From Paludisphaera mucosa (GTDB taxonomy: Bacteria; Planctomycetota; Planctomycetia; Isosphaerales; Isosphaeraceae), in NCBI RefSeq assembly GCF_029589435.1, contig NZ_JARRAG010000002.1:2170001-2234000 (forward strand): a stretch of 64,000 nt of DNA, written 5' to 3'. Below are positions 1 through 64,000 of this stretch, one piece after another. The position numbers and the translations under genes are program-made. Every line of letters begins with the position of its first letter. Position 1 is the stretch's first letter. The notes below the pieces were generated by a model. It had not been told where the DNA came from and ran no database searches. It saw nothing but the letters and a program-made list of their open reading frames with translations.

Positions 1-960
1 CCGTCCTTCATTCACCGCAGCGTCGCGCCCCGGTCGATCGACGCGTTCGAGAAGGTCGCCGAGACCAACTTCTCGTACGGTCATCCCCGGTTTGTCCCCG
101 GCCGCGGATTCCTGTTCCTGCATACGAAATACAAGGCCGGCCGCGGGCTCCGGTTCGCCGCGAGTCCCGACGGCCGCACCTGGCCCGAACCCTCTCCCCT
201 GGCCCACATCGACCAGGGAGACTACCAGGTGACCGGGGCGCGCGGGCAGACCGTCGCCACCGTCTTCGAATTCCATCCCAGCCCTCTCGGCCTCGACGCC
301 CGGACGAACCTGTATTTCCTCGCCACCGACGACTTCGGCGCGACCTGGAAGCGGGCCGACGGCCGCACCGTCGCGCTGCCGCTCGTCGAGCCGGACAACC
401 CGGCCTTGATTCACGACTACCGGTCGGAGGGGAAGCTCGTCTACTTGAAGGACCTGAACTTCGACGCCGAGGTCCGCCCGGTCGTCCTCTACCTCACGAG
501 CCGCGGCCACATGCCCGGGCCCGAGCAGGGACCGCACGAGTGGCGCACGTCGCGCTGGGACGGCCAGGCCTGGGTCGACCGACCGTTCACGATGTCCGAC
601 CACAATTACGACCACGGCTCGCTGTACATCGAGGCCGACGGCCTCTGGCGCGTCATCGCCCCGACGGAGCCCGGCGCGCAGCCGTTCGGGACGGGCGGCG
701 ACATGGTGATGTGGACGAGCGCCGATCAGGGGGCGTCGTGGACCCGCGTCAAGCAGCTCACATCTGACAGGGCCCGCAACCACACCTACGCCCGCCGCCC
801 CATCGCGGCGCACCCGGACTTCTACGCGATCTGGGCCGACGGCGACGCCCGCGCGAAGTCCGAATCGAGCCTTTATTTCACCGATCGCCTCGGGACGGCG
901 GTCCGCCGGCTGCCGGTCGCGATGACGGCCGACGTCCACGTCCCCGAGGTCGTCGAGTGA
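1..960 (+). CDS. BNR-repeat (sialidase-like) protein, C-terminal part
   Basis: The frame is open from the first base and has no start in the window, so these are the last 319 residues of a longer protein. Asp-box-like motifs of beta-propeller glycosidase-type proteins recur: SPDGRTW, TDDFGATW and SADQGASW. This fits the BNR_4 group of planctomycete and Bacteroidetes proteins, usually exported and thought to act on or bind polysaccharide. No catalytic residue can be assigned, so an enzymatic role is an inference. The TGA stop abuts the stop codon of the convergent permease gene with no base between them. The signal peptide, if any, lies outside the window. Confidence 0.72.
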   Translation, partial: PSFIHRSVAPRSIDAFEKVAETNFSYGHPRFVPGRGFLFLHTKYKAGRGLRFAASPDGRTWPEPSPLAHIDQGDYQVTGARGQTVATVFEFHPSPLGLDARTNLYFLATDDFGATWKRADGRTVALPLVEPDNPALIHDYRSEGKLVYLKDLNFDAEVRPVVLYLTSRGHMPGPEQGPHEWRTSRWDGQAWVDRPFTMSDHNYDHGSLYIEADGLWRVIAPTEPGAQPFGTGGDMVMWTSADQGASWTRVKQLTSDRARNHTYARRPIAAHPDFYAIWADGDARAKSESSLYFTDRLGTAVRRLPVAMTADVHVPEVVE

Positions 961-2379
961 TCAGGCGGGCTTGCGGCCCGGCTGCGTCAGGTAGTAGATC
1001 GGCACCCCGACGAGCAGGCTGGCCAGCGAGACCGACGAGACCACCGGCGAGCTGACGAAGGCCGCGACGAGCAGCATGCCCGTCAGCGCGAGGTAGACGG
1101 CCGGCGTCACCGGATATCCCGGCGTGCGGAAGGGCCGCGGCAGGTCGGGCTGCTTGACCCTCAGGACGAAGATCGAACTCATCGCCAGCAGCGAGAACAT
1201 CGAGAGCCCGACGCTGGCGTAGATGAACAGGTTCTCGAACGAACCCGACCACAGGAGCGTGAGCGTCGCGACGATCTGGAAGAGGGTCGCCACGCCCGGC
1301 GTCTCCACTCCGGGGAGCAATTTGGCGGCGGCCTTCGGGAACTGGCCGGCCTTCGCCATCGCGTAGATGACGCGCGGGCCGAGCAGCATGTAGACGCTCA
1401 GCGACGAGAGCATCATCAGCCCGATCGCCACGCTCAGCGGGTCCGACCACTTCGAGCCGAAGAGCCGTCGCGCCGCAAGCTCGGCGATGGGGGCGACGGC
1501 GCCGAGGCCGTCCTTGTTGGCGGGGTCGGAGACGATCGCCTGCACGTCCTTCGCCGACAGGGCCAGGCCGTACACGACGTTCACCGCGAGGTAGAGGACG
1601 GTGACGATCGCCGTGCCGATCAGGATCGCCCTCGGCAGCACGCGCTGGGGGTCGCGGATCTCGCCCGCCAGGTACGAGGCCCCGTTCCACCCGGTGTACG
1701 CGTAATAGATGAAGACGAGCGAGAAGAGCATCGTCTTGGCGAGGTCGAGGTCGATCGGCTTGCGATCCTGGAGGTTCGCGTAGTTGGGCCAGCCGACGGC
1801 CAGGCCGCCGACGATGAGGACCACCAGCACGGCCACCTTCAGCCCTGTGATCCAGCCCTGGACGAGCGAGGTCCGCCGCCTCCCGGAGACGTGGATCGCG
1901 GCGAAGAGCAGGATCGCCAGCGTCGCCAGCCCGCGCTCGGCGAGCATCGCGTTCTGGCCGGTGAGCCGCAACGGGGCCAGGACGTACTTGGCCGCCCCGT
2001 AGGCCGCCGAGGCGCTCGGGCCCGAGAACCCCATCAGGAACGAGACCCAGCCGGACATGAACGCCGCCAGCGGGCCGTAGGCTTCGAACAGGAAGACATA
2101 GTCGCCGCCCGTCTTCGGCAGGGCCGCCGACAGCTCGGCGAGGGTCAGCGCCCCGCAGATCGCGATCAGGGCCCCGAGGACCCACAGGGCCAGCATGAGC
2201 TGGTTGCTCCCCACGAGGGCCATCGTGAAGCCCGAGGTCGTCAGCACCCCCGTCCCGACCATGCTCGCCACGACGACGAAAACCGCCATCCAGAGGCCGA
2301 ACTCGGCGGGCATCTTGGGTGCGACGTCGTCAAAATCGGCAAGATCGTCGCGGCCGGCGGGCGGGTCGGGTGGAGACAT
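961..2379 (-). CDS. APC-family amino acid permease
   Basis: A 472-residue integral membrane protein with about 12 hydrophobic segments. The first transmembrane segment carries the APC signature (MVGTGVLTTSG, an unwound Gly-rich stretch that contacts substrate), followed by GGDYVFLFEAYGPLAAF, typical of the LAT/APC group of amino acid transporters. It acts in the cytoplasmic membrane; the substrate cannot be told from sequence. I chose the ATG giving MSPPDPPAGRDD; an in-frame ATG 22 codons upstream would add a hydrophilic tail unlike the family. It converges on the BNR gene and is divergent from the 134-aa gene at 2561. Confidence 0.85.
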   Translation of the reverse strand: MSPPDPPAGRDDLADFDDVAPKMPAEFGLWMAVFVVVASMVGTGVLTTSGFTMALVGSNQLMLALWVLGALIAICGALTLAELSAALPKTGGDYVFLFEAYGPLAAFMSGWVSFLMGFSGPSASAAYGAAKYVLAPLRLTGQNAMLAERGLATLAILLFAAIHVSGRRRTSLVQGWITGLKVAVLVVLIVGGLAVGWPNYANLQDRKPIDLDLAKTMLFSLVFIYYAYTGWNGASYLAGEIRDPQRVLPRAILIGTAIVTVLYLAVNVVYGLALSAKDVQAIVSDPANKDGLGAVAPIAELAARRLFGSKWSDPLSVAIGLMMLSSLSVYMLLGPRVIYAMAKAGQFPKAAAKLLPGVETPGVATLFQIVATLTLLWSGSFENLFIYASVGLSMFSLLAMSSIFVLRVKQPDLPRPFRTPGYPVTPAVYLALTGMLLVAAFVSSPVVSSVSLASLLVGVPIYYLTQPGRKPA

Positions 2380-2560
2380 CGAGATTCCCGTACTCTTCAC
2401 GTAAAAGTTCGCCCACCCGGATGTATTCTTATTACAGGAGCCCAAAGCGGCCCAGTGAACACTTGAACCCTATGGTGGGGATGGCGTAGAATCGGGGTGG
2501 CGAGGGACACGCCATCGGCGTCATGAACGACGAACCGCGGCACCAACTAGGAGACGTTCG

Positions 2561-2965
2561 ATGAGCGAACTCGGTGCGTTGCAGCGACCGTCCAGCCCTT
2601 CCCGACGTCGGGGCGTGCAGCGTCGACTGGACATGACGGCCGAAACGGGCCTCACTGTAGCAACTCCGGCGGGCCCCGCGGAGGGGGTTTCGGGCGTGCG
2701 ATATCGCCGGCCCCGCAAGCCGGCGCCCGCCCCCGCGATCGAGAAGCCCGACCGCCGGCCGCCGCCGCCGGTCTTCCACCCGCTGGCGTACCGCAGCGTC
2801 GTCGCGGCCTGGTCGCTCGACGCCCGCGAGCGCTGGGGACGGCGGTCGAACGAGCTGGAAGACGGCGGCCTGGCCTGGCGCGACGCCGAGACCCAGGCCT
2901 TCGTCGAGGTCTGGAACCAGCTCCGTCACGCCGGCGGCTTCGCCGATCCCGACCGGGCCTCTTGA
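2561..2965 (+). CDS. hypothetical protein, 134 aa
   Basis: I do not recognise a family. The protein is hydrophilic and basic at the N-terminus, with a Pro/Arg-rich middle (about residues 48-72) and a short, more ordered C-terminal part around WSLDARERWGRR and AFVEVWNQLRHAGG that could form helices. No signal peptide or membrane segment. The start is supported by AGGAG ending about 8 bases before the ATG. It is divergent from the APC permease and convergent with the methyltransferase. GC and codon use match the neighbours, which supports a real gene. Confidence 0.55.
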   Translation: MSELGALQRPSSPSRRRGVQRRLDMTAETGLTVATPAGPAEGVSGVRYRRPRKPAPAPAIEKPDRRPPPPVFHPLAYRSVVAAWSLDARERWGRRSNELEDGGLAWRDAETQAFVEVWNQLRHAGGFADPDRAS

Positions 2966-2983
2966 GCGGCCCGGCCGATTCGG

Positions 2984-3718
2984 TCACGGCCGGGCGGCTG
3001 GCGGCTCGACGGGTTTGGTGAAGCGCGCGAAGAAATTCTCCTCGAGGGCGGGTTTCGGCCCGTCCGGGTCGAGCTTGAAGCCGGCGGCCTCGATCTCCTT
3101 GAGGAACTCGGCCTGGCCCGCGCGGACGTGCTTGAGCACGAACTCGGCGCTCTTGCCCTGAACGCGGTCGAACTCGACGAGGATGAGCGTCCCGCCGGGG
3201 CGGAGCGCCCGGCGGATCGACGCCAGCATCTTCTCGTGGTCCTCGAAGTGGTGGTAGACGTCGCTCAGGAACGCCAGGTCGACGGAGTCGGCCTCCAGGT
3301 TCGTCGTGTCCTGCGCCCCCAGGACGGTTTTGACCTGCTTCAGGCCCTTCCTGGCCGACGTCTCGTCGATGTGCTTGAGGAAGTCACGGGAGACGTCGAC
3401 GGCGTAGACCCGGCCGTTCGTCCCCACCTTCTCGGCCATCAGACGGGTGAAGAGTCCCGACCCGGCTCCGACGTCGGCCACGGCCATCCCGGGCTTGAGT
3501 CGGAGGGCGGCGACGATGGCGTCGCGCTGGTTGAACACCTCGCGGTCGTGCGACTCGAACCGCTCGATGAAGCCCTTCACGTTCCCCTTCTTCTGGAACG
3601 GCTCGTTGATCTTGGGGTCGACCTTCCCCTTGGAGGCCTCCTGCCCCTGCGCCGCCAGGCCCACCAGCGCGGCCGTCGCCGCGGCCGCGACGCTGATCTT
3701 TCCTCGGTTCCAGTCCAT
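2984..3718 (-). CDS. exported class I SAM-dependent methyltransferase
   Basis: 244 residues. The N-terminus (MDWNRGKISV, then an Ala-rich hydrophobic stretch ending near AAQGQE) looks like a Sec signal peptide. The rest is a Rossmann-type methyltransferase: motif I VADVGAGSGLFTRL, an acidic strand end VYAVDVS, then FLSDVYHHFED and LRPGGTLILVEFDR. Small-molecule methyltransferases of this UbiE/Methyltransf_11-like class are normally cytoplasmic, so the leader is odd. GAGG lies six bases before the chosen ATG; an ATG two codons upstream would leave no spacing. The gene diverges from the phosphopantetheinyl transferase. The substrate is unknown. Confidence 0.8.
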   Translation of the reverse strand: MDWNRGKISVAAAATAALVGLAAQGQEASKGKVDPKINEPFQKKGNVKGFIERFESHDREVFNQRDAIVAALRLKPGMAVADVGAGSGLFTRLMAEKVGTNGRVYAVDVSRDFLKHIDETSARKGLKQVKTVLGAQDTTNLEADSVDLAFLSDVYHHFEDHEKMLASIRRALRPGGTLILVEFDRVQGKSAEFVLKHVRAGQAEFLKEIEAAGFKLDPDGPKPALEENFFARFTKPVEPPAARP

Positions 3719-3877
3719 GCGCATCCTCGCGGTTGAAGTCGGCTCGACCGTCCTCCGGCTCGACTTCCACTGAATACCACGCGCTAGATCTGATACAAGG
3801 GGTGACCCGACGCGCCCGGCCGTCGCCGCTTCGCCCGCGGGAGGCCGGCCGTCCCTCACGACCTCGTCGATCGACCC

Positions 3878-4621
3878 ATGCCGAACGAGCCCGCGCCGCG
3901 TCCCCTGATTCTGGATCTCGCCGCGCTGGGCCGACCGCCCGACGAGGGGGACGTGCACGTCTACCGCGTCGACCTGTCGGCCGGTCCCGAGGGCGACGCC
4001 TTCCGCGAGATGGCGGAATGGACGCTGCTGACGCCCGAGGAGCGGGGGCGGGCCGAGAGGCTCGTGCGGGCCCGCGACGGCCGCCGCTTCGTGCGCTGCC
4101 GCGGCGCGCTGCGGACGATTTTGGGCGCCCTGCTCGGCCGGCCTCCGGTCCTGGTGGCGTTCCGGGCCGGCCCGGGCGGCAAGCCCGTGCTGCGGCCCGA
4201 CGACGAGGCGGGCCCTCCGCTGCAATTCAACGTCAGCCATTCCGGGGAGCTGGCGCTGATCGCGGTGTCGCGGTCGCGCGAGCTGGGGGTCGACGTCGAG
4301 GAGACGCGGCCGATCGAGCAGGCCGGGCGGATCGTGGAATCGTACTTCACGGCCTCGGAGGTCGCCGAATTCCTGAGGTTCGCCGAGGAGGACCGCGCGG
4401 CGGCCTTCATCCGCGGCTGGACCCGGAAGGAGGCCGTCGTGAAGGCCCAGGGCGTGGGACTCGCCGGGCTGGCGACCGAGTTCGAGACCCTGTTCGGCCC
4501 CGCGACGCCCGGCGAGGCCTTCCGGCCCTGTTCGCCGCTGGCCGAGGTCAAGGGCTGGAGGCTCTGGGAGGCCTCGCCGCGGCCGGGATACGTCGCCGCC
4601 CTGGCGGTCGCGGGGGGCTGA
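3878..4621 (+). CDS. 4'-phosphopantetheinyl transferase (Sfp type)
   Basis: 247 residues, the usual length for the Sfp/Gsp/HetI class. These enzymes move phosphopantetheine from CoA to a conserved Ser of acyl- or peptidyl-carrier proteins. The three hallmark blocks are present: FNVSHSG at 117-123, GVDVEE at 137-142 (Mg-binding acidic residues) and WTRKEA at 181-186. No PKS, NRPS or fatty-acid gene is nearby, so the partner carrier protein lies elsewhere and this may be the general-purpose enzyme. No clear Shine-Dalgarno precedes the ATG. Confidence 0.92.
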   Translation: MPNEPAPRPLILDLAALGRPPDEGDVHVYRVDLSAGPEGDAFREMAEWTLLTPEERGRAERLVRARDGRRFVRCRGALRTILGALLGRPPVLVAFRAGPGGKPVLRPDDEAGPPLQFNVSHSGELALIAVSRSRELGVDVEETRPIEQAGRIVESYFTASEVAEFLRFAEEDRAAAFIRGWTRKEAVVKAQGVGLAGLATEFETLFGPATPGEAFRPCSPLAEVKGWRLWEASPRPGYVAALAVAGG

Positions 4622-4738
4622 CGGCGGTTTCGAGTTTCGGGGATTGTCGCGTTGCCCGCCCGGGGTCGCCGGCTCTAAGATGGGGGCCTCGACTCGGCGA
4701 TCTTCCCTTCTTCGAGCCGACGGTGGCGAGCGCTGCGC

Positions 4739-5617
4739 ATGAGCTTGTTCGGCTTCGCGTTGAGCGTCCTGGTGGCGTACGGGGTGATCCGGTTCCTGGC
4801 CCGGGCGATCGCCTGGGCGTCGGGCTCGCGCTACCGCGCCTTCCGCCGCCTGGCGTCGCGGTTCGGGGGCCGTTACGAGACTCGCGGCCTCTCCGATTCC
4901 CCGATCGTCAGCTTCCCGCAGGGGGAAGACGTGGTCCGGGTCGGCCTCGCCCCGGCGTCGGCCCGCAGGGCGGGGGTGATCAGCACCCGCGTGGTCGTCC
5001 GCTTCCGGAACGGCATCCCCTTCCGGCTCGACCTGGCGGCGTTCGATTCCCCGCTGATCCGGATGGCCGCGAAGGGGACGCAGCCCGTCCGGCTGGGCGA
5101 CCGCGAATTCGACGGGGCCTTCGCCGTGCGGGCCAACGACCCGGACATGGCCCGCGACTTTCTGGGCCCCCAGTCGCGCCGGTCGCTCCAGGGCCTCCAG
5201 CGGCTGGCGCCGCCCGGGGGGCTGTCGCTGGCGATCAGCCCCGAACGCATGCTCGTCCAGATCGACCGCAACCTGAGCGAGGACGACGACGCCCTGTTCG
5301 CGGCCGTCGCGGAGACCCTGACGATCTACCGCATGCTCCGCGAGGGCGTGCGCCGCCGGATCAGCGAGGGCGTCACCCTGATCGAGGGGGACGGCCGGGC
5401 CGACGAGGCCGAGGGCCCGCCCGTCTGCAAGGTCTGCGGCGAGCTCGTCGCCGACGGCGTCCCGGTCGTCGTCTGCGCCAAGTGCGGGGCGCCCCACCAT
5501 CGCGACTGCTGGGAATTCGTCGGCTGGTGTTCCATCTACGGCTGCGGCGGTAAGATCGGACGTCCGCCCGCGGCGCCCGCGCTGCGGTCGTCCGCCTCGC
5601 CGCCGCCGCGTCCGTGA
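4739..5617 (+). CDS. membrane-anchored protein with C-terminal RING-like zinc finger
   Basis: 292 residues. An N-terminal membrane segment (about 4-27) precedes a roughly 200-residue domain of no recognised family. The C-terminal part holds eight ordered zinc ligands, C230-x2-C233, C246-x2-C249, H254, C257, C264 and C269, the pattern of the prokaryotic RING finger group (Prok-RING_1). RING-type folds in eukaryotes serve ubiquitin ligases; in bacteria the role is unknown and no ubiquitin-like gene is present here. The Cys/His region would lie on the cytoplasmic side if the N-terminal segment exits outward, but topology is uncertain. The last 20 residues are low-complexity Pro/Ser/Ala. Confidence 0.75.
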   Translation: MSLFGFALSVLVAYGVIRFLARAIAWASGSRYRAFRRLASRFGGRYETRGLSDSPIVSFPQGEDVVRVGLAPASARRAGVISTRVVVRFRNGIPFRLDLAAFDSPLIRMAAKGTQPVRLGDREFDGAFAVRANDPDMARDFLGPQSRRSLQGLQRLAPPGGLSLAISPERMLVQIDRNLSEDDDALFAAVAETLTIYRMLREGVRRRISEGVTLIEGDGRADEAEGPPVCKVCGELVADGVPVVVCAKCGAPHHRDCWEFVGWCSIYGCGGKIGRPPAAPALRSSASPPPRP

Positions 5618-5761
5618 AAGATCCCAGACCGAACGACCTCATTCCGCGTACATATTCCTAGTCGCCTCGACCCGACCCGACGTCGCGCGCTCGTGCTTCG
5701 ACGACGACGGGACGGGGAAGCCGCCGCGATCGATCGTCGAGTTTCCGAAGGGCCCGCTCGC

Positions 5762-6070
5762 ATGCCGAAGTTCGTGAAGATGGCCGTCTGCGGGGAACTC
5801 CCCGCGGGAGCCGCCAAGGAGGTCGAATACGAGGGCCGCGTCTACGCCCTGTTCAACGTCGACGGCCGGATCTCCGCGGTCGACGGCATCTGCCCGCATC
5901 AGGGGGGGCCGCTGGTGGACGGGCCGCTGGAGGGGTGCATGGTGGCCTGCCCGTGGCATGGTTGGGAGTTCGACGTCCAGACCGGCAAGACGCCGCTGGG
6001 GCCCAAGATCAAGCTCTCCGTCTTCGAGGTCAAGGTCGAAGGCGACGACGTCCTGGTGCTCGTCCCTTGA
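5762..6070 (+). CDS. Rieske [2Fe-2S] protein (NirD/ferredoxin-like)
   Basis: 102 residues forming a single Rieske domain. The cluster ligands are C44-P-H46 and C63-P-W-H66, the standard CxH...CxxH pattern, followed by WEFDVQTGK. Free-standing Rieske ferredoxins of this size carry electrons to oxygenases or form the small subunit of nitrite reductase; neither partner is encoded here, so the role is open. The ATG giving MPKFVKMAV is chosen because upstream codons are Arg-rich and unlike the family. There is no signal peptide, so the protein is cytoplasmic. Confidence 0.88.
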   Translation: MPKFVKMAVCGELPAGAAKEVEYEGRVYALFNVDGRISAVDGICPHQGGPLVDGPLEGCMVACPWHGWEFDVQTGKTPLGPKIKLSVFEVKVEGDDVLVLVP

Positions 6071-6155
6071 CCTCCGCGCGAACTCTCGGGCCCTCGCGCT
6101 CAGCGCCGCGACGGGCCCGATTCCCCGACGCTCTGGACCCTCGCGACGACGGCCG

Positions 6156-7142
6156 GTGATCCACTTTCGACCTTTTCGCAACTCCGATCCCCCCGCCCTG
6201 GTGCAGCTCTGGAACCTCGCGGTCCCCGAGTCGGCGTCGGCCCGCCCGCTCCGCGTCCACGAGCTGGACGACCACGCCTTCAACCCGGTGATCTTCGACC
6301 GCGAGGGCCTGATCGTCGCCGAGCGCGACGGCCGCCCGGTCGGTTTCGCCCACGCCGGTTTCGGCCCCGACGAGGCCGCCCCCGACCGGCCCTTCCAGCT
6401 CGATACCGAGATGGGCGTCATCGCGATGCTGGCCGTCGGGCCGGCGGACGACCGGCCCGAGATCACCGAGGGGCTGATCGTCGAGGCCGAACGTTACCTG
6501 CGCCGCAAGGGCGCCAAGGTGCTCTACGGCGGCGGGCGGCTCCCCCTGAACCCCTTCTACTGGGGGCTCTACGCCGGCAGCGAGGCGTCGGGCGTGCCGT
6601 CGAGCCATTCCCAGTTCTCGGCGACCCTCTCGACGCTGGGCTACGAGCCCATCAGCACGGCGGTCCACCTGCACTTCGACCTCGGCCGTCCCGACCCCCG
6701 CGACCCCCGCGCGGCCGTCCTGCGCCGCCAGTTCGACGTCGCGTTCGAGGAGGACCCCCTGCCGTCGACCTGGTGGGAGAACGCGGCCCTGGGCGCCTTC
6801 CACCCCATGCGGGCCGAGCTTCGGTCTCGCGGCGACGAGGCGGTCGTCGCCCGCGCCTGGACCTGGGACATGAGCTGGTTCGGCCGCGAGGAGGGCCGGG
6901 CCCGGCTGGGCGTCTTCGGCGTCGAGGTCGAGCCCGAGCATCGTCGCAAGGGCTACGCCCGGTACCTGCTGGGCGAGGTGCTCCGCGACGCCCGCGAGCG
7001 CGGATTCCAGACGGTCGAGGTCCAGACGCTGACCGAGAACGAGCCGGCGCTCGCCCTGTACGAGGCCCTCGAATTCGAGCCCGTCGAGCAGTCCACCCTC
7101 TTCCGCCTCCCCGCCCCCTTCCCCGACCGCTCGCGGCCCTGA
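6156..7142 (+). CDS. tandem GNAT N-acetyltransferase
   Basis: 328 residues with two GNAT units. The N-terminal unit (about 1-150) contains GLIVAERDGRPVGFAHAGF and a degenerate acetyl-CoA loop. The C-terminal unit (about 170-328) has GVEVEPEHRRKGYARYLL, the motif A pyrophosphate-binding loop (R/Q-x-x-G-x-A), and NEPALALYEALEFEPVEQ, typical of motif B. This suggests the second unit is catalytic and the first structural or substrate-binding. GTG is the most upstream plausible start giving VIHFRPF; upstream codons belong to the previous intergenic stretch. Substrate unknown. The gene follows the Rieske gene by 85 bases. Confidence 0.82.
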   Translation: MIHFRPFRNSDPPALVQLWNLAVPESASARPLRVHELDDHAFNPVIFDREGLIVAERDGRPVGFAHAGFGPDEAAPDRPFQLDTEMGVIAMLAVGPADDRPEITEGLIVEAERYLRRKGAKVLYGGGRLPLNPFYWGLYAGSEASGVPSSHSQFSATLSTLGYEPISTAVHLHFDLGRPDPRDPRAAVLRRQFDVAFEEDPLPSTWWENAALGAFHPMRAELRSRGDEAVVARAWTWDMSWFGREEGRARLGVFGVEVEPEHRRKGYARYLLGEVLRDARERGFQTVEVQTLTENEPALALYEALEFEPVEQSTLFRLPAPFPDRSRP

Positions 7143-7182
7143 CCGCCGGCCGGTTGTCACGAACCGGCGGAGAGGACGTTCG

Positions 7183-7587
7183 ATGTCGATCGCCGAGGCG
7201 AGCAGGCTGGTCTCGTTCGGGCTGGTGGTCCTGATCTGGATCGTGCAGCTCGTCGTCTATCCGGGCTTCGACCCGATCGCCCCCGAGCGGCTCGTCTCCT
7301 GGCACGCCCGCTACACCCGCGCGATCACCTGGATCGTGGGGCCGCTGATGCTCTCCCAGGTCGCCCTCCTGGGCTGGCTCCTGCACGACCGCCCGAGCCC
7401 GCGGCTGGGACTCGCCGCCGCCGCGGTGGCCGTCGCCTGGCTCGCCACGGCCTTCCTCGCCGTCCCGGCCCACGACGCACTCCAGGCCGACGGCCACGAC
7501 GCCGACGTGATCCGGCGACTCGTCGCGACGAACTGGATCCGGACGGTCGCCTGGACGCTGGCCTTCCTGCTCCAGATCGGGGCGTGA
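7183..7587 (+). CDS. small membrane protein, four predicted TM segments
   Basis: 134 residues with hydrophobic segments at about 8-26, 48-66, 73-92 and 118-133. Conserved-looking polar features lie between them: VVYPGFDPI, the WHARYTR stretch and HDALQADGHDADVIRRL followed by TNWIRT. I recall similar conserved hypothetical membrane proteins with a T/N-W-x-R-T motif near the last helix but cannot name the family. GAGAGG about eight bases before ATG supports the start. It is convergent with the serine hydrolase gene, with 15 bases between their stops. Confidence 0.7.
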   Translation: MSIAEASRLVSFGLVVLIWIVQLVVYPGFDPIAPERLVSWHARYTRAITWIVGPLMLSQVALLGWLLHDRPSPRLGLAAAAVAVAWLATAFLAVPAHDALQADGHDADVIRRLVATNWIRTVAWTLAFLLQIGA

Positions 7588-7602
7588 GCCGAGCCGCGTC
7601 GT

Positions 7603-8559
7603 TCACCGGGAAGGCGCGGCCCGGTCCTTCGCCAGCAGGGGATCGACGGCGGCCTCGGCGAGTCGCGTGGCGGCGGCTTCGAGTTTCGCGGCGGCCTCGG
7701 CGACGGGGGTGGGGCCGGGGTCGTCCTGGGCGAGCATCACGACGTAGACGAGGGGCGGGCCGTCGGGCCGTTCGTACCAGCCGGTGGCGACGCGCGTGAT
7801 GGGCGTCGAGTCGAGCGCGCCGTCCTTGAATCGGCGGCGGCCCCGGGCCGGGTCGTCGGAGACCGAGACAACCATCCGGCAGGCCTCGACGGCGGCGGCG
7901 TCGAGGCCCGGGACCTCGCGCGCGGCGAGCCGGCCGAGGACGGCGGCGAGGGCCTCGGCGCTGGACTCGTTGTCGCCCCGGGCCTTGCGGTCGGTCAGCA
8001 TGTACCGCCGCACCATGATCGGGGCGAAGGCCGGGTCGCGGGCGTGGATCAGGCGGGTCGTCTCGTCCGGGCCGCCGAGGAGGGCGATCGCCACGTTGGA
8101 GGCCGCGTTGTAGACGTGGTTGGAGGCGGCCTCCGAGCCCAGCATCACGCGGCCGATCCGTCGCACGCTCGCGCCGGCCAGGCCGGCCCGGATCTCGCGG
8201 CGCGGGCCCGGCTCGAAGTGGGCGACGGCCGGGTGGTCGTCCTTCAGGATCGCGTCCAGGCCCGGCGGCGGGACGTCGAGCGCCTTCGGGAACTTCGCGA
8301 ACAGCTCGATCATGATCGCCGTCTTGATCGAGCTGGCGGTCGGCAGGGCCGCCTCCGCGTTCTTCCTGATGGCCGTCGCCTCGCCTTCGGCTTTCTGTGG
8401 ACCGGTGACGACGATCCCCACGCGGACGCCGGGGCCGATCGCCTCCATCATCTGGTCGAGGCTCTTCGGGGGCTGCGGGTCGTCGCCGCGAACGGTCGGG
8501 ACCGCGGCCGTCGCAAACAGCAAGGCGGCGAGGCCCGCTTTCCATGACGTCTGGGACAC
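7603..8559 (-). CDS. beta-lactamase-like serine hydrolase, exported, degenerate motifs
   Basis: 318 residues with a Sec signal peptide (hydrophobic stretch about 9-24 ending TVRG). The fold resembles class A beta-lactamases: TASSIKT at 74-80 gives the Ser76-x-x-Lys79 nucleophile pair, and a later block GSEAASNHVYNAASN...LLGG corresponds to the SDN region. The other signatures are not clean: SDN is not recognisable as such, no ExxLN omega-loop is seen, and the KTG triad appears as KDG. It may be a peptidase or other serine hydrolase rather than a lactamase. GTG is chosen as start because GGGAG precedes it by seven bases and it begins exactly at the signal peptide. Confidence 0.75.
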   Translation of the reverse strand: MSQTSWKAGLAALLFATAAVPTVRGDDPQPPKSLDQMMEAIGPGVRVGIVVTGPQKAEGEATAIRKNAEAALPTASSIKTAIMIELFAKFPKALDVPPPGLDAILKDDHPAVAHFEPGPRREIRAGLAGASVRRIGRVMLGSEAASNHVYNAASNVAIALLGGPDETTRLIHARDPAFAPIMVRRYMLTDRKARGDNESSAEALAAVLGRLAAREVPGLDAAAVEACRMVVSVSDDPARGRRRFKDGALDSTPITRVATGWYERPDGPPLVYVVMLAQDDPGPTPVAEAAAKLEAAATRLAEAAVDPLLAKDRAAPSR

Positions 8560-8671
8560 CGATCGACTCCCTGGGTCCGGTCGCCATGCGACCACTTGGC
8601 GTTTCCTCATCGGACTCGCCATCATCGAACACGGCTGACGCCCACGCAACCCCGGCGCTCGGAGCTTGTCC

Positions 8672-8902
8672 ATGCCCTCGAACACGTCGCTCGGTCCGAT
8701 CATCCTGCTCGTCGGCCTCGGCCTGGTGGCGCTGGGGCTGGTCGTCTGGTCGGGGGCGCTCTCATGGTTCGGGCGATTGCCTGGCGACATCCGGGTCGAG
8801 CGGCCCGGGGTGAGCGTCTTCGCGCCGATCACGTCGATGATCGTGGTCTCGGTCGTCCTGTCGGCAATGGTCGGGCTGTTTCGCTGGTTCGGGCGGCCCT
8901 GA
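8672..8902 (+). CDS. DUF2905 family membrane protein
   Basis: 76 residues with two transmembrane segments (about 6-26 and 48-70). The loop between them reads GRLPGDIRVERPG followed by FAPITSM, which matches the DUF2905 consensus closely (Gly-Arg-Leu-Pro-Gly-Asp-Ile). The function of the family is unknown. GGAG seven bases before the ATG fixes the start; an upstream TTG in frame has no such site. It is divergent from the serine hydrolase gene. Confidence 0.85.
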   Translation: MPSNTSLGPIILLVGLGLVALGLVVWSGALSWFGRLPGDIRVERPGVSVFAPITSMIVVSVVLSAMVGLFRWFGRP

Positions 8903-8945
8903 GGGTTTCTGGCTCGATTCGCGCGGCGGAACTTGAGGAAATCGT

Positions 8946-8951
8946 TATAAT
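8946..8951 (+). promoter_or_regulatory. candidate -10 box upstream of the parvulin gene
   Basis: An exact TATAAT lies about 120 bases before the start of the peptidylprolyl isomerase gene, in an AT-rich pocket of a GC-rich region. No good -35 hexamer sits 16-18 bases upstream, so this is a partial match only. Confidence 0.4.
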
Positions 8952-9071
8952 CCAAAAAATCGGCCGACTCGTCGTTGCGCGTGATGGAACGGCCGAGGAG
9001 GAGGCCCGACCGGATCGCGGCCGCGAACGTCGGCCGGTCCGTCGCCATGGATTCGAGAGGGAGATCCCTTG

Positions 9072-10187
9072 ATGCGCAGGATAGTCCTTGCCAGCCTCGT
9101 CGTCGCCGCGGCGGCCCTCGGATGGAACCTCGCCGCCGGCCGGGCCGCCGCCCAGGGCGCCCCCGCCCAGGGCAAGGCCGCCGCCCCGGCCCCGCTGCCG
9201 ATCGCCAATCCCGCCGAGGAGGTCGCGTCGGTCGCCTACAACGGGGCGACCGAGAAGGTGACGAAGGGCGAGGTCTTCAACATCATCACGCGGTATCCGA
9301 TCCCGCCCACCGAGGACCGCGAGCAGGTCTACCGCGACGCCGTCGACACCCTGGTCAACACGAAGCTGGTCACCCAGTTCCTCAACCGCCAGCGGATCGT
9401 CATCAAGCCCGAGCAGGTGCAGGAGGAGATCGGCAAGCTCGAACAGGGCCTCAAGGCCGAGGGCAAGGACCTGGCCACCTCGCTGCTGGAGAACGGCTTC
9501 TCGCTCGACGAGATCAAGAAGGAGATCGAGGACCGCCTGCGCTGGATCGAGTACGTGAAGGCCAAGGCGACCGACGCCGAGCTGAAGAAGTTCCTCGCCG
9601 AGCACAAGGACCTGTTCAGCGGCACCAAGGTCCGGGCCAGCCACATCCTGCTGAAGACCGAGGCCAGCGCCTCGGAGGCCGACAAGGCCAAGGTCAAGCA
9701 GCAGTTGGTCGCGGTCAAGAAGCTGATCGACGACGGCAAGATGACCTTCGCCCAGGCCGCCAACAAGTACTCGCAGGACCCCGCCAACGAGGGCGGCGCC
9801 GGCGGCGACCTGGACTTCTTCAACCTGAACAGCGGGTTCATCCCCGAGTTCACCGACGTCGCCTTCAAGCTCAAGAAGGGGTCGATCTCCGAGCCCGTCG
9901 AGACCCCCTACGGCTACCACCTCATCCAGGTCACCGACCGTCAGGAAGGCAAGCTGCCCGACTTCGAGCAGAACAAGCCCTACATCACCTCGGCCTACGC
10001 CGCCGAGCTGCAGAAGAACCTGCTGATGGAGGCCCGCAAGGCGGCCAAGATCGACGTCAAGCCGCTCCCCAAGGACCTCTTCCCCAACCTGCCCGCCCAG
10101 GCCCCCGCCACGGCCCCCGCGCCGGCCGCGACCCCGGCCCAGAAGGCCGCGACCCCGGCCCAGAAGGCCGCGCCGAAGGCCAAGTGA
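9072..10187 (+). CDS. exported parvulin-type peptidylprolyl isomerase (SurA/PpiC-like)
   Basis: 371 residues. An N-terminal signal peptide (VLASLVVAAAALGW... ending near AAAQG) is followed by a SurA-N-like helical region (about 50-185) and one parvulin domain (about 190-290) with the family blocks ASHILLK, SQDPANEGGAGGDLDFF and PYGYHLIQV. Such proteins fold exported and outer-membrane proteins in the periplasm. The tail is an Ala/Pro/Lys-rich stretch with a short tandem repeat ATPAQKA. GGGAG lies upstream of the ATG. A strong GC hairpin follows the stop by 20 bases. Confidence 0.9.
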   Translation: MRRIVLASLVVAAAALGWNLAAGRAAAQGAPAQGKAAAPAPLPIANPAEEVASVAYNGATEKVTKGEVFNIITRYPIPPTEDREQVYRDAVDTLVNTKLVTQFLNRQRIVIKPEQVQEEIGKLEQGLKAEGKDLATSLLENGFSLDEIKKEIEDRLRWIEYVKAKATDAELKKFLAEHKDLFSGTKVRASHILLKTEASASEADKAKVKQQLVAVKKLIDDGKMTFAQAANKYSQDPANEGGAGGDLDFFNLNSGFIPEFTDVAFKLKKGSISEPVETPYGYHLIQVTDRQEGKLPDFEQNKPYITSAYAAELQKNLLMEARKAAKIDVKPLPKDLFPNLPAQAPATAPAPAATPAQKAATPAQKAAPKAK

Positions 10188-10206
10188 CCTCGACGTGACG
10201 AAGCCG

Positions 10207-10235
10207 GCCCGCCCCCTCGGACAGGGGGGGCGGGC
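10207..10235 (+). terminator. GC-rich hairpin after the parvulin gene
   Basis: A perfect 10-bp stem (GCCCGCCCCC with its complement) with a 9-base loop lies 20 bases after the stop codon. There is no T run, so it is a terminator-like hairpin rather than a textbook intrinsic terminator. Confidence 0.5.
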
Positions 10236-10314
10236 TCCCCTCCTCTCGACTTCCTTCCCAACAGGCCCGGGCCCGTCCTCTCCCCATCCCGCGGGGCACG
10301 ATCGGTAGGCTTCC

Positions 10315-10782
10315 ATGGGCCGGATCGAATTGATCCTCACCTCCAGGGCCTGCGGGACTCCCATGGAGTCGCACGAGGCCGTCGAACTCCTGCCCGGCCT
10401 CGGCATCGCCGGCGATCGCTACGCGACGGGCCGGGGCTTCTACAGCGGCGTCGCCGAGTGGGACGCCCACGTCACGCTGATCCGGCGCGAGCCGTTCGAC
10501 GCCGTCGCCGCCGAGCATGGGGCGATCCTCGACCCGGTCGACCTGCGCCGAAACCTCGTCACGGCCGGCGTCGACCTGCACTCGCTCGTCGGCCGTCGCT
10601 TCCGCGTCGGCGACCGCGCGATCCTCCTCGCGAGGAAGGTCTGGCCTCCCTGCCAGCACATCGTGAGATCGTCCGGGAGGCCCGAAATCTACCGCCTCCT
10701 GGGACGTGCGTGCGGGATCGGCGCCAGCGTGATCGAAGGGGGCGTCGTCAGGCTCGGCGACCTCCTCACCCCCGAAGATTGA
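10315..10782 (+). CDS. MOSC domain protein
   Basis: 155 residues covering one MOSC domain: GLGIAGDRYATGRGF near the N-terminus, then DLRRNLVTAGVDLHSLVGRRF and a late Cys in WPPCQHI. MOSC domains bind molybdenum cofactor or act in sulfur transfer through a conserved Cys (MoCo sulfurase C-terminal domain, YiiM, mARC). No molybdoenzyme gene is in the window. The ATG directly precedes GRIELILTS, the normal start of short MOSC proteins. Convergent with the epimerase gene. Confidence 0.88.
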   Translation: MGRIELILTSRACGTPMESHEAVELLPGLGIAGDRYATGRGFYSGVAEWDAHVTLIRREPFDAVAAEHGAILDPVDLRRNLVTAGVDLHSLVGRRFRVGDRAILLARKVWPPCQHIVRSSGRPEIYRLLGRACGIGASVIEGGVVRLGDLLTPED

Positions 10783-10810
10783 GCCCGTCCGCCGCGCGGC
10801 GGCCGGGGGC

Positions 10811-11785
10811 TCAGCCCAGGTCGGAGAGGTCGAGCCGTCCCTCGCGATGGAGGGCGGCGAACCGCTCGTAGGTCTCGGCGATGCCCTGCCGCAGGGACGT
10901 GCGGGGGATCGGTCCGAGCGCGGCCTGGAGCCGGGAGTCGTCCAGGCTGGGCGCGATGGGGAGCTGCCGGTCGCCGTGGCCGACGAGCGGGCCGGCGGCC
11001 GGGACGACCTGCACAAGGGTCTCGACGAACGCCTCGATCGGCTCGACGGCCCCCCGCAGGTTGAACGACTCGGCCCCCTCGAACGGGGCCTCGAGCGCCC
11101 GCACGAACGTGCCGGCGACGTCGCCGACGTACTGCAGGTCCTGATAGCCGCCGTAGCTGATCTGGTAGGGCCGGCCCACGGCGACCGACTTGATCGCCTT
11201 GGTCGGCTCGCTCGTCATGCCGAAATCGCGGCCCACCCCGTAGACCGTCCAGGGCCGCAGGCCGACGCTCACGACGCCCCGGTCCAGCCAGTAGACCCGC
11301 GCGTTCAGCTCGTTGCACACCTTGTACGCGCCGTAGTGCGTCAGCGGGGCCAGGCGGATGCGATCGGCCAGGGGGCCCTTGGAACCCTCTTCGGGCGGGC
11401 CGTGGACCGCGGCCGAGCTGGCGTACACGACCCGCGCGACCTGCTCGCGGAGGTCGGCCGCCGCCTCGAACACGGCCAGGGTGCCGATCACGTTGACCAG
11501 CGCCCCCTTGATCGGGTTGGCGCGGCAGGTCGGGGCTTGCAGGCCGGCCAGGTGGAGGATGTGCGTCGCGCCGGTCTCCTCGACCGCCTTGCGGACCGCC
11601 GCGGGGTCGGACACGTCGCCGGCCAGGAACCGGACGGCCGTCCGGGCCTCGGGGCTCAGGATGAGGTCGATCCGGTGCGTATCCTCGACGAGGTCGAAGA
11701 TCGACACTTCGTGGCCGGCCTTGATCAGCCGTTTGACGGCCCAGGAACCGATGCAGCCGTAACCCCCGGTCATCAACACCCTCAC
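10811..11785 (-). CDS. NAD-dependent epimerase/dehydratase (extended SDR)
   Basis: 324 residues. The NAD-binding loop TGGYGCIG is at about 6-13, the catalytic YGAYK (YxxxK) follows SSAAVHG, and the substrate-binding half has LRPWTVYG and LQYVGDVA. This fits sugar-nucleotide epimerases/dehydratases of the GalE/RfbB type; the exact sugar is not clear. GTG is chosen as start: AGGAGAG lies about five bases ahead and it gives VRVLMTGG, where the fold begins. It is divergent from infC. Confidence 0.87.
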
Positions 11786-12219
11786 CGGCTCTCTCCTGTT
11801 TCGGCGACGATCCGGCGAGGGCCCGCGGCGGGCCGATATCCCCGGACTTCCTGATTCTCGACCCGCCGACGCGGGCGCGGTCGACCTTGTTATCCGTCCC
11901 CGGGGGCCGGCTCGCAAGCCTCCGAGGCGCGATCGACGGCCGAATTCGCGCTTCCCGAGCCGTAAGGGCGAGGCGGACGACCCGGTCGGGACGTCGGTCC
12001 CGGTCGCAAAAATTCGGCGAACAACTCCCGCCGGCGACCTTGACAGGTGGACGGCGGCGACGTAATCGTTTAGTTTGCCTTGTGACGACCCGTTGGACGG
12101 CCGCGGGGGCCGGATCCGGGGTCGTTCGGGGGCGACGGCGAGCCGCTCGACCGAGCGGGCCCGCGTCCGCCCCTCTCGCCACGAGGCGATACCTGTCATC
12201 CGTCCCCGAGGAGGACGTC
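11786..12219. other. intergenic region and infC leader
   Basis: A 434-base gap between the divergent epimerase and infC genes. It contains the infC promoter candidate and Shine-Dalgarno listed separately. The frame of infC is open through much of it, with a GTG at 12082 that has no ribosome site. I see no protein-coding signal and no clear tRNA-like or L20-type leader fold, though such a fold cannot be excluded by eye. Confidence 0.5.
12040..12066 (+). promoter_or_regulatory. candidate promoter of the infC operon
   Basis: An exact TTGACA at 12040-12045 is followed after 15 bases by CGTAAT at 12061-12066 (4 of 6 against TATAAT). The spacing is short, so the -10 assignment is weak. It lies 155 bases before the proposed infC start. 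Confidence 0.35.
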
Positions 12220-12222
12220 ATC
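12208..12222 (+). promoter_or_regulatory. ribosome binding site deciding an ATC start for infC
   Basis: GAGGAGG at 12208-12214 is followed by five bases and then ATC at 12220. No ATG, GTG or TTG lies at a usable distance from this site in the infC frame. The site therefore points to a non-canonical ATC start. Confidence 0.6.
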
Positions 12223-12732
12223 GGACCGATCGAGAGAGGACTCAGGGTCAACGAGCAGATCCGCATCTCCCCCGTGCGGGTCATCAACGCCGAAGGCGGC
12301 ATGCTCGGCGTCATGCCGACCAACAAGGCGCTCGAGGCCGCACGCGAATCGGGGATGGACCTGGTCGAGGTGGCCCCCAACGAGCGGCCGCCGGTGTGCA
12401 AGATCATCGACTACGGCAAGTTCAAGTACACCCAGAAGAAGCGCCTGACGAAGCAGAAGCAGCACCAGGTCCAGATCAAGGAAATCCGCGTCCGCCCCAA
12501 GACCGGCGACCACGACATCGAGGTCAAGGTCAAGCGCGCCCGCGAGTTCCTGGAAGCCAAGGACAAGGTGCTCGTCAACGTGCTCTTCCGGGGCCGCGAG
12601 CTGGCGCACATCGATGAGGGCCGTCGCGTGATGGACGAGGTCCTGCAGGCCCTCGAAGAGGTGGGGAAGCTGGAGAAGACGCCGTCGATGGAAGGCCGTA
12701 GGATGACCGCCATCCTGGCCCCTCGGGCGTAA
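12220..12732 (+). CDS. infC: translation initiation factor IF-3
   Basis: 170 residues from the proposed ATC. The N-domain begins GLRVNEQIR and carries [12 protein letters not shown] and [22 protein letters not shown]; the C-domain has [20 protein letters not shown] and [10 protein letters not shown], all diagnostic for IF-3. IF-3 binds the 30S subunit and rejects non-initiator tRNA and rare start codons. An AUU start is known for infC in Escherichia coli, where IF-3 represses its own translation, and an ATC start would fit the same logic. The alternative GTG at 12082 would add 46 residues of Arg/Ala-rich sequence unlike the family. It heads infC-rpmI-rplT-pheS. Confidence 0.95.
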
Positions 12733-13004
12733 CCCCGGACCTCCGCCCCCCGCCCGACCGGCGTTGATTTCGTGCGCAGGCGGGGCGGGCCCGGCTGGAC
12801 GAGGGCGGGGCCCGTTTGCTACGATGGGCCGCTTGCCCGCTTTCGGCCCCCGATCGGCGTCCCCCCGGGTGGGCCGAGACCCCATGTCGGTCCCGCGTCG
12901 ATGCATCTCGACGCGGGCCGGCCCGACTCCGCGACGGCGAGGCGCCCCCGGCGGCGACCGGCCCGCGGCCGAATCATACTGGACTGGAACAGGACGGTAG
13001 TGCA

Positions 13005-13301
13005 ATGCCCAAGATGAAGACCCACAAGGGGATGAAGAAGCGGTTCAAGGTGTCGGCCACCGGCAAGGTGTCGCACAAGCGGTGCGGGTCGTCGCACTTG
13101 AACAGCCACAAGAGCGGCAAGAAGATCCGCCGGCTTCGCAAGAAGTGCTACCTGGGGGTCTCGGCCGAGTCGCGCCGCGTCCGCAACGCCCTCCGGGTCC
13201 GGATGTCGACCAACCCCCTGGCCGTCGAGGCCGCCAAGCTCGCGGCGCTCGCCGAAGAGAAGGCCCTCGAGGCCGAAGCGGCCGCCCCCGTCGCCGAGTG
13301 A
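13005..13301 (+). CDS. rpmI: 50S ribosomal protein bL35, with C-terminal extension
   Basis: 98 residues. The N-terminal two thirds is bL35: MPKMKTHKGMKKRFKVSATG, then KRCGSSHLNSHKSGKK and RRLRKK. The family is normally 64-66 residues, so this copy carries an extra tail of about 30 residues rich in Ala and Glu. The tail is predicted to be helical and acidic, in contrast to the basic core. The 272-base gap from infC contains a GC hairpin region but no gene. Position between infC and rplT is the standard arrangement. Confidence 0.95.
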   Translation: MPKMKTHKGMKKRFKVSATGKVSHKRCGSSHLNSHKSGKKIRRLRKKCYLGVSAESRRVRNALRVRMSTNPLAVEAAKLAALAEEKALEAEAAAPVAE

Positions 13302-13392
13302 CCACCGAAGCCGACCGCTCCCGAGCGGATTTCCGAGTCCTTTAGCTCTACGGGCGCCGGTCGCCGTCGCGCCCCCAGCGAGATTTTGAATC

Positions 13393-13797
13393 ATGCGTGC
13401 AAGAAAAGGCGCGGCCCGCCGTCAGGCCAAGAACCGGCTCTTCAAGGCCGTCAAGGGATTCGTCGGCGGCCGCGGGCGGCTGCTGAAGTCGGCCAAGGAG
13501 ACCCTCCTCCGCGCCGGCATGTTCTCGTTCCGGGACCGCCGGGCCAAGAAGCGCGACTTCCGCCGCCTCTGGATCGTCCGGCTGAGCGCCGCCGCCGAGA
13601 TGCGCGGGCTCAAGTACAGCCGCCTGATCCACGGCCTGAAGCTGGCCAAGATCGGCCTCGACCGCAAGAGCCTCTCCGAGATCGCCATCTTCGACTCCGA
13701 GACCTTCGACGCCATCGTCGCCAAGGCCCGCGTCGAACTGGACCGGGTCGACGCCGAGCTGAAGGCCCGTCAGAAGCCGAAGGTCAAGACCGCCTGA
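13393..13797 (+). CDS. rplT: 50S ribosomal protein bL20
   Basis: 134 residues, slightly longer than the usual 117-120 because of a Lys/Arg-rich tail. The start MRARKGAARRQAKNRLFK and the blocks GGRGRLLKSAKETLLRAG and RRLWIVRLSAA are characteristic. bL20 binds 23S rRNA early in 50S assembly and in several bacteria represses its own operon by binding the leader. It lies 91 bases after rpmI and 16 bases before pheS, so the four genes are probably one transcript. Confidence 0.96.
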   Translation: MRARKGAARRQAKNRLFKAVKGFVGGRGRLLKSAKETLLRAGMFSFRDRRAKKRDFRRLWIVRLSAAAEMRGLKYSRLIHGLKLAKIGLDRKSLSEIAIFDSETFDAIVAKARVELDRVDAELKARQKPKVKTA

Positions 13798-13813
13798 GCC
13801 GGATCGAGCCGCG

Positions 13814-14821
13814 ATGACCCCCACCGGATCGCTGGAACCCGCCCTCCTGGAGCTGGACGAGCTTCAGGACCGGGCGGTACGCGCCTTCGCCTCGGCCGGG
13901 TCGCCGGACGACGTCGAGGCCGCGCGCGTCGAATACCTCGGCCAGAAGCAGGGCCGGCTGAAGTCGGCGCAGGAGCGGCTCAAGACGCTCCCGAACGAGG
14001 CCAAGAAGGCCTACGGCCAGCGGTTCAACGGCGTCAAGCAGGCCCTCGAGGCCGCGCTCGACGCCGCCCGCTCGCGCGTCGAGCGCCGCGCCGTCGCCGA
14101 CGACGCGATCGACGTCACCCTGCCCGGCACGGCCCCCCGGCTGGGGCATCGCCACCCGCTGGCGCAGACCGCCGACGAGCTGATCGACATCTTCGGCCGG
14201 TTCGGCTTCGCCGTCGCCCGCGGCCCTGAGGTCGAGGACGTCCGCCACAACTTCGACGCCCTCAACATCCCCCCGGTGCACCCGGCCCGCGACCCCCTGG
14301 ACAACTTCTACCTGTCCGAAGGGACGATGCTGCGGAGCCAGACCAGCACGATCCAGATCCGGGTCATGGAGTCGCAGCCGCCGCCGGTCCGCGTGATCGC
14401 CATCGGCCGGGTCTACCGGCCCGACACCGTCGACGCGACCCACTCGTTCATGTTCCACCAGGTCGAGGGCCTGATGGTCGACGAGGGGGTGACGATGGGC
14501 GACCTCAAGACGGTCCTCCGCCTCTTCGCCAGGAGCTACCTGGGCGAGGACGTGCAGATCCGCTTCCGGCCCTCGTTCTTCCCGTTCACGGAACCGAGCG
14601 TCGAGGTCGATATGCTCTGGCACGGCGGCCGCCGATGGGTTGAAATGGGTGGGGCGGGGATGGTCGACCCGAACGTCTTCAAGGCCGTCGGCTACGACCC
14701 CGAGCGGGTGACCGGCTTCGCGTTCGGCCTGGGCATCGAACGGCTCTGCATGCGGCGTCACGGCATCGACGACATCCGGCTTCTCTACCAGAACGACGTC
14801 CGCTTCCTCGACCAGTTCTAG
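13814..14821 (+). CDS. pheS: phenylalanyl-tRNA synthetase alpha subunit
   Basis: 335 residues, normal length. An N-terminal coiled coil that contacts tRNA (about 1-90) is followed by the class II catalytic core: RHPLAQTADELIDIFGRFGF, FYLSEGTMLRSQTSTIQIR, HSFMFHQVEGLMVDEG and motif 3 GFAFGLGIERLCM. It forms an alpha2-beta2 enzyme with PheT and charges tRNA-Phe. Here pheS is not directly followed by pheT: a 78-aa gene and an APC permease lie between. The ATG is 16 bases after the rplT stop. Confidence 0.97.
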   Translation: MTPTGSLEPALLELDELQDRAVRAFASAGSPDDVEAARVEYLGQKQGRLKSAQERLKTLPNEAKKAYGQRFNGVKQALEAALDAARSRVERRAVADDAIDVTLPGTAPRLGHRHPLAQTADELIDIFGRFGFAVARGPEVEDVRHNFDALNIPPVHPARDPLDNFYLSEGTMLRSQTSTIQIRVMESQPPPVRVIAIGRVYRPDTVDATHSFMFHQVEGLMVDEGVTMGDLKTVLRLFARSYLGEDVQIRFRPSFFPFTEPSVEVDMLWHGGRRWVEMGGAGMVDPNVFKAVGYDPERVTGFAFGLGIERLCMRRHGIDDIRLLYQNDVRFLDQF

Positions 14822-14891
14822 GGCCCGACCGCCCCGATCCCCCGAGTCCCGTCGCATCGCACACCGAACGAACGAGCAAGGGGCCTCTCTC

Positions 14892-15128
14892 ATGAACGAC
14901 GTCAAGGACACCGTGATCGTGACCGCGGGGGCGACGGCGCACGGCGTCTGCGTGCACCATCACGACTTCCCCGAGGTCCGCGCCGAGGGCCAGTCCACCA
15001 AGGAGGCCGCGGCGCTCCTGGGGAACCGGCTGGCGGCGGCCATGGACACCGCGCTCACCGATTGGCGGCGGCAGTCGCTCACCAAGGCGATCACCGACGT
15101 CAGCGAATACTGCAAGCGGGAAGGCTGA
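14892..15128 (+). CDS. hypothetical protein, 78 aa
   Basis: I do not recognise the family. The protein is soluble, starts with a short beta-rich part (DTVIVTAGATAHGVCVHHHD) containing a Cys and three His in a row, then two likely helices (TKEAAALLGNRLAAAMDTAL and QSLTKAITDVSEYCKR). A metal or cofactor site is possible but not shown. The location between pheS and the permease, with short gaps (70 and 11 bases), suggests co-transcription with the synthetase genes. Confidence 0.65.
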   Translation: MNDVKDTVIVTAGATAHGVCVHHHDFPEVRAEGQSTKEAAALLGNRLAAAMDTALTDWRRQSLTKAITDVSEYCKREG

Positions 15129-15139
15129 GCGCACCCGCC

Positions 15140-16711
15140 ATGACGACCGAGGACGCCGTCCCCGCGAAGCCCTCCAAGCCCCGCCGGGCGCCGGCCCTCG
15201 TGCGGGACCTCGGCGCCCTCGACGCCGCCATGCTCGTCATGGGGGCGATGATCGGCTCGGGCGTGTTCATCACGTCGGCCGAGTCCTCCCGCCTGGTCGG
15301 CGCGCCGGGCTGGCTCATGGCCGCCTGGGCGCTCGCCGGCCTGATGACCGTCGCCGGCGCGATCTCCGCCGCCGAACTGGCCGCGATGATGCCCAAGGCG
15401 GGCGGCCAGTACTACTTCCTCCGCACGGCCTACGGGCCGCTGGTCGGCTTCCTGTTCGGCTGGTCGATGTTCCTCGTCGTCCAGACGGGGACCATCGCGG
15501 CCGTCGCCGTGGCGTTCGCGAAATTCCTGGGCGTGTTCGTCCCGGCGATCTCGGCCGAGAACGCCCTGCCGGCGGTCGGGCTGGGCGGCTACGCCCTGCG
15601 GGTCTCCACCCAGCAGCTCGTCGCCGTCGCCGTGATCGTCGCGCTGACGGTCGCCAACACGCGGGGCCTGAAGCTCGGCTCGCTCATCCAGAACACGTTC
15701 ACCTTCGCCAAGACCGCGGCGCTCATCGGCCTGATCCTGGCCGGAATCCTGCTGGGGCGGAGCGAGCAGGCCGCGGCCTGGACCTCCTCGTGGTGGGACC
15801 CCTGGGCCAACGGCTGGACCCCCAACTCCCACTACGCGCCCGCCCTGCCCTTCGACGGCTACGGGGCCGTGCTGCTGTTGCTCGGCCTGGCGATGGTCGG
15901 CCCCCTGTTCTCGTCGTCGGCCTGGAACAACGTCACGTTCGTGAGCGAGGAGGCCCGCGACCCGGGCCGGACGCTCCCCCGGGCGATGTTCTGGGGGACG
16001 GCCGTGGTCATCTCCCTCTACCTGCTGGCCAACGTCGCCTATCTCGTCTCGCTCCCGCTGGCGTCGATCCAGGACGCCCCCCAGGAGCGCGTGGGGACGG
16101 CCGCGATGGAGGCGGCGGTCGGCCCGAGCGGGCGCTACCTGATGGCCGGGGCGATCCTGATCTCGACGTTCGGCTGCGTGAACGGCCTGATCCTGGCCGG
16201 CGCCCGGGTCTTCTACGCGATGGCCCGCGACCGCCTCTTCTTCCAGGCCGCGGCGAAGACCAACGCCCACCACGCGCCGGCCGTGGCGCTCTACTCCCAG
16301 GGGATCTGGGCCTGCCTGCTGACGCTCCCCGCGACGGTCACGGTCCACAAGGAGACCGGCGTCCCGAAGTACGGGAACCTCTACAGCGAGCTGCTGGAGT
16401 ACATCATCCCGGTCGACCTGCTCTTCTGCATCGTGATGGTGGCGGCGGTGATCGTGCTGCGGCGGAAGGCCCCGTTCCTGAACCGGCCCTACAAGACGTT
16501 CGCGTATCCCGTGCCGCCGGCCGTTTACATCGTCCTGGCGACGCTGCTGGTGGTCGACTTCCTGTACCTGAAGCCCATGACCTCGGGCGTCGGCTTCCTG
16601 ATCGTGCTGGCGGGGTTGCCGGTCTACTATTGGTGGGACCGGGCCCGACCCGACGCCACGACGGCCAGGTCCTCGAAGCCCACGCCGAGCCCCGAGCCCG
16701 CGAGCGAATAG
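15140..16711 (+). CDS. APC-family amino acid permease within the pheST locus
   Basis: 523 residues with about 12 transmembrane segments. The first has MLVMGAMIGSGVFITSAESS, the APC substrate-contact helix; GGQYYFLRTAYGPLVGFLFG and SSSAWNNVTFVSEEARDPGR are typical of the LAT-like group that exchanges amino acids. It lies 11 bases after the 78-aa gene and 4 bases before pheT. Sitting between pheS and pheT, it may import phenylalanine or another aromatic residue; this is inference from position only. The N-terminal 25 residues are Lys/Pro-rich and cytoplasmic; the C-terminus is Ser/Pro-rich. Confidence 0.87.
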   Translation: MTTEDAVPAKPSKPRRAPALVRDLGALDAAMLVMGAMIGSGVFITSAESSRLVGAPGWLMAAWALAGLMTVAGAISAAELAAMMPKAGGQYYFLRTAYGPLVGFLFGWSMFLVVQTGTIAAVAVAFAKFLGVFVPAISAENALPAVGLGGYALRVSTQQLVAVAVIVALTVANTRGLKLGSLIQNTFTFAKTAALIGLILAGILLGRSEQAAAWTSSWWDPWANGWTPNSHYAPALPFDGYGAVLLLLGLAMVGPLFSSSAWNNVTFVSEEARDPGRTLPRAMFWGTAVVISLYLLANVAYLVSLPLASIQDAPQERVGTAAMEAAVGPSGRYLMAGAILISTFGCVNGLILAGARVFYAMARDRLFFQAAAKTNAHHAPAVALYSQGIWACLLTLPATVTVHKETGVPKYGNLYSELLEYIIPVDLLFCIVMVAAVIVLRRKAPFLNRPYKTFAYPVPPAVYIVLATLLVVDFLYLKPMTSGVGFLIVLAGLPVYYWWDRARPDATTARSSKPTPSPEPASE

Positions 16712-16715
16712 CCCG

Positions 16716-18737
16716 ATGATCGTCAGCTGGAACCAGCTCACCGACTACGTCCGCCTCGACATGCCCGTGGAGGCCCTGACCGAACGCCTGGCCCTGACCG
16801 GGCTCAACCACGAGTCCACCGACGACGTCGGCGGCGACCTGGCGATCGACCTGGAAGTCACCAGCAACCGCTCCGACTGCCTGGGCCACCTGGGCGTCGC
16901 GCGGGAGATCTCGGTCCTGTTCGACAAGCCCCTGCGGATCCCGGCCGCCGCGCCGAAGACCTCGGGCGCGGCCGTCGAGTCGCTCGCCGGGGTGACGGTC
17001 GAGGCCGCCGACCTCTGCCCCCGCTTCACCGCGCGGGTGATGACGGGCGTGAAGGTCGGCGAGAGCCCCTGGTGGCTCAAGCGCCGGCTCGAAACCCTGG
17101 GCGTCCGGCCGGTCAGCAACATCGTCGACGTCACCAACTACGTGATGTTCGAGTGCGGCCAGCCTTTGCACGCGTACGACCTCGACAAGCTCGAAGGCCG
17201 CCGCTTGATCGTCCGCGGGGCCCGCAAGGGAGAGTCGCTCAAGGCGATCAACGGCCGCGACTACGCCCTCGAACCCGAGATGCTCGTCATCGCCGACGCG
17301 GCGCGGCCCGTGGGCCTGGCCGGGGTGATGGGGGGGCTGGAGACCGAGATCGGCCCGGGGACGACGAACATCCTGATCGAGGCCGCCCGGTTCGACGCGA
17401 TGTCAGTGCGGAAGACCTCGCGGGCCCTGGGCCTGTTCAGCCCGTCCAGCTTCCGCTTCGAGCGGCCCCTCGACCCCGAGGTCGCCGACTGGGCCAGCCG
17501 CCGCTGCGCCGAGCTGATCCTGGAACTCTGCCCCGGCAGCGTGCTGCACCCGGGGGTGATCGACGTCGCCGGCCCGACGCCGCCGCGCGAGCCGATCGTT
17601 TTGCGGCTGATGCAGATCCCCCGCGTTTTGGGGATCTCGGTCGACCCGGTCGAGGTCCGCCGCATCCTGGAGGCGCTCGGGCTGCGGGTCGTCGACCAGA
17701 CCGATCTTGCGATCCAGGTCGCGCCCCCGACCTGGCGGGCGGATCTCGAACGCGAGATCGACCTGATCGAGGAGGTCGCCCGGATCCACGGCTACGAGAA
17801 GATCGTCGAGAACCGGCCGATCCCGGTCACGAGCGCCCCGCGCGGGCGTCGCGAGCGGGTCGAGTCCGCGATCCGCGACACGCTGACGGCCCTCGGCCTG
17901 GACGAGGCCGTGACGTTCAGCCTGGTCGAGGACGCCCTGGCCGCGCCGGTGACGGCCGCGGGGGCCGACCTCGCCCCGCTCCGGGTCTCGCATTCCAGCC
18001 GCCGCCGCGAGAACGCCCTGCGGCGCAGCCTGATCCCCAGCCTGCTCGCCGTCCGCCGCCACAACGAGGCCCACGGCGTCGCCGACGCGCGGGTGTTCGA
18101 GATCGCCGACGTCTACCTCCCGGGCGAAGCGGGCGGCCTGCCCGAGGAGCCCCCCCGCCTGGCGATCGTCGCGGGCCTGGATTTCCGGGGCCTCAAGGGG
18201 GTCGTCGAGACCCTCCTGCGACGGCTGCTGATCGCCGAGCCCCTGGAGGCGAAGCCCGTCTCGTCGCCGCTGTTCGCCGAGGGCCGCGCCGCCGAGCTGT
18301 CGGTCGGCGAGGCCCGGCTGGGCTGGATCGGCGAGGTCGACGCGGCCCGCATCCAGGAGTTCGACCTGCGCACCGCCTGCGCGGCCGCCGAGCTGGAGCT
18401 GGGCGTGCTGCTCGACAAGGCCCGGACGGTCGCCCAGCACAAGCCGCTGCCGACATTCCCGGCCGTCGTCCGAGACCTGTCGCTGGTCCTCGACCGCAAC
18501 GTCTCGTGGGCCGAGCTGGCGGGCGTCGTCCGCGAGGCCGCCGGCGGGTCGTTCCGCGAGGCCGACTACCTCGACACCTTCCGGGGCGGCAACCTCGGCG
18601 ACGACAAGCAGAGCGTCCACTTCGGCCTGACCTTCCGCCGCGACGACCGCACCCTGACCGGCGAGGAGGTCGAACTCGCCGTCAAGGATGTCGTCGACGC
18701 CTGCGCCCGGAAGCTCGGCGCGACCCTGCGGGCGTGA
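16716..18737 (+). CDS. pheT: phenylalanyl-tRNA synthetase beta subunit, short form
   Basis: 673 residues against roughly 790-800 in most bacteria. After the N-terminal B1 part (MIVSWNQLTDYVRLDMP to about residue 45) the protein runs straight into LEVTSNRSDCLGHLGVAREI, so the EMAPII-like tRNA-binding OB domain (B2, about 110 residues) is absent. The B3/B4 editing domain (about 90-270, with VSNIVDVTNYVMFE and GQPLHAYD), B5 (about 280-365), the synthetase-like core and a C-terminal FDX-ACB anticodon-binding domain (LPTFPAVVRDLSLVLDR onwards, about 580-673) are present. Four bases separate it from the permease stop. Confidence 0.95.
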   Translation: MIVSWNQLTDYVRLDMPVEALTERLALTGLNHESTDDVGGDLAIDLEVTSNRSDCLGHLGVAREISVLFDKPLRIPAAAPKTSGAAVESLAGVTVEAADLCPRFTARVMTGVKVGESPWWLKRRLETLGVRPVSNIVDVTNYVMFECGQPLHAYDLDKLEGRRLIVRGARKGESLKAINGRDYALEPEMLVIADAARPVGLAGVMGGLETEIGPGTTNILIEAARFDAMSVRKTSRALGLFSPSSFRFERPLDPEVADWASRRCAELILELCPGSVLHPGVIDVAGPTPPREPIVLRLMQIPRVLGISVDPVEVRRILEALGLRVVDQTDLAIQVAPPTWRADLEREIDLIEEVARIHGYEKIVENRPIPVTSAPRGRRERVESAIRDTLTALGLDEAVTFSLVEDALAAPVTAAGADLAPLRVSHSSRRRENALRRSLIPSLLAVRRHNEAHGVADARVFEIADVYLPGEAGGLPEEPPRLAIVAGLDFRGLKGVVETLLRRLLIAEPLEAKPVSSPLFAEGRAAELSVGEARLGWIGEVDAARIQEFDLRTACAAAELELGVLLDKARTVAQHKPLPTFPAVVRDLSLVLDRNVSWAELAGVVREAAGGSFREADYLDTFRGGNLGDDKQSVHFGLTFRRDDRTLTGEEVELAVKDVVDACARKLGATLRA

Positions 18738-18860
18738 GGCACGGGATTCGCGACAAATGCGAAGCCGGGGCCGACGAGCGTCCGTATTGAGACGGAGGAT
18801 GAGGGTCGTCGGAGCCGGCGCAGCTTGCGAAAGTCGTCGTTCGAGCCGCCGCGAGTCGTC

Positions 18861-18999
18861 CTTCTCCCCTCGTGGGAGAAGGCGCCGCGCAGCGGCGGAT
18901 GAATGGGCGACGCACCGGGAGCCGTCGAGGGTGAACGAGCCCTGATGGTCCCCCTCTTCCGGCCCTTCGGGCCACCTCCTCCCACCAGGGGAGAAGGGA
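18861..18999. repeat. head-to-head pair of hairpin repeats, copy A
   Basis: Two related units lie in opposite orientation. The left one has an outer hairpin CTTCTCCC...GGGAGAAG (18862-18882) followed by an inner GC hairpin GCCGCGCAGCGGC. The right one (18956-18999), read on the minus strand, has the same order: CTTCTCCCC...GGGAGG, then GGCCCGAAGGGCC. Copy B at 33764-33921 has the same design. This is a REP/BIME-like intergenic element; here it separates pheT from the GTPase-like gene and could stop transcription. Confidence 0.7.
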
Positions 19000-19027
19000 A
19001 TTCGGTTCTCAGCGCGAGAGGGACCTG

Positions 19028-20638
19028 ATGGCGGCCGTAGGAGAGACCCTCAGCCTGTGGCGGGCGAACCTGATGCTGCTCCTCCGGGAGTGGCGTTCCG
19101 GGGTCTTGCTGCTGCTGTTCCTCGGGCCGTTCGGGGTCTACATCCTGCTGGGGACGCTCTGGCTGTACGAGCACGGATGGATCATCGTCGGGGTCCTGGC
19201 CTGGATCGCGGCCGGCGGCCTGTTCGCGATCCTCGCCGCGCGGTGGACGACGAGCGTCCGGACGGTCCTGCCGCCCCTCGACTGGGATGCCCCCCGGACC
19301 TTCTCGCCGCACGACCGCGCGGCCTGGCAGATCGTCGAGGACGAGGCGCAGGCGTCCGAGGCGCTGGCGATGGAGGCCCTCATCGACGGCGACCGCTACA
19401 TCGAGACCGGGCGCGTTTTGATCAAGCACCTCGCCGAGCATTACCACCCCGAGTCGAAGCACCCGCTCGACGAGGTCCCGGTCGTCGAGCTGCTGAGCGC
19501 GCTGGAGCTGGCGGCGGAGGACCTCGCCAAGCTGACCCGCCAGGTCCCCGGCGGCGACATGATCACGCTCTCGCACTGGCGCAAGGCCCTGCAGATGGCG
19601 AACTACATCTCCAAGGCCAACGACCTGTACGCCCTGGTCTCGCCGTTCCTCAACCCGCTCAGCGGCCTGACGCGGATCGGCACCCGCGAGCTGATCGTCA
19701 AGCCGGCCTGGAAGAACATGCAGCAGAACGTCCTGCGCTGGTTCTTCCAGGCGTACGTCAACCGGATGGGCGTCCACCTCATCGAGCTGTTCAGCGGCCG
19801 GCTGGCGATCGGCGTCGACGAATATCGCCGCCTCACCCGCCGGCGGCCGATGTCGTCGCTCAAGACCGACCCCGACGAGCCGCTCTCGATCTGCGTCGTC
19901 GGCGCGCGCGAGTCGGGCAAATCGCGGCTGATCGAGTCCGTCCGCGAGGTCTTCCAGGGCGACGATCGGCCGATCCGCGCCCGTCTGGAAGGCATGGGTC
20001 TCGACCCGTCGCTCGTCGACCGCCTGAAGAACGTCAAGTACACGGAGGTCGCCGGCTACACGTCGAAGGGGACGGCCGAGCGCGAGTCGCGGGCGGATCG
20101 GCAGTCGCGCGAGGCGGCGGTCGAGGCGTCGCTCGACGCCGACATGCTGGTCCTGATCGTCGACGGCCGCAAGAGCCTCCAGCCGTCGGACGTGGCCTTC
20201 GCGAAGGCCTGGGACGGCTACTTCCTCCAGCATCCCCACCGCGAGGCGCCCCCGGCCATGGTCGTGGTGACGGGCGTCGATCGACCCGAGTTCGGCCCGT
20301 CGTGGCAGCCGCCCTACGACTGGACCGCCGGCCAGGGCGTGCGCGAGACGGCCGTACGCGGCCTGTTCGACTCGCTCCGCGCCTCGCTGCCGCCGACCTT
20401 CGCCGAGTTCGCCGCCGCCGGACTCCCGGACGCCTCGCCGTTCGGGATCGTCGAGCACGTCCTGCCGGCCCTGGCCGCGCAGATCCACCGCGCCGAGCGG
20501 GCCGCCCTGCTGCGCCGCCTCCAGGCCGCCGCGAACCGCTCGAAGGTCGGTCGCGTGGTCAGCCAGATCGGCCAGCAGGGGCGGAACGTCTGGACCCACC
20601 TCAAGAACCGGCGGAAGGCTTCGAAGCCGGCCTCCTGA
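19028..20638 (+). CDS. membrane-anchored P-loop GTPase-like protein
   Basis: 536 residues. Two hydrophobic segments (about 24-42 and 48-70) anchor the N-terminus; a helical region with EEDLAKLTRQ-type sequence follows, then a P-loop NTPase domain from about 285. Walker A is GARESGKS; the aspartate of a G3-like motif is not obvious (VAGYTSKG takes its place), while VTGVDRPEF could be a derived G4 (normally NKxD). The C-terminus is basic. Members of the YcjX/dynamin-like membrane GTPase groups have this layout, but the family is not certain. The gene starts just after the hairpin repeat pair. Confidence 0.65.
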   Translation: MAAVGETLSLWRANLMLLLREWRSGVLLLLFLGPFGVYILLGTLWLYEHGWIIVGVLAWIAAGGLFAILAARWTTSVRTVLPPLDWDAPRTFSPHDRAAWQIVEDEAQASEALAMEALIDGDRYIETGRVLIKHLAEHYHPESKHPLDEVPVVELLSALELAAEDLAKLTRQVPGGDMITLSHWRKALQMANYISKANDLYALVSPFLNPLSGLTRIGTRELIVKPAWKNMQQNVLRWFFQAYVNRMGVHLIELFSGRLAIGVDEYRRLTRRRPMSSLKTDPDEPLSICVVGARESGKSRLIESVREVFQGDDRPIRARLEGMGLDPSLVDRLKNVKYTEVAGYTSKGTAERESRADRQSREAAVEASLDADMLVLIVDGRKSLQPSDVAFAKAWDGYFLQHPHREAPPAMVVVTGVDRPEFGPSWQPPYDWTAGQGVRETAVRGLFDSLRASLPPTFAEFAAAGLPDASPFGIVEHVLPALAAQIHRAERAALLRRLQAAANRSKVGRVVSQIGQQGRNVWTHLKNRRKASKPAS

Positions 20639-20763
20639 CGCGGGCTCGCGGCTGCGGCGAGCCCTCGGTGCGGCAACTTGACGTCCATCACGAACGCGGC
20701 CGTTGGACTCGACGCCTTCCCTCGCGAGGGGGGAGGCCGTCGTTGGTCGGCGGGGATGCCCAT

Positions 20764-21927
20764 TCAGAACGGCGTCGCGCCGGCGGAATTGGCCGGCGGC
20801 GGCGCGGTCGGCCGCCGCGTGGCCTTGGCGGCTGGCCGGGTTGCGGGCTCGGCCGCAGGGGCCGGGGCCACCGAGGCGGCCTGGCCGGGCTGATTGCGGT
20901 CGGGGGGCGCGCCTTCGACCTTGCCCTCGGCGCCGAAGCGCACGAACGTCCCCGGCAGGAGCGAGACCGACGACGCGACGATCAGGGCGTCGCTCCCGCG
21001 AAACGCGCCCGACACCTGCACCCGCTCGGGGCCGACGGCCCCCAGCGTCTTGATCCGGACGTCGACGACGTGCTCGGCGCGGATGACCTGGACGGTCGCG
21101 TCGGGCGAGCCGGCGGCGGGGGGCTTGATCGCCGCGCGCGGCACCACGACAACCGGCGACGACGGCAGGCTCGCGCTGCGGACCCGGAGCCCGGGCTCCA
21201 GCTCGCCCTTGACGTTGGGGACCTGGATCCACGCGGCGGCGAACGGGGCGGCCAGCTCGCGGAGGGGCCCGTAATCCTCGGACGTGGGGAGCGGCCCCAT
21301 CGACTGGATCTTGGCGGATTGCGCCTGCTCCTCGATGAAGATCGCGACCTCGCCGCCCGCCTTCGCGGCGCGGCGGTCGACGGGGGCCAGCGCCTTGAGG
21401 GTCGTGACGTCCGCAAGCTCGGCGATCACCGTCCCCTTCAAAACGAACTGTCCCGAGGAGACGGGCGTGGCCAGGATCCGGCCGCCGAACGGGGCACGCA
21501 GCGTCAAGCGGTCCAGCTCCAGTCGGGCCAGCTCGACCCGCGCCTCGGCGGCCTCGACCTGCGCCTTGGCGACGGCCGCGGGCCCTTGCTGGATGGCGAT
21601 CTGGGCCTGCTTCTCGCGCAGCTCGGCCTCGGCGATCTTGAGCCGGGCCGCGGCCTCGCCGCGGTCCAGCTCGGCGACCTGCTGGTTGGCCGTGACGGGC
21701 GAGCCCATCGTCGCGTCGACGCTCCGCACCGTCCCGTCGGCCGGGGCCACGATCGAGATCCGGCGGATCGGCTCCAGCGTGGAGACGACCTGGAACCGCT
21801 CGGGGGCCGTGAGCGTCAACGGCTCGGCGTCGATCGTCGCCGAGGTCGGAAGGCTCTGCGCCCGGGCGATCGTTTCGAGCGCGGCCAGGGCGCACGCGAC
21901 GGCGAGCGGTCGGAAGCGTGGATTCAT
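20764..21927 (-). CDS. orphan HlyD/RND-type periplasmic adaptor
   Basis: 387 residues. A signal peptide (VACALAALETIARAQ) is followed by a biotinyl-lipoyl-like part (ISIVAPADGTVRSVDATMG), a hairpin-forming helical region (about 95-160, LKIAEAELREKQAQIAIQQG) and a second lipoyl half LRAPFGGRILATPVSSGQ. These are features of membrane fusion proteins that link an inner-membrane pump to an outer-membrane channel. No pump or TolC gene adjoins it, so the partner is elsewhere. The C-terminal 45 residues are Pro/Ala-rich. GAGGG lies five bases before the ATG. It is divergent from the Gfo/Idh gene. Confidence 0.82.
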   Translation of the reverse strand: MNPRFRPLAVACALAALETIARAQSLPTSATIDAEPLTLTAPERFQVVSTLEPIRRISIVAPADGTVRSVDATMGSPVTANQQVAELDRGEAAARLKIAEAELREKQAQIAIQQGPAAVAKAQVEAAEARVELARLELDRLTLRAPFGGRILATPVSSGQFVLKGTVIAELADVTTLKALAPVDRRAAKAGGEVAIFIEEQAQSAKIQSMGPLPTSEDYGPLRELAAPFAAAWIQVPNVKGELEPGLRVRSASLPSSPVVVVPRAAIKPPAAGSPDATVQVIRAEHVVDVRIKTLGAVGPERVQVSGAFRGSDALIVASSVSLLPGTFVRFGAEGKVEGAPPDRNQPGQAASVAPAPAAEPATRPAAKATRRPTAPPPANSAGATPF

Positions 21928-22199
21928 GGGAGCCCTCGCACTCGGGGAGGAAGCCTCGAAAGGGACCGGACGGCCGGGAGACGGGTGCGAGGCGTGCGAG
22001 GAGCGTCGCGGCGCACCCCCGCCCTCGCGGCTCCGCGCATTGTACGGCGGCGTCGGGCCTCGGGCTACGGAGGCTCGCACGTCGCATGCCCCGACCCTAT
22101 CATTCGCCCCCCGCGCGCAGTACGATCGGCTTCCTGGGCCTTCGGCGAATCTCCGCCGCACGGGCGCCATCCCTCCACGTCCAGGCGAGGCGAACGAGC

Positions 22200-23558
22200 A
22201 TGAAGAACGAGCATGTCACGAGGCGAGGTTTCGTGGGGACGGCGGGCGTCGCCGTGGGGGCGGCTTCGGCGTTCGCGGCCCCGGCCGTCGGCCGCGCCGC
22301 GGCGCCCAGCGAGCGGAAGCGGCTGGGGATCATCGGCGCGGGGAGCCGGGGGAATCAGCTCCTGGACACCTTCCTGAAAGAGAAGGACGTCGACCTGGTC
22401 GCCGTGGCCGACGTCGACGACCGCCACGCGAACGAGACGGCCGACCGGATCAAGAAGGAGAAGGAGGGCGAGCGGCCCGACGTCAGTCGCGACTACCGCG
22501 CGATGCTCGACCGCAAGGACCTCGACGCCGTCATCATCGCCACCCCCGACCACTGGCACGCCCTGCCCACGATCCACGCCGTGCTGGCCGGCAAGGACGT
22601 CTACGTCGAGAAGCCCGTCGCGCACAACGTGGCCGAGGGCCGGGCCATGATCGAGGCCGGCAAGAAGACCGGCAAGATCATCGCCGTGGGCACCCAGCAG
22701 CGGTCGTCGAACCACTTCCGCAAGGCCGTCGAGATCGTCCAGTCCGGCAAACTCGGCAAGGTCTTCTGGGTCCAGACCTGGAACTACGAGAACATCAGCC
22801 CGGTCGGCATGGGCCGCGTCGCCGACGTCGAGACGCCGCCGTACGTCGACTACGACAAGTGGCTGGGCCCCGCGCCGGCGCGGCCGTTCAACCTCAACCG
22901 CTTCCACCTGCTCTTCCGCTGGTACTTCGACTACGCCGGCGGCATGATGAGCGACTGGGGCGTCCACCTGAACGACATCGTGCTCTGGGCGCTCGACGCC
23001 AAGGGGCCGAACAGCGTGTACGCGACCGGCGGCGTCGAGACCACCGACGACGACCGCGACACGCCCGACACGCTGCAGGTCGTCTACGAGTTCCCCACCG
23101 CCACCCTGACGTACTCGATGCGCAAGGGGAACGGCCTGAAGTTCAACGGCCACGACTACGGGATCCTCTTCTGCGGCACCGACGGCAGCCTGCTGCTGGA
23201 CCGCTCGGGCTACGAGGTCTTCCCCGACCAGGTCTCGCTGCCGTACGGCATCAAGCTCGTCCACGGCGACCGCGAGACTCGCAAGATCACGCTCGAATCC
23301 TCGAAGGAGAAGGGGGACGACGGCCAGCCGCCGCACGTCCGCAACTTCCTCGACTGCCTGGCCTCGCGGGCCAAGCCGACGGCCGACATCGAGATCGCCC
23401 ACCGGTCGACGAACACCTGCCACCTGGGGAACATCGCCTACAAGGTCGGCCGCAAGCTGAACTGGGACGTCGAGGCCGAGCGCTTCAAGAACGACCCCGA
23501 GGCCGACGCCCTGCTCGGCCGCGAGGCCCGCAAGGGCTACGAGCTTCCCCAGATCTGA
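22200..23558 (+). CDS. Gfo/Idh/MocA family oxidoreductase, Tat-exported
   Basis: 452 residues. The N-terminus has a twin-arginine signal (TRRGFVGTAG, then an Ala-rich hydrophobic stretch to about residue 34). The NAD-binding Rossmann loop is LGIIGAGSRGNQ and the family EKP motif is YVEKPVAHN at about 140, followed by GTQQRSS. These enzymes oxidise or reduce sugars or inositols with NAD(P) and are massively expanded in planctomycetes, often exported. The substrate is unknown. Export with bound cofactor is what the Tat route would allow. ATG at 22200 gives the signal peptide exactly. Confidence 0.93.
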   Translation: MKNEHVTRRGFVGTAGVAVGAASAFAAPAVGRAAAPSERKRLGIIGAGSRGNQLLDTFLKEKDVDLVAVADVDDRHANETADRIKKEKEGERPDVSRDYRAMLDRKDLDAVIIATPDHWHALPTIHAVLAGKDVYVEKPVAHNVAEGRAMIEAGKKTGKIIAVGTQQRSSNHFRKAVEIVQSGKLGKVFWVQTWNYENISPVGMGRVADVETPPYVDYDKWLGPAPARPFNLNRFHLLFRWYFDYAGGMMSDWGVHLNDIVLWALDAKGPNSVYATGGVETTDDDRDTPDTLQVVYEFPTATLTYSMRKGNGLKFNGHDYGILFCGTDGSLLLDRSGYEVFPDQVSLPYGIKLVHGDRETRKITLESSKEKGDDGQPPHVRNFLDCLASRAKPTADIEIAHRSTNTCHLGNIAYKVGRKLNWDVEAERFKNDPEADALLGREARKGYELPQI

Positions 23559-23650
23559 CGATCGGACGCGTCGCATGAGTCGCGAAGCCGGGCGGGCCGA
23601 CGACGTCGGACCCGCCCGGCGTCGCCTCGACCCGATTTGAGACCCCCGCC

Positions 23651-23890
23651 ATGCCCGCCCACGCCGGCCAGATCCTGCGCATCCTCGGCCTGCTCATGGA
23701 GATGTTCGGCCTCTCCTCCGTCGCGCTCGCCTCGCGCGACGGGACGGGCCACTGGCTCGGCATGACGTCGAACCAGGTCTGGTCGATCGTCGCCGTCGGC
23801 TTCGTCTTCTGGCTGACCGGCACGGTCCTCAACTTCAACGCGGCCCTGCAGCGCCAGGAACGCGACGGCGGCGAAGAGGATCCGTCCTGA
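23651..23890 (+). CDS. hypothetical membrane protein, 79 aa
   Basis: Two hydrophobic segments (about 8-26 and 44-63) separated by a polar loop with GTGHWLGMT, and an acidic tail QERDGGEEDPS. No known family recognised. It lies 92 bases after the oxidoreductase gene on the same strand and is convergent with the TPR operon, with 6 bases between stops. Composition matches neighbouring genes. Confidence 0.6.
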   Translation: MPAHAGQILRILGLLMEMFGLSSVALASRDGTGHWLGMTSNQVWSIVAVGFVFWLTGTVLNFNAALQRQERDGGEEDPS

Positions 23891-23896
23891 CGCCGT

Positions 23897-24952
23897 TCAG
23901 CCCGGCGGCTGCTTGGCCCAGGGGCTGTTGGGGTAATCCTGCTTGAGCCGCTGGCCGTACTCGTCGGCGCGGGGGAGCTGGCCCATCTTGCGGAAGAGCT
24001 GCTCGATCCGCCGCAGGGCGCGGGGGTGCTCCTCCTTGTCCTTGCTGTAGAGCAGGTCGACGTGGAGGTAGGCGAGCAAGGCGTCCTTGGGGCGGGCGGC
24101 GGCGTTCTGGCAGTCGCCCAGGGTGTTGTACGCCTTCGACTGGACGGCGGCGTCCTCGGCGGGGGCGGCGGCGATCACCTGGCGGACGAGCGACTCGGCC
24201 TCGTCGTACTTGCTGGCGGCGATCAGGGTCTCGGCCTTGACGAGCTTCAGCTCGACCTGCTGCGCGGAGTTCTCGGGCGCGGCGGCGATCAGGCGGTCGA
24301 GGTCGGCCGCCGCGCCCTGGAAGTCGCCCTCCTTGAGGAGCAGTCGGGCCTTGAGCACGGCCGCCCGGCCCGCGCCCGGGGCGAGCTTGGCCAGCTCGGC
24401 GATGTTCGCCTCGGCCCCCTTGTAGTCCTGGGCGTGGAGCTGGAGCCGCGCCAGCGACTCGCGCGTCGCCACGACGTGGCGGCCCTTGGGATAGGCCTGG
24501 AGGAACCCGGTCAGCCTGGTCAGGGCCTCCTTGACGCGGTCGGGCTCGGTCAGGGCCAGCTCGCCCAAAAGCGTGGCCTCGCCGAACTTGGCGGCCTCGA
24601 TGACGAACGGCTTGCCCGCGGCCTCGGTCGCCGCCTTCTGGAACTGGGCGATCGCCTCGGCCGCGCGGCCGGCGGCGGCGTTGGTCTCGCCGAGCTGCAA
24701 GGCCGCCGGCTGGCCCTGGTACTCGATCGATTCGATCTGGTCGGTCGGGACGTTGACCGTCGAGGCCCCCAGCGAGACGGCCACCTCCGTCGGCGACTCC
24801 GCGGTCACCTGGCCTCGCACCGCGCCTCCCTGGGACGGCTTGAACGCCGACCCGGCGATGAGCTGCACGACGTCGCCGCGGGCCGTTGCGGCGGCGAGCG
24901 TGAGGCCGAGGGCGAGCGCGAGTCCGTTTCGACTGCGGGTCAGCGGCGACAT
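23897..24952 (-). CDS. exported TPR-repeat protein, 351 aa
   Basis: A signal peptide (ALALGLTLAAATARG) is followed by a short beta-rich domain (about 27-80, with VVQLIAGSAFKPSQGG and IESIEYQGQP) that may resemble an SH3-like or DUF-type cap. From about 85 to 340 there are degenerate tetratricopeptide helices, for example AAGRAAEAIAQFQKAA and DYKGAEANIAELAKLAPG. TPR proteins serve as interaction scaffolds. It is 17 bases downstream of the larger TPR gene, so both are probably one operon and may act together in the periplasm. Confidence 0.78.
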   Translation of the reverse strand: MSPLTRSRNGLALALGLTLAAATARGDVVQLIAGSAFKPSQGGAVRGQVTAESPTEVAVSLGASTVNVPTDQIESIEYQGQPAALQLGETNAAAGRAAEAIAQFQKAATEAAGKPFVIEAAKFGEATLLGELALTEPDRVKEALTRLTGFLQAYPKGRHVVATRESLARLQLHAQDYKGAEANIAELAKLAPGAGRAAVLKARLLLKEGDFQGAAADLDRLIAAAPENSAQQVELKLVKAETLIAASKYDEAESLVRQVIAAAPAEDAAVQSKAYNTLGDCQNAAARPKDALLAYLHVDLLYSKDKEEHPRALRRIEQLFRKMGQLPRADEYGQRLKQDYPNSPWAKQPPG

Positions 24953-24969
24953 GGGGGCGGACTCCCGTT

Positions 24970-27741
24970 CTATTTCAGGGTCGCGAGCAGGGCTTCGTAC
25001 TTCTGCTTCATCGTCGGGCCGCCGACCCCCGGGTTGAGACGCATGACGGCGGTGAGCGTCTGGCGGGCCTTGGCGGGCTGCTGCTGCTTGGAGTAGGCGA
25101 TCGCGGCGCGATACCAGGCGTCGAAGTAGGTCTCGGGCCGGGGTCGGGCGCGGTCGAGCCGCTTCGCGACGTCCTGCCAGTGGGCGCAGGAAGCGGCCCA
25201 GGTCCCCAGGCCGACCTCGGCCTGGACGTCGAGCAACTCGCCCTTCTCCAGGAGCGGGTCGAGGTAGCGGCGGTATTCCTTGTCGGCGGTCAGCTCGTCG
25301 AGGAGGGAGGCGGCCTGGTCGTACTTCTTCTGGACGCGGAGCGCGGCGGCGAGCTTGACCTTGGCGCGGAGCAGCCGGTCGGCGGCCCCCTTCTGCTTCA
25401 GGAACTCGGGGTCGGCGGCCGATTCGTCGACGAGCTTGCGGAGGACGGCCTCGGCCTCGGCGCCGGCGTCGAGCGAGAGCAGGCCCTCGGCGGCCCAGCG
25501 CAGGGACTCGAAGGTCTGCCCCTTCTTACTCTCGGCCAGGGCGAGCAGAAAGGTGCGGAAGGCCTCCTTCGTCTGGGCCAGCTTCTGGGGCTGGTTGGCC
25601 TTGCGGAGGCGGTCGAGCTCGCCTTCCAGGAGCCGGCCGAGCTTGTAATAAAGCTGCGTACGGTTCGCGCCGTCGCCGCTCTGCTCGACGGCCCGCATCG
25701 ACGCGATGGCCGGCTCGACCTGGCCGGAGTTGATCTGGGCGAGGAGGTACGCCTCCATCAGCCGGCCGTACGCCGGGCCGGTTTTCGCGGACTGGGCGTC
25801 GACGATCGGCTTCAGGGTGGCGAGGGCCTCGTCGACCTTGCCGGACTCGGTCAGCGCCGCGGCCAGGTCGGCCGCGTTGCCGAGGAAGCCGGCGTCCCCC
25901 GCCGGGGCGCCGGCGGCCTTGCGGTCGTCGAGCGCCTTGCGGAGGACCGTGACGGCCTGCGCGGCCTCGGCGTCGGCCTCGGCCTTCTTCTCGTCGCCGG
26001 CGCGGGCGAGGTTGCGGCTCTTGGCCCAGTGCGCGCCGCCGAGGCGGGTCTGCGCCTCCAGCCGCCGGGGCGAGCGCTCGCGGACCGAGGCGAAGTCGGC
26101 GACGGCCAGGTCGTACTCGCCGCGCCCCTGGTGGATCTGGCCCAGGTTGATGCGGGCGTCGTCGGCCTCCTCGCGCTCGGGCCAGGTCTCGGCCGTGAAC
26201 TTCGCCAGGTCGATGTACCGCTCCAGGTCGGCCGCCCGGTCGGCGTGCTGGGGTGTGTTGTACTCGTCGAGGATCGCCTGCATGGCGAGCGCCGCGGCCG
26301 GCGGGGCGTGCTCCCAGCGCGAGTGGCGGCGCGCGAGGTGGCCGGCCAGGACCTCGGCCTCGGGGTACCACCTGTTCATGTAGCAGGCGTAGGCCAGGTT
26401 GTAGCGCGCGAGGTCGACCCGGTCGGCCTGGCGCGGGCCGGCCTTCGAGACGGCGGCCCGGAGCAGGGCGATCGCGCGGTCCCATTCGCGGCCGGCGAGC
26501 GCCTCGTCGCCCTGGCCGAGCGCCTCGTCGAAGCCCAGGCGGGCGATCTCGCGGCCCTGGATCGCGGCGTTGGGCTTGTACTTCCTGAGCATCGCCAGGG
26601 CGTCGTTCTTGAACGGGGTCGGCGTGCGGACGACCGGCGAGAGGGCCTCGACGATCTTCTTCGCCGCCTGGTCACGGTCCGCCTTGGGGGTCTCGGGGGT
26701 GATCTGGGCGTCGAGGCTGCGGGCCAGCTCGAAGTAGACGCCCAGGCCCTCCATCGAGCGTCGCTCGTCGCGGCGGTCGTAGGTCTGCAGCCACTTCACG
26801 GCCTCGTCGGCGGCCAGGGCGAACTGCTTGCGCTTGGTCAGGGCGACGATGTAGAAGTAGTGGACGTTCCGCTTGAGGTCGCGGAGCCGGGGGTCGGGCT
26901 GGCTGAGGACCTGGTTGTAGATGCCGATCGCCTCGCCGATCTTCCCCTGCTCCTCGTAGCACTTGGCCTGGAACATCTGGGCCGTCAGGCCGGCGAGCTG
27001 GGTCCGGTAGTTCTTGTAGAGGTCGTCGAATCGCGCGATGGCCTGGTTGAGGATCTCGCCCCGCTCCTTGGCGTCGGCGGGGAAGGTCTGAGCCTCCTCG
27101 TAAAGGGCGATTCCACGCTTGAGGGCGGCGTCGAGCATCGAGGCGAAGATGCGGCCGCGGTCCTCCTGGCGGGCGTCGCCCTTGGGGAGGAATCCGGCCT
27201 TGGCCTTGTAGGCCGCGGCGAGCTGATCGGCGGCCCGGCCGTAGGCGTCGGCCGCCTGCCGGAACATGGCGCGGGCCTCGTCGACCTTGGCCCGCTTCTT
27301 CTCGGCCTCCGGGGCGTCCTCGCCGACGAGTCGCGCCAGGTGGCCGCGTTCCGAGAGGCTGCGGGCGATCTCGAGGACGGCCTCCATCGTCGTCTGGTCC
27401 TCGGGGCGACCCTTGACGAACGCCTCCAGCCGGCCGCCCGCGCGGTCGAGCAGCTCGCGACGACGCGCCAGGTCGACGGTCCGCGACGCCTCGTCGATCA
27501 GGGCGCGGCCCTCGTGGTAGTCGAGCAGGCCCTTGAGGGGCTCGCCGAGCCCGGGGTCGGATCGGAGGCGGTCGATGTACTCGGAGGCCAGGTCGTAATA
27601 GCCCCGCTCGCGGAGCCCGAGCAGGAACGTCTCGGCCGTCCGGGCGTCCTCGCCGGCGGCGAGCGCGGGGGACGAACCGAGAAGTCCGACGCCCAAGCAC
27701 GCGATGAACGAGCCGACGGATCCGGGACCGAGACGGGGCAT
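24970..27741 (-). CDS. large exported TPR-repeat protein, 923 aa
   Basis: A signal peptide (about 8-29, ending PALAAGED) precedes roughly 880 residues of helical repeats. TPR-like units are seen at AETFLLGLRERGYYDLASEYIDRL, KCYEEQGKIGEAIGIYNQVL, INLGQIHQGRGEYDLAVADF and VQKKYDQAASLLDEL, quoted in part. Tyr and Trp positions in NRWYPEAEVLAGHLARR fit tetratricopeptide helix A. No enzymatic domain is visible. Start MPRLGPG is chosen because an upstream in-frame ATG would add 21 polar residues before the signal peptide. First gene of the two-gene TPR operon. Confidence 0.8.
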   Translation of the reverse strand: MPRLGPGSVGSFIACLGVGLLGSSPALAAGEDARTAETFLLGLRERGYYDLASEYIDRLRSDPGLGEPLKGLLDYHEGRALIDEASRTVDLARRRELLDRAGGRLEAFVKGRPEDQTTMEAVLEIARSLSERGHLARLVGEDAPEAEKKRAKVDEARAMFRQAADAYGRAADQLAAAYKAKAGFLPKGDARQEDRGRIFASMLDAALKRGIALYEEAQTFPADAKERGEILNQAIARFDDLYKNYRTQLAGLTAQMFQAKCYEEQGKIGEAIGIYNQVLSQPDPRLRDLKRNVHYFYIVALTKRKQFALAADEAVKWLQTYDRRDERRSMEGLGVYFELARSLDAQITPETPKADRDQAAKKIVEALSPVVRTPTPFKNDALAMLRKYKPNAAIQGREIARLGFDEALGQGDEALAGREWDRAIALLRAAVSKAGPRQADRVDLARYNLAYACYMNRWYPEAEVLAGHLARRHSRWEHAPPAAALAMQAILDEYNTPQHADRAADLERYIDLAKFTAETWPEREEADDARINLGQIHQGRGEYDLAVADFASVRERSPRRLEAQTRLGGAHWAKSRNLARAGDEKKAEADAEAAQAVTVLRKALDDRKAAGAPAGDAGFLGNAADLAAALTESGKVDEALATLKPIVDAQSAKTGPAYGRLMEAYLLAQINSGQVEPAIASMRAVEQSGDGANRTQLYYKLGRLLEGELDRLRKANQPQKLAQTKEAFRTFLLALAESKKGQTFESLRWAAEGLLSLDAGAEAEAVLRKLVDESAADPEFLKQKGAADRLLRAKVKLAAALRVQKKYDQAASLLDELTADKEYRRYLDPLLEKGELLDVQAEVGLGTWAASCAHWQDVAKRLDRARPRPETYFDAWYRAAIAYSKQQQPAKARQTLTAVMRLNPGVGGPTMKQKYEALLATLK

Positions 27742-27843
27742 GAGAAGGCTCCCCCACTGCGTCGGAGAGGTCGTTGCGCGGGACGCGCCGGCACCGGAGT
27801 CCACTCTAGGACGCGGACTTTCGCCGCGTCAAGCGGACGGGGC

Positions 27844-28293
27844 TTAAGCCTGCGCGTTCAGGTACTGCTCGACCTTGGCCCGCAGCGGCGGCTCCAGCTC
27901 GATGCCGATCGCGCGTCCTTTCGCGACGGCCTCGTCGGGCTTCCAGCCGTGGGCGCGGGCCTGCTGGATGAGGACGATCGCGGCGGCCCGGGCCCCCTTG
28001 CGGCAGTGCACCAGGACCTTGCCCTTCGCCGACTCCCGATCGATGAAGTCGCAGGCCTCGGCCACGCCCGGGTCGGCCAGGGGCGGCTGACCGACGGCGT
28101 AGTGGTGATAGGCCATCCCCAGGCCGGCCGCCTCGCGACCCTCCGCGGCGATATCCATCGGCTGCTCGGGCTCGCCGTCCTGCCGCAGGTTCACCACGGC
28201 TCCGTAGCCGTCGTCCCGGAACCGGGCCAGGTCCGCCTCCTCGGGCTGGTCCGCGATCGTGATCCGGTCCGTGATCGGCCGTTCCAGGTTCAT
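27844..28293 (-). CDS. DUF442 / beta-lactamase-hydrolase-like phosphatase-fold protein
   Basis: 149 residues. The block VLVHCRKGARAAA carries the CRxGxR loop of the DUF442 (BLH N-terminal) group, a cysteine phosphatase-like fold; upstream VVNLRQDGEPEQP corresponds to the family's general-acid region (NLR..GE). In some bacteria this domain is fused to a metallo-beta-lactamase fold sulfur dioxygenase linked to sulfide detoxification; here it stands alone. The gene diverges from the TetR regulator gene with 215 bases between them. Confidence 0.82.
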   Translation of the reverse strand: MNLERPITDRITIADQPEEADLARFRDDGYGAVVNLRQDGEPEQPMDIAAEGREAAGLGMAYHHYAVGQPPLADPGVAEACDFIDRESAKGKVLVHCRKGARAAAIVLIQQARAHGWKPDEAVAKGRAIGIELEPPLRAKVEQYLNAQA

Positions 28294-28422
28294 GACGACG
28301 TCCTCAAGGTGCTGATTTCCGGAGAGGTGTTCGGCGACGGTGCCCGCGCTCTCGGCCCCGCAATGCCATTGTACGGCCTGATCCGCCCCGGCAAGAGTCG
28401 GTCGATTTCCGCCTATCTGCGA

Positions 28423-28451
28423 TTGACGTAGGAGACCGGAGTCGGCAGAAT
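28423..28451 (+). promoter_or_regulatory. candidate promoter of the TetR-RND operon
   Basis: TTGACG at 28423-28428, a 17-base spacer and CAGAAT at 28446-28451 (4 of 6 matches to TATAAT). The operator-like palindrome begins at the last base of the -10 box. Confidence 0.5.
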
Positions 28452-28466
28452 ACCGACCGGTAGGTA
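28451..28466. promoter_or_regulatory. candidate TetR operator
   Basis: TACCGACCGGTAGGTA is a 16-bp palindrome with one mismatched pair (14 of 16 positions symmetric) centred on ACCGGT. Its position over the likely transcription start, 43 bases before the TetR gene, is what an autorepressor site would show. Related sequences with an ACCGGT-like or GACCGGTC core are common TetR-family operators. Confidence 0.6.
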
Positions 28467-28508
28467 GGCAGGGACGCAAGGGCCCCGGAGTCGGGGCGAG
28501 GAGAGCGG

Positions 28509-29135
28509 ATGACGACGGCCGCGAAAGCCGAGGAGAGCGAGGTGGCGCGGCACATCGCGCGGGCGGCGGCCCGGCTGTTCGCCCGCCGCGGGTACGAGGC
28601 GACGTCCATCCGCGAGATCGTCGAGGAGGCGGGGGTCGCGAAGCCCACGCTCTACTACTACTACGGCAGCAAGGAGGGGCTCGCGAAGGCCCTCCTGGCC
28701 GACCCCCTGAACGCGCTGGCGGAGCGCCTCGGCGACGTGATCCGCAACGAGGCCGACCCGGTCCGGGTGCTGGAGCAGGTCCTGGAGGCCCACTTCGCCT
28801 TCTGCCGCGAGGAGCCCGACCGCTCGCGGCTCTTCTTCGCGGTCGGGTTCGGCCCGCCCGAGGCGGGCCTGGCCCTGATGATGGAATGCCGCAAGGGCGA
28901 CCTCCACGACTGGACGGCCGCCGCGTTCGGCCGCTGCGTGGAGGCCGGCCTCCTCGACCCCGAGAGCGTCGACGCGTTCGCGACGATGTTCCGGGGCGTG
29001 CTGATCGTCTCGATCATCGATTTCCTCTATCACGACAAACCGCTCGGGGGGGACCGTGCGCGCGTGCTCGTCGCGGCGCTCCTCCGGGGATTCGAGGGCC
29101 GTCGCCCCCCCGCGGGCCCGGAGGGTCGCCCATGA
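28509..29135 (+). CDS. TetR/AcrR-family transcriptional regulator
   Basis: 208 residues. The N-terminal helix-turn-helix reads ARRGYEATSIREIVEEAGV then KPTLYYYYGSKEGL, standard for TetR_N (about 15-62). The C-terminal ligand domain is helical and typically variable. Its stop overlaps the start of the adaptor gene by four bases (ATGA), so it is translationally coupled to the efflux genes and probably represses them in the absence of a toxic ligand. A palindrome over its promoter is the likely site of autoregulation. Confidence 0.93.
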   Translation: MTTAAKAEESEVARHIARAAARLFARRGYEATSIREIVEEAGVAKPTLYYYYGSKEGLAKALLADPLNALAERLGDVIRNEADPVRVLEQVLEAHFAFCREEPDRSRLFFAVGFGPPEAGLALMMECRKGDLHDWTAAAFGRCVEAGLLDPESVDAFATMFRGVLIVSIIDFLYHDKPLGGDRARVLVAALLRGFEGRRPPAGPEGRP

Positions 29136-30529
29136 ACCGTCGGATGTTCGCGTCGATACTGGGCCTGGGATGCCTCGCCGCCGGCCAGGGGGGATGCGCC
29201 CCCGCGGCCAGGCAGGCCGAGGCCAAGTCCGACGTCCCCGCGCCGGTCACCGTCACCGTCGCGCCCATCGAACGGCGGGCGATCGAGCGGACGATCGAGG
29301 CCGTCGGCTCGCTGCGGGGCTGGGAGCAGGTCACGGCCGGCACGAAGCGGCCGGGCCGGGTCCTGAAGGTCTTCCACGACATGGGCGATCGCGTCCGCCC
29401 CGACGAGCCGCTCATCCAGATCGACCCGGTCGACGCCCGGCTCGCCTACAGCGTCGCCGAGTCGCGCTACCTGGCCGAGCTGGTCCGGCTCGGGATCAGC
29501 TCCGATGCGGCGGACGACTTCGTCAAGCGCTACGGCATCAGCGAGACCCTCGTCACCGGCCCCCAGACCGAGGAGGTCATCGAGAAGGTCCCCGCCGTGG
29601 TGCAGTACCGCGTCACGATGGAAAAGGCCGCCCAGAACCTCGCCCGCCAGCGCAACCTCAGCCGCAAGGGGGCCGGGACGGCGCAGGAGCTCGAGGACCA
29701 GGAGAGCGACTACCGCTCGTCGGTCGCCGCCTACGACAACGCCAAGTCCACGGCGCGGAACGCGATCGCGGTGGCGCTGGCCAATCGGGTGTCGCGCGAC
29801 CAGTCCGAGCAGATGCTCAAGGACCTGACGATCCTGGCGCCCCACCCCCAGCAGCCGCCGCCGACCAAGACGCGGACCGACGAGGTGGTCTACGCGATCG
29901 CCGCGCGGTCGGTCTCGGAAGGCCAGATGATCAAGGAGGGGGAGGCCGTGTTCGACCTGGTCGTCGAGAACCCGCTGCGGCTCTGGGCCAACGTCCCCGA
30001 GCGCTATAGCGACCGGATCCACGAGGGGCAGGCCGTGCGGATCTCGGTCGCCTCGCACCCCGACCGGACGTTCGACGGCAAGGTCTCGCGGATCAACCCG
30101 TCGGTGGACCCCGCCAGCCGGACGTTCCAGGTGGAGACCGTGGCCCCCAACGAGGAGCGCCTGCTGCGGCCCGGCGGCTTCGCCAAGGCCGTGATCGTCA
30201 CCGACTCCGCGGCCGACGCGTCCGTCGTCCCCATCGAATCCATCGTCCAGTACGCCGGCGTCACCAAGCTGTTCGTCCTCGAAGGGGACGTCGTCCGCTC
30301 CGTCGACGACGTCGTCCTGCTCAACGAGGGCTCGGGCTGGGTGGAGGTCGAGAGCAAGTCCCTGCCCCGGTCGGGCATGGTCGTGACGACCGGCCAGTCC
30401 AAGCTCGCGGGCGGCACCAAGGTGGTCGTCCGCGAGCCCGAGCCCGAGGCCGCGAAGAAGCCGGCCCCGGCCGCGGCGCCCACCTCGGCGCCCAAGCCGG
30501 CCGCCGAGCCCCCGCCGGCCGTCAAGTGA
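29132..30529 (+). CDS. RND efflux periplasmic adaptor (AcrA/HlyD-like)
   Basis: 465 residues. The N-terminus has a hydrophobic leader ending GGCAPAA; the Cys could be lipidated, though QGGC is a poor lipobox. Then a lipoyl half (VTAGTKRPGRVLKVFHDMGD), a helical hairpin (about 100-230) with MEKAAQNLARQRNLSRKG, the second lipoyl half and a barrel domain (LWANVPERYSDRIHEGQ, MNP-like RINPSVDPASRTFQVE). The last 35 residues are Pro/Ala/Lys-rich. It should bridge the pump encoded 58 bases downstream to an outer-membrane channel encoded elsewhere. Confidence 0.9.
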   Translation: MNRRMFASILGLGCLAAGQGGCAPAARQAEAKSDVPAPVTVTVAPIERRAIERTIEAVGSLRGWEQVTAGTKRPGRVLKVFHDMGDRVRPDEPLIQIDPVDARLAYSVAESRYLAELVRLGISSDAADDFVKRYGISETLVTGPQTEEVIEKVPAVVQYRVTMEKAAQNLARQRNLSRKGAGTAQELEDQESDYRSSVAAYDNAKSTARNAIAVALANRVSRDQSEQMLKDLTILAPHPQQPPPTKTRTDEVVYAIAARSVSEGQMIKEGEAVFDLVVENPLRLWANVPERYSDRIHEGQAVRISVASHPDRTFDGKVSRINPSVDPASRTFQVETVAPNEERLLRPGGFAKAVIVTDSAADASVVPIESIVQYAGVTKLFVLEGDVVRSVDDVVLLNEGSGWVEVESKSLPRSGMVVTTGQSKLAGGTKVVVREPEPEAAKKPAPAAAPTSAPKPAAEPPPAVK

Positions 30530-30587
30530 CCGCGCCGCTTCCCCGTCTCGCGTCGGAACCGATCCCCCTCGTGACTGGACCCGAAAC

Positions 30588-33500
30588 ATGACGCTGTCCG
30601 ACGTCTGCATCAACCGCCCGGTCTTCACCTGGGTGCTGGTGATCGTCCCCCTCGTGCTGGGCGCGGTCTCGTACTCCGAGCTGGGGGTCGACCTGTTCCC
30701 GGACGTCGACTTCCCGGTCTGCACGGTGACCACCGTGCTCCAGGGGGCGAGCGTCGAGGAGATGGAGTCGACGGTCACCAAGCCGATCGAGGACATCATC
30801 AACACGGTCTCGGGAATCGACGAGCTGCGGTCGACCACCCAGGAGGGCGTGTCGATCGTCACGGTGCAGTTCCAGCTCGCGAAGAACGGCGACGTGGGGA
30901 CGCAGGAGGTCCGCGACAAGGTCAACACGATCCTCGGCGACCTCCCCGAGGGGACCGACCCGCCGATCATCGACAAGTTCGACACCGGCTCGATGCCCGT
31001 GATGACGATCGCCATCTCGGGCCGCCGCGACTTCCGCGAGGTGACCGAGCTGGCGCGGAAGCAGATCAAGGAGCGGCTGGAGACGGTCCCCGGCGTGGGC
31101 TCGATCAACCTCGTCGGCGGCCGGACCCGGGCCATGAACGTCGTCGTCGACACCGACCGCCTCGCCGGCTTCAACCTCTCCGTCGAGGACGTGCGCATGG
31201 CGCTCCTGCGGCAGAACCTGGAAGTCCCCGGCGGCCGTGTCGACCAGGGGCCTCGCGAGCTGGTCCTGCGGACCCTGGGCCGGCTCAAGACCCAGACCGA
31301 GTTCAACGACCTGATCATCGCCAACCGCAACGGCTATCCGATCCGCGTCCGCGACGTGGGGCGGGCCGAGGACTCGATCGAGGAGCCGCGCTCGCTCGCG
31401 CGGCTCGACGGCGACATCGCGGTGAGCCTCGTCGTCCAGAAGCAGTCGGGGGTCAACACCGTCCAGCTCGTCCACGACGTGAAGGAGCGGCTGGCGACGC
31501 TGCGCGAGACGCTGCCGCCGGACGTCGCCACCGAGATCATCCGCGACCAGTCGCGGTTCATCGAGAAGTCGATCGAGGAGGTGAAGTTCCACCTCATGCT
31601 GGCGGCGGTCCTCGTCTCGCTGACGATCCTGCTGTTCATCCGCGACTGGCGGACGACCCTGATCGCCACGCTGGCCATCCCGACGTCGATCATCCCGACG
31701 TTCATGTTCATGCGGTACATGGGGTTCACGCTCAACAACATCACGATGCTGGCCCTGATCCTGGCGATCGGCATCGTGATCGACGACGCGGTCGTGGTCC
31801 ACGAGAACATCTTCCGCCACATGGAGGAGGACGGCCTCGACGCGATGACGGCCTCGCGCAAGGGGACCCGCGAGATCGCCCTGGCGGTCATGGCGACGAG
31901 CCTCTCATTGATCGTCATCTTCCTGCCGATCGCCTTCATGGGGGGGATCGTCGGCCGCTTCTTCTCCAGCTTCGGCGGGACGGTGGCCTTCGCCGTGGCG
32001 ATGAGCCTCTTCGTCTCGTTCACCCTCACGCCGATGCTCTGCTCGCGGTTCCTCAAGCTGGAGCCGGCCGAGCACGGCCACGAGGCCAAGTCGAAGTCGG
32101 GCCCGGTCTGGCGGGTCATCGACGGCGGCTACGGCGCGCTGCTGCGGGGGGCGCTCCGGTTCAAGTTCGTGATCATCATCCTGGCGGTCCTGACCATCGG
32201 CTCGACGATCCCGATCGGCAAGGCCGTGGGCTTCTCGCTGATCCCCCGCGACGACCAGAGCGAGTACGAGGTGAGCGTCACCACCCCCGAGGGCTACAGC
32301 CTCGAACGAACCTCGACGCTCATGAAGGACCTGGAGGCGCGGGTCCGGAAGCTCAAGGGGACGCGGCACATCTTCACCTCGATCGGCTCGACCGGCGGGG
32401 CCCGGGCGGTCAAGGGCGCCGGCGACGTCACCCGGGCGACGATCTACGTCCAGATGGAGGACCTGGAGGAGCGCGACTACACCCAGTTCGTCGTCCAGCA
32501 GGAGGCCCGCAAGTTCCTGGAGGACTACCCCGACCTGCGGGCCAGCGTCAACGACGTCTCGGCCTTCCAGGGGGGCCGTCGGCCGCAGACCTTGCAGCTC
32601 AATCTCGGCGGGCCGGACCTGAGCCAGCTCTCGCGGTACGCCGACCAGCTCGTCGCCGGCCTGAAGAAGGACGGCCGGATCCTCGACCTGGACACGACGC
32701 TCTCGCTCCGCAAGCCCGAGGTCCAGGTGATCGTCGACCGCGAGGCCGCCAGCGACCTGGGCGTGCCGGTCGGCACGATCGCCGACAGCCTCCGCGTCCT
32801 CGTCGGCGGCCTCCCCGTCACCCGCTTCCGCGACGGCGAGGAGCAGTACGACGTCTGGCTGCGGGCCGGCGCCGCCCTGCGGGGGTCGATCGAGGACATC
32901 TACCAGCTCACGCTCCCCTCGCCCACGGCCGGCCTGGTGAAGCTCTCCAGCCTCGCCCGGCTCGTCGACGAACGCGGCCCGACGGAGATCGAGCGGCTCA
33001 ACCGCGAGCGGATCGTGACCGTGCTGGGCAACCCGGAGAACCTCGCCCTGGGCGACGCCGTCGCGCTCGCGCAGGACATCATCAAGAGCGTCGACATGGC
33101 GCCGGGCTATTCGGTCGTGCTCTCCGGGCAGGCCAAGACCCTGGCCGAGACGGGCTACTACTTCGCGATCGCCTTCGGGCTGTCGGTGGTCTTCATGTTC
33201 CTGATCCTCGCCGCCCAGTTCGAGAGTTGGACGCAGCCGATCGCGATCTTGATGGCCCTGCCGGTCACGGTCCCCTTCGGCCTGCTCTCGCTCTACTTCT
33301 TCCGGACCCCGCTCGACCTGTACGCCATGTTCGGGCTCTTCATGCTGGTGGGCATCGTCAAGAAGAACGGCATCCTCCAGGTCGACGCGACCAACCAGCT
33401 GCGCGCCGCGGGGATGCCGCGGACGGAGGCGATCCTGGAGGCCAACAACACCCGCCTGCGGCCGATCCTGATGACCACGGTCATGCTGGTGGCCGCGATG

Positions 33501-33752
33501 GTCCCGATGGCCCTGGGCAGGGGCCCGGGCGCGGGGGCGCGGGCGAGCATGGCCAAGGTCATCATCGGCGGCCAGATGCTCTCGCTGATCCTGGCCCTGC
33601 TCGTCACGCCGGTCTTCTACGCCCTGCTCGACCAGCTCGTGAACCTCACCCGCCGGCTGGGCATCCGCTTCTCCGTCGAGCCCACCGCGGCCCGCGCCCC
33701 CGCGATCCCCGCCCCCCAGCCCAGCTGGGAGGCCGTCGAGAGCGTCCGCTGA
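30588..33752 (+). CDS. RND efflux pump, AcrB/HAE1-like permease
   Basis: 1054 residues, normal for the family. Twelve transmembrane segments in the 1+5, 1+5 pattern with two large periplasmic loops. The N-terminus CINRPVFTWVLVIVPL, the TM4 proton-relay pair in GIVIDDAVVVHEN and the TM10 Lys in VGIVKKNGILQVDAT are present. It uses the proton gradient to export hydrophobic or amphiphilic compounds as a trimer with its adaptor. No TolC gene follows. The hairpin repeat pair starts 12 bases after the stop and may end the transcript. Confidence 0.95.
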   Translation: MTLSDVCINRPVFTWVLVIVPLVLGAVSYSELGVDLFPDVDFPVCTVTTVLQGASVEEMESTVTKPIEDIINTVSGIDELRSTTQEGVSIVTVQFQLAKNGDVGTQEVRDKVNTILGDLPEGTDPPIIDKFDTGSMPVMTIAISGRRDFREVTELARKQIKERLETVPGVGSINLVGGRTRAMNVVVDTDRLAGFNLSVEDVRMALLRQNLEVPGGRVDQGPRELVLRTLGRLKTQTEFNDLIIANRNGYPIRVRDVGRAEDSIEEPRSLARLDGDIAVSLVVQKQSGVNTVQLVHDVKERLATLRETLPPDVATEIIRDQSRFIEKSIEEVKFHLMLAAVLVSLTILLFIRDWRTTLIATLAIPTSIIPTFMFMRYMGFTLNNITMLALILAIGIVIDDAVVVHENIFRHMEEDGLDAMTASRKGTREIALAVMATSLSLIVIFLPIAFMGGIVGRFFSSFGGTVAFAVAMSLFVSFTLTPMLCSRFLKLEPAEHGHEAKSKSGPVWRVIDGGYGALLRGALRFKFVIIILAVLTIGSTIPIGKAVGFSLIPRDDQSEYEVSVTTPEGYSLERTSTLMKDLEARVRKLKGTRHIFTSIGSTGGARAVKGAGDVTRATIYVQMEDLEERDYTQFVVQQEARKFLEDYPDLRASVNDVSAFQGGRRPQTLQLNLGGPDLSQLSRYADQLVAGLKKDGRILDLDTTLSLRKPEVQVIVDREAASDLGVPVGTIADSLRVLVGGLPVTRFRDGEEQYDVWLRAGAALRGSIEDIYQLTLPSPTAGLVKLSSLARLVDERGPTEIERLNRERIVTVLGNPENLALGDAVALAQDIIKSVDMAPGYSVVLSGQAKTLAETGYYFAIAFGLSVVFMFLILAAQFESWTQPIAILMALPVTVPFGLLSLYFFRTPLDLYAMFGLFMLVGIVKKNGILQVDATNQLRAAGMPRTEAILEANNTRLRPILMTTVMLVAAMVPMALGRGPGAGARASMAKVIIGGQMLSLILALLVTPVFYALLDQLVNLTRRLGIRFSVEPTAARAPAIPAPQPSWEAVESVR

Positions 33753-33763
33753 GGCTGGATTCG

Positions 33764-33921
33764 TCCCTCTCCCCCGGGAGAGGGCCGCCGCTTCGGCGGG
33801 TGAGGGTCGCCGGGACACAAAGATCACGACGGATCTGTGAAATCCGGCACCCGGGCTGTCTCGGTAGACCCGACGACCCTCGCCCGACCCTGCGGGCCAC
33901 CCTCTCCCGGCTGGAGAGGGG
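33764..33921. repeat. head-to-head pair of hairpin repeats, copy B
   Basis: Left unit: CCCTCTCC...GGGAGAGGG (33764-33784), then CCGCCGCTTCGGCGG and GTGAGGGTCG. Right unit on the minus strand: CCCTCTCC...CGGGAGAGGG (to 33921), then GGCCCGCAGGG and GCGAGGGTCG. The units face each other across about 60 bases. The design matches copy A at 18861-18999, so these are members of one dispersed intergenic family. Confidence 0.72.
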
Positions 33922-34024
33922 TCGTCGGAGCCGGGAAACGCGAACCGCCGCTCGACCCTGGGGGGATCGGAGCGGCGGTTGGAATGCGTCTCGATTCGAT
34001 CGGGTCGCGCGGAGGCCGGTCGGC

Positions 34025-34267
34025 TCAGTTGGCCTCGACGAGCGGCGATACGGTGGCGAGGCGGTTGACGATGTACGCGGCGTCGTCGGCGCGTCGAGGG
34101 TCGGAATATTTCGCCAGGGGGGCGGACGTGGTCTCGTCCGTATAGACGCCGACGACCGTGTACAGGCCGTTACACTGCCGGGCCTCAGCTCGGAGGAAAA
34201 GTCCCGAGCGGATCAGGGAGACCAGGTTGTGCTGCCAGAGCTGGGTTTCAGCCAGTTTCGCGGTCAT
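34025..34267 (-). CDS. hypothetical protein, 80 aa
   Basis: No family recognised. The sequence is soluble and mixed alpha/beta: an N-terminal helix (TAKLAETQLWQHNLVSLIR), a central beta-like stretch GLYTVVGVYTDE and a C-terminal helix with DPRRADDAAYIVNRLA. GAGGAA five bases before the ATG gives a good start. Codon use is less GC-extreme than in most neighbours. It stands alone between the RND pump and the glycosyltransferase. Confidence 0.6.
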   Translation of the reverse strand: MTAKLAETQLWQHNLVSLIRSGLFLRAEARQCNGLYTVVGVYTDETTSAPLAKYSDPRRADDAAYIVNRLATVSPLVEAN

Positions 34268-35063
34268 GGCGTTCCTCGTTTCCGATTTTTGGATAGTCGA
34301 CCACGGTCATGACGCAGCCGTCGGGCGTCTTTCGATCCTCCACTCGTCGCGTCCGAGCCTTCTATCAGGATCCTGGATCCATTCGCTCGATCGGCGACGA
34401 TGCGACGGCTTCTTTCCTCTCCTCGTTACAAATCCCCTGATATCCAGACGTCCGAAAGGCCGGAGATGTTCGCGGCGACCCGCGAGACCTCCCATTCCAT
34501 TAAGGGCCGCGCCCCCAAAGAAATGTAACCTACATCCCTCCCGAGCCAAGGCCGGTCCCCACGATTCTTCAGGATTCCGAGGGCCCACGTTTTTGCCTAG
34601 AGCAAAACCAGGGCCGAGTTCATCAGGAGTTCACGAAGACGTCGTTTCGGCACTCTCCCCTCCGCTTCGGAACGCCGCCGGGTCTCGGCCGGCAACGGCG
34701 TTCGAGAGCCTTCACCAGGTCGCGTCGATCTCCTTAGATCCTCATCGGGAAAGCACTTGGGGCTGCGGAGGCGGCGGCCCCAGGGGCTTCGGTCCAGATC
34801 AGAAGACAGACCTGACAACCGTCCTGGAGATGGAGGTTCGCCGGCCTCCGCATCGACGGCCGGAGGTGGGAGATGGCAGAAAGTGCCGCGCCTTCAGAAA
34901 TTTCTGTCAACTTCTGCACTTTCTACGGGCAACCCCTGCCCAGGAAGTAAACTCCCGGACCGGGGTGGGCGTGGCGGGGCATTTGACCTCGCCCGAGAAG
35001 CTCTCGCCGGGTAAGACGATCCTCGCCGGCATCCGCATCGATCCTGCTGGAGCGAGGACGCTC
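34268..35063. other. 796-base region without a recognisable gene
   Basis: GC is visibly lower than in flanking genes. Short open frames on both strands have no ribosome sites and no familiar sequence. A run AGAAATTTCTG near 34896 is palindromic, and GGAGG/CCTCC pairs near 34830-34865 could fold. It may be the leader of the glycosyltransferase gene or a decayed remnant. Confidence 0.45.
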
Positions 35064-36689
35064 ATGACTCCCAAGCTCGCCCTGCTGACGCTGATCGCGA
35101 CGACGGCGTCGCTGCGGCTGCTGGCCGCCTGGAACCTGGGGCTGGGCAACGACGAAGCCTACCACTTCCTCTACGCCATGCACCCGGCTCCGAGCTATTT
35201 CGACCACCCGCCGATGGTCGCCGCCGTCGAGACGGTCGGGCTCGCGATCGTCGGCGACCCCTTCTCGCCGCTGGGGCTGAGGCTGGGATTCATCGCCCTC
35301 TTCGCCGGCTCGACCTGGCTCATGGCCCGGATCGCCCGGCGATGGTACGGCGAGTGGCCGGGGTTCTTCGCCGCGCTCGCCCTGAACCTGTCGGGCTACT
35401 ACGGCCTGGCCGTCGGCTCCTTCGCCCTGCCCGACGGCCCCCTGCTCTTCTTCTGGCTGCTCACCCTCGACCGGATCGACCTGGCGCTCGAAGAGCCGGC
35501 GCGGCTGCGGCCCTGGGCGGCCGTCGGGCTGGCGTGGGGTCTGGCGATGTTGAGCAAGTATCATGCGGTCTTCCTGCCCGTCGGGACGGTCCTGTACCTC
35601 CTCTTGCGGCCCGGTCGGCGACGGTTGCTGAAATCGCCCGGACCGTACCTGGCGATCGGCCTGGGCCTGCTGATCTTCAGCCCGGTGATCGCCTGGAACG
35701 CCCGCAACGGCTGGGCGTCGTTCGCCTTCCAGGGGGGGCGGGCCGTCGGCGGGCTGTCGCTCCGCCCCGACGCGCTGCTCGCGGCGATCGGGTCGCAGGC
35801 GGCCTACCTGTTCCCCTGGATCTGGATCCCCCTGATGGTCGTGGGCTGGCGGCTGATCGCGGGCTGGAGGGATCGCGACGACGAGCACGAGCGGCTGGCC
35901 TTGTGTCTCTGCGTCGCGCCTCTGGCGACGTTCACGGCGGTCGCCTGCCTGCGGCCGGTTTTGCCGCACTGGGGCCTGGTGGGGGTCCTGCCCCTCTTCC
36001 CGGCGCTCGGGCGGGCCCTGGCAGGAAGGGCCCAGGCCGACCCGCGGCTGACGCGACGCCGGATCGCGTTCGCGACGGCCTTCTCGGCCGCCCTGCTGGC
36101 GGCGACGGTCGCCGAGTATCGCTGGGGATGGCTCCAACGCGGCCCGGCCGGCGGGCTCGGCCTATTGACCGCGAAGACCGACCCCACGGCCGACCTGTAC
36201 GGCTGGGACCAGGTGGCCGCGCGGCTGGACCGCCTCGGGCTCCTCGACGACCCCCGGACGTTCGTCTTCACCAAGAACTGGTATCAGTCGGCCCAGGTCG
36301 CCCACGCGATCGGGATGCGGCGGCCGGTGGTCTGCTACAACCTGGAAGACGCCCGCGGCTTCGCCTTCTGGAGCGCCCCCGCCGACTGGCTCGGCCGCGA
36401 CGGCGTCTTCGTCATGATCAACGACGACTACACCCCGTTCAGCTTCTACGAGCGCTGGTTCCGGAGCTGCGAGGCCCTCGACGACTTCGAGGTGACGCGC
36501 CGCGGCGAGCCCGTGCGACGGGTCCGCATCTTCCGCCTGAACGAACAGCGGATCGCCCTGCCGTTCCAGTACACGAAGGAGCAGGCGGACGAGCGACTCC
36601 GGCTCCGGGAGCGGCTCCAGGGCCAGGCCGTGACTTACTCGCCGCCGCCCGAGGTGGGCTCGAAACGCCACTCCGTACGGCGCGACTAG
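35064..36689 (+). CDS. GT39-type (ArnT/PMT-like) membrane glycosyltransferase
   Basis: 541 residues. The N-terminal two thirds is a polytopic membrane domain. The first loop has LGNDEAYHFLYA and later SYFDHPPMVA: the D-E-A-Y and D-H-P-P motifs are typical of bacterial GT39/GT83 (ArnT, PMT_2) enzymes, where the acidic residues bind metal or act as base. They move a sugar from a polyprenyl-phosphate donor to lipid or protein on the periplasmic face. The C-terminal 170 residues are soluble. GAGGA five bases before ATG fixes the start. Acceptor and sugar are unknown. Confidence 0.87.
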   Translation: MTPKLALLTLIATTASLRLLAAWNLGLGNDEAYHFLYAMHPAPSYFDHPPMVAAVETVGLAIVGDPFSPLGLRLGFIALFAGSTWLMARIARRWYGEWPGFFAALALNLSGYYGLAVGSFALPDGPLLFFWLLTLDRIDLALEEPARLRPWAAVGLAWGLAMLSKYHAVFLPVGTVLYLLLRPGRRRLLKSPGPYLAIGLGLLIFSPVIAWNARNGWASFAFQGGRAVGGLSLRPDALLAAIGSQAAYLFPWIWIPLMVVGWRLIAGWRDRDDEHERLALCLCVAPLATFTAVACLRPVLPHWGLVGVLPLFPALGRALAGRAQADPRLTRRRIAFATAFSAALLAATVAEYRWGWLQRGPAGGLGLLTAKTDPTADLYGWDQVAARLDRLGLLDDPRTFVFTKNWYQSAQVAHAIGMRRPVVCYNLEDARGFAFWSAPADWLGRDGVFVMINDDYTPFSFYERWFRSCEALDDFEVTRRGEPVRRVRIFRLNEQRIALPFQYTKEQADERLRLRERLQGQAVTYSPPPEVGSKRHSVRRD

Positions 36690-37034
36690 AAGCGCCCGGT
36701 CGGATCGGGCAGTTTCGACGTGGACTCCGATTCCCGGGATGGAGCGGCGAGAGGTCGCGCCTTGATGACAGCCTAAAATTGATCCTCCCAAGTCCTCTGA
36801 TGCTAATCGCTTCCGCGATTCCGTTGGCGATCGGGGTTCGTCCCTTGCTAAATTGTGAAGGTATGTCATTTATAGGACAGACCATTGATGTCGAATTGGT
36901 GATGATATGGTAGGGATGGTGTAGTCGTGCCTGCAAGGTCCCTGCAAATCAACAGCCTGGTGTTCGGCCGCCTCTCGAGGTCGTCTACCCAGGTCTGAAG
37001 TCGTGCTCGATGGACAAATCTGCTCGGTGATCCC
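36690..37034. other. 345-base intergenic region before the sensor kinase
   Basis: AT-rich from about 36770 to 36930, for example around TGCTAAATTGTGAAGG and CATTTATAGGACAG, so it probably holds the promoter of the sensor kinase gene. No -35/-10 pair is convincing enough to assign. No coding signal is seen. Confidence 0.4.
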
Positions 37035-40000
37035 ATGAAGCGATCGCCCGTTGGAAATTACGTCGCCGCCGCAGCGGTCGTCGCCGCCGTCGTCTCGATC
37101 ATCGGCCCGGTCGAGCGGTTGGTCGGGCCGGGACAGCCTCTCATCTTCTTCGTGCCGGCCGTGACGATCGCGGCCTGGATCGGCGGCCTGGGGCCGGGGC
37201 TCCTTGGCGCGGCGCTGAGCGCCCTGATCTGCTTCTATTTCTACTTTCCGCCGTACCGATCCGTCCGGGTCGATAGCCCGAGCGACCAGTTCCAGCTCGT
37301 CCTCTTCTGCCTGCAGGGGGTCGCGGTCAGCCTGTTCATGGAGAGCCTGCACGCCGCCCGGCGACGGGTGGAGGAGGTCTCGCGACGGGCCGAGGCCCGT
37401 CGCGACCGGCTGCGTAAGAGCGAGGAAGAGTTCCGGACCCTGGCCGACGCCGTCCCGCAACTGGTCTGGACCGCGGATCCGGACGGAAACACTTTCTGGT
37501 ACAACAAGAAATGGTATGAGTACACCGGGAAGACGTTCGAGGACATGCGGGGCGGGGGCTGGCGATCGGTACACGACCAGGCGACGTTGCCGCTGGTGAT
37601 GGAACGGTGGTCGAAGTCGCTCGCGTCCGGCGAGCCGTTCGACATGGTGCTCCCCCTAAGGGGGGCGGACGGGGTGTTCCGGCCTTTCCTCACCCGCGTC
37701 AACGCGGTCAAGGACGCCGAGGGCCGCGTCGTTCGATGGTTCGGGACCAACACCGACGTCACCGAGAGCCGACGCGCCGAGGAGCTCAACGCCCGCCTGG
37801 CGGCCATCGTCGAGTCGTCCGAGGACGCCATCGTCGGCAAGAATCTCGACGGCGTCGTCACCTCCTGGAACGCGTCGGCCGAGAGGCTCTTCGGCTACGC
37901 GGCCGGGGAGATCGTCGGCCGGGAGGTCCTGCTGATCATCCCGCCCGACCGCCTGGACGAGGAGTCGGAGATCCTCGGGCGGCTGCGTCGCGGCGTCGCG
38001 GTGGACCACTTCGAGACGGTCCGCCGCCGCAAGGACGGGAGCCTGATCGAGGTCTCCCTGACCATCTCGCCGATCCGCGACGCTGTGGGGCGGGTCGTCG
38101 GGGCCTCGAAGATCGCCCGCGACATATCGGAGCGCCGCAGGGCCGAAAAGCAGCAGATCGAGAAGCTCGAGCTTCAGTCTCGATTCGCCGGCGTCGCCGC
38201 CTGCGTACCGGGGGTCGTCTACTCCTTCCGGATGCGGCCGGACGGCAGTTCCTGCATGCCGTTCGCGACGGCGGCCGTCGAGGACCTCTACGGGATCCCC
38301 GCGAGCGTGCTGGCCGAGGATTTCAGCCCCGTCTATGCGAACGTCCATCCCGACGACGCCCGGGTCTTGCGCGAAGACGTCGACGAGTCCTTCCGGCGGT
38401 CCACGCCCTGGTACTCAAGGTTCCGCTACCGCCACCCCGTGAAGGGCGAGCGCTGGATCGAAGGTCGCGCCGCCTTGCAGGCGGAGCCGGATGGGAGCGT
38501 CCTCTGGCACGGGTTCCTCATGGACGTCACCGACCTGGTGGCGACGGAGTCGGCGAAGCGGGATTTCGAGAGGCTGGCCCTATCGGTCCTGGAATCGCTC
38601 CCGAACAACATCGCGGTCGTGGACGAGGCGGGTCGCATCCTCGTCGTCAACCGGGCGTGGCGTCGGTTCGCGGAGGAGAACGGGGCCGTCGGGCGGGTCG
38701 ACGAGGGGGCCGACTATTTCGAGGTCTGCAACGCGGCCACTGGGGAGGTTCGTCCCTCGGCGAGGGCCGTCGCCGCGGGCATCCGGGACGTGCTCGCCGC
38801 GCGTCGGGGCGCGTTCGAGTTCGAGTATCCCTGCCACTCGCCGTCGCGGCGGCGTTGGTTCCTCGGGCGGGTCTCCCCCTTCGTCGGGGGGGGGCCGCGG
38901 CGCGTCGTCGTCTCGCACGAGGACGTCACCGCGATGAAGGTCGCCGAGGAGCGGCTCCGCTACCGCGAGCGGATGCTGGCCCAGTCGCAGGCGATGGCCC
39001 ACGTCGGCAGCTGGGAGCTGGACCTCGACGATCGCGAAGACCTCGCCCGCAACGCGCTGCGGTGGTCCGACGAGTGCTGCCGCATTTTCGGATATGAACC
39101 GGGCCAGGTCCGGGTCGACAACGACCTGTTCCTGAAGTCCGTCCATCCCGACGACCGCGATCCGATCGCGGCCGCGATGAGGGCCATGATCGCGACGGGC
39201 GACCCGTACGAGATCGAGCATCGGATCACGCTGCCGGACGGATCGGAGCGGATCGTCCACGAATGGGCCGAGATCCTGGCCGACCCCGACGGTCTCTCGT
39301 CCCGGGTGGTGGGCACCTGCCAGGACGTGACCGAGCAGCGGCAGGTGGAAGCGACCTTGAAAGGTTGGGCGGAACGGCTGGAGACGCTGTCGCGACAGGT
39401 CCTCCGGGCCCAGGAGGACGAACGTCGCCGCATCGCCCGCGAACTGCACGACGAGATCGGCCAGGCCCTGACCGCCCTGAAGATTAACCTCCAGGAGGCG
39501 AGGGAGGGCCGCGCCGACGGGCCCGCACGGCTTGACGACAGCATCGCCATCGTGGGCGAGGCCCTCCAGCAGGTCCGCAGCATGGCGCTCGACTTGCGAC
39601 CTTCCATCCTCGACGACCTCGGGCTGGTCGCGGCGCTCGAGTGGTACGTCGAGCGGAAGGTCCAGCGCACCGGCCTGAAGGGCCGATTCGTCGCCGAGCC
39701 GGAAGACGTCCGCGCAGATCCCGAGATCGAGACCGTCTGCTTCCGCGTCGCCCAGGAGGCGTTGACCAACGTGGCGAGGCACGCGCACGCCTCCCGTTTC
39801 AGCGTCGAGCTGCGCGGGGGGGCCGCGGGCTTGCGGCTCGTCGTCCGCGACGACGGGATCGGGTTCGACCCGGCGGCCGCCCTCCGGGCCGCGTCGCGCG
39901 GGGCCAGCCTCGGACTCTCGGGGATGCAGGAGCGGGTCGAGCTGGTCGGCGGCCAGATCGAGTTCACCTCGGCGGCTTCGACAGGCACCGAGATCCAGGT

Positions 40001-40052
40001 TGATTTGCCGGCCGCCCCGCTCGCGTCGCACAGGGTCGACCGGGTCGGATGA
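37035..40052 (+). CDS. multi-PAS membrane sensor histidine kinase (HisKA_3)
   Basis: 1005 residues. N-terminal membrane domain of the KdpD-like DUF4118 type (about 8-105, three or four helices, with LGPGLLGAALSAL), then about five PAS/PAC units (roughly 128-240, 250-370, 385-500, 515-640 and 650-770). The kinase core has a HisKA_3 dimerisation helix with phospho-acceptor His805 in RRRIARELHDEIGQALTAL and a HATPase with DDGIGFDP and LGLSGMQERV. This is the NarX/DesK/LiaS class that partners NarL-type regulators. The next gene is one, overlapping or close to the stop. Confidence 0.93.
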   Translation: MKRSPVGNYVAAAAVVAAVVSIIGPVERLVGPGQPLIFFVPAVTIAAWIGGLGPGLLGAALSALICFYFYFPPYRSVRVDSPSDQFQLVLFCLQGVAVSLFMESLHAARRRVEEVSRRAEARRDRLRKSEEEFRTLADAVPQLVWTADPDGNTFWYNKKWYEYTGKTFEDMRGGGWRSVHDQATLPLVMERWSKSLASGEPFDMVLPLRGADGVFRPFLTRVNAVKDAEGRVVRWFGTNTDVTESRRAEELNARLAAIVESSEDAIVGKNLDGVVTSWNASAERLFGYAAGEIVGREVLLIIPPDRLDEESEILGRLRRGVAVDHFETVRRRKDGSLIEVSLTISPIRDAVGRVVGASKIARDISERRRAEKQQIEKLELQSRFAGVAACVPGVVYSFRMRPDGSSCMPFATAAVEDLYGIPASVLAEDFSPVYANVHPDDARVLREDVDESFRRSTPWYSRFRYRHPVKGERWIEGRAALQAEPDGSVLWHGFLMDVTDLVATESAKRDFERLALSVLESLPNNIAVVDEAGRILVVNRAWRRFAEENGAVGRVDEGADYFEVCNAATGEVRPSARAVAAGIRDVLAARRGAFEFEYPCHSPSRRRWFLGRVSPFVGGGPRRVVVSHEDVTAMKVAEERLRYRERMLAQSQAMAHVGSWELDLDDREDLARNALRWSDECCRIFGYEPGQVRVDNDLFLKSVHPDDRDPIAAAMRAMIATGDPYEIEHRITLPDGSERIVHEWAEILADPDGLSSRVVGTCQDVTEQRQVEATLKGWAERLETLSRQVLRAQEDERRRIARELHDEIGQALTALKINLQEAREGRADGPARLDDSIAIVGEALQQVRSMALDLRPSILDDLGLVAALEWYVERKVQRTGLKGRFVAEPEDVRADPEIETVCFRVAQEALTNVARHAHASRFSVELRGGAAGLRLVVRDDGIGFDPAAALRAASRGASLGLSGMQERVELVGGQIEFTSAASTGTEIQVDLPAAPLASHRVDRVG

Positions 40053-40066
40053 GGGAGGAGGACGGG

Positions 40067-40726
40067 ATGGAAAGGGATCCGATCCGCGTCTTGATCGTCG
40101 ACGATCACGCCCTCATCCGCGCCGGCCTCCGCGGGCTGCTGGCCGCGCTGCCGGAAGTCCAGGTGATCGGCGAGGCGGTCGACGGCCGCCAGGCGCTGGA
40201 GCTGGTCGAATCGCTGCGGCCCGACGTCATGATGACCGACATCTCCATGCCCGGGATCGACGGCCTGGAGCTGACGGCGGCCGTGGCTCGCGGTCCCGCC
40301 CCCACCAAGGTCCTCATCCTTTCGATGCACACCGAGCGGGCCTACGCCGATAAGGCGATGAGGGCCGGCGCGGCGGGCTATCTGGTCAAGGACTCGGGCA
40401 CCGCCGAGATCGAGCTGGCGATCCGCGCGGTCGCCCGCGGCGAATCCTATCTCAGCCCGGCGGTCACCAAACACGTCGTGGCCGGATACGCCCGCATGGC
40501 GGAGGCCGAGGCGAACGACCCCGGCCCCCTGACGCCGCGGCAGCGCGACGTCCTGAAGCTGATCGCCGCGGGGCTCACCACCAAGGCGATCGCCCACCGG
40601 CTGGACATCAGCGTCAAGACGGCGGACACGCATCGCGTCCAGCTGATGGAGCGGCTGGGTATCCATGAAATCGCGGGGCTCGTCCGTTACGCCATCCGCA
40701 CCGGACTGGTCGATCACGAGGCCTGA
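40067..40726 (+). CDS. NarL/LuxR-type response regulator
   Basis: 219 residues from the ATG at 40067, which follows GGAGGAGG by six bases; an earlier in-frame ATG at 40049 overlaps the kinase stop by four bases but lacks its own site. The receiver has the acidic pair D12-D13, phospho-acceptor D58 and K108. The C-terminal LuxR-type HTH (about 150-215) reads LTPRQRDVLKLIAAGLTTKA then DISVKTADTHR. It is the cognate partner of the adjacent HisKA_3 kinase and likely translationally coupled to it. Confidence 0.94.
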   Translation: MERDPIRVLIVDDHALIRAGLRGLLAALPEVQVIGEAVDGRQALELVESLRPDVMMTDISMPGIDGLELTAAVARGPAPTKVLILSMHTERAYADKAMRAGAAGYLVKDSGTAEIELAIRAVARGESYLSPAVTKHVVAGYARMAEAEANDPGPLTPRQRDVLKLIAAGLTTKAIAHRLDISVKTADTHRVQLMERLGIHEIAGLVRYAIRTGLVDHEA

Positions 40727-41083
40727 GCGGCCGCCGTGGGGTGATTGCCGAGTCTTCCCTAGGGTGAACTCCCGATGGTCGAGGACCCGTCCTCGACGCA
40801 CAATCGTGATAGAGGTTGGGAACTCGGACGCGGCGACCGATGTCGCTGGCCGCGACCGGGAAGGCGAGTCGGCGGGAGGTCGGCGATGCGGGGAACGGGA
40901 ACATGGGGCGGCGACGACGCTCGTCCCAGGTCGGAGAGGCGATGGGTCGGCGACGCGGCCGGCCCCGGTTCGGGATATACGACCGCGACGAGGCGGCCGA
41001 TCCCGCTCCACCTCCCGACGCTCCCGCAACCGCCCCGTCCACCTCCCGCTTTTCCCCTGTTCGGAGCCCTCGCTGACGGGCCG
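40727..41083. other. 357-base intergenic region
   Basis: Lies between the response regulator and the receiver-only gene. Apart from the perfect inverted repeat listed at 40778-40797 I see no gene or clear promoter. Open frames here overlap in all phases and follow from high GC. Confidence 0.4.
40778..40797. repeat. perfect 20-bp inverted repeat
   Basis: GTCGAGGACCCGTCCTCGAC: two 9-base arms around two bases. It sits 52 bases after the response-regulator stop. It could be a protein-binding site (for example for the adjacent NarL-type regulator) or a compact hairpin that ends the transcript; there is no T run. Confidence 0.5.
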
Positions 41084-41506
41084 ATGGGCCGGAAAGGTCG
41101 GGATCGCGTGTCCCGGACCTGGCGTGCGGTCGTCGTCGACGACCATCCGAAACTCCTGGAGATCGTCAAGCGGCTGCTGGCCACCATCCCGGGCGTCGAG
41201 GTCGTCGGGGAGGCCGTCTCGGGCCGGGAGGCCGTCGAGGCGGTGGACCGACTGCGACCCGACCTCGTTCTGATGGATATGACCATGCCGGACATGGACG
41301 GCCTGGAGGCGACGCGGAGGATCGTGGCCCGTCCGAACGCCCCGGCGGTCGTGATCATGACCGTCCACGACATGCCCCGATACCGCGACGCCGCGCTGGC
41401 CGCGGGCGCTCGCGTTTTCCTCAGCAAATCGCTACTCGCCGATCAACTTCGACGGGTGATCGCAGACCTCTCGCCCGGGCCCGGCGCCGGCGAGGAGTGG
41501 AGTTGA
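41084..41506 (+). CDS. receiver-only response regulator
   Basis: 140 residues: one REC domain with acidic pair D19-D20, phospho-acceptor D65 in VLMDMTMPDMDG and K115 in FLSKSL, and no output domain. The sequence resembles NarL-type receivers, so it may compete for phosphate from the upstream kinase or act through protein contacts. An ATG at 41084 and a GTG at 41108 are both possible starts; GGGA stands before the GTG. I list the ATG. Confidence 0.82.
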   Translation: MGRKGRDRVSRTWRAVVVDDHPKLLEIVKRLLATIPGVEVVGEAVSGREAVEAVDRLRPDLVLMDMTMPDMDGLEATRRIVARPNAPAVVIMTVHDMPRYRDAALAAGARVFLSKSLLADQLRRVIADLSPGPGAGEEWS

Positions 41507-41625
41507 TGCTCGAAGCGGTCCGCCGGCGCCGGCCCTTAGTTTAGATGTCCATCGCGTTTACCGGTTTCATCGTACCTCGTCCGTAGATCGACGGCCGCCG
41601 GGCCCATCTCGCAGGGAGAGCCTTC

Positions 41626-41895
41626 ATGTCCAAGAATATCACGATCGACGATTGCGGGCTTCGCCGTATGACCCTCGACGACCAGCCGCTCCTGATCCAG
41701 CTCATGTTCCAACTGCTCGAGAAGCTCGCCGGCCAGGGCGATGGATTGGAGTCCGTCGAGCGGTTCGACCGGTCGATTACGCGGTGGCACGACGCCGACT
41801 ACGACTACATCGACATCGATCTGCCCGAGGACGCCGAACTCGAGGCCGACATCAACGTCCACGACGGCAAGGCTTTCATCCGCTTGATGAAGTGA
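41626..41895 (+). CDS. hypothetical protein, 89 aa
   Basis: No family recognised. The protein is acidic, with an N-terminal part SKNITIDDCGLRRMTLDDQ, an amphipathic helix (PLLIQLMFQLLEKLAGQ) and a strongly acidic C-terminal half DADYDYIDIDLPEDAELEAD. GGGAGAG five bases before the ATG supports translation. It is the last gene before the IS element. Confidence 0.6.
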   Translation: MSKNITIDDCGLRRMTLDDQPLLIQLMFQLLEKLAGQGDGLESVERFDRSITRWHDADYDYIDIDLPEDAELEADINVHDGKAFIRLMK

Positions 41896-42250
41896 GGTCA
41901 GGTCCGGCTTTCGACCCCGAGCCGCCTTCGGATCTCGGCCTACCCGCCTCCGATCACTCCTGCGGCCCTTCGAACGCCTGAACGACCGGGCGGACCCGCG
42001 CCTTCCCCCTCTCCAGTTCGAGGGCGCGCCGGATCCGCCCGGCGTCCCGGGAGCCGCCGCAAAGGACGGCGCGGCCCTCGCCGCCCGCCGCGGCAGCCCC
42101 AGGCGCCCGCAGCCCCTCCACATCGTCGACCGCCTGCGCGGGCCTGCGCCGGCGAACGGCCCTGCGTCCGCCACGCGCCTTGCCTGCGGCACCCTCCAAC
42201 GGGACGCCGTCAGGCTTCCGAAAGCCCGATCCGCCCGGAAACCCGGCCCG
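41896..42250. other. 355-base gap up to the IS element
   Basis: Very GC-rich with Arg/Ala/Gly-coding open frames on both strands that match nothing I know. No ribosome site or hairpin stands out. It may be a decayed gene interrupted by the insertion sequence; the stretch continues as the hslV leader on the other side of the element. Confidence 0.4.
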
Positions 42251-42260
42251 GGCGCCGGGC
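42251..42260. repeat. target site duplication, left copy
   Basis: GGCGCCGGGC, identical to the 10 bases directly after the right inverted repeat (43472-43481). ISAs1-family elements make duplications of this size. Confidence 0.88.
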
Positions 42261-42281
42261 CAGGGTGAGTCGGTTCGTTAA
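42261..42281 (+). repeat. left terminal inverted repeat of the IS
   Basis: Begins CAGGGTGAG; matches the complement of the right end at 16 of 21 positions, including the first nine. Confidence 0.88.
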
Positions 42282-42318
42282 TTTGTGGTAGGCTGTCGAC
42301 TTTTTGGAGTCGACGCCG

Positions 42319-43462
42319 ATGGACGACCGACGCCCGCTGCGCCTGCACGACTTCCTGGCCGAGGTCCCCGACCCGCGCGAGCGGTCGGGGCGGCGGCATC
42401 CCCTGGCCGCGATCCTCGCCCACGCGTGCTGCGCGATCCTCTGCGGCTGCCGCGGCTACGCGGCGATCGCGCAGTGGGGCCGCGACCAGCCCATCGGGCT
42501 GATGCACCGCCTGGGCTATCTGCGTCGGCCCCCCTCCTACGGCGCCGTCCGCGAGGTCTTCCTCCGGCTCGACGCCGACGCCTTCGAGGCGGCCGTCGCC
42601 CGCTGGGTCGACCACGTCCTGCCCGACGTCGACCCCGACGGCCTGCGGGCCGTGGCGATCGACGGCAAGGCCTCGCGAGGGAGCCGTCGGGGCGCCGCCC
42701 CGGCGGTCCACCTGCTGGCGGCCCTCGACCAGGCCACCGGCTGCGTCCTCGCCCAGGCCCGCGTCCCGGCCGAGACCAACGAGCACAAGACGGCCCTGCG
42801 ACTGCTGAAGGGGCTGGCCCTGGAGGGCCGCGTCGTCACCGGCGACGCCGCCTTCTGCCAACGCGACCTCAGCCGCCGGGTCGTCGAGGCCGGGGGCCAC
42901 TTCCTCTGGAAGGTCGACGCCAACCAGCCGACCCTCCTGGCGGACGTCGCGGCGGCCTGCGAGCCGCCGGTTTCCCCCCTACGCCCGGCGGCGGGCCGCC
43001 GCCGAGCGCGATGAGGCGACCACGGTCGACAAGCACGGCGACCGGGTCGAACGCCGACGGCTGACCGTCACGACGATGCTGGGAGGCTACCTCGACTGGC
43101 CCCACGCCGCCCAGGTCGGCCGCCTGGAGCGGACGATCACGGCCGCGGGCCGGACGACGGTCGAGGTGCAATGCATCGTCACCAGCGTCCCACGATCCCG
43201 GGCCGACGCCGCGACGCTCCTGGCCTGGACGCGGGGCCATTGGGCGATCGAGAACGGGCTGCACTACGTCCGCGACGTCACGCTGGGCGAGGACGCCAAC
43301 CGGACCCGCACCGGCTCCGGCCCCCAGGCCCTGGCCGTCCTGCGGAACCTCGCCGTGAGTTGGCTCCGCCTCCAGGGCGTCACCAACGTCGCCGCGGCCC
43401 TCCGTCGCAACGCCGCCAGGGTCCACGAGTTGGTCGTGAACCTACGCAGCTTGAAGAACTAG
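42319..43462 (+). pseudogene. ISAs1-family transposase, frameshifted
   Basis: The first part (42319-43014) carries the DDE_Tnp_1-associated N-domain (FLAEVPDPRERSGRRHPLAA, CRGYAAIAQWG) and the first two catalytic Asp in AVAIDGKASRGS and VVTGDAAFCQ. The rest continues in the +1 frame, PPYARRRAAAERDEATT onwards, to the Glu-bearing end block GHWAIENGLHYVRDVTLGED and stop at 43460-43462. The switch falls at TTTCCCCCC (42971-42979): one C fewer would restore one reading frame of about 380 codons. So it is inactive, or uses +1 frameshifting, or reflects a homopolymer error. GGAG stands nine bases before the ATG. Confidence 0.88.
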
Positions 43463-43471
43463 CTCACCCTG
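43451..43471 (-). repeat. right terminal inverted repeat of the IS
   Basis: Ends CTCACCCTG on the plus strand; the transposase stop codon TAG (43460-43462) lies inside it. Confidence 0.88.
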
Positions 43472-43481
43472 GGCGCCGGGC
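43472..43481. repeat. target site duplication, right copy
   Basis: GGCGCCGGGC, identical to 42251-42260. Confidence 0.88.
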
Positions 43482-43609
43482 GCCGCCGCTTGGCACGAAC
43501 TCGGGCGATCCCGTATCTTCGGGGAGGCCGAGCGATCCCGCCGTCCCGAGCCGTCTGATGAAGGGTGGCGGCGGGACCGGACGCGATCGGCGACCAGGAG
43601 GCGACCCCC

Positions 43610-44158
43610 TTGAAGTGGCATGCGACGACGATCCTCTCGGTCCGCAAGGGGGGCAAGGTCGCGATCGGCGGCGACGGCCAGGTGACGCTCGGCACCCAGG
43701 TCATGAAGGCCGACGCGGTGAAGATCCGCAAGCTGCTCGACGGCCAGGTGATCGTCGGCTTCGCCGGCTCCGCGGCCGACGGCTTCGCCCTGCTGGACCG
43801 GTTCGAGGCCAAGCTCAAGGACCACCCCAACAACGTCCCCCGCGCCGCCATCGAGCTGGCCAAGCTCTGGCGGACCGACCGCATGCTCCGGCGGCTGGAG
43901 GCCGTGCTGCTGGTGGTCGACGCCCGGCACAGCCTGCTGCTGACCGGCTCGGGCGACGTGATCCAGCCCACCGACGGCATCCTCGCCACCGGCTCCGGCG
44001 GCGGCTACGCGCTGGCCGCGGCGCGGGCCCTGATCGCCCACTCGACCCTCTCGGCGGGCGAGATCGTCCGCGAGTCGCTCCTGATCGCCGGCGGGATCGA
44101 CATCTATACGAACACGAACCTGACGGTGGAGGAACTCCCGTGCCCGAGCCCGAGCTGA
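43610..44158 (+). CDS. hslV: ATP-dependent protease peptidase subunit HslV (ClpQ)
   Basis: 182 residues. HslV is the threonine peptidase of the HslUV two-ring protease. The active-site Thr is the first of [20 protein letters not shown]; from the chosen TTG start the propeptide would be five residues (M-K-W-H-A), removed on maturation. Further blocks are [20 protein letters not shown] and [19 protein letters not shown] is supported by AGGAGG eight bases upstream; an upstream ATG has no site and adds unrelated residues. The end overlaps hslU by 19 bases. Confidence 0.95.
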
Positions 44159-45528
44159 CCCCCCGACGGATCGTCGCCGAGCTGGACCGCGACATCGTCG
44201 GCCAGGCCGACGCCAAGCGCGCGGTGGCGATCGCCCTGCGCAACCGCTGGCGGCGGCGGCAGCTCACCGACGAGCTGAGGGCCCAGGTGACGCCCAAGAA
44301 CATCCTGCTCATCGGCCCGACGGGCGTGGGCAAGACCGAGATCGCCCGCCGCCTCGCCATCCTCGTCGGCGCCCCGTTCGTGAAGACCGAGGCCTCGAAG
44401 TACACCGAGGTCGGCTACTACGGCCGCGACGTCGAGAGCATCATCCGCGATTTGGTCGAGGCCGCGATCCTGCTGGTCCGCAACACCGAGCGCAAGCGGG
44501 TGCAGGAGCAGGCCGAGGCCCGCGTCGAGGACCGCCTGCTCGACCTGCTGCTGCCGGCCGCCGGGGGGGCCTCGCCGTCGCCCTCGCCCTCGCCGTGGGA
44601 CCCGACCCCGCCCCCGGGCGCGGTCGACGAGGCCGCCGAGCGCCGGGCCCGCTCGCGCGAGAAGCTACGCGCCCGCCTCGCCGCCGGCGAGCTGGAGGAC
44701 CGCGAGGTCGAGGTGACGATCCCCGGCCGCTCGGCCCCCCCGGTCTCGATCATGGGGGCCGGCAACCTCGAACAGATGGAGCTGGACGTCCAGGGCATGT
44801 TCGAGAAGTTCATGCCCAAGTCGACCCAGACCCGCCGCACGACCGTCCGCGAGGCCCGGCCGATCCTGCACCAGCATGAGGTCGACGCCCTGCTCGACCC
44901 CGAGAAGATCAACAAGGCGGCCCTCGAGCTGGCCCAGGAGTCGGGCATTGTCTTCATCGACGAGATCGACAAGGTCGCCGGCGACGAGGGGGGCGGGCGT
45001 GGGCCCGACGTCTCGCGCCAGGGCGTCCAGCGCGACCTGCTGCCGATCGTCGAGGGGACGACGGTTACGACCAAGCACGGCCCGGTCAAGACCGACCACG
45101 TCCTGTTCATCGCCGCCGGGGCCTTCCACCGCAGCAAGCCCTCGGACCTGATGCCCGAGCTGCAGGGCCGGTTCCCGATCCGCGTCGAGATGCACGACCT
45201 CGCCCGCGACGACTTCGCCCGGATCCTCCGCGAGCCCCGGGCCTCCCTGCTCCGCCAGTACGAGGCGCTGCTCGCCACCGAGGGGGTGACCGTCGAGTTC
45301 ACCGACGACGCGATCGAGGCCATGGCCGACCTCGCCTTCCAGGTCAACCGCACGACCCAGAACATCGGCGCCCGCCGCCTCCACACGATCCTGGAACGCG
45401 TCCTCGAAGACCTCAGCTTCGAGGCCCCCGACCGCGCCGGCGAGCGCACCGTCGTCGACGCCCAGCTCGTCCGGGCCCGCCTCGAAGACGTCGCCAAGGA
45501 CGAGGACCTGAGCCGCTACATCCTCTGA
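44140..45528 (+). CDS. hslU: ATP-dependent protease ATPase subunit HslU (ClpY)
   Basis: 462 residues. AAA+ unfoldase that feeds substrates to HslV. Start begins [21 protein letters not shown]; Walker A GPTGVGKT at 59-66, [14 protein letters not shown] sensor region, Walker B VFIDEID at 271-277, and the C-terminal EDLSRYIL tail that docks in HslV. The I-domain (about 105-240) contains a Ser/Pro-rich insert [17 protein letters not shown] at 144-160. GTG start is supported by GGAGGA six bases upstream, inside hslV; the 19-base overlap implies translational coupling. Confidence 0.96.
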
Positions 45529-45576
45529 CGGGAGCCGCCTCTCGGTCGGCCGCCGCTCGCCTAACGGCTTTGAATC

Positions 45577-45598
45577 GGCTTCGTTTGCGATCGAAGCC
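45577..45598 (+). terminator. terminator-like hairpin after hslU
   Basis: GGCTTCG pairs with CGAAGCC across an 8-base loop, followed by AACTCTTT. It lies 49 bases after the hslU stop. The short stem and weak T tail leave this uncertain. The rest of the gap to 45821 is AT-rich for this genome but shows no gene. Confidence 0.4.
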
Positions 45599-45821
45599 AA
45601 CTCTTTGATCGGTTTAAGTCTTGGAATCACAGTCGGTTGAAGCGATTTTCGTCGGCTTTCGTCGTCGATGTCGCCTCATGATTTTCGTCCCTCTCGCCGC
45701 GATTCCGACTGTCTTTTTCAAAGTCGTCAAGAGCCCGCCTCGCTGGATGCAAATCCCCGTTAACCATGGGACACAAAGGCGCATTGCGGAATGATGGCCC
45801 GCCGAAATCCGCGGCCGTCGC

Positions 45822-47879
45822 TCAGCGGCCGACCTTCCGATAAGAGTAGACCGCCGCCCCCGGCTTCTCGGCGATGGTGACTTTGAACCCTTCGTCGCGG
45901 AGCGATCGTCCGCTGCGGACCGTGCGATCGGCCGCGTCGCGATTCACGACCTCGTACTCGGCGTCCGGTTCGAGCCCCCGAAGTTTGTAGATGCTCGCGT
46001 CGACCTCGCAGGCCTTGCGACGGAAGGCCTGGACGAGGCCGTCGCCCTGCTCGGGCCGGTCGAACTGCCAGGCCATCCAGGCGTCCTCGGCGACCGAGTA
46101 GGCGCCGAGCGGATGGAAGTCGCCCTCGTAATAGGGCTTCAGGGCCCGATACTCGGCGACCGTCGCCCTGATGGCGTCCCAGGCAACCGGTTCCTGGGAG
46201 TCGTAATCGGCGGCGAGCGTGAAATGGTTGCCGAGCCCGCTGCGACGGCTGTAGACGTCCACACTCGCCGCGCCGATGCCGGTGATCGGGATCCAGCGCG
46301 CCAGGCCGAAGGTGTGGGCCTGCTGCCCGACCGGATCCCAGAGGTAGTCGCTGCGGGTCAGCACGAGCGCCCGCCGCAGCATCTCGACGTCGATCCGCCG
46401 GCCGCCGCTGGCGCAGTCGTCGATCATCAGGCCGGGGTGCCGCCCGCGCAGGGCGTCGAACAGCCGGTAGAGGCCCGTGACGTAGCGGGCCTCGCGCAAA
46501 CCGACGCGGTCGGCGGGCTCGGCGGCGTTCCAGTAGAAACCGGGATACATGTTGAAGTCGTTGCGGAAGCACTCGATTCCGGTCGCGGCGATCATCTTCG
46601 AGTAGTGCTCGATCGACCAGGCCAGGGCCTCGGGGTTCCCCAGGTCGAGCAGGTGGAAGCCGTCGTTCCGCTGATACTGGAGGTCGGCGGGCATCCCCTC
46701 GGGCGGGGCGATCAGCCACTCGGGATGATTTTTGTGCAGCCAGGTTCCGGGCATCACCCGCTCGGGCTCGTTCCAGAGCAGGAACCGCATCCCCGCCGCG
46801 TGGGCGGCGTCGGCCACCGGCTTCAGGCCCGAGGGGAACCGCGCGGGGTCGGGATCGACGTTGCCGACGTAACGCGCCCAGTTGTCGCCGCAGGTGTACC
46901 AGCCGGCGTCGATCCACCAGTAGTCGAACCCCACGCCGTGGCGAGCCACGTTGGCGATCTGCCGCAGCATGTTCGCCTCGGTCGTCTTCTCGAAGCCGAT
47001 CGTCGCGTGCGGCGACGCCGCGATCGGCGGGTCGACGGGTTGGCCGGCCACCGTCGGCGTGAAGTGTTTCCTGAGGAACCGACGATGCAGGTTGCCGCCG
47101 CGCTCCGGGTCTTTTTTATCCCAGAAATGGACGACGATCGACGGCGTCCGGATCGACTCGCCCGGCCGAAGCTTCGCATGGAACGTCCGCTGGCCGATGC
47201 GGGCCACGGCCTGCCCCCGGAAGAAGACCCGGAACTCGGCCGACCAGTCCCCCGACCAGCCGACGTCGATCGACGCCCCGGCGGCCCGCCCCACCAGCTT
47301 GAAGAACGGCAGCACACCGTCGGACGACCTGCCTCCGAATGATGATCCGGACCAGATTTCATCGCTCGCGAGCACCGTGCGCAAGGGCTCGAAATCGTCG
47401 ATCCGCGCCTTGCTGCCGCGTGAATGGAAGAGCACCCCCGGCATGCCCTGGCCGCACGCGACCACCATGGCGTCGAGCGGCAGGACGGCCGAGAGGATCG
47501 GGGTGTCGTCCGTCCCCGCATTGGTGAACTTCACCACCCAGTCGACGGCCGGGAAATCGCGGTAGACCGTGGCCGTGCATTCGACTCGGAGGTCCGTGCG
47601 GGGGTCGGTGAATCGCATCGCCCGTTCGGTCCGGGCCGCGTCGATCGGTTGCTCGGCGTAATCCTTGCGCCAGGTCGGCAACAGTTCGGACGAACGTTCG
47701 TCGCCATACGTGAAGGAGAAAGGAGGTCGAGGCTCGGCTCTCGCGGTGAAGCGGGAGTCGATCCAGGTCCGTGCCGTCGCGAACTCCTCGGCCGTCGGCT
47801 CCTCTGCGGTCGCGGGCGTCGGGGCGAGGGACGCCCCCAGGAAGATCACGGCGGCGAGACGGCGACGCAAGGATTTCAC
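45822..47879 (-). CDS. secreted GH36-type alpha-galactosidase
   Basis: 685 residues with a Sec signal peptide (VIFLGASLAPTPATA). An N-terminal beta-supersandwich domain (about 30-285) precedes a TIM barrel with GFDYWWIDAGWY (319-330), FLLWNEPERV, the probable nucleophile D441 in CFRNDFNMYPG, DDCASGGRR (487-495) and a probable acid/base D511 in LTRSD, matching the spacing of the family. A small C-terminal beta domain ends the protein. It should release terminal alpha-galactose from oligo- or polysaccharides outside the cytoplasm. GTG start, with GGAGG seven bases ahead. Third in a run with the lipoprotein and DUF1559 genes. Confidence 0.88.
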   Translation of the reverse strand: MKSLRRRLAAVIFLGASLAPTPATAEEPTAEEFATARTWIDSRFTARAEPRPPFSFTYGDERSSELLPTWRKDYAEQPIDAARTERAMRFTDPRTDLRVECTATVYRDFPAVDWVVKFTNAGTDDTPILSAVLPLDAMVVACGQGMPGVLFHSRGSKARIDDFEPLRTVLASDEIWSGSSFGGRSSDGVLPFFKLVGRAAGASIDVGWSGDWSAEFRVFFRGQAVARIGQRTFHAKLRPGESIRTPSIVVHFWDKKDPERGGNLHRRFLRKHFTPTVAGQPVDPPIAASPHATIGFEKTTEANMLRQIANVARHGVGFDYWWIDAGWYTCGDNWARYVGNVDPDPARFPSGLKPVADAAHAAGMRFLLWNEPERVMPGTWLHKNHPEWLIAPPEGMPADLQYQRNDGFHLLDLGNPEALAWSIEHYSKMIAATGIECFRNDFNMYPGFYWNAAEPADRVGLREARYVTGLYRLFDALRGRHPGLMIDDCASGGRRIDVEMLRRALVLTRSDYLWDPVGQQAHTFGLARWIPITGIGAASVDVYSRRSGLGNHFTLAADYDSQEPVAWDAIRATVAEYRALKPYYEGDFHPLGAYSVAEDAWMAWQFDRPEQGDGLVQAFRRKACEVDASIYKLRGLEPDAEYEVVNRDAADRTVRSGRSLRDEGFKVTIAEKPGAAVYSYRKVGR

Positions 47880-47898
47880 GCAGGGCCTCCGGTCGGGT

Positions 47899-48336
47899 TC
47901 AGGATTTCTTCGCCGTCTTCCTCGGGGGGCCGAGCGTCCTCGGCTCGTGGGACAGCTTGCGCTGGTCGAGGTTTTCGAGGTCCTCCGCCGTGGGCTCCTG
48001 GGCGTCGCGGAGGGCGTAGGCGGCCTCCTGGGCGGCGTCCCATTGGCCGGCTTTGGCCTTGGCGACGACGTCCTTGAGGGCGGCGTACTCGGCGTCGGGG
48101 CAATGGCCCTCGGCGCGGCGCTTCTCGATCAGCGCGACGTTCTCTTCGAGCCATTTCGGCTCGCGGGTCGAGACGGCGGTGGCGAGCGAGACGATCAGCT
48201 CGCGATTCTCGCCCGAGAGCTGGGTCCCCCGGCTGCAGCCCGGGGCGGAGGCGGACAGGACGGCGACGAGCAAGATCGCCGAGCGGCGGAGGGGCCGGCG
48301 CGGCGGCGCGCCCCGCCCGTTCGAAGGGTCGTGCAT
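47899..48336 (-). CDS. small lipoprotein, 145 aa
   Basis: An N-terminal hydrophobic stretch (SAILLVAVLSASAPGC) ends in a lipobox-like APGC, so the mature part begins at Cys and is probably membrane-attached. The mature domain is helical and charged (TREPKWLEENVALIEKRRAE, DAAQEAAYALRDAQEPTAED) with no recognised family. Small lipoproteins like this commonly follow DUF1559 genes in planctomycetes. Gaps of 17 bases to the DUF1559 gene and 19 bases to the alpha-galactosidase gene suggest one operon. Confidence 0.72.
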   Translation of the reverse strand: MHDPSNGRGAPPRRPLRRSAILLVAVLSASAPGCSRGTQLSGENRELIVSLATAVSTREPKWLEENVALIEKRRAEGHCPDAEYAALKDVVAKAKAGQWDAAQEAAYALRDAQEPTAEDLENLDQRKLSHEPRTLGPPRKTAKKS

Positions 48337-48353
48337 GGCGAACGCTCCGGGGA

Positions 48354-49334
48354 TCAGTACTGGTCGGAACTGATGATCTCGCCGCCGGCGCAGGTCGCCA
48401 GGGCCGGCCAGACGAGCTGACTGATGTTGGCGCTGGCGAATCGGACGCTGCCGTCGCCCATCATGACGTTGCAGCCGCCCGGGTGCTCGGCGTACATGCC
48501 GCAGATCTTGGCGAGCCGCGAGTTGGGCGGATGGACCAGCGGCGGTGTCTCCCATGGGTTCGGGCCGCTGTGAACGAGCACCTGGGTCGCGGCGACGTCG
48601 CACGCGGCAAAGGCGAACTTGCGGGTGGGGCAGCCGACCGCGCCGGGGACCACGCCGACCCAGGTCTTGTCGCTGAGCGCCGCGGAGTGCTCGCCGACGA
48701 AGACGGTGTTCGAGAGGCCGTCGGTCACGCCGGCGATCCGGACCTTGGCGTTGCGGTAGATCGGCCCGTCCGACAGCGAAGTCCAGTCGTCGGTCGCGAA
48801 GGCCCAGGCCTCCTGGCGTCCCGAATTCCCCCCGTAGTGGGACCGGCTGAACGTCGTCAGCACCGTCCCCGCCTGGTTCTTCACGTCATACACCCGCGAC
48901 GCGTCGCTGACCGAAGGGCACAAATAAGTCGCCACCGACACCCGGGCGCCCGTCGTGTTCGAAGCGTCCCAGCAAGGCAGGTTGACGTTCAACGCGGCGT
49001 AGAGCGTCGACTGCTCCATGTACGGCAGGAGCATCGAGCCCCAGGCCCAGCCCGGCCCGGTGTCGCGCGTCAGCGCGTCGGGGGCGCCCATGAATGTGTT
49101 CCCCCCGATCAGGGTCAGGTAGCCGGCGGGGAACTGCCCCTGGGCGTCGTGGTAGTTGTGCATCGCCAGGCCCATCTGCTTCAGGTTGTTGGTGCACTGG
49201 GCGCGGCGGGCGGCCTCGCGGGCCGACTGCACGGCCGGCAACAGCAGCGCGATCAGGACGGCGATGATGGCGATCACCACCAGCAGCTCGATGAGCGTGA
49301 AGCCGGCCGCGGGCCGGCGACGAGGGATGCGCAT
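48354..49334 (-). CDS. DUF1559 protein with prepilin-type N-terminus
   Basis: 326 residues. The N-terminus [20 protein letters not shown] is the type IV prepilin/pseudopilin signal (cleavage after Gly, then Phe). The following [20 protein letters not shown] and FPAGY are the DUF1559 start; further on [17 protein letters not shown] and the terminal block [16 protein letters not shown] are the family hallmarks. Planctomycetes carry dozens of these; the function is unknown but probably involves a pseudopilus-like surface or secretion structure. First gene of the run with the lipoprotein and alpha-galactosidase. Confidence 0.94.
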
Positions 49335-49567
49335 CGCGAAGGGACTCCGAGCGGGGATGACGGGGATGAAGGATCTTCGAACGAGGGGATGTTGAAGGGG
49401 CGACGCCCCGCGACTGGGGTCTTTGCACCCCGATGCCGACCGTGCCGCGACGATGGCGCGGCACGCGGACGTCGAGGGGCGGTGCGCGGTCGTTTCGCGC
49501 GAGGACGGAGTCGACGCGCTCGGGCTCGCATGCGAGCGGCGCGGGAGCCTGGCGCGGCGCGTCGGAC

Positions 49568-49936
49568 TCAGGCGGTGCGGGCGTCGGGATGGGATGCGGG
49601 CGGGGCGCGCGAGGGGGAGTCGCTGCGGGCCTCGAGCGGCGGCGGCGTGACGCGCAGCGGCAGCAGCACGCGACCCGTTGAATGGGCGGAAAAGGCGACG
49701 ACCGAATCGGGGTTGTGCGGGGTGAGCGACAGCAGATGGCACGCCGCGCAGTCGTGCGACGCGTGCCCCGGCGCATGGGCCGGGCCGCCGCTTCGATCGT
49801 CGCCGCCGGGGTTCGCCGAACCCGACAGTCCGTGCTCGACCCCGAGGATCGCGTGCAGCGACGGGCCGGCCGTCAGCACGGCCGCGTGGCTCGCCACGAA
49901 CGAGATCAGGAGTATCGTGCGGAGGCGGAGGCGCAT
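49568..49936 (-). CDS. exported hypothetical protein, 122 aa
   Basis: A signal peptide ([20 protein letters not shown]) is followed by a short mature region with [14 protein letters not shown], a CxxC/His cluster reminiscent of DUF2946-type proteins whose role may be metal-related. The C-terminal third is Pro/Ser-rich. No firm family. It lies 233 bases upstream of the DUF1559 gene on the same strand and diverges from the aquaporin gene. Confidence 0.55.
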
Positions 49937-51041
<1,105 letters not shown>

Positions 51042-51057
51042 CCTGAGCGGCGGCCGC

Positions 51058-51570
51058 TCAGTCGGCCTCCTCGGGGAACGTCGCGTCCTTCCAGTAGCGG
51101 CGGGTGTCGGCGGTGATCCGCGCCCGGCCGCATTCCATCAGCTCCAGCAGTCCCGCGTAGAAGGCCTGCGACGGCTCGGCCAGCCCGAGCCGTCGCAGGC
51201 TCGTCAACACGCGGGTGATCCGCAGCCAGTTGTGGTCGGGCGCGAGGAAGACCTGGCGCTTGGCCTCGAAATCGGCCGCCGGGACCACCCGCCCGTCCTC
51301 CCGTTTCAGCCCCAGGAATGCGAGGAAGCGGTCGAACGACCTCAGCAGGTTCTCCCGAAGCGCCGGCTCCTCGTGGAACGCCGCGACGTCCTCCTCGGAG
51401 AGTACCGGCGCCCGGAAGTTGAACTGGCTGGGGACTTCGAGGGGGAAGAGCCACTGGATGAAGTCGTGATGGAACTCCATCTCGTCGTCGGAGAAGGCCC
51501 AGACGTCGGCCAGCGTCCGGCCCTCGGCGTCCCGGCCCGTCCCGCGGTAGAATTCGACGAGTTGCGACAT
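51058..51570 (-). CDS. opioid-growth-factor-receptor-like (OGFr N) domain protein
   Basis: 170 residues. The block MEFHHDFIQWLFPLEVPSQF followed by NFRAPVLSEEDVAAF is the core of the OGFr N-terminal conserved region, also known from many bacteria as short stand-alone proteins of unknown function. The rest (NLLRSFDRFLAFLGL, HNWLRITRVLTSLRRLGL) is helical. It is soluble with no signal peptide. It converges with the channel gene (16 bases between stops) and diverges from tadA. Any link to signalling, as in animals, is unsupported. Confidence 0.85.
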   Translation of the reverse strand: MSQLVEFYRGTGRDAEGRTLADVWAFSDDEMEFHHDFIQWLFPLEVPSQFNFRAPVLSEEDVAAFHEEPALRENLLRSFDRFLAFLGLKREDGRVVPAADFEAKRQVFLAPDHNWLRITRVLTSLRRLGLAEPSQAFYAGLLELMECGRARITADTRRYWKDATFPEEAD

Positions 51571-51677
51571 GGCCGCGCGAGCCTCCCGTTAGCCGTCGAT
51601 GGCGGCGGCCGACCTGGGGACCGCCTCGTCCCTCCTATTTGATCCGGCGGCCGTCGGCGATTTCCAGTGGGGTGGGG

Positions 51678-52175
51678 ATGTCGAGCCCTCGCGAGCCGGA
51701 CGCCGACGCCGACCTGGACCGTCGCATGATGGAACACGCGCTCGGCCTTGCGCGCCATGCGGCCGAGCTGGGCGAGGTCCCCGTGGGTGCGGTCGTCGCC
51801 CGCGAGGGGCGGATCGTCGCCCAGGCGTTCAACCTGCGCGAGACCCTCCGCGACCCGACGGCCCACGCCGAGCGGCTCGCCCTGACGCTGGCCGGTCGCG
51901 CCCTGGGGCGATGGCGGCTCGACGACTGCACCCTCTACGTGACGCTGGAGCCGTGCGTCATGTGCGCGGGGGCGATCGTCCAGAGCCGGGTCGCGACGCT
52001 CGTCTACGGCGCCCCCGACCCCAAGGCCGGGGCCTGCCGCAGCCTGTACCGCCTCACCGACGACCGCCGCCTGAACCACCGCGTGGCGACCCGTTCCGGG
52101 GTCCTGGCCAGGGAATGCGGCGAAATCCTGAGTCTGTTCTTCCACGAACGCCGCGATTCCTCTAAACTGCGATGA
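51678..52175 (+). CDS. tadA: tRNA-specific adenosine deaminase
   Basis: 165 residues. Zinc and catalytic residues are H63-A-E65 in TAHAERLAL and the cysteines of EPCVMCAGA (C93, C96), with GRWRLDDCTLYVTL before them. TadA converts A34 to inosine in the anticodon of tRNA-Arg(ACG). Start ATG gives MSSPREPDAD; an upstream in-frame ATG would add 13 residues unlike the family. The tRNA-Ser gene starts 14 bases after the stop. Confidence 0.93.
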   Translation: MSSPREPDADADLDRRMMEHALGLARHAAELGEVPVGAVVAREGRIVAQAFNLRETLRDPTAHAERLALTLAGRALGRWRLDDCTLYVTLEPCVMCAGAIVQSRVATLVYGAPDPKAGACRSLYRLTDDRRLNHRVATRSGVLARECGEILSLFFHERRDSSKLR

Positions 52176-52189
52176 CCAGCCACGACACC

Positions 52190-52277
52190 GGAGGGGTGCC
52201 TGAGTGGTTGAAAGGGCCGGTCTCGAAAACCGGTGAACCGCTACGCGGTTCCGTGGGTTCGAATCCCACCTCCTCCG
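52190..52277 (+). tRNA. tRNA-Ser (anticodon CGA)
   Basis: Full cloverleaf by eye: acceptor GGAGGGG/CTCCTCC (one G-T pair), D arm, anticodon stem CCGGT/ACCGG with loop CTCGAAA (anticodon CGA at 52224-52226), a long class II variable arm with GAACCGC...GCGGTTC and a T arm GTGGG-TTCGAAT-CCCAC. The length (88 bases) and long variable arm fit serine. It reads UCG. CCA is not encoded: the bases after the discriminator G are CTA. Confidence 0.95.
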
Positions 52278-52281
52278 CTAC

Positions 52282-52313
52282 GGCTGACGCCGTCAGAACA
52301 ACTTACGTCAGCC
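52282..52313 (+). terminator. hairpin after tRNA-Ser
   Basis: GGCTGACG pairs with CGTCAGCC (8 bp) around a 16-base loop, five bases after the tRNA end. There is no T run beyond TTCGCTG. The inner CTGACGCCGTCAG can fold by itself as an alternative. Confidence 0.42.
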
Positions 52314-52843
52314 TTCGCTGCCGTCCCCGGCGATCGTGATGCCTCTCTCAGCTCCCTACCTGGGGATGCATCCGGTATCTCTGACGACCGCGTCCTGCAT
52401 GAGGGACCATGCCTCCGTCGCCGCTCGTGCGATCGAACGAGGGCCCTACTCGACCTGCTTCGCTCGCCGCGGGAGCCACGCAAGCGAGGGGGCGTGGCTC
52501 GTCGACGCCATGTCGGGCCTCGTTGCCGATGAACGGCGAGGCTCTCCATGATCCCCCCGGAAGACCCGGAGTGTCTCACGGCGTTCCTCGTCGCGTGCGA
52601 TGAGCGGCGCGGGCCCAGGTGGCCTGGAAGTCGGGGGGCCACCCCGCTCTTCAAGCCGGATCTCGGCGACTCGCGGTTTTCCAGGTCGACGAGTCGACCA
52701 CGCGGCGAGCCGGTTTCCCGGTCTCGTTGGCTTGCACTCCGACTGCTACGCGTTTAAAATCGCCGGCAACCAACTCACCGTATATCAGGGGCTCGCGTTG
52801 GGAGCCTCCTCGTTCGAGGCATGAGTTTGGTCGGTGGACTAAC
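52314..52843. other. 530-base region without a recognisable gene
   Basis: Between the tRNA hairpin and the FkbM gene. Open frames of 60-100 codons on both strands show Arg/Ser-rich composition with no ribosome site and no family. GC falls towards the FkbM gene. No copy of the tRNA 3' end is seen, which would have marked an integration site. Confidence 0.42.
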
Positions 52844-53662
52844 ATGAGCATCAAGCGGATTTTGGTTGGAACCATGTGCGGCAGGCTGGCGTTATCCGCC
52901 AGAGAGTCCTATGACATGGTTGCAACGGTCCTGGCACGCCCTGAGAACGCCGGGATGATTGCCAACGACCACCTGGCCGGATCGATTACTTCCAAGCTTT
53001 GCAAGGAGGGGGGGACCTTCATCGACGTAGGCTCCCACATCGGGTCGGTCATCGATCATGTTACCCACGATTGCCCCAAGAGCAAGGTCATTTCTTTCGA
53101 GGCCATCCCCGAGAAGGTCGAGCATCTTCGGCGCAAGTTTCCTCACGTCGAATGCCATGGATGCGCCCTGGGGGATTCCGAGGGCGAAGTGTCATTCTTC
53201 GTGAACCTCGAGAAATCGGGCTTCAGCTCCCTGGGCAAGCCTGCCCAGGCCGGCAAGTCCAACCTGGCGGAGATCAAGGTCCCCTTGAAGACGCTTGATT
53301 CCCTCGTTCAGGGGGATCACGTCGAGGTGATCAAAATCGACGTCGAAGGTGCGGAATTGGGAGTCTTGATCGGCGGCGAAAAATTGATCGAACGAAGCAG
53401 GCCTGTGATTATGTTTGAGAGCGGGCCGCAACAGGACGACGGGTTGGGTTACACGAAAGAGGCGATGTGGAAATGGTTCTCCGATCGAAACTACGCCGTG
53501 CTCGTCCCAAATCGGGTGGCGCACAATGATCCCGGATTGACTCAAGAGGGATTCATCGAAAGTCATCTCTACCCTCGGCGGACGACGAACTACTTCGCCG
53601 TGCCGAAGGAGCGACGTGACGAGGTTCGAGATCAAGTGAGGCGCATCCTCGGATTGAATTGA
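52844..53662 (+). CDS. FkbM-family methyltransferase
   Basis: 272 residues. SAM-binding motif I is TFIDVGSHIGSVIDHVT, followed by SKVISFEAIPEK; later VIKIDVEGAELGVLIGGEKL is the FkbM family signature. Members O-methylate sugars or polyketides and are common in surface-polysaccharide clusters. The codon use is much less GC-biased than flanking genes (many A/T third positions, such as AAATTGATCGAACGAAGC), so the gene looks acquired. GGTGGA stands five bases before the ATG. No partner glycosyltransferase is nearby. Confidence 0.87.
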   Translation: MSIKRILVGTMCGRLALSARESYDMVATVLARPENAGMIANDHLAGSITSKLCKEGGTFIDVGSHIGSVIDHVTHDCPKSKVISFEAIPEKVEHLRRKFPHVECHGCALGDSEGEVSFFVNLEKSGFSSLGKPAQAGKSNLAEIKVPLKTLDSLVQGDHVEVIKIDVEGAELGVLIGGEKLIERSRPVIMFESGPQQDDGLGYTKEAMWKWFSDRNYAVLVPNRVAHNDPGLTQEGFIESHLYPRRTTNYFAVPKERRDEVRDQVRRILGLN

Positions 53663-54441
53663 ATCGGACGCATGGCGGAAAAATGCATGGGATTTCAATT
53701 CGACCGATGATCAAGGATGAGCCGATTGGATAGGACCTCGAGCAACGGAGCGGTCGAACACAGCCTTTCGTAAGTTGCAAGTTTCTTCTTCCGCTTGGAT
53801 GTCCGTCACTTCAAAGCCCTCTCCTCTCGATCCCCGTCCAGCCACGCCTGGGCGTCCCGGCGGGTTCGGTTGCAGGAACGCCCACAGGCTCGCTCGATCA
53901 TAGCCGAGCGGGCGACGATGGGCGCGCCCACGCCGACCGTCGGCATCTCGCCGATCCGGTCGCGGCGGTCGGCGTAGCTCGTGATCGCGTCGCTCACGAC
54001 GTCCCGCTCTCGGTTCGCCCTGAACCGTCGAGTTGATATGATCCGCCGGTCCTCGGCCTCCTGGAGCGTTCTGCTCCCATTGAGTCAGCCAAGCAGGAGT
54101 CGCCTGGTCTGGCGCGGGAAGTCCCCGACCCCGACCACCGTCGATTATTACAGAGAATGACACATTGCGGCCTTTTATGCTCGTCATGTCTGTCTTAACA
54201 GTGTTTTCTGAAATCATAGGTTATTGTGGGCGATTGATTTCGCACGTCCCATCTTCGACCGGCCGCAAGGGCATGGCGAGGCCCTAACGGCGGCGTCTCC
54301 GCATCTCCCCGCTGCGGAAAAGCCCTTGCTTTTCACGGTTATAAGGCCTGTCGACGGCCCGCCACTTTGTCGAGTTGACGAGCGATCTCCACCTGCCTAT
54401 GATATTAAAACCAATTAACTTGGGTCGGAGTCAGAAGGCCA
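53663..54441. other. 779-base gene-poor, low-GC region
   Basis: Contains one weak minus-strand reading frame listed at 53806 and an AT-rich tract (about 54140-54240) around TTATTACAGAGAATGACAC and CTTAACAGTGTTTTCTG. Several short frames have no support. This may be debris of an acquired segment. Confidence 0.42.
53806..53997 (-). CDS. possible small protein or gene remnant, 63 aa
   Basis: GTG start with GGGA four bases ahead. The sequence is soluble and charged, with EMPTVGVGAPIVARSAMIER and RRDAQAWLDGDREERA. I cannot name a family; it could be the tail of a decayed gene. Included because a ribosome site and sensible composition coincide. Confidence 0.28.
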   Translation of the reverse strand: MSDAITSYADRRDRIGEMPTVGVGAPIVARSAMIERACGRSCNRTRRDAQAWLDGDREERALK

Positions 54442-54825
54442 ATGACTGGACGTCTCCTCAATCATGGGATCCCCATCCTGGCGGCCGTGATGCTGCTGCT
54501 TGCGGTGGTTTCTTCGCCGATCCGGCACACTTTGGGTTTCCGCCAGACCGGATCCGCTCCCAGCCCGCGCCCGCTCCACGATCGCTCTCTCGCTCATGAG
54601 TCGAAGGGTGTGGATGAGTCACCTTCCCGATCCTGCTTCGTCGACGCGGCCTTCGTCCCGTCCGACTTCAAGGACGAGATGGAAGCCGAGATCGAGGATG
54701 AGCTGACGCTAGGCTCTCCGCCGGCCGCCTTGCCTTTCGACGCCTTCCCCTCTCCCCGTCGGAAGTCTCAGCCCGCAGTGGTCAACCCTGCCATGACGCT
54801 CGCGTCAAGACCGCTCCGCTGCTGA
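54442..54825 (+). CDS. exported or membrane-anchored hypothetical protein, 127 aa
   Basis: One N-terminal hydrophobic segment (about 10-27, IPILAAVMLLLAVVSSPI) and then a soluble region with an acidic patch DFKDEMEAEIEDELTL. No recognised family. AGAAGG lies just before the ATG. It is 384 bases upstream of the second RND operon on the same strand and may be a small accessory protein, but that link is positional only. Confidence 0.45.
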   Translation: MTGRLLNHGIPILAAVMLLLAVVSSPIRHTLGFRQTGSAPSPRPLHDRSLAHESKGVDESPSRSCFVDAAFVPSDFKDEMEAEIEDELTLGSPPAALPFDAFPSPRRKSQPAVVNPAMTLASRPLRC

Positions 54826-55209
54826 GATCCTCCCCCCGACGTCGGCGTCTGTTCGGTCATATCTGAGCAGACCGACGCCTCTTGCTCGCAGGATCGGCCT
54901 CGTCGAAGGCGGCTCGGTGTGTGAAAGCGCCCCGGCCTCCCTCCCACAAGGCCCCGGCGCGTGGGTCCTCCCCCTCCCAGGTCCCGTGTCCGTCTTCAAC
55001 CGGCCCCAAACCCCGGACGCTCGCCCTGCGCCTTGTTGATGTGAAGGCGCGCAGGTCCGACCGAAGTTCGATGCACGTGATTCCGCTTCCCCGACGCATC
55101 GTCGCCCGTTCCATCCCGATCGTTCGGGGACGAGCCTCGACCGCTGGGGAATTCTCGCCCGACCTGTGGGTGTCGATCGGCCGCGAGGCGGCCAGGAGCA
55201 GAGAAGGCC
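54826..55209. other. 384-base region before the second RND operon
   Basis: Near 54843-54890 GGCGT...CGGTC can pair with GACCG-ACGCC, a broken hairpin that might end the preceding gene. The promoter of the efflux operon should lie in the remainder, but I cannot assign boxes. Confidence 0.4.
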
Positions 55210-56478
55210 ATGAAGCGCATCGTCTCGACCGTTTTGGGACCCTTCCGATTCGCCGTCCGGCGACCCATCACCACCCTGTTCCTGCTGGTCGCGCTGATCG
55301 GCGGCACGGTCGTGGGTTTGACGAAGAAGGGTGTGGACGTCCTCCCGCCGCCGTATTCGGAAAGACTACGCACCCATACCGACGACCTGATCGCGAGATC
55401 CAGGAAGGCGAAAACGTACCTCGTCGCTCAGTATGAAAAGTACTTTGCGACGCATGAGGAGGCGGTCCACCACGAAGAGCACAAGATCGTGGTCACCAGC
55501 CCTCAGGCCCGGGACGTCACCATCACCGAGGGATACGTCTGCCAGATCCACTCGCAGCGTCACATCAACGTCTGTGCGCTCGACGGCGGATACCTGGAGG
55601 AGATCTTCGTCAAGGAAGGTCAGGCGGTGAAGAAGGGCGATCTGATGTTCAAGATCGTGCCCGTCCTCTACCAGGCGAAGCTGGAGGCCGAGAAGGCCGA
55701 GGCCGACCTCGCGCAGCTGGAATACAACAACACGAAGATGTTGTCCGACTCCAAGGTGGTCTCTCAGAACGAGGTGCTGCTGCTCCAGGCCAAGCTGGCG
55801 AAGGCCCAGGCGAAGGCGAGCCTGGCGAGGGCCGAATTGAACTTCACCAACGTCCGGGCGCCGTTCGACGGGATCATCGACCGCCTGCATGAGCAGCTCG
55901 GCAGCCTGATCAAGGAGGGCGACATCCTCACGACCCTGTCCGACAACAGCGTGATGTGGGTGTACTTCAACGTGCCCGAAGCCCAGTACCTCGACTACAT
56001 GGCCGCCCTGAATCAGCACCGGGAGGATCCGAAGCTCGAGCTGATGCTGGCGGGCGACCGGAAGTTCCCCCAAGTCGGCAAGATCGGCGCGATCGAGGCG
56101 AAATTCAACAACGAGACCGGGAACATCGCCTTCCGCGCCGACTTCCCGAACCCGGACCGCCTGCTGCGTCACGGCCAGACCGGCACCGTCCTGCTCAGCC
56201 GCGTGTCGAAGGACGTCACCGTCATCCCCCAGCGGGCCACCTTCGAGATCCTGGCGAAGCGCTACGTCTACGTGGTCGGCGAGGACGGCAAGGCGCACCA
56301 GCGCGAGATCTCGATCCAGAACGAAATGGACGACATCTTCGTCGTCAACAAGGGCGTCAAGGCGGGGGAGAAGATCGTCCTCGAGGGGATCCGGCAGGTC
56401 CACGACGGCGAAGAGGTCCACTACGAATTCAACCCGCCCGAGCTGGTCATGGCTAACCTCAAGAACCGGGCGGAATGA
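55210..56478 (+). CDS. RND efflux adaptor with N-terminal membrane anchor
   Basis: 422 residues. Unlike the other two adaptors here, a transmembrane helix (about 18-38, TTLFLLVALIGGTVVGL) is preceded by a basic cytoplasmic end and followed by about 65 extra residues before the lipoyl domain (ALDGGYLEEIFVKEGQAVKKG). The helical hairpin (about 165-210, KAEADLAQLEYNNTKML), second lipoyl half NVRAPFDGIIDRLHEQLG and barrel (MWVYFNVPEAQYLDYM) are normal AcrA-like parts. It is 74 bases upstream of its pump gene. Confidence 0.9.
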   Translation: MKRIVSTVLGPFRFAVRRPITTLFLLVALIGGTVVGLTKKGVDVLPPPYSERLRTHTDDLIARSRKAKTYLVAQYEKYFATHEEAVHHEEHKIVVTSPQARDVTITEGYVCQIHSQRHINVCALDGGYLEEIFVKEGQAVKKGDLMFKIVPVLYQAKLEAEKAEADLAQLEYNNTKMLSDSKVVSQNEVLLLQAKLAKAQAKASLARAELNFTNVRAPFDGIIDRLHEQLGSLIKEGDILTTLSDNSVMWVYFNVPEAQYLDYMAALNQHREDPKLELMLAGDRKFPQVGKIGAIEAKFNNETGNIAFRADFPNPDRLLRHGQTGTVLLSRVSKDVTVIPQRATFEILAKRYVYVVGEDGKAHQREISIQNEMDDIFVVNKGVKAGEKIVLEGIRQVHDGEEVHYEFNPPELVMANLKNRAE

Positions 56479-56552
56479 CCTCCTTTCCCGGGTAGACGAG
56501 CCAGGACGGACCCGATTTTCGGTACGGACCCAAACCCGACCCTCCGAGTGCC

Positions 56553-59500
56553 ATGTTCGCAAAAATCCTGCATCGACCGGCGCTGGCGATCGTGATCTCG
56601 ATCATCATCCTCTTCCTGGGGGGGCTGTCGATCAAGACGCTGCCGATCTCCCAGTTCCCCTCGGTCGCGCCCCCCAGCGTGGTGGTCACGGTCGCCTATC
56701 CCGGCGCCAGCGCGAACGTGCTGGTCGACTCGGTCCTGGTCATCCTGGAGCAGGCGATCAACGGCGTGCCGGACATGCGCTACATGGCCTCGGCCGCCAC
56801 CAGCGCCGGCGAAGCCACGATCATGATCATCTTCGAGCCCGGGACGGACCCGAACGTGGCGGTCTTGAACGTGCAGAACCGGATCCAGACCGTGAAGAAC
56901 CGGCTTCCACCCCTGGTGGAGCGGGAAGGCATCATCGTCATGCAGGCCATGACGAGCATGCTCATGTATGTGAACATCTTCAGCACCGACGAGAGCCACG
57001 ACCAGAACTTCCTCTACAACTACGCCTTCGTCAATCTCCTGCCCGAGATCAAGCGGGTCCGGGGCGTCGGCAGCGCCACGATCCTCGGCAGCCGCCAGTA
57101 CGCGATGCGGGTCTGGCTGAACCTCGACCGCATGAGGGCCTACAACGTCTCCGCCGACGACGTCATGAAGGCCGTGGGCGAGCAGAGCATGATCGGCTCG
57201 CCCGGGCGACTCGGGCAGGCGACCGGCACGAAGTCGCAATCGGTCGAATACGTGCTCACGTGGGTGGGCCGCTACAGCGAGCCGAAGCAGTATGAGGACA
57301 TCATCCTCAAGGCGAATCCCGACGGCGAGATCCTGCGGCTCAAGGACGTCGCCAAGGTCGACCTGAGCGCCTCGTATTACAACATCTACTCGGACATCGA
57401 CGGCCATCCCTCGGCCGCCATCGTCCTGAAGCAGCTCCCCGGCACCAACGCCGCCGTCGTCATCGAGGAGGTCAAGGAGAAGCTCAAGGAGATCAAGGAG
57501 GCGTCCTTCCCCCCCGGCATGACGTTCGAGGTCAGCTACGACGTCTCCAGCTTCCTGGAGGCCTCCATCGAGCAGGTGCTGCACACGCTCCTGGAAGCCT
57601 TCGTGCTGGTGTCGCTGGTGGTCTTCCTGTTCCTCGGCGACTGGCGTTCCACGCTGATCCCGACGCTGGCGGTCCCGGTGTCGTTGATCGGCACCTTCTT
57701 CTTCCTGCAGCTGTTCGGCCTGTCGATCAATCTCATTACGCTCTTCGCCCTGGTGCTGGCGATCGGCGTCGTGGTCGACGACGCGATCGTGGTGGTCGAG
57801 GCCGTGCACGCCAAGATGCACGAGAAACATCTATCGCCCTATCGAGCGACGCAGGAGGTCGTGCACGAGATCAGCGGCGCGATCATCGCCATCACGCTCG
57901 TGATGACGGCGGTGTTCGTCCCCGTGACCTTCATGACGGGCCCGGTGGGCACCTTCTACCGCCAGTTCGGCATCACGATGGCCACGTCGATCGTCCTCTC
58001 CGGCGTCGTGGCCTTGACGCTCACGCCGGTCCTCTGCGCGATGATCCTCAAGCCGCACACGGGCCAGCCGACGAAGCGCGGGCCGCTGGGCATGCTGCTG
58101 CATCTCTTCGACCGCGCCGTCGAGAAGGTCACCGGCGGATATGCGGCGTTCCTGCGGCCGGTGGTCACGCGCCGCATGCTGACCATGCTGGTCATCACGG
58201 GATTCGGCGTCGGCATCTTCCTGGTGAACACGCACCTCCCGTCGGGCTTCATCCCGCTGGAGGACCAGGGCATGATCTACGGGATCATCCAGACGCCGCC
58301 GGGCTCGACGATCGAGTACACCAACGCCAAGTCGCACGAGCTGCAGGAGATCGCCAAGAGCATCGAGGGGGTCAACTCCGTCTCCTCGCTGGCCGGCTAC
58401 GAGGTGCTGACGGAGGGCCGCGGCTCGAACGCGGGGACCTGCCTCATCAACCTGAAGAGCTGGGCCGACCGCAAGATGACCTCGAAGCAGATCATCGAGA
58501 GGCTCGAAGAGGAATGCAGCAAGATGTCCAACGTGAAGCTCGAGTTCTTCGAGCCGCCCGCGGTGCCCGGCTTCGGCGCGGCCGGCGGGTTCTCCACGCG
58601 CGTGCTGGACAAGACGAACTCGATGAACTACCAGCAGCTGGGCGAGGTGACCGACAAGTTCATGGCCGCCCTGTCGAAGCGCAAGGAGGTGAAGGGGCTG
58701 TTCACCTTCTTCGCCAGCAACTATCCGCAATATGAGATTGTCATCGACAACGACGTGGCCATGCAGAAGGGCGTGTCGATCGCCAAGGCGATGGACAACC
58801 TGTCGATCGTCGTCGGCAGCACCTGGGAGCAGGGCTTCATCCGATTCGGCCAGTTCTACAAGGTCTTCGTGCAGGCGCTGCCGGAGTTCCGGCGGTTCCC
58901 CGAAGATTTCCAGAACATGTTCGTGAAGAACGACAAGGGGGAGATGGTCCCCTACTCCTCGTTCATGACTCTCAAGAAGCGACAGGGCCTCAACGAGATC
59001 AACCGCTACAACCTGTATCCATCGGCCGCCATCCAGGGGGCTCCGGCGCCCGGCTTCAGCAGCGGCCAGGCGATCAAGGCGATCCAGGAGGTCGCCGCCC
59101 AGACGCTGCCCCCCGGATACGGCCTGGGGTGGGAGGCCCTCTCTTACGACGAGGCGGACAAGGGGAACCTGGCGATCTTCATCTTCCTGATCGTCGTGAT
59201 CTTCGTGTACCTGGTGCTGGTCGGTCAGTACGAGAGCTTCATCCTGCCGCTGGCGGTGATCCTGTCGCTGCCGATCGGGATCTTCGGGTCGTTCCTGTTC
59301 CTCCAGGCCATGGGGCTGTCCAACGACGTCTACGCCCAGATCGGCCTGGTCATGCTGGTCGGCCTGCTGGGCAAGAACGCGATCTTGATCGTCGAGTTCG
59401 CGGTGCAGCGCCACCGCGAGGGGCTGAGCATCCAGGAGGCGGCGATTGAGGGCGGCAAGCTGCGCTTCCGGCCGATCTTGATGACGTCCTTCGCCTTCAT

Positions 59501-59714
59501 CGCGGGCCTGATCCCGCTGGTCCGCGCCAGCGGCCCCGGGGCGATCGGCAACCGCACGATCGGCACCACCGCGGTCGGCGGCATGCTCGTGGGCACCGTG
59601 ATCGGCGTGCTGTTCATCCCCGGGCTCTATTACCTGTTCGGCAAGATGGCCGACGGCAAGAAGCTCCTCGAAGACGAGGTGGACGAGCCGCTGAGCGAGA
59701 TCGTCAAGCATTGA
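56553..59714 (+). CDS. RND efflux pump, AcrB/HAE1-like permease (second system)
   Basis: 1053 residues. Twelve-helix RND architecture: N-terminal FLGGLSIKTLPISQFPSVAP, TM4 proton-relay pair in GVVVDDAIVVVEA, TM10 Lys in VGLLGKNAILIVEFAVQ. It is closer to the MexB/AcrB type than the pump at 30588, as seen from ISQFPSVAPPSVVVTVAYPG. It should export drugs or other hydrophobic compounds as a trimer with the adaptor before it and the TolC-like protein after it. Confidence 0.95.
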   Translation: MFAKILHRPALAIVISIIILFLGGLSIKTLPISQFPSVAPPSVVVTVAYPGASANVLVDSVLVILEQAINGVPDMRYMASAATSAGEATIMIIFEPGTDPNVAVLNVQNRIQTVKNRLPPLVEREGIIVMQAMTSMLMYVNIFSTDESHDQNFLYNYAFVNLLPEIKRVRGVGSATILGSRQYAMRVWLNLDRMRAYNVSADDVMKAVGEQSMIGSPGRLGQATGTKSQSVEYVLTWVGRYSEPKQYEDIILKANPDGEILRLKDVAKVDLSASYYNIYSDIDGHPSAAIVLKQLPGTNAAVVIEEVKEKLKEIKEASFPPGMTFEVSYDVSSFLEASIEQVLHTLLEAFVLVSLVVFLFLGDWRSTLIPTLAVPVSLIGTFFFLQLFGLSINLITLFALVLAIGVVVDDAIVVVEAVHAKMHEKHLSPYRATQEVVHEISGAIIAITLVMTAVFVPVTFMTGPVGTFYRQFGITMATSIVLSGVVALTLTPVLCAMILKPHTGQPTKRGPLGMLLHLFDRAVEKVTGGYAAFLRPVVTRRMLTMLVITGFGVGIFLVNTHLPSGFIPLEDQGMIYGIIQTPPGSTIEYTNAKSHELQEIAKSIEGVNSVSSLAGYEVLTEGRGSNAGTCLINLKSWADRKMTSKQIIERLEEECSKMSNVKLEFFEPPAVPGFGAAGGFSTRVLDKTNSMNYQQLGEVTDKFMAALSKRKEVKGLFTFFASNYPQYEIVIDNDVAMQKGVSIAKAMDNLSIVVGSTWEQGFIRFGQFYKVFVQALPEFRRFPEDFQNMFVKNDKGEMVPYSSFMTLKKRQGLNEINRYNLYPSAAIQGAPAPGFSSGQAIKAIQEVAAQTLPPGYGLGWEALSYDEADKGNLAIFIFLIVVIFVYLVLVGQYESFILPLAVILSLPIGIFGSFLFLQAMGLSNDVYAQIGLVMLVGLLGKNAILIVEFAVQRHREGLSIQEAAIEGGKLRFRPILMTSFAFIAGLIPLVRASGPGAIGNRTIGTTAVGGMLVGTVIGVLFIPGLYYLFGKMADGKKLLEDEVDEPLSEIVKH

Positions 59715-60180
59715 TGACGAGGAGCCTGACGACCGGCGCGTACGTACGTCCGTCCGCATCGCCGGCCGGGCCTTCGGAGCCTCGGCGAGATCGGTCGAAA
59801 CATGGGCGTGCTTGCGGAGGGAGGTCCGACCGTTCGCCGCCGTCGCGAAGCTCGGCGAGGTCTGAGAAACGGAGCTTGACGGCGTCGCGGGAATCGTCTA
59901 AACGAGGTACGACGAACAAATCTCAGGTCTTCCGCGGGGCGGATCTCGCCCCGGAGTCGGGCCTCGATCCCATCTTCGCTCGCTCTCATGTGCAAAAGCT
60001 CGCGTCCACGCGTCGGACCTCGATCGGGGGGATTCGACGCGCGAGACGAACGCAGGTGACGGTTGCACGAGGCCCGATCCCCGCCAGGAGGGTGGGGACG
60101 CCCGAGGTTTCGGGAACGGTTCCGCTCCCGTCGCAGCCGGTGGCGACACCGGCTCGGCGGGACTTTCAAGGACGAAGCGG
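59715..60180. other. 466-base gap between pump and outer-membrane channel genes
   Basis: An open plus-strand frame spans the whole gap but is Ser/Arg/Thr-rich, overlaps both neighbours and lacks a ribosome site, so I do not call it. A palindromic TACGTACG tract lies near 59742. The channel gene may have its own promoter here. Confidence 0.42.
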
Positions 60181-62082
60181 ATGAACCAGTCGTTAAATCT
60201 GTCATTCACGAAGCACAAGAAGCGTGCCGTGGCGATCCTGGTCGCCTGCGGCTGCCTCCTGGTCCTCCCGTCCTGCTGGATCCCGGGACTCCGTCGCCCC
60301 ATGCCGGGGCCGGGCCTGAAGGAGAGCTACGACCTCCGCAAGGAGGATCCCCAATCCGACCTGCCGGAGGTCTTCGAGGCGGCGGACAGCGCGGAGAACT
60401 CGGCGCGGCTGCAGCTCGAAGAGTTCTTCAGCGACCCCATGCTCATCGCCCTGATGTATCAGGCCCTGGACGGCAACCAGGAGTTGCGGATCCTGTCCGA
60501 GAACGTCCAGATCGCCAGCAACGAGATCCTCGCCAGGCAGGGGGCGTACCTGCCGTTCGTCACCCTGGGGGCGGCCGCCGGGATCGACCGGTACAGCAGC
60601 TTCACGATCCCGGGCGCCGGCATCCTCAACGACCCCTTCCGCCCGGGGCTGGGCCGGTCGGGGTTCCTCCCCAACCCGCTGCCGAACTACCTCCTGGGCC
60701 CCGCGTTCTTCTGGACCCCGGACATCTGGCGGCAGTTGCACAACGCCAAGGACGCCGCGGCCGCGCGCTACTACGCCGCCGCCGAGGGCCGGAACTACTT
60801 CGTGACCGGCCTGGTCGCCGAGATCGCCGAGAACTACTACCGGCTCATGGCGCTCGACCAGCGGATCGAGATCCTCGACCAGACGATCGCCATCCAGGAG
60901 CAGAGCCTCCAGGTCGCCAGGACCATCAAGGAAGGAGCCAGGGGCACGGAACTGCCCGTCCAGCGTTTCCTGGCCGAGGTCCGCAGGAACCAGAGCGAGA
61001 AGCTGATCGTCAACCAGGACATCATCGAGGCCGAGAACCGCATCAACTTCCTCCTGGGGCGCAACCCCCAGCGCGTCGAGCGGATGAAGGGCAACTTCCT
61101 CGACCTGACGCTGCATTCGCTGAGCGTGGGCCTCCCCGCCGAGCTGCTGGAAAACCGGAACGACATCCGCCAGGCGGAGCGCGAGCTGGCGTCCGCCGGG
61201 CTCGACGTGCTCGTCGCCCGCAAACGCTTCTACCCCCAGGGGTTCATCAGCTCGGGCATCGGCTACCAGGCTTTCGATCCGAAATACCTCTTCGTCACCC
61301 CCGAGGCCCTGATCGTCAACGTCGCCGGCAACCTGGTCACGCCGTTCATCAACCGGAAGGCGATCAAGGCCGAGTACTTCAGCGCCAACGCTCGGCAGTT
61401 GCAGGCCGTCTACAACTACCAGCGCGTGGTCCTGGAGGCCTTCATCCAGGTGGTCAACGACCTGGCCAGGGTGGAGAACTACCGCAACAGCATCGAGGTC
61501 AAGAAGCAGCAGTTGGCGGCCCTCGAAGAGTCCGTCGAGGTCGCCATGAAGCTCTTCCAGTTCGCCCGCGCCGATTACGTGGACGTGCTCTTCGCCCAGC
61601 GGGACCTCCGGGACGCCAGGACGGTCATCGTCGAGACCAAGCAACAGCAGCTGTCGGCCGTCGTCCAGACGTACCGGGCCCTCGGCGGCGGCAACTATCT
61701 GCTGCCGATCCCCGTCCCGCAGCCGCTGCAGCCCCATAAGTGGATGTTCTGGAAGCACGCCCATCCCGTCGCGGAAGTGGCGCGGGGGCCGCTGCCGCCG
61801 CCCGCGCCTTCCGCGGAGATGAGCCCCTTCCCGCCTCCGACGCCCACTCCGGACGCGGTCCCGGCCCCGCCGCCGACGCCCTCGGCGGCCAAGGACGAGG
61901 ATCAGGACTCGTTTTCGACGCCGTCGCCGGACAAAGTCACGATCCCTCCCCCGACGACGCGCACGGACAGGATCGAGACGTCGGGTCCGTCGGCTTCGAC
62001 GGGCGGCCTTCCCGATCCGCTGCCGAAGCCCATTGGGGGCGCAGGCGGCTCCGCCAACAACCCCCAGATTCCGCCTGGTTGA
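60181..62082 (+). CDS. TolC-like outer-membrane efflux lipoprotein
   Basis: 633 residues. A leader ends LLVLPSC, a lipobox with Cys as acylation site, as in OprM/NodT-type channels. Two outer-membrane-factor repeats follow (about 65-300 and 300-520), with coiled-coil helices such as QSLQVARTIKEGARGTELPV and QQLAALEESVEVAMKLFQFA, and RNDIRQAERELASAGLDVLV, the most conserved block of the family. The last 110 residues are an unusual Pro/Ser/Thr-rich tail. It completes the tripartite system with the adaptor and pump upstream. Confidence 0.93.
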   Translation: MNQSLNLSFTKHKKRAVAILVACGCLLVLPSCWIPGLRRPMPGPGLKESYDLRKEDPQSDLPEVFEAADSAENSARLQLEEFFSDPMLIALMYQALDGNQELRILSENVQIASNEILARQGAYLPFVTLGAAAGIDRYSSFTIPGAGILNDPFRPGLGRSGFLPNPLPNYLLGPAFFWTPDIWRQLHNAKDAAAARYYAAAEGRNYFVTGLVAEIAENYYRLMALDQRIEILDQTIAIQEQSLQVARTIKEGARGTELPVQRFLAEVRRNQSEKLIVNQDIIEAENRINFLLGRNPQRVERMKGNFLDLTLHSLSVGLPAELLENRNDIRQAERELASAGLDVLVARKRFYPQGFISSGIGYQAFDPKYLFVTPEALIVNVAGNLVTPFINRKAIKAEYFSANARQLQAVYNYQRVVLEAFIQVVNDLARVENYRNSIEVKKQQLAALEESVEVAMKLFQFARADYVDVLFAQRDLRDARTVIVETKQQQLSAVVQTYRALGGGNYLLPIPVPQPLQPHKWMFWKHAHPVAEVARGPLPPPAPSAEMSPFPPPTPTPDAVPAPPPTPSAAKDEDQDSFSTPSPDKVTIPPPTTRTDRIETSGPSASTGGLPDPLPKPIGGAGGSANNPQIPPG

Positions 62083-62124
62083 TCGCCGGACCTTGCCGGC
62101 CGGTCACGCCGAACTCCTTCAGCA

Positions 62125-62162
62125 CGACGTCGCCTCGCCTCTCCCGAGTCGAGGCGACGTCG
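62125..62162 (+). terminator. strong hairpin after the TolC-like gene
   Basis: A perfect 13-bp stem CGACGTCGCCTCG / CGAGGCGACGTCG with a 12-base loop lies 43 bases after the stop. No T run follows. It probably ends the efflux operon transcript. From here to 62458 I see no gene. Confidence 0.55.
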
Positions 62163-62458
62163 AGACGTTGCCGGCCAAGCAAATTTCGGGTAAGATAACC
62201 GGGCGTCGGGACGTGCGGTCCTGCGTTCCGAGGCGTACCTCGTCACGCGACCACCCGGGCACGCGCGGCGTCGACTTCGAATTCCTCACCCGAACCGGTT
62301 CAGGGCGAACATTCCACACGGTCGGACCGAGGTCCGCGCGTCGAAAGCTCCTCTCGCACGACTCCCGCCCATCCGGGGCGGACGACTCCCATCGCGACGG
62401 CTTCCGGGCGAATTCTCCCACGGCCCCCCGGTGACGGCGGACTCGCCGGCCGCGGCCG

Positions 62459-62902
62459 ATGATCGACGGTATCGAGAGCCTTCGGAGACGACTCGTGGAT
62501 CAGTTTTCGGCCGGGAAGTCCGCGGTGGCCGCGGGGCTCAAGATCCTGGTGGTCGACGACAACGTCGATGCGGCGAACATGTTCGCCATGCTCATCCAGT
62601 TCGAAGGCCATGACGTGCGGACGGCGTTCAACGGGGCCCAGGCCATCGAATCGGTGCAGGCCTTCACCCCCGACGCCGTCTTCCTCGACATCAGCCTCCC
62701 CGACATGACCGGGTACCGCGTCGCCGAGCAATTGCGGCGGATCCCCGCGCTCGACAAGGCCATGCTGGTGGCGATGACCGGGTACAGCGACGAGGATCAT
62801 CAGGCCCGCTCGGAGAAGGCCGGTTTCGACCACCACGTCGTCAAGCCGGCGGACCACGCCTACGTCATGCAGCTGCTCGACCAGGCGGCCTGCCGCCGCT
62901 GA
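62459..62902 (+). CDS. receiver-only response regulator
   Basis: 147 residues. A 27-residue lead-in precedes a REC domain with the acidic pair D33-D34, phospho-acceptor D77 in AVFLDISLPDMTGY and K129 in HHVVKPAD. This subclass (LVVDDNVDAANMFAMLI) is usually found attached to hybrid kinases; here it stands alone without output domain. It follows the efflux operon but is separated from it by a strong hairpin, so a regulatory link is not shown. Confidence 0.87.
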   Translation: MIDGIESLRRRLVDQFSAGKSAVAAGLKILVVDDNVDAANMFAMLIQFEGHDVRTAFNGAQAIESVQAFTPDAVFLDISLPDMTGYRVAEQLRRIPALDKAMLVAMTGYSDEDHQARSEKAGFDHHVVKPADHAYVMQLLDQAACRR

Positions 62903-62920
62903 TCCGGGCGAGGGCGAGGG

Positions 62921-63916
62921 TCACGACGCGGCCAGGGCGTCGCGGGCCAGCTCCAACGCCCCGTGGACGACGACCTCTTCCCCGAGCGCGGCGGGGACGA
63001 TGTCGAACGAGCCCCGGAACGGCCGGAAGACCTGGGCGTCGACCCGCTCGCGGATCGGTCGGAACCAGAGCTTCTCGCCGATCAGCGAGACGCCGCCGCC
63101 CAGGATGATCCGCCGCGGCGCGATCAGGGCGACGGCCTGGCAAAGGGCGAACGTCAGGGCCTCGCGGGCCCGGTCGAGGATGGCCAGGCTGCGCTCGTCG
63201 CCCTTCCAGGCGGCGTCGGCGACGTCGACCGCCGTGATCCGCTCGGGGGCGCCGGCGGCTTCGAGCACGCTCCAGCGATCGCCGCGCTTCTGCGTCGCCT
63301 TGCCCACGTTGCCGGCGAGCCGGCCGATCCCCCATCCCGAGGCGACGGCCTCCAGCTCGGGCATGTCCAGGGGGTCGTCCGGGGCGACGCCCGGCACGCG
63401 CAGATGGCCGATCTCGGCGGCGCCCCGCCCGGCGCCGCGGTAGATGCGGCCGTCGAGGATCAGGGCCCCGCCGATGCCGCTGCCGATCGTCAGGTAGAGC
63501 AGCGGCGAGCAGCCCACCCCCGCGCCCAGGCGCGACTCGGCCAGGCCGGCGACGTCGGCGTCGTTGTGGACCGAGACGACCGGGATCTCCAGGTTCTCGC
63601 GCGCCCAGTCGGCCAGGGGGAAGTCGGTCCAGCCCTCGACCTGGAACGACGTCTCGGTCCGCCCCGTTTCGGCGTCGAGCGGGCCGCCGAAGCCGACGCC
63701 CGCCGCCCGGACGTCGCCGGCGGAGAGGCCCACCTCGTCGCGCAGGGTCAGGAACCCCTTGCGGATCTGCTCGCGGATCCCCTCCGCGCCCCGGGCGGGG
63801 TCGATGGTCGCGCGCTTGAGGTGGTCGATCGAGCCCGGCCGACGGCCCAGTCCGAGCTGGAGCTTCGTCCCGCCGATCTCGATCCCGAGGAGCCAGCCGA
63901 CGTCGGTGGTGCTCAT
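62921..63916 (-). CDS. ROK-family protein (sugar kinase-like)
   Basis: 331 residues with an actin-like ATPase fold. The phosphate-1 loop is GIEIGGTKLQLGLG; VHNDADVAGLAE and LTIGSGIGGALILDG contain the catalytic Asp and phosphate-2 parts, and EIGHL follows. In ROK glucokinases a CxCGxxGC zinc motif comes next; here that loop reads RVPGVAPDDPLDMPELEA with no Cys. It may be a glucokinase-like enzyme with altered specificity. It starts five bases after the stop of an upstream gene and is probably in an operon with it. Confidence 0.88.
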   Translation of the reverse strand: MSTTDVGWLLGIEIGGTKLQLGLGRRPGSIDHLKRATIDPARGAEGIREQIRKGFLTLRDEVGLSAGDVRAAGVGFGGPLDAETGRTETSFQVEGWTDFPLADWARENLEIPVVSVHNDADVAGLAESRLGAGVGCSPLLYLTIGSGIGGALILDGRIYRGAGRGAAEIGHLRVPGVAPDDPLDMPELEAVASGWGIGRLAGNVGKATQKRGDRWSVLEAAGAPERITAVDVADAAWKGDERSLAILDRAREALTFALCQAVALIAPRRIILGGGVSLIGEKLWFRPIRERVDAQVFRPFRGSFDIVPAALGEEVVVHGALELARDALAAS

Positions 63917-63921
63917 GGAGG

Positions 63922-64000
63922 TCAGGCGTGCGCCCTGGCGCCGTTGCGGGGGGTCGACCGATGCTTGGCGGTGAACCGGCGGTGGAGGTCGTCGATCAGC
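63922..64000 (-). CDS. C-terminal end of an unidentified gene
   Basis: The last 26 codons of a minus-strand frame that runs off the window, ending LIDDLHRRFTAKHRSTPRNG...HA and TGA. Five bases separate it from the ROK gene start, so the two are probably co-transcribed. Too short to name. Confidence 0.5.
   Translation of the reverse strand, partial: LIDDLHRRFTAKHRSTPRNGARAHA

Follow-up and report, generated by a model that had tools for sequence, protein, structure and literature searches.

A split ISAs1-family transposase gene in Paludisphaera mucosa carries a hairpin and T/C tract predicted to direct transcriptional slippage

The window, a stretch of 64,000 nt from the genome of Paludisphaera mucosa, contains upstream of hslV an insertion sequence of 1211 bp (42261–43471; 42251–43481 with both target duplications), delimited by inspection of the sequence (Table 1). 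A preliminary description of this DNA had recognized a complete ISAs1-family element with both inverted repeats and an exact 10-bp duplication. It was correct on each point, as judged from the ends (CAGGGTGAG and CTCACCCTG), the duplications and the score against the family model NF033564. The search for further copies that it had proposed was run on the host genome (8.2 Mb, 9 contigs) and returned two, both on the same contig (C2:2589549–2590759 and C2:2657304–2658514). All three copies are 100% identical across exactly 1211 bp, and the two further copies each lie between exact 10-bp duplications of their own (CTCGTCCCTC and CGCCTGACCT). Three identical copies, each with its own exact duplication, indicate that the element has moved recently, in line with the recent movement originally proposed. 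Five congeners yielded no copy at E 1e-25 and, together with the identical copies, this points to a recent, recently active arrival; short diverged pieces, and only such pieces, were seen in genome G030. To look for the empty site, the joined flanks of two of the three copies, the window copy and L003, were each aligned with five congeners. L072 alone aligns across the junction of the window copy (∼20 bp), and L210 alone, with gaps, across that of L003; neither alignment gave a clean empty site. Searches for the element in plasmid records (1e-30), for Rfam families within 41800–44400 and for intrinsic terminators within 42200–43680 returned nothing.

Table 1. Features of the element and of its surroundings (positions in the window)
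Feature	Position	Strand	Basis or remarks
Target duplication, left copy GGCGCCGGGC	42251–42260	none	Read in the sequence; scripted check
Entire ISAs1-family element, 1211 bp	42261–43471	+	Three identical copies in the genome; family model
Left terminal inverted repeat CAGGGTGAG	42261–42269	+	Perfect 9 bp; imperfect pairing to ∼22 nt
orfA, frame A	42319–43014	+	ATG 42319 or TTG 42304; stop TGA 43012–43014
Frame B (+1)	42809–43462	+	Second part of DDE domain, IEN 43247; stop TAG 43460–43462
Hairpin CGGCGGC-ctgcga-GCCGCCG	42950–42969	+	Stem of 7 bp, loop of 6, one base 5′ of T run
Putative slippage tract TTTCCCCCC (T3C6)	42971–42979	+	At the frame transition
Right terminal inverted repeat CTCACCCTG	43463–43471	+	Sequence
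Target duplication, right copy GGCGCCGGGC	43472–43481	none	Read in the sequence; scripted check
Promoter-like site TTGGCA-18-TATCTT	43490–43519	+	Sigma-70-like scan; before hslV, uncut by the insertion
hslV open frame	43565–44158	+	Start probably TTG 43611 after GGAGG (by eye)

Scored against the ISAs1 model of NCBIfam (NF033564; cut-off 70 bits), the joined reading of the transposase reached 213.2 bits and covered model positions 1–312 of 314; each half exceeds the cut-off by itself (127.5 bits for the first, 80.3 bits for the second). The Pfam domains of the transposase are PF13808 and PF01609. ISAs1 target duplications span 8–10 bp, and the 9-bp perfect ends and three exact 10-bp duplications found here likewise place the element in the family. 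ISAs1 elements are usually described with a single transposase frame, a property that we did not treat as decisive for membership; in the present element the transposase occupies two frames. No match of this transposase to IS630 was found at 1e-3, which leaves it outside that family, and no relative of the joined product was found among solved structures at E 0.01. The host also carries another, single-frame ISAs1 element (403-aa frame) in five equal-scoring copies (G000:C2 3164703, 4196440, 4476571 and 4589399, and C7 6811).

It had further been suggested that the insertion altered the promoter or leader of hslV, which our results do not support. The only sigma-70-like site found between the element and hslV lies downstream of the insertion, 18 bp from the end of the element and 8 bp from the end of the duplication, so that the core promoter of hslV is probably intact; by eye, the site looks conserved in four alignable congeners (L076 is absent from the alignment). 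An upstream regulatory site for hslV could possibly have been affected. The stretch upstream of the insertion (41900–42250) hardly aligns with the congeners L072–L076 (one of the five, over ∼20 bp), thus suggesting that the neighbourhood has probably been rearranged. Farther upstream, at 37035–41506, we noted by eye a 1005-aa frame resembling a PAS-type histidine kinase, followed by two response-regulator-like frames.

No single frame spans the transposase gene; frames A and B (+1) are both open across TTTCCCCCC. This split, like the hairpin and T/C tract described below, is absent from the preliminary description. OrfA contains the DDE_Tnp_1_assoc domain and the beginning of the DDE domain, including the motifs DGK (42661) and GDA (42841); the stop codon of frame B adjoins the right inverted repeat. 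From what is known of DDE transposases, we take DGK, GDA and the IEN of frame B to hold the three catalytic acids. Similarity switches from frame A to frame B at GTTTCCCCCCTAC, and a skip of one base there yields a 380-aa protein, the only product that covers the whole ISAs1 model (213 bits) and has the complete triad. Read without a skip, the gene yields only a protein of 231 aa, which comprises the N-terminal domain and two members of the presumed catalytic triad. An antisense open frame (41536–42900, 454 aa) was set aside as a by-product of high G+C content.

The frame transition coincides with the tract T3C6, preceded by a hairpin. TTTCCCCC occurs only once on the two strands of the window together, at the tract, against 2.5 occurrences expected from shuffles, so that its presence by itself is within chance expectation. 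Likewise, the host genome contains 37 sites of TTTCCCCCC and 24 of TTTTCCCCC, and reversed-sequence controls are about equally frequent. The hairpin, with a folding energy of −15.2 kcal/mol, is only modestly better than shuffled versions of this GC-rich stretch, 12 of the 200 folding equally well (z −1.6). Loci were available for 54 of the 61 host sites and gave 45 distinct T3+C5+ sites, of which two have a flush hairpin: the one in the window element and L258. Thus the tract by itself is ordinary, while its combination with a hairpin is not. The site in L258 (host C2:1655529) stands directly behind a TGA stop codon and looks like a terminator.

To follow the arrangement among relatives we collected 136 loci. 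Matches were present in 20 of 392 genomes of Planctomycetota, the phylum of the window (at 1e-20, own genome included), in 18 of 45 genomes of its family (at 1e-25, own genome included) and in 31 of 400 genomes from the phylum to which a Chloroflexota record belongs (at 1e-25); six loci came from named records (one Pirellulaceae, four Chloroflexota/Dehalococcoidia by title and one bacterium without further name). Loci were drawn from the best matches to the window element, its orfA, the orfA of L066 or, in the own genome, PF13808; the sample is therefore weighted to close kin. After 22 loci without one half or ending early were left out, the remaining 114 collapsed to 74 distinct elements, the window element included. 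Loci were merged only when both tract and shift were equal; one element is therefore counted twice, as L114 (C7) and as L173 (C6), also within the 13 hairpins given below.

Tract and frame break are strongly associated in these elements. A T3+C4+ tract near the site is present in 31, of which 28 are out of frame (25 with shift +1; L095, L114 and L125 with shift 2) and three in frame (L092, L112 and L192); among the 43 without a tract, 36 are in frame and seven out (28/31 versus 7/43; Fisher p 1e-10 over the 74 distinct elements). The shift of +1 in 25 of the 28 is the direction that loss of one base requires. The T3C4 of L192 stands away from the site; tracts of the other 30 range from T4C4 to T3C8. 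The seven out-of-frame elements lacking a tract are L024, L030, L034, L097, L108, L132 and L178. With the exception of L097, these may have decayed, or their frames may have been miscalled; L024, L030 and L034, frame-broken ISAs1 genes of the own genome, are probably decayed copies.

A stem of at least five perfect pairs, 0–2 bases from the T run, was found in 13 of the 31 tract elements, where 1.09 (sd 1.02) were expected from other positions within the same genes. The 13 stems represent 10 different sequences, and at each of the five basal pairs substitutions occur in both arms of the stem. The combined p-value of a hairpin test on 24 elements was 7e-10, a figure to be read loosely since the test treats related elements as independent. 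Among the 18 tract elements without a flush perfect 5-pair stem, L066, L096, L098, L107 and L176 have hairpins that are shorter, contain bulges or lie farther away; L099, L100 and L153 have no convincing one. In a tree built from 49 transposases, the 23 elements with a T3+C5+ tract all fall into one group of 25 (SH-aLRT 100), which also holds L097 and L157; none of the other 24 has such a tract. This is a quick tree with a midpoint root, built before the Chloroflexota search and without L176, L179–L181 and the distant L199 (T3C7, shift 1); the partial L107 sits on a long branch. The split relatives from Planctomycetota and Chloroflexota records are still ∼38–59% identical in both halves.

Some elements show how the signal varies. 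L129 (G018) has C6 and is in frame, against C7 in its close kin L128; L129 and L112 (G282) probably represent secondary fusions, in which the C run changed by one base while the tract was kept. In L097 (G360) a TTA8 sequence replaces the T/C tract at the same place (locus position ∼1944) with the opposite frame change, and by eye a hairpin, ATCAA-atacc-TTGAT, precedes it; one slippage signal may possibly have been swapped for another. Single-base changes in the run of C appear able to retune or abolish the tract (the in-frame L129; the C8 of L125), and an A run can take its place (L097); if the proposal set out below is true, the tract would constitute an evolvable dial of transposition.

Three features of the signal known from a Roseiflexus element are found in the window element: a T run followed by a C run at the frame transition (TTTCCCCCC), a stable hairpin directly 5′ to these runs (7 bp, one base away) and a frame relation (shift +1) in which the frames are joined by loss of one C. 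The simplest account of this agreement is the same mechanism, reached independently, and we consider it probable that the ISAs1 subgroup produces its transposase via hairpin-driven transcriptional slippage. As RNA polymerase transcribes TTTCCCCCC, the hairpin of the nascent RNA (42950–42969) would fold in the exit channel and allow the RNA:DNA hybrid to re-pair one base further forward, which would leave a fraction of transcripts short of one C. Normal translation of these transcripts would give the 380-aa DDE transposase, and unslipped transcripts would give the 231-aa protein only. Such a signal would hold transposase at a low level, and the short product may act as an inhibitor. From the sequence we infer all three parts of this proposal, namely the occurrence of slippage, its transcriptional nature and a regulatory role of the short product. 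Counting against slippage are the T run of the window tract (T3C6), shorter than in the T5C5 described; the 18 of 31 tract elements lacking a flush stem, together with a z of only −1.6 for the window hairpin; and the three tract elements with shift 2 and three in frame.

The chief rival is programmed +1 ribosomal frameshifting, in which the ribosome skips one base at UUU UCC CCC; we regard it as unlikely. The +1 shift of 25 of the 28 out-of-frame tract elements would suit it, a conserved direction being a sign of ribosomal frameshifting according to the GeneTack authors (excerpts of PMC3711429). The review of Atkins et al. (PMC5009743, in excerpt) also reports that +1 shifting takes place at CCC codons in genes of Listeria phages and that in synthetic constructs a stem-loop 4 nt 5′ of the shift site stimulated +1 shifting; the same excerpts state that no insertion sequence with +1 ribosomal frameshifting had been identified as of 2016. 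The phase in which the tract is read in frame A speaks against codon-directed shifting: most elements have phase 1, but L100, L120 and L173 have phase 0 and L107 has phase 2, and a tract kept in varying phase suggests selection on nucleotides and not on a fixed codon pair. The frame-A stop does not stand directly after the tract either, being at least 12 bases off in the elements examined. Moreover, a ribosome would normally open a hairpin located flush 5′ of the site.

Out-of-frame copies have spread in other genomes as well. In G004 there are seven copies without a single difference over 1256 bp; each of them has T3C7 and shift +1, and six have exact 10-bp duplications. Seven copies examined in G132 comprise five with T4C7, three of which carry TAG just before the tract, and two with T4C6 and the +1 relation; these near-identical copies in one genome are L168–L172 (C7) and L173 and L174 (C6). 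The two sets indicate that out-of-frame copies multiply while the length of their C run drifts, and the C7 copies of G132, three with a stop before the tract, indicate that decay occurs too.

As another possibility, the element might be a frameshifted non-autonomous copy mobilized in trans by an intact ISAs1 transposase. The host does have other ISAs1 genes, several with frames of 347–410 aa, and IS copies multiplying in bursts, many of them with a broken transposase frame, have been reported elsewhere (PMC8763236, in excerpt). These other ISAs1 genes are, however, ∼30–36% identical to the present one, with no intact close relative found in the genome, and the same break, at the same place and with the same kind of tract, recurs in Planctomycetota and Chloroflexota relatives at the identity given above, which makes trans mobilization quite improbable as an explanation of the split. 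Phase variation, on which the differences in C-run length between close kin (C6 and C7 in G132; L128 and L129) could bear, is more doubtful still: the same out-of-frame length is present in three of three host copies and seven of seven G004 copies, and the hairpin would have no obvious role. Besides, five to six C make a short run for a phase-variable tract. An assembly or homopolymer sequencing error, which if systematic could strike all three copies alike, can practically be dismissed given the same organization in many separately assembled genomes from two collections.

Transcriptional slippage at the hairpin and T/C tract thus remains our preferred reading, and we lean towards the wider view that an ISAs1 subgroup spanning at least two phyla independently evolved this switch, so that the polymerase and not the ribosome doses transposase. 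If true, the presence of the signal in a second, unrelated transposase family would make it a recurring regulatory solution. The 28 out-of-frame variants, with differing hairpins, tract lengths and phases, would offer a natural series for deriving the sequence rules. Annotation can take such split elements for broken genes.

IS1/IS3-type shift sites are A-rich and have 3′ structures. Like the window element, IS1/IS3-type elements with ribosomal frameshifting have two overlapping frames whose joined product is the transposase (PMC5009743, in excerpt), the shift direction (−1) being opposite to that of the window element. IS1447 of the IS3 family makes its transposase from RNA slippage on a tract beside a stem-loop, as predicted for the window element, though this tract is poly-A (A9) (PMC6211511, in excerpt). 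The families with frameshifting named in the excerpts of PMC5009743 are IS1, IS3, IS5 and IS630, and several insertion sequences using transcriptional realignment are said there to shift +1. The GeneTack survey has +1 clusters of DDE_Tnp_1 transposases that might include ISAs1 (PMC3711429, in excerpt); in the literature surveyed, partly in excerpt and with ISfinder and supplements outside it, no ISAs1 member with slippage is described. Against the ISAs1 family at large (NF033564; PF13808 and PF01609), the window element is alike in domains, size of the joined product, inverted repeats and 10-bp duplication; it differs in the split of the transposase at the hairpin and T/C tract, whereas 36 of the 43 elements without the tract have a single frame.

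The closest parallel is the Roseiflexus element, reportedly of the IS630 family, whose slippage on T5C5 is attributed to Penno et al. 2015 and is described in PMC5009743 and PMC6211511. In that element a nascent RNA hairpin (GCGGGCgcaaGCCCGC) causes the polymerase to lose one C on T5C5; the slippage is unidirectional and undetectable without the context features (Atkins et al. 2016, PMC5009743, in excerpt). We located the exact Roseiflexus signal in two of 400 genomes (twice in G605, once in G768); the transposase at this signal (L158) belongs to the IS630 family (124.6 bits), and L158–L160 gave no alignment with the window transposase better than E 3. The two transposases are thus without sequence relation, the Roseiflexus one having the HTH and DDE_3 domains of IS630 (NF033545). 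The systems are alike in the hairpin by a T/C tract and in the one-C-loss frame relation, slippage in the window element being predicted from sequence; they differ in the tract (T5C5 versus T3C6) and in the position of the hairpin, flush in Roseiflexus and with one base between in the window element. In the literature surveyed, partly in excerpt, the Roseiflexus element is the one case of slippage that depends on a hairpin and uses a mixed T/C tract. The mechanism itself is known; the novelty would lie in its adoption by an ISAs1 subgroup, in the range of variants that occur in nature and in what looks like convergence with IS630.
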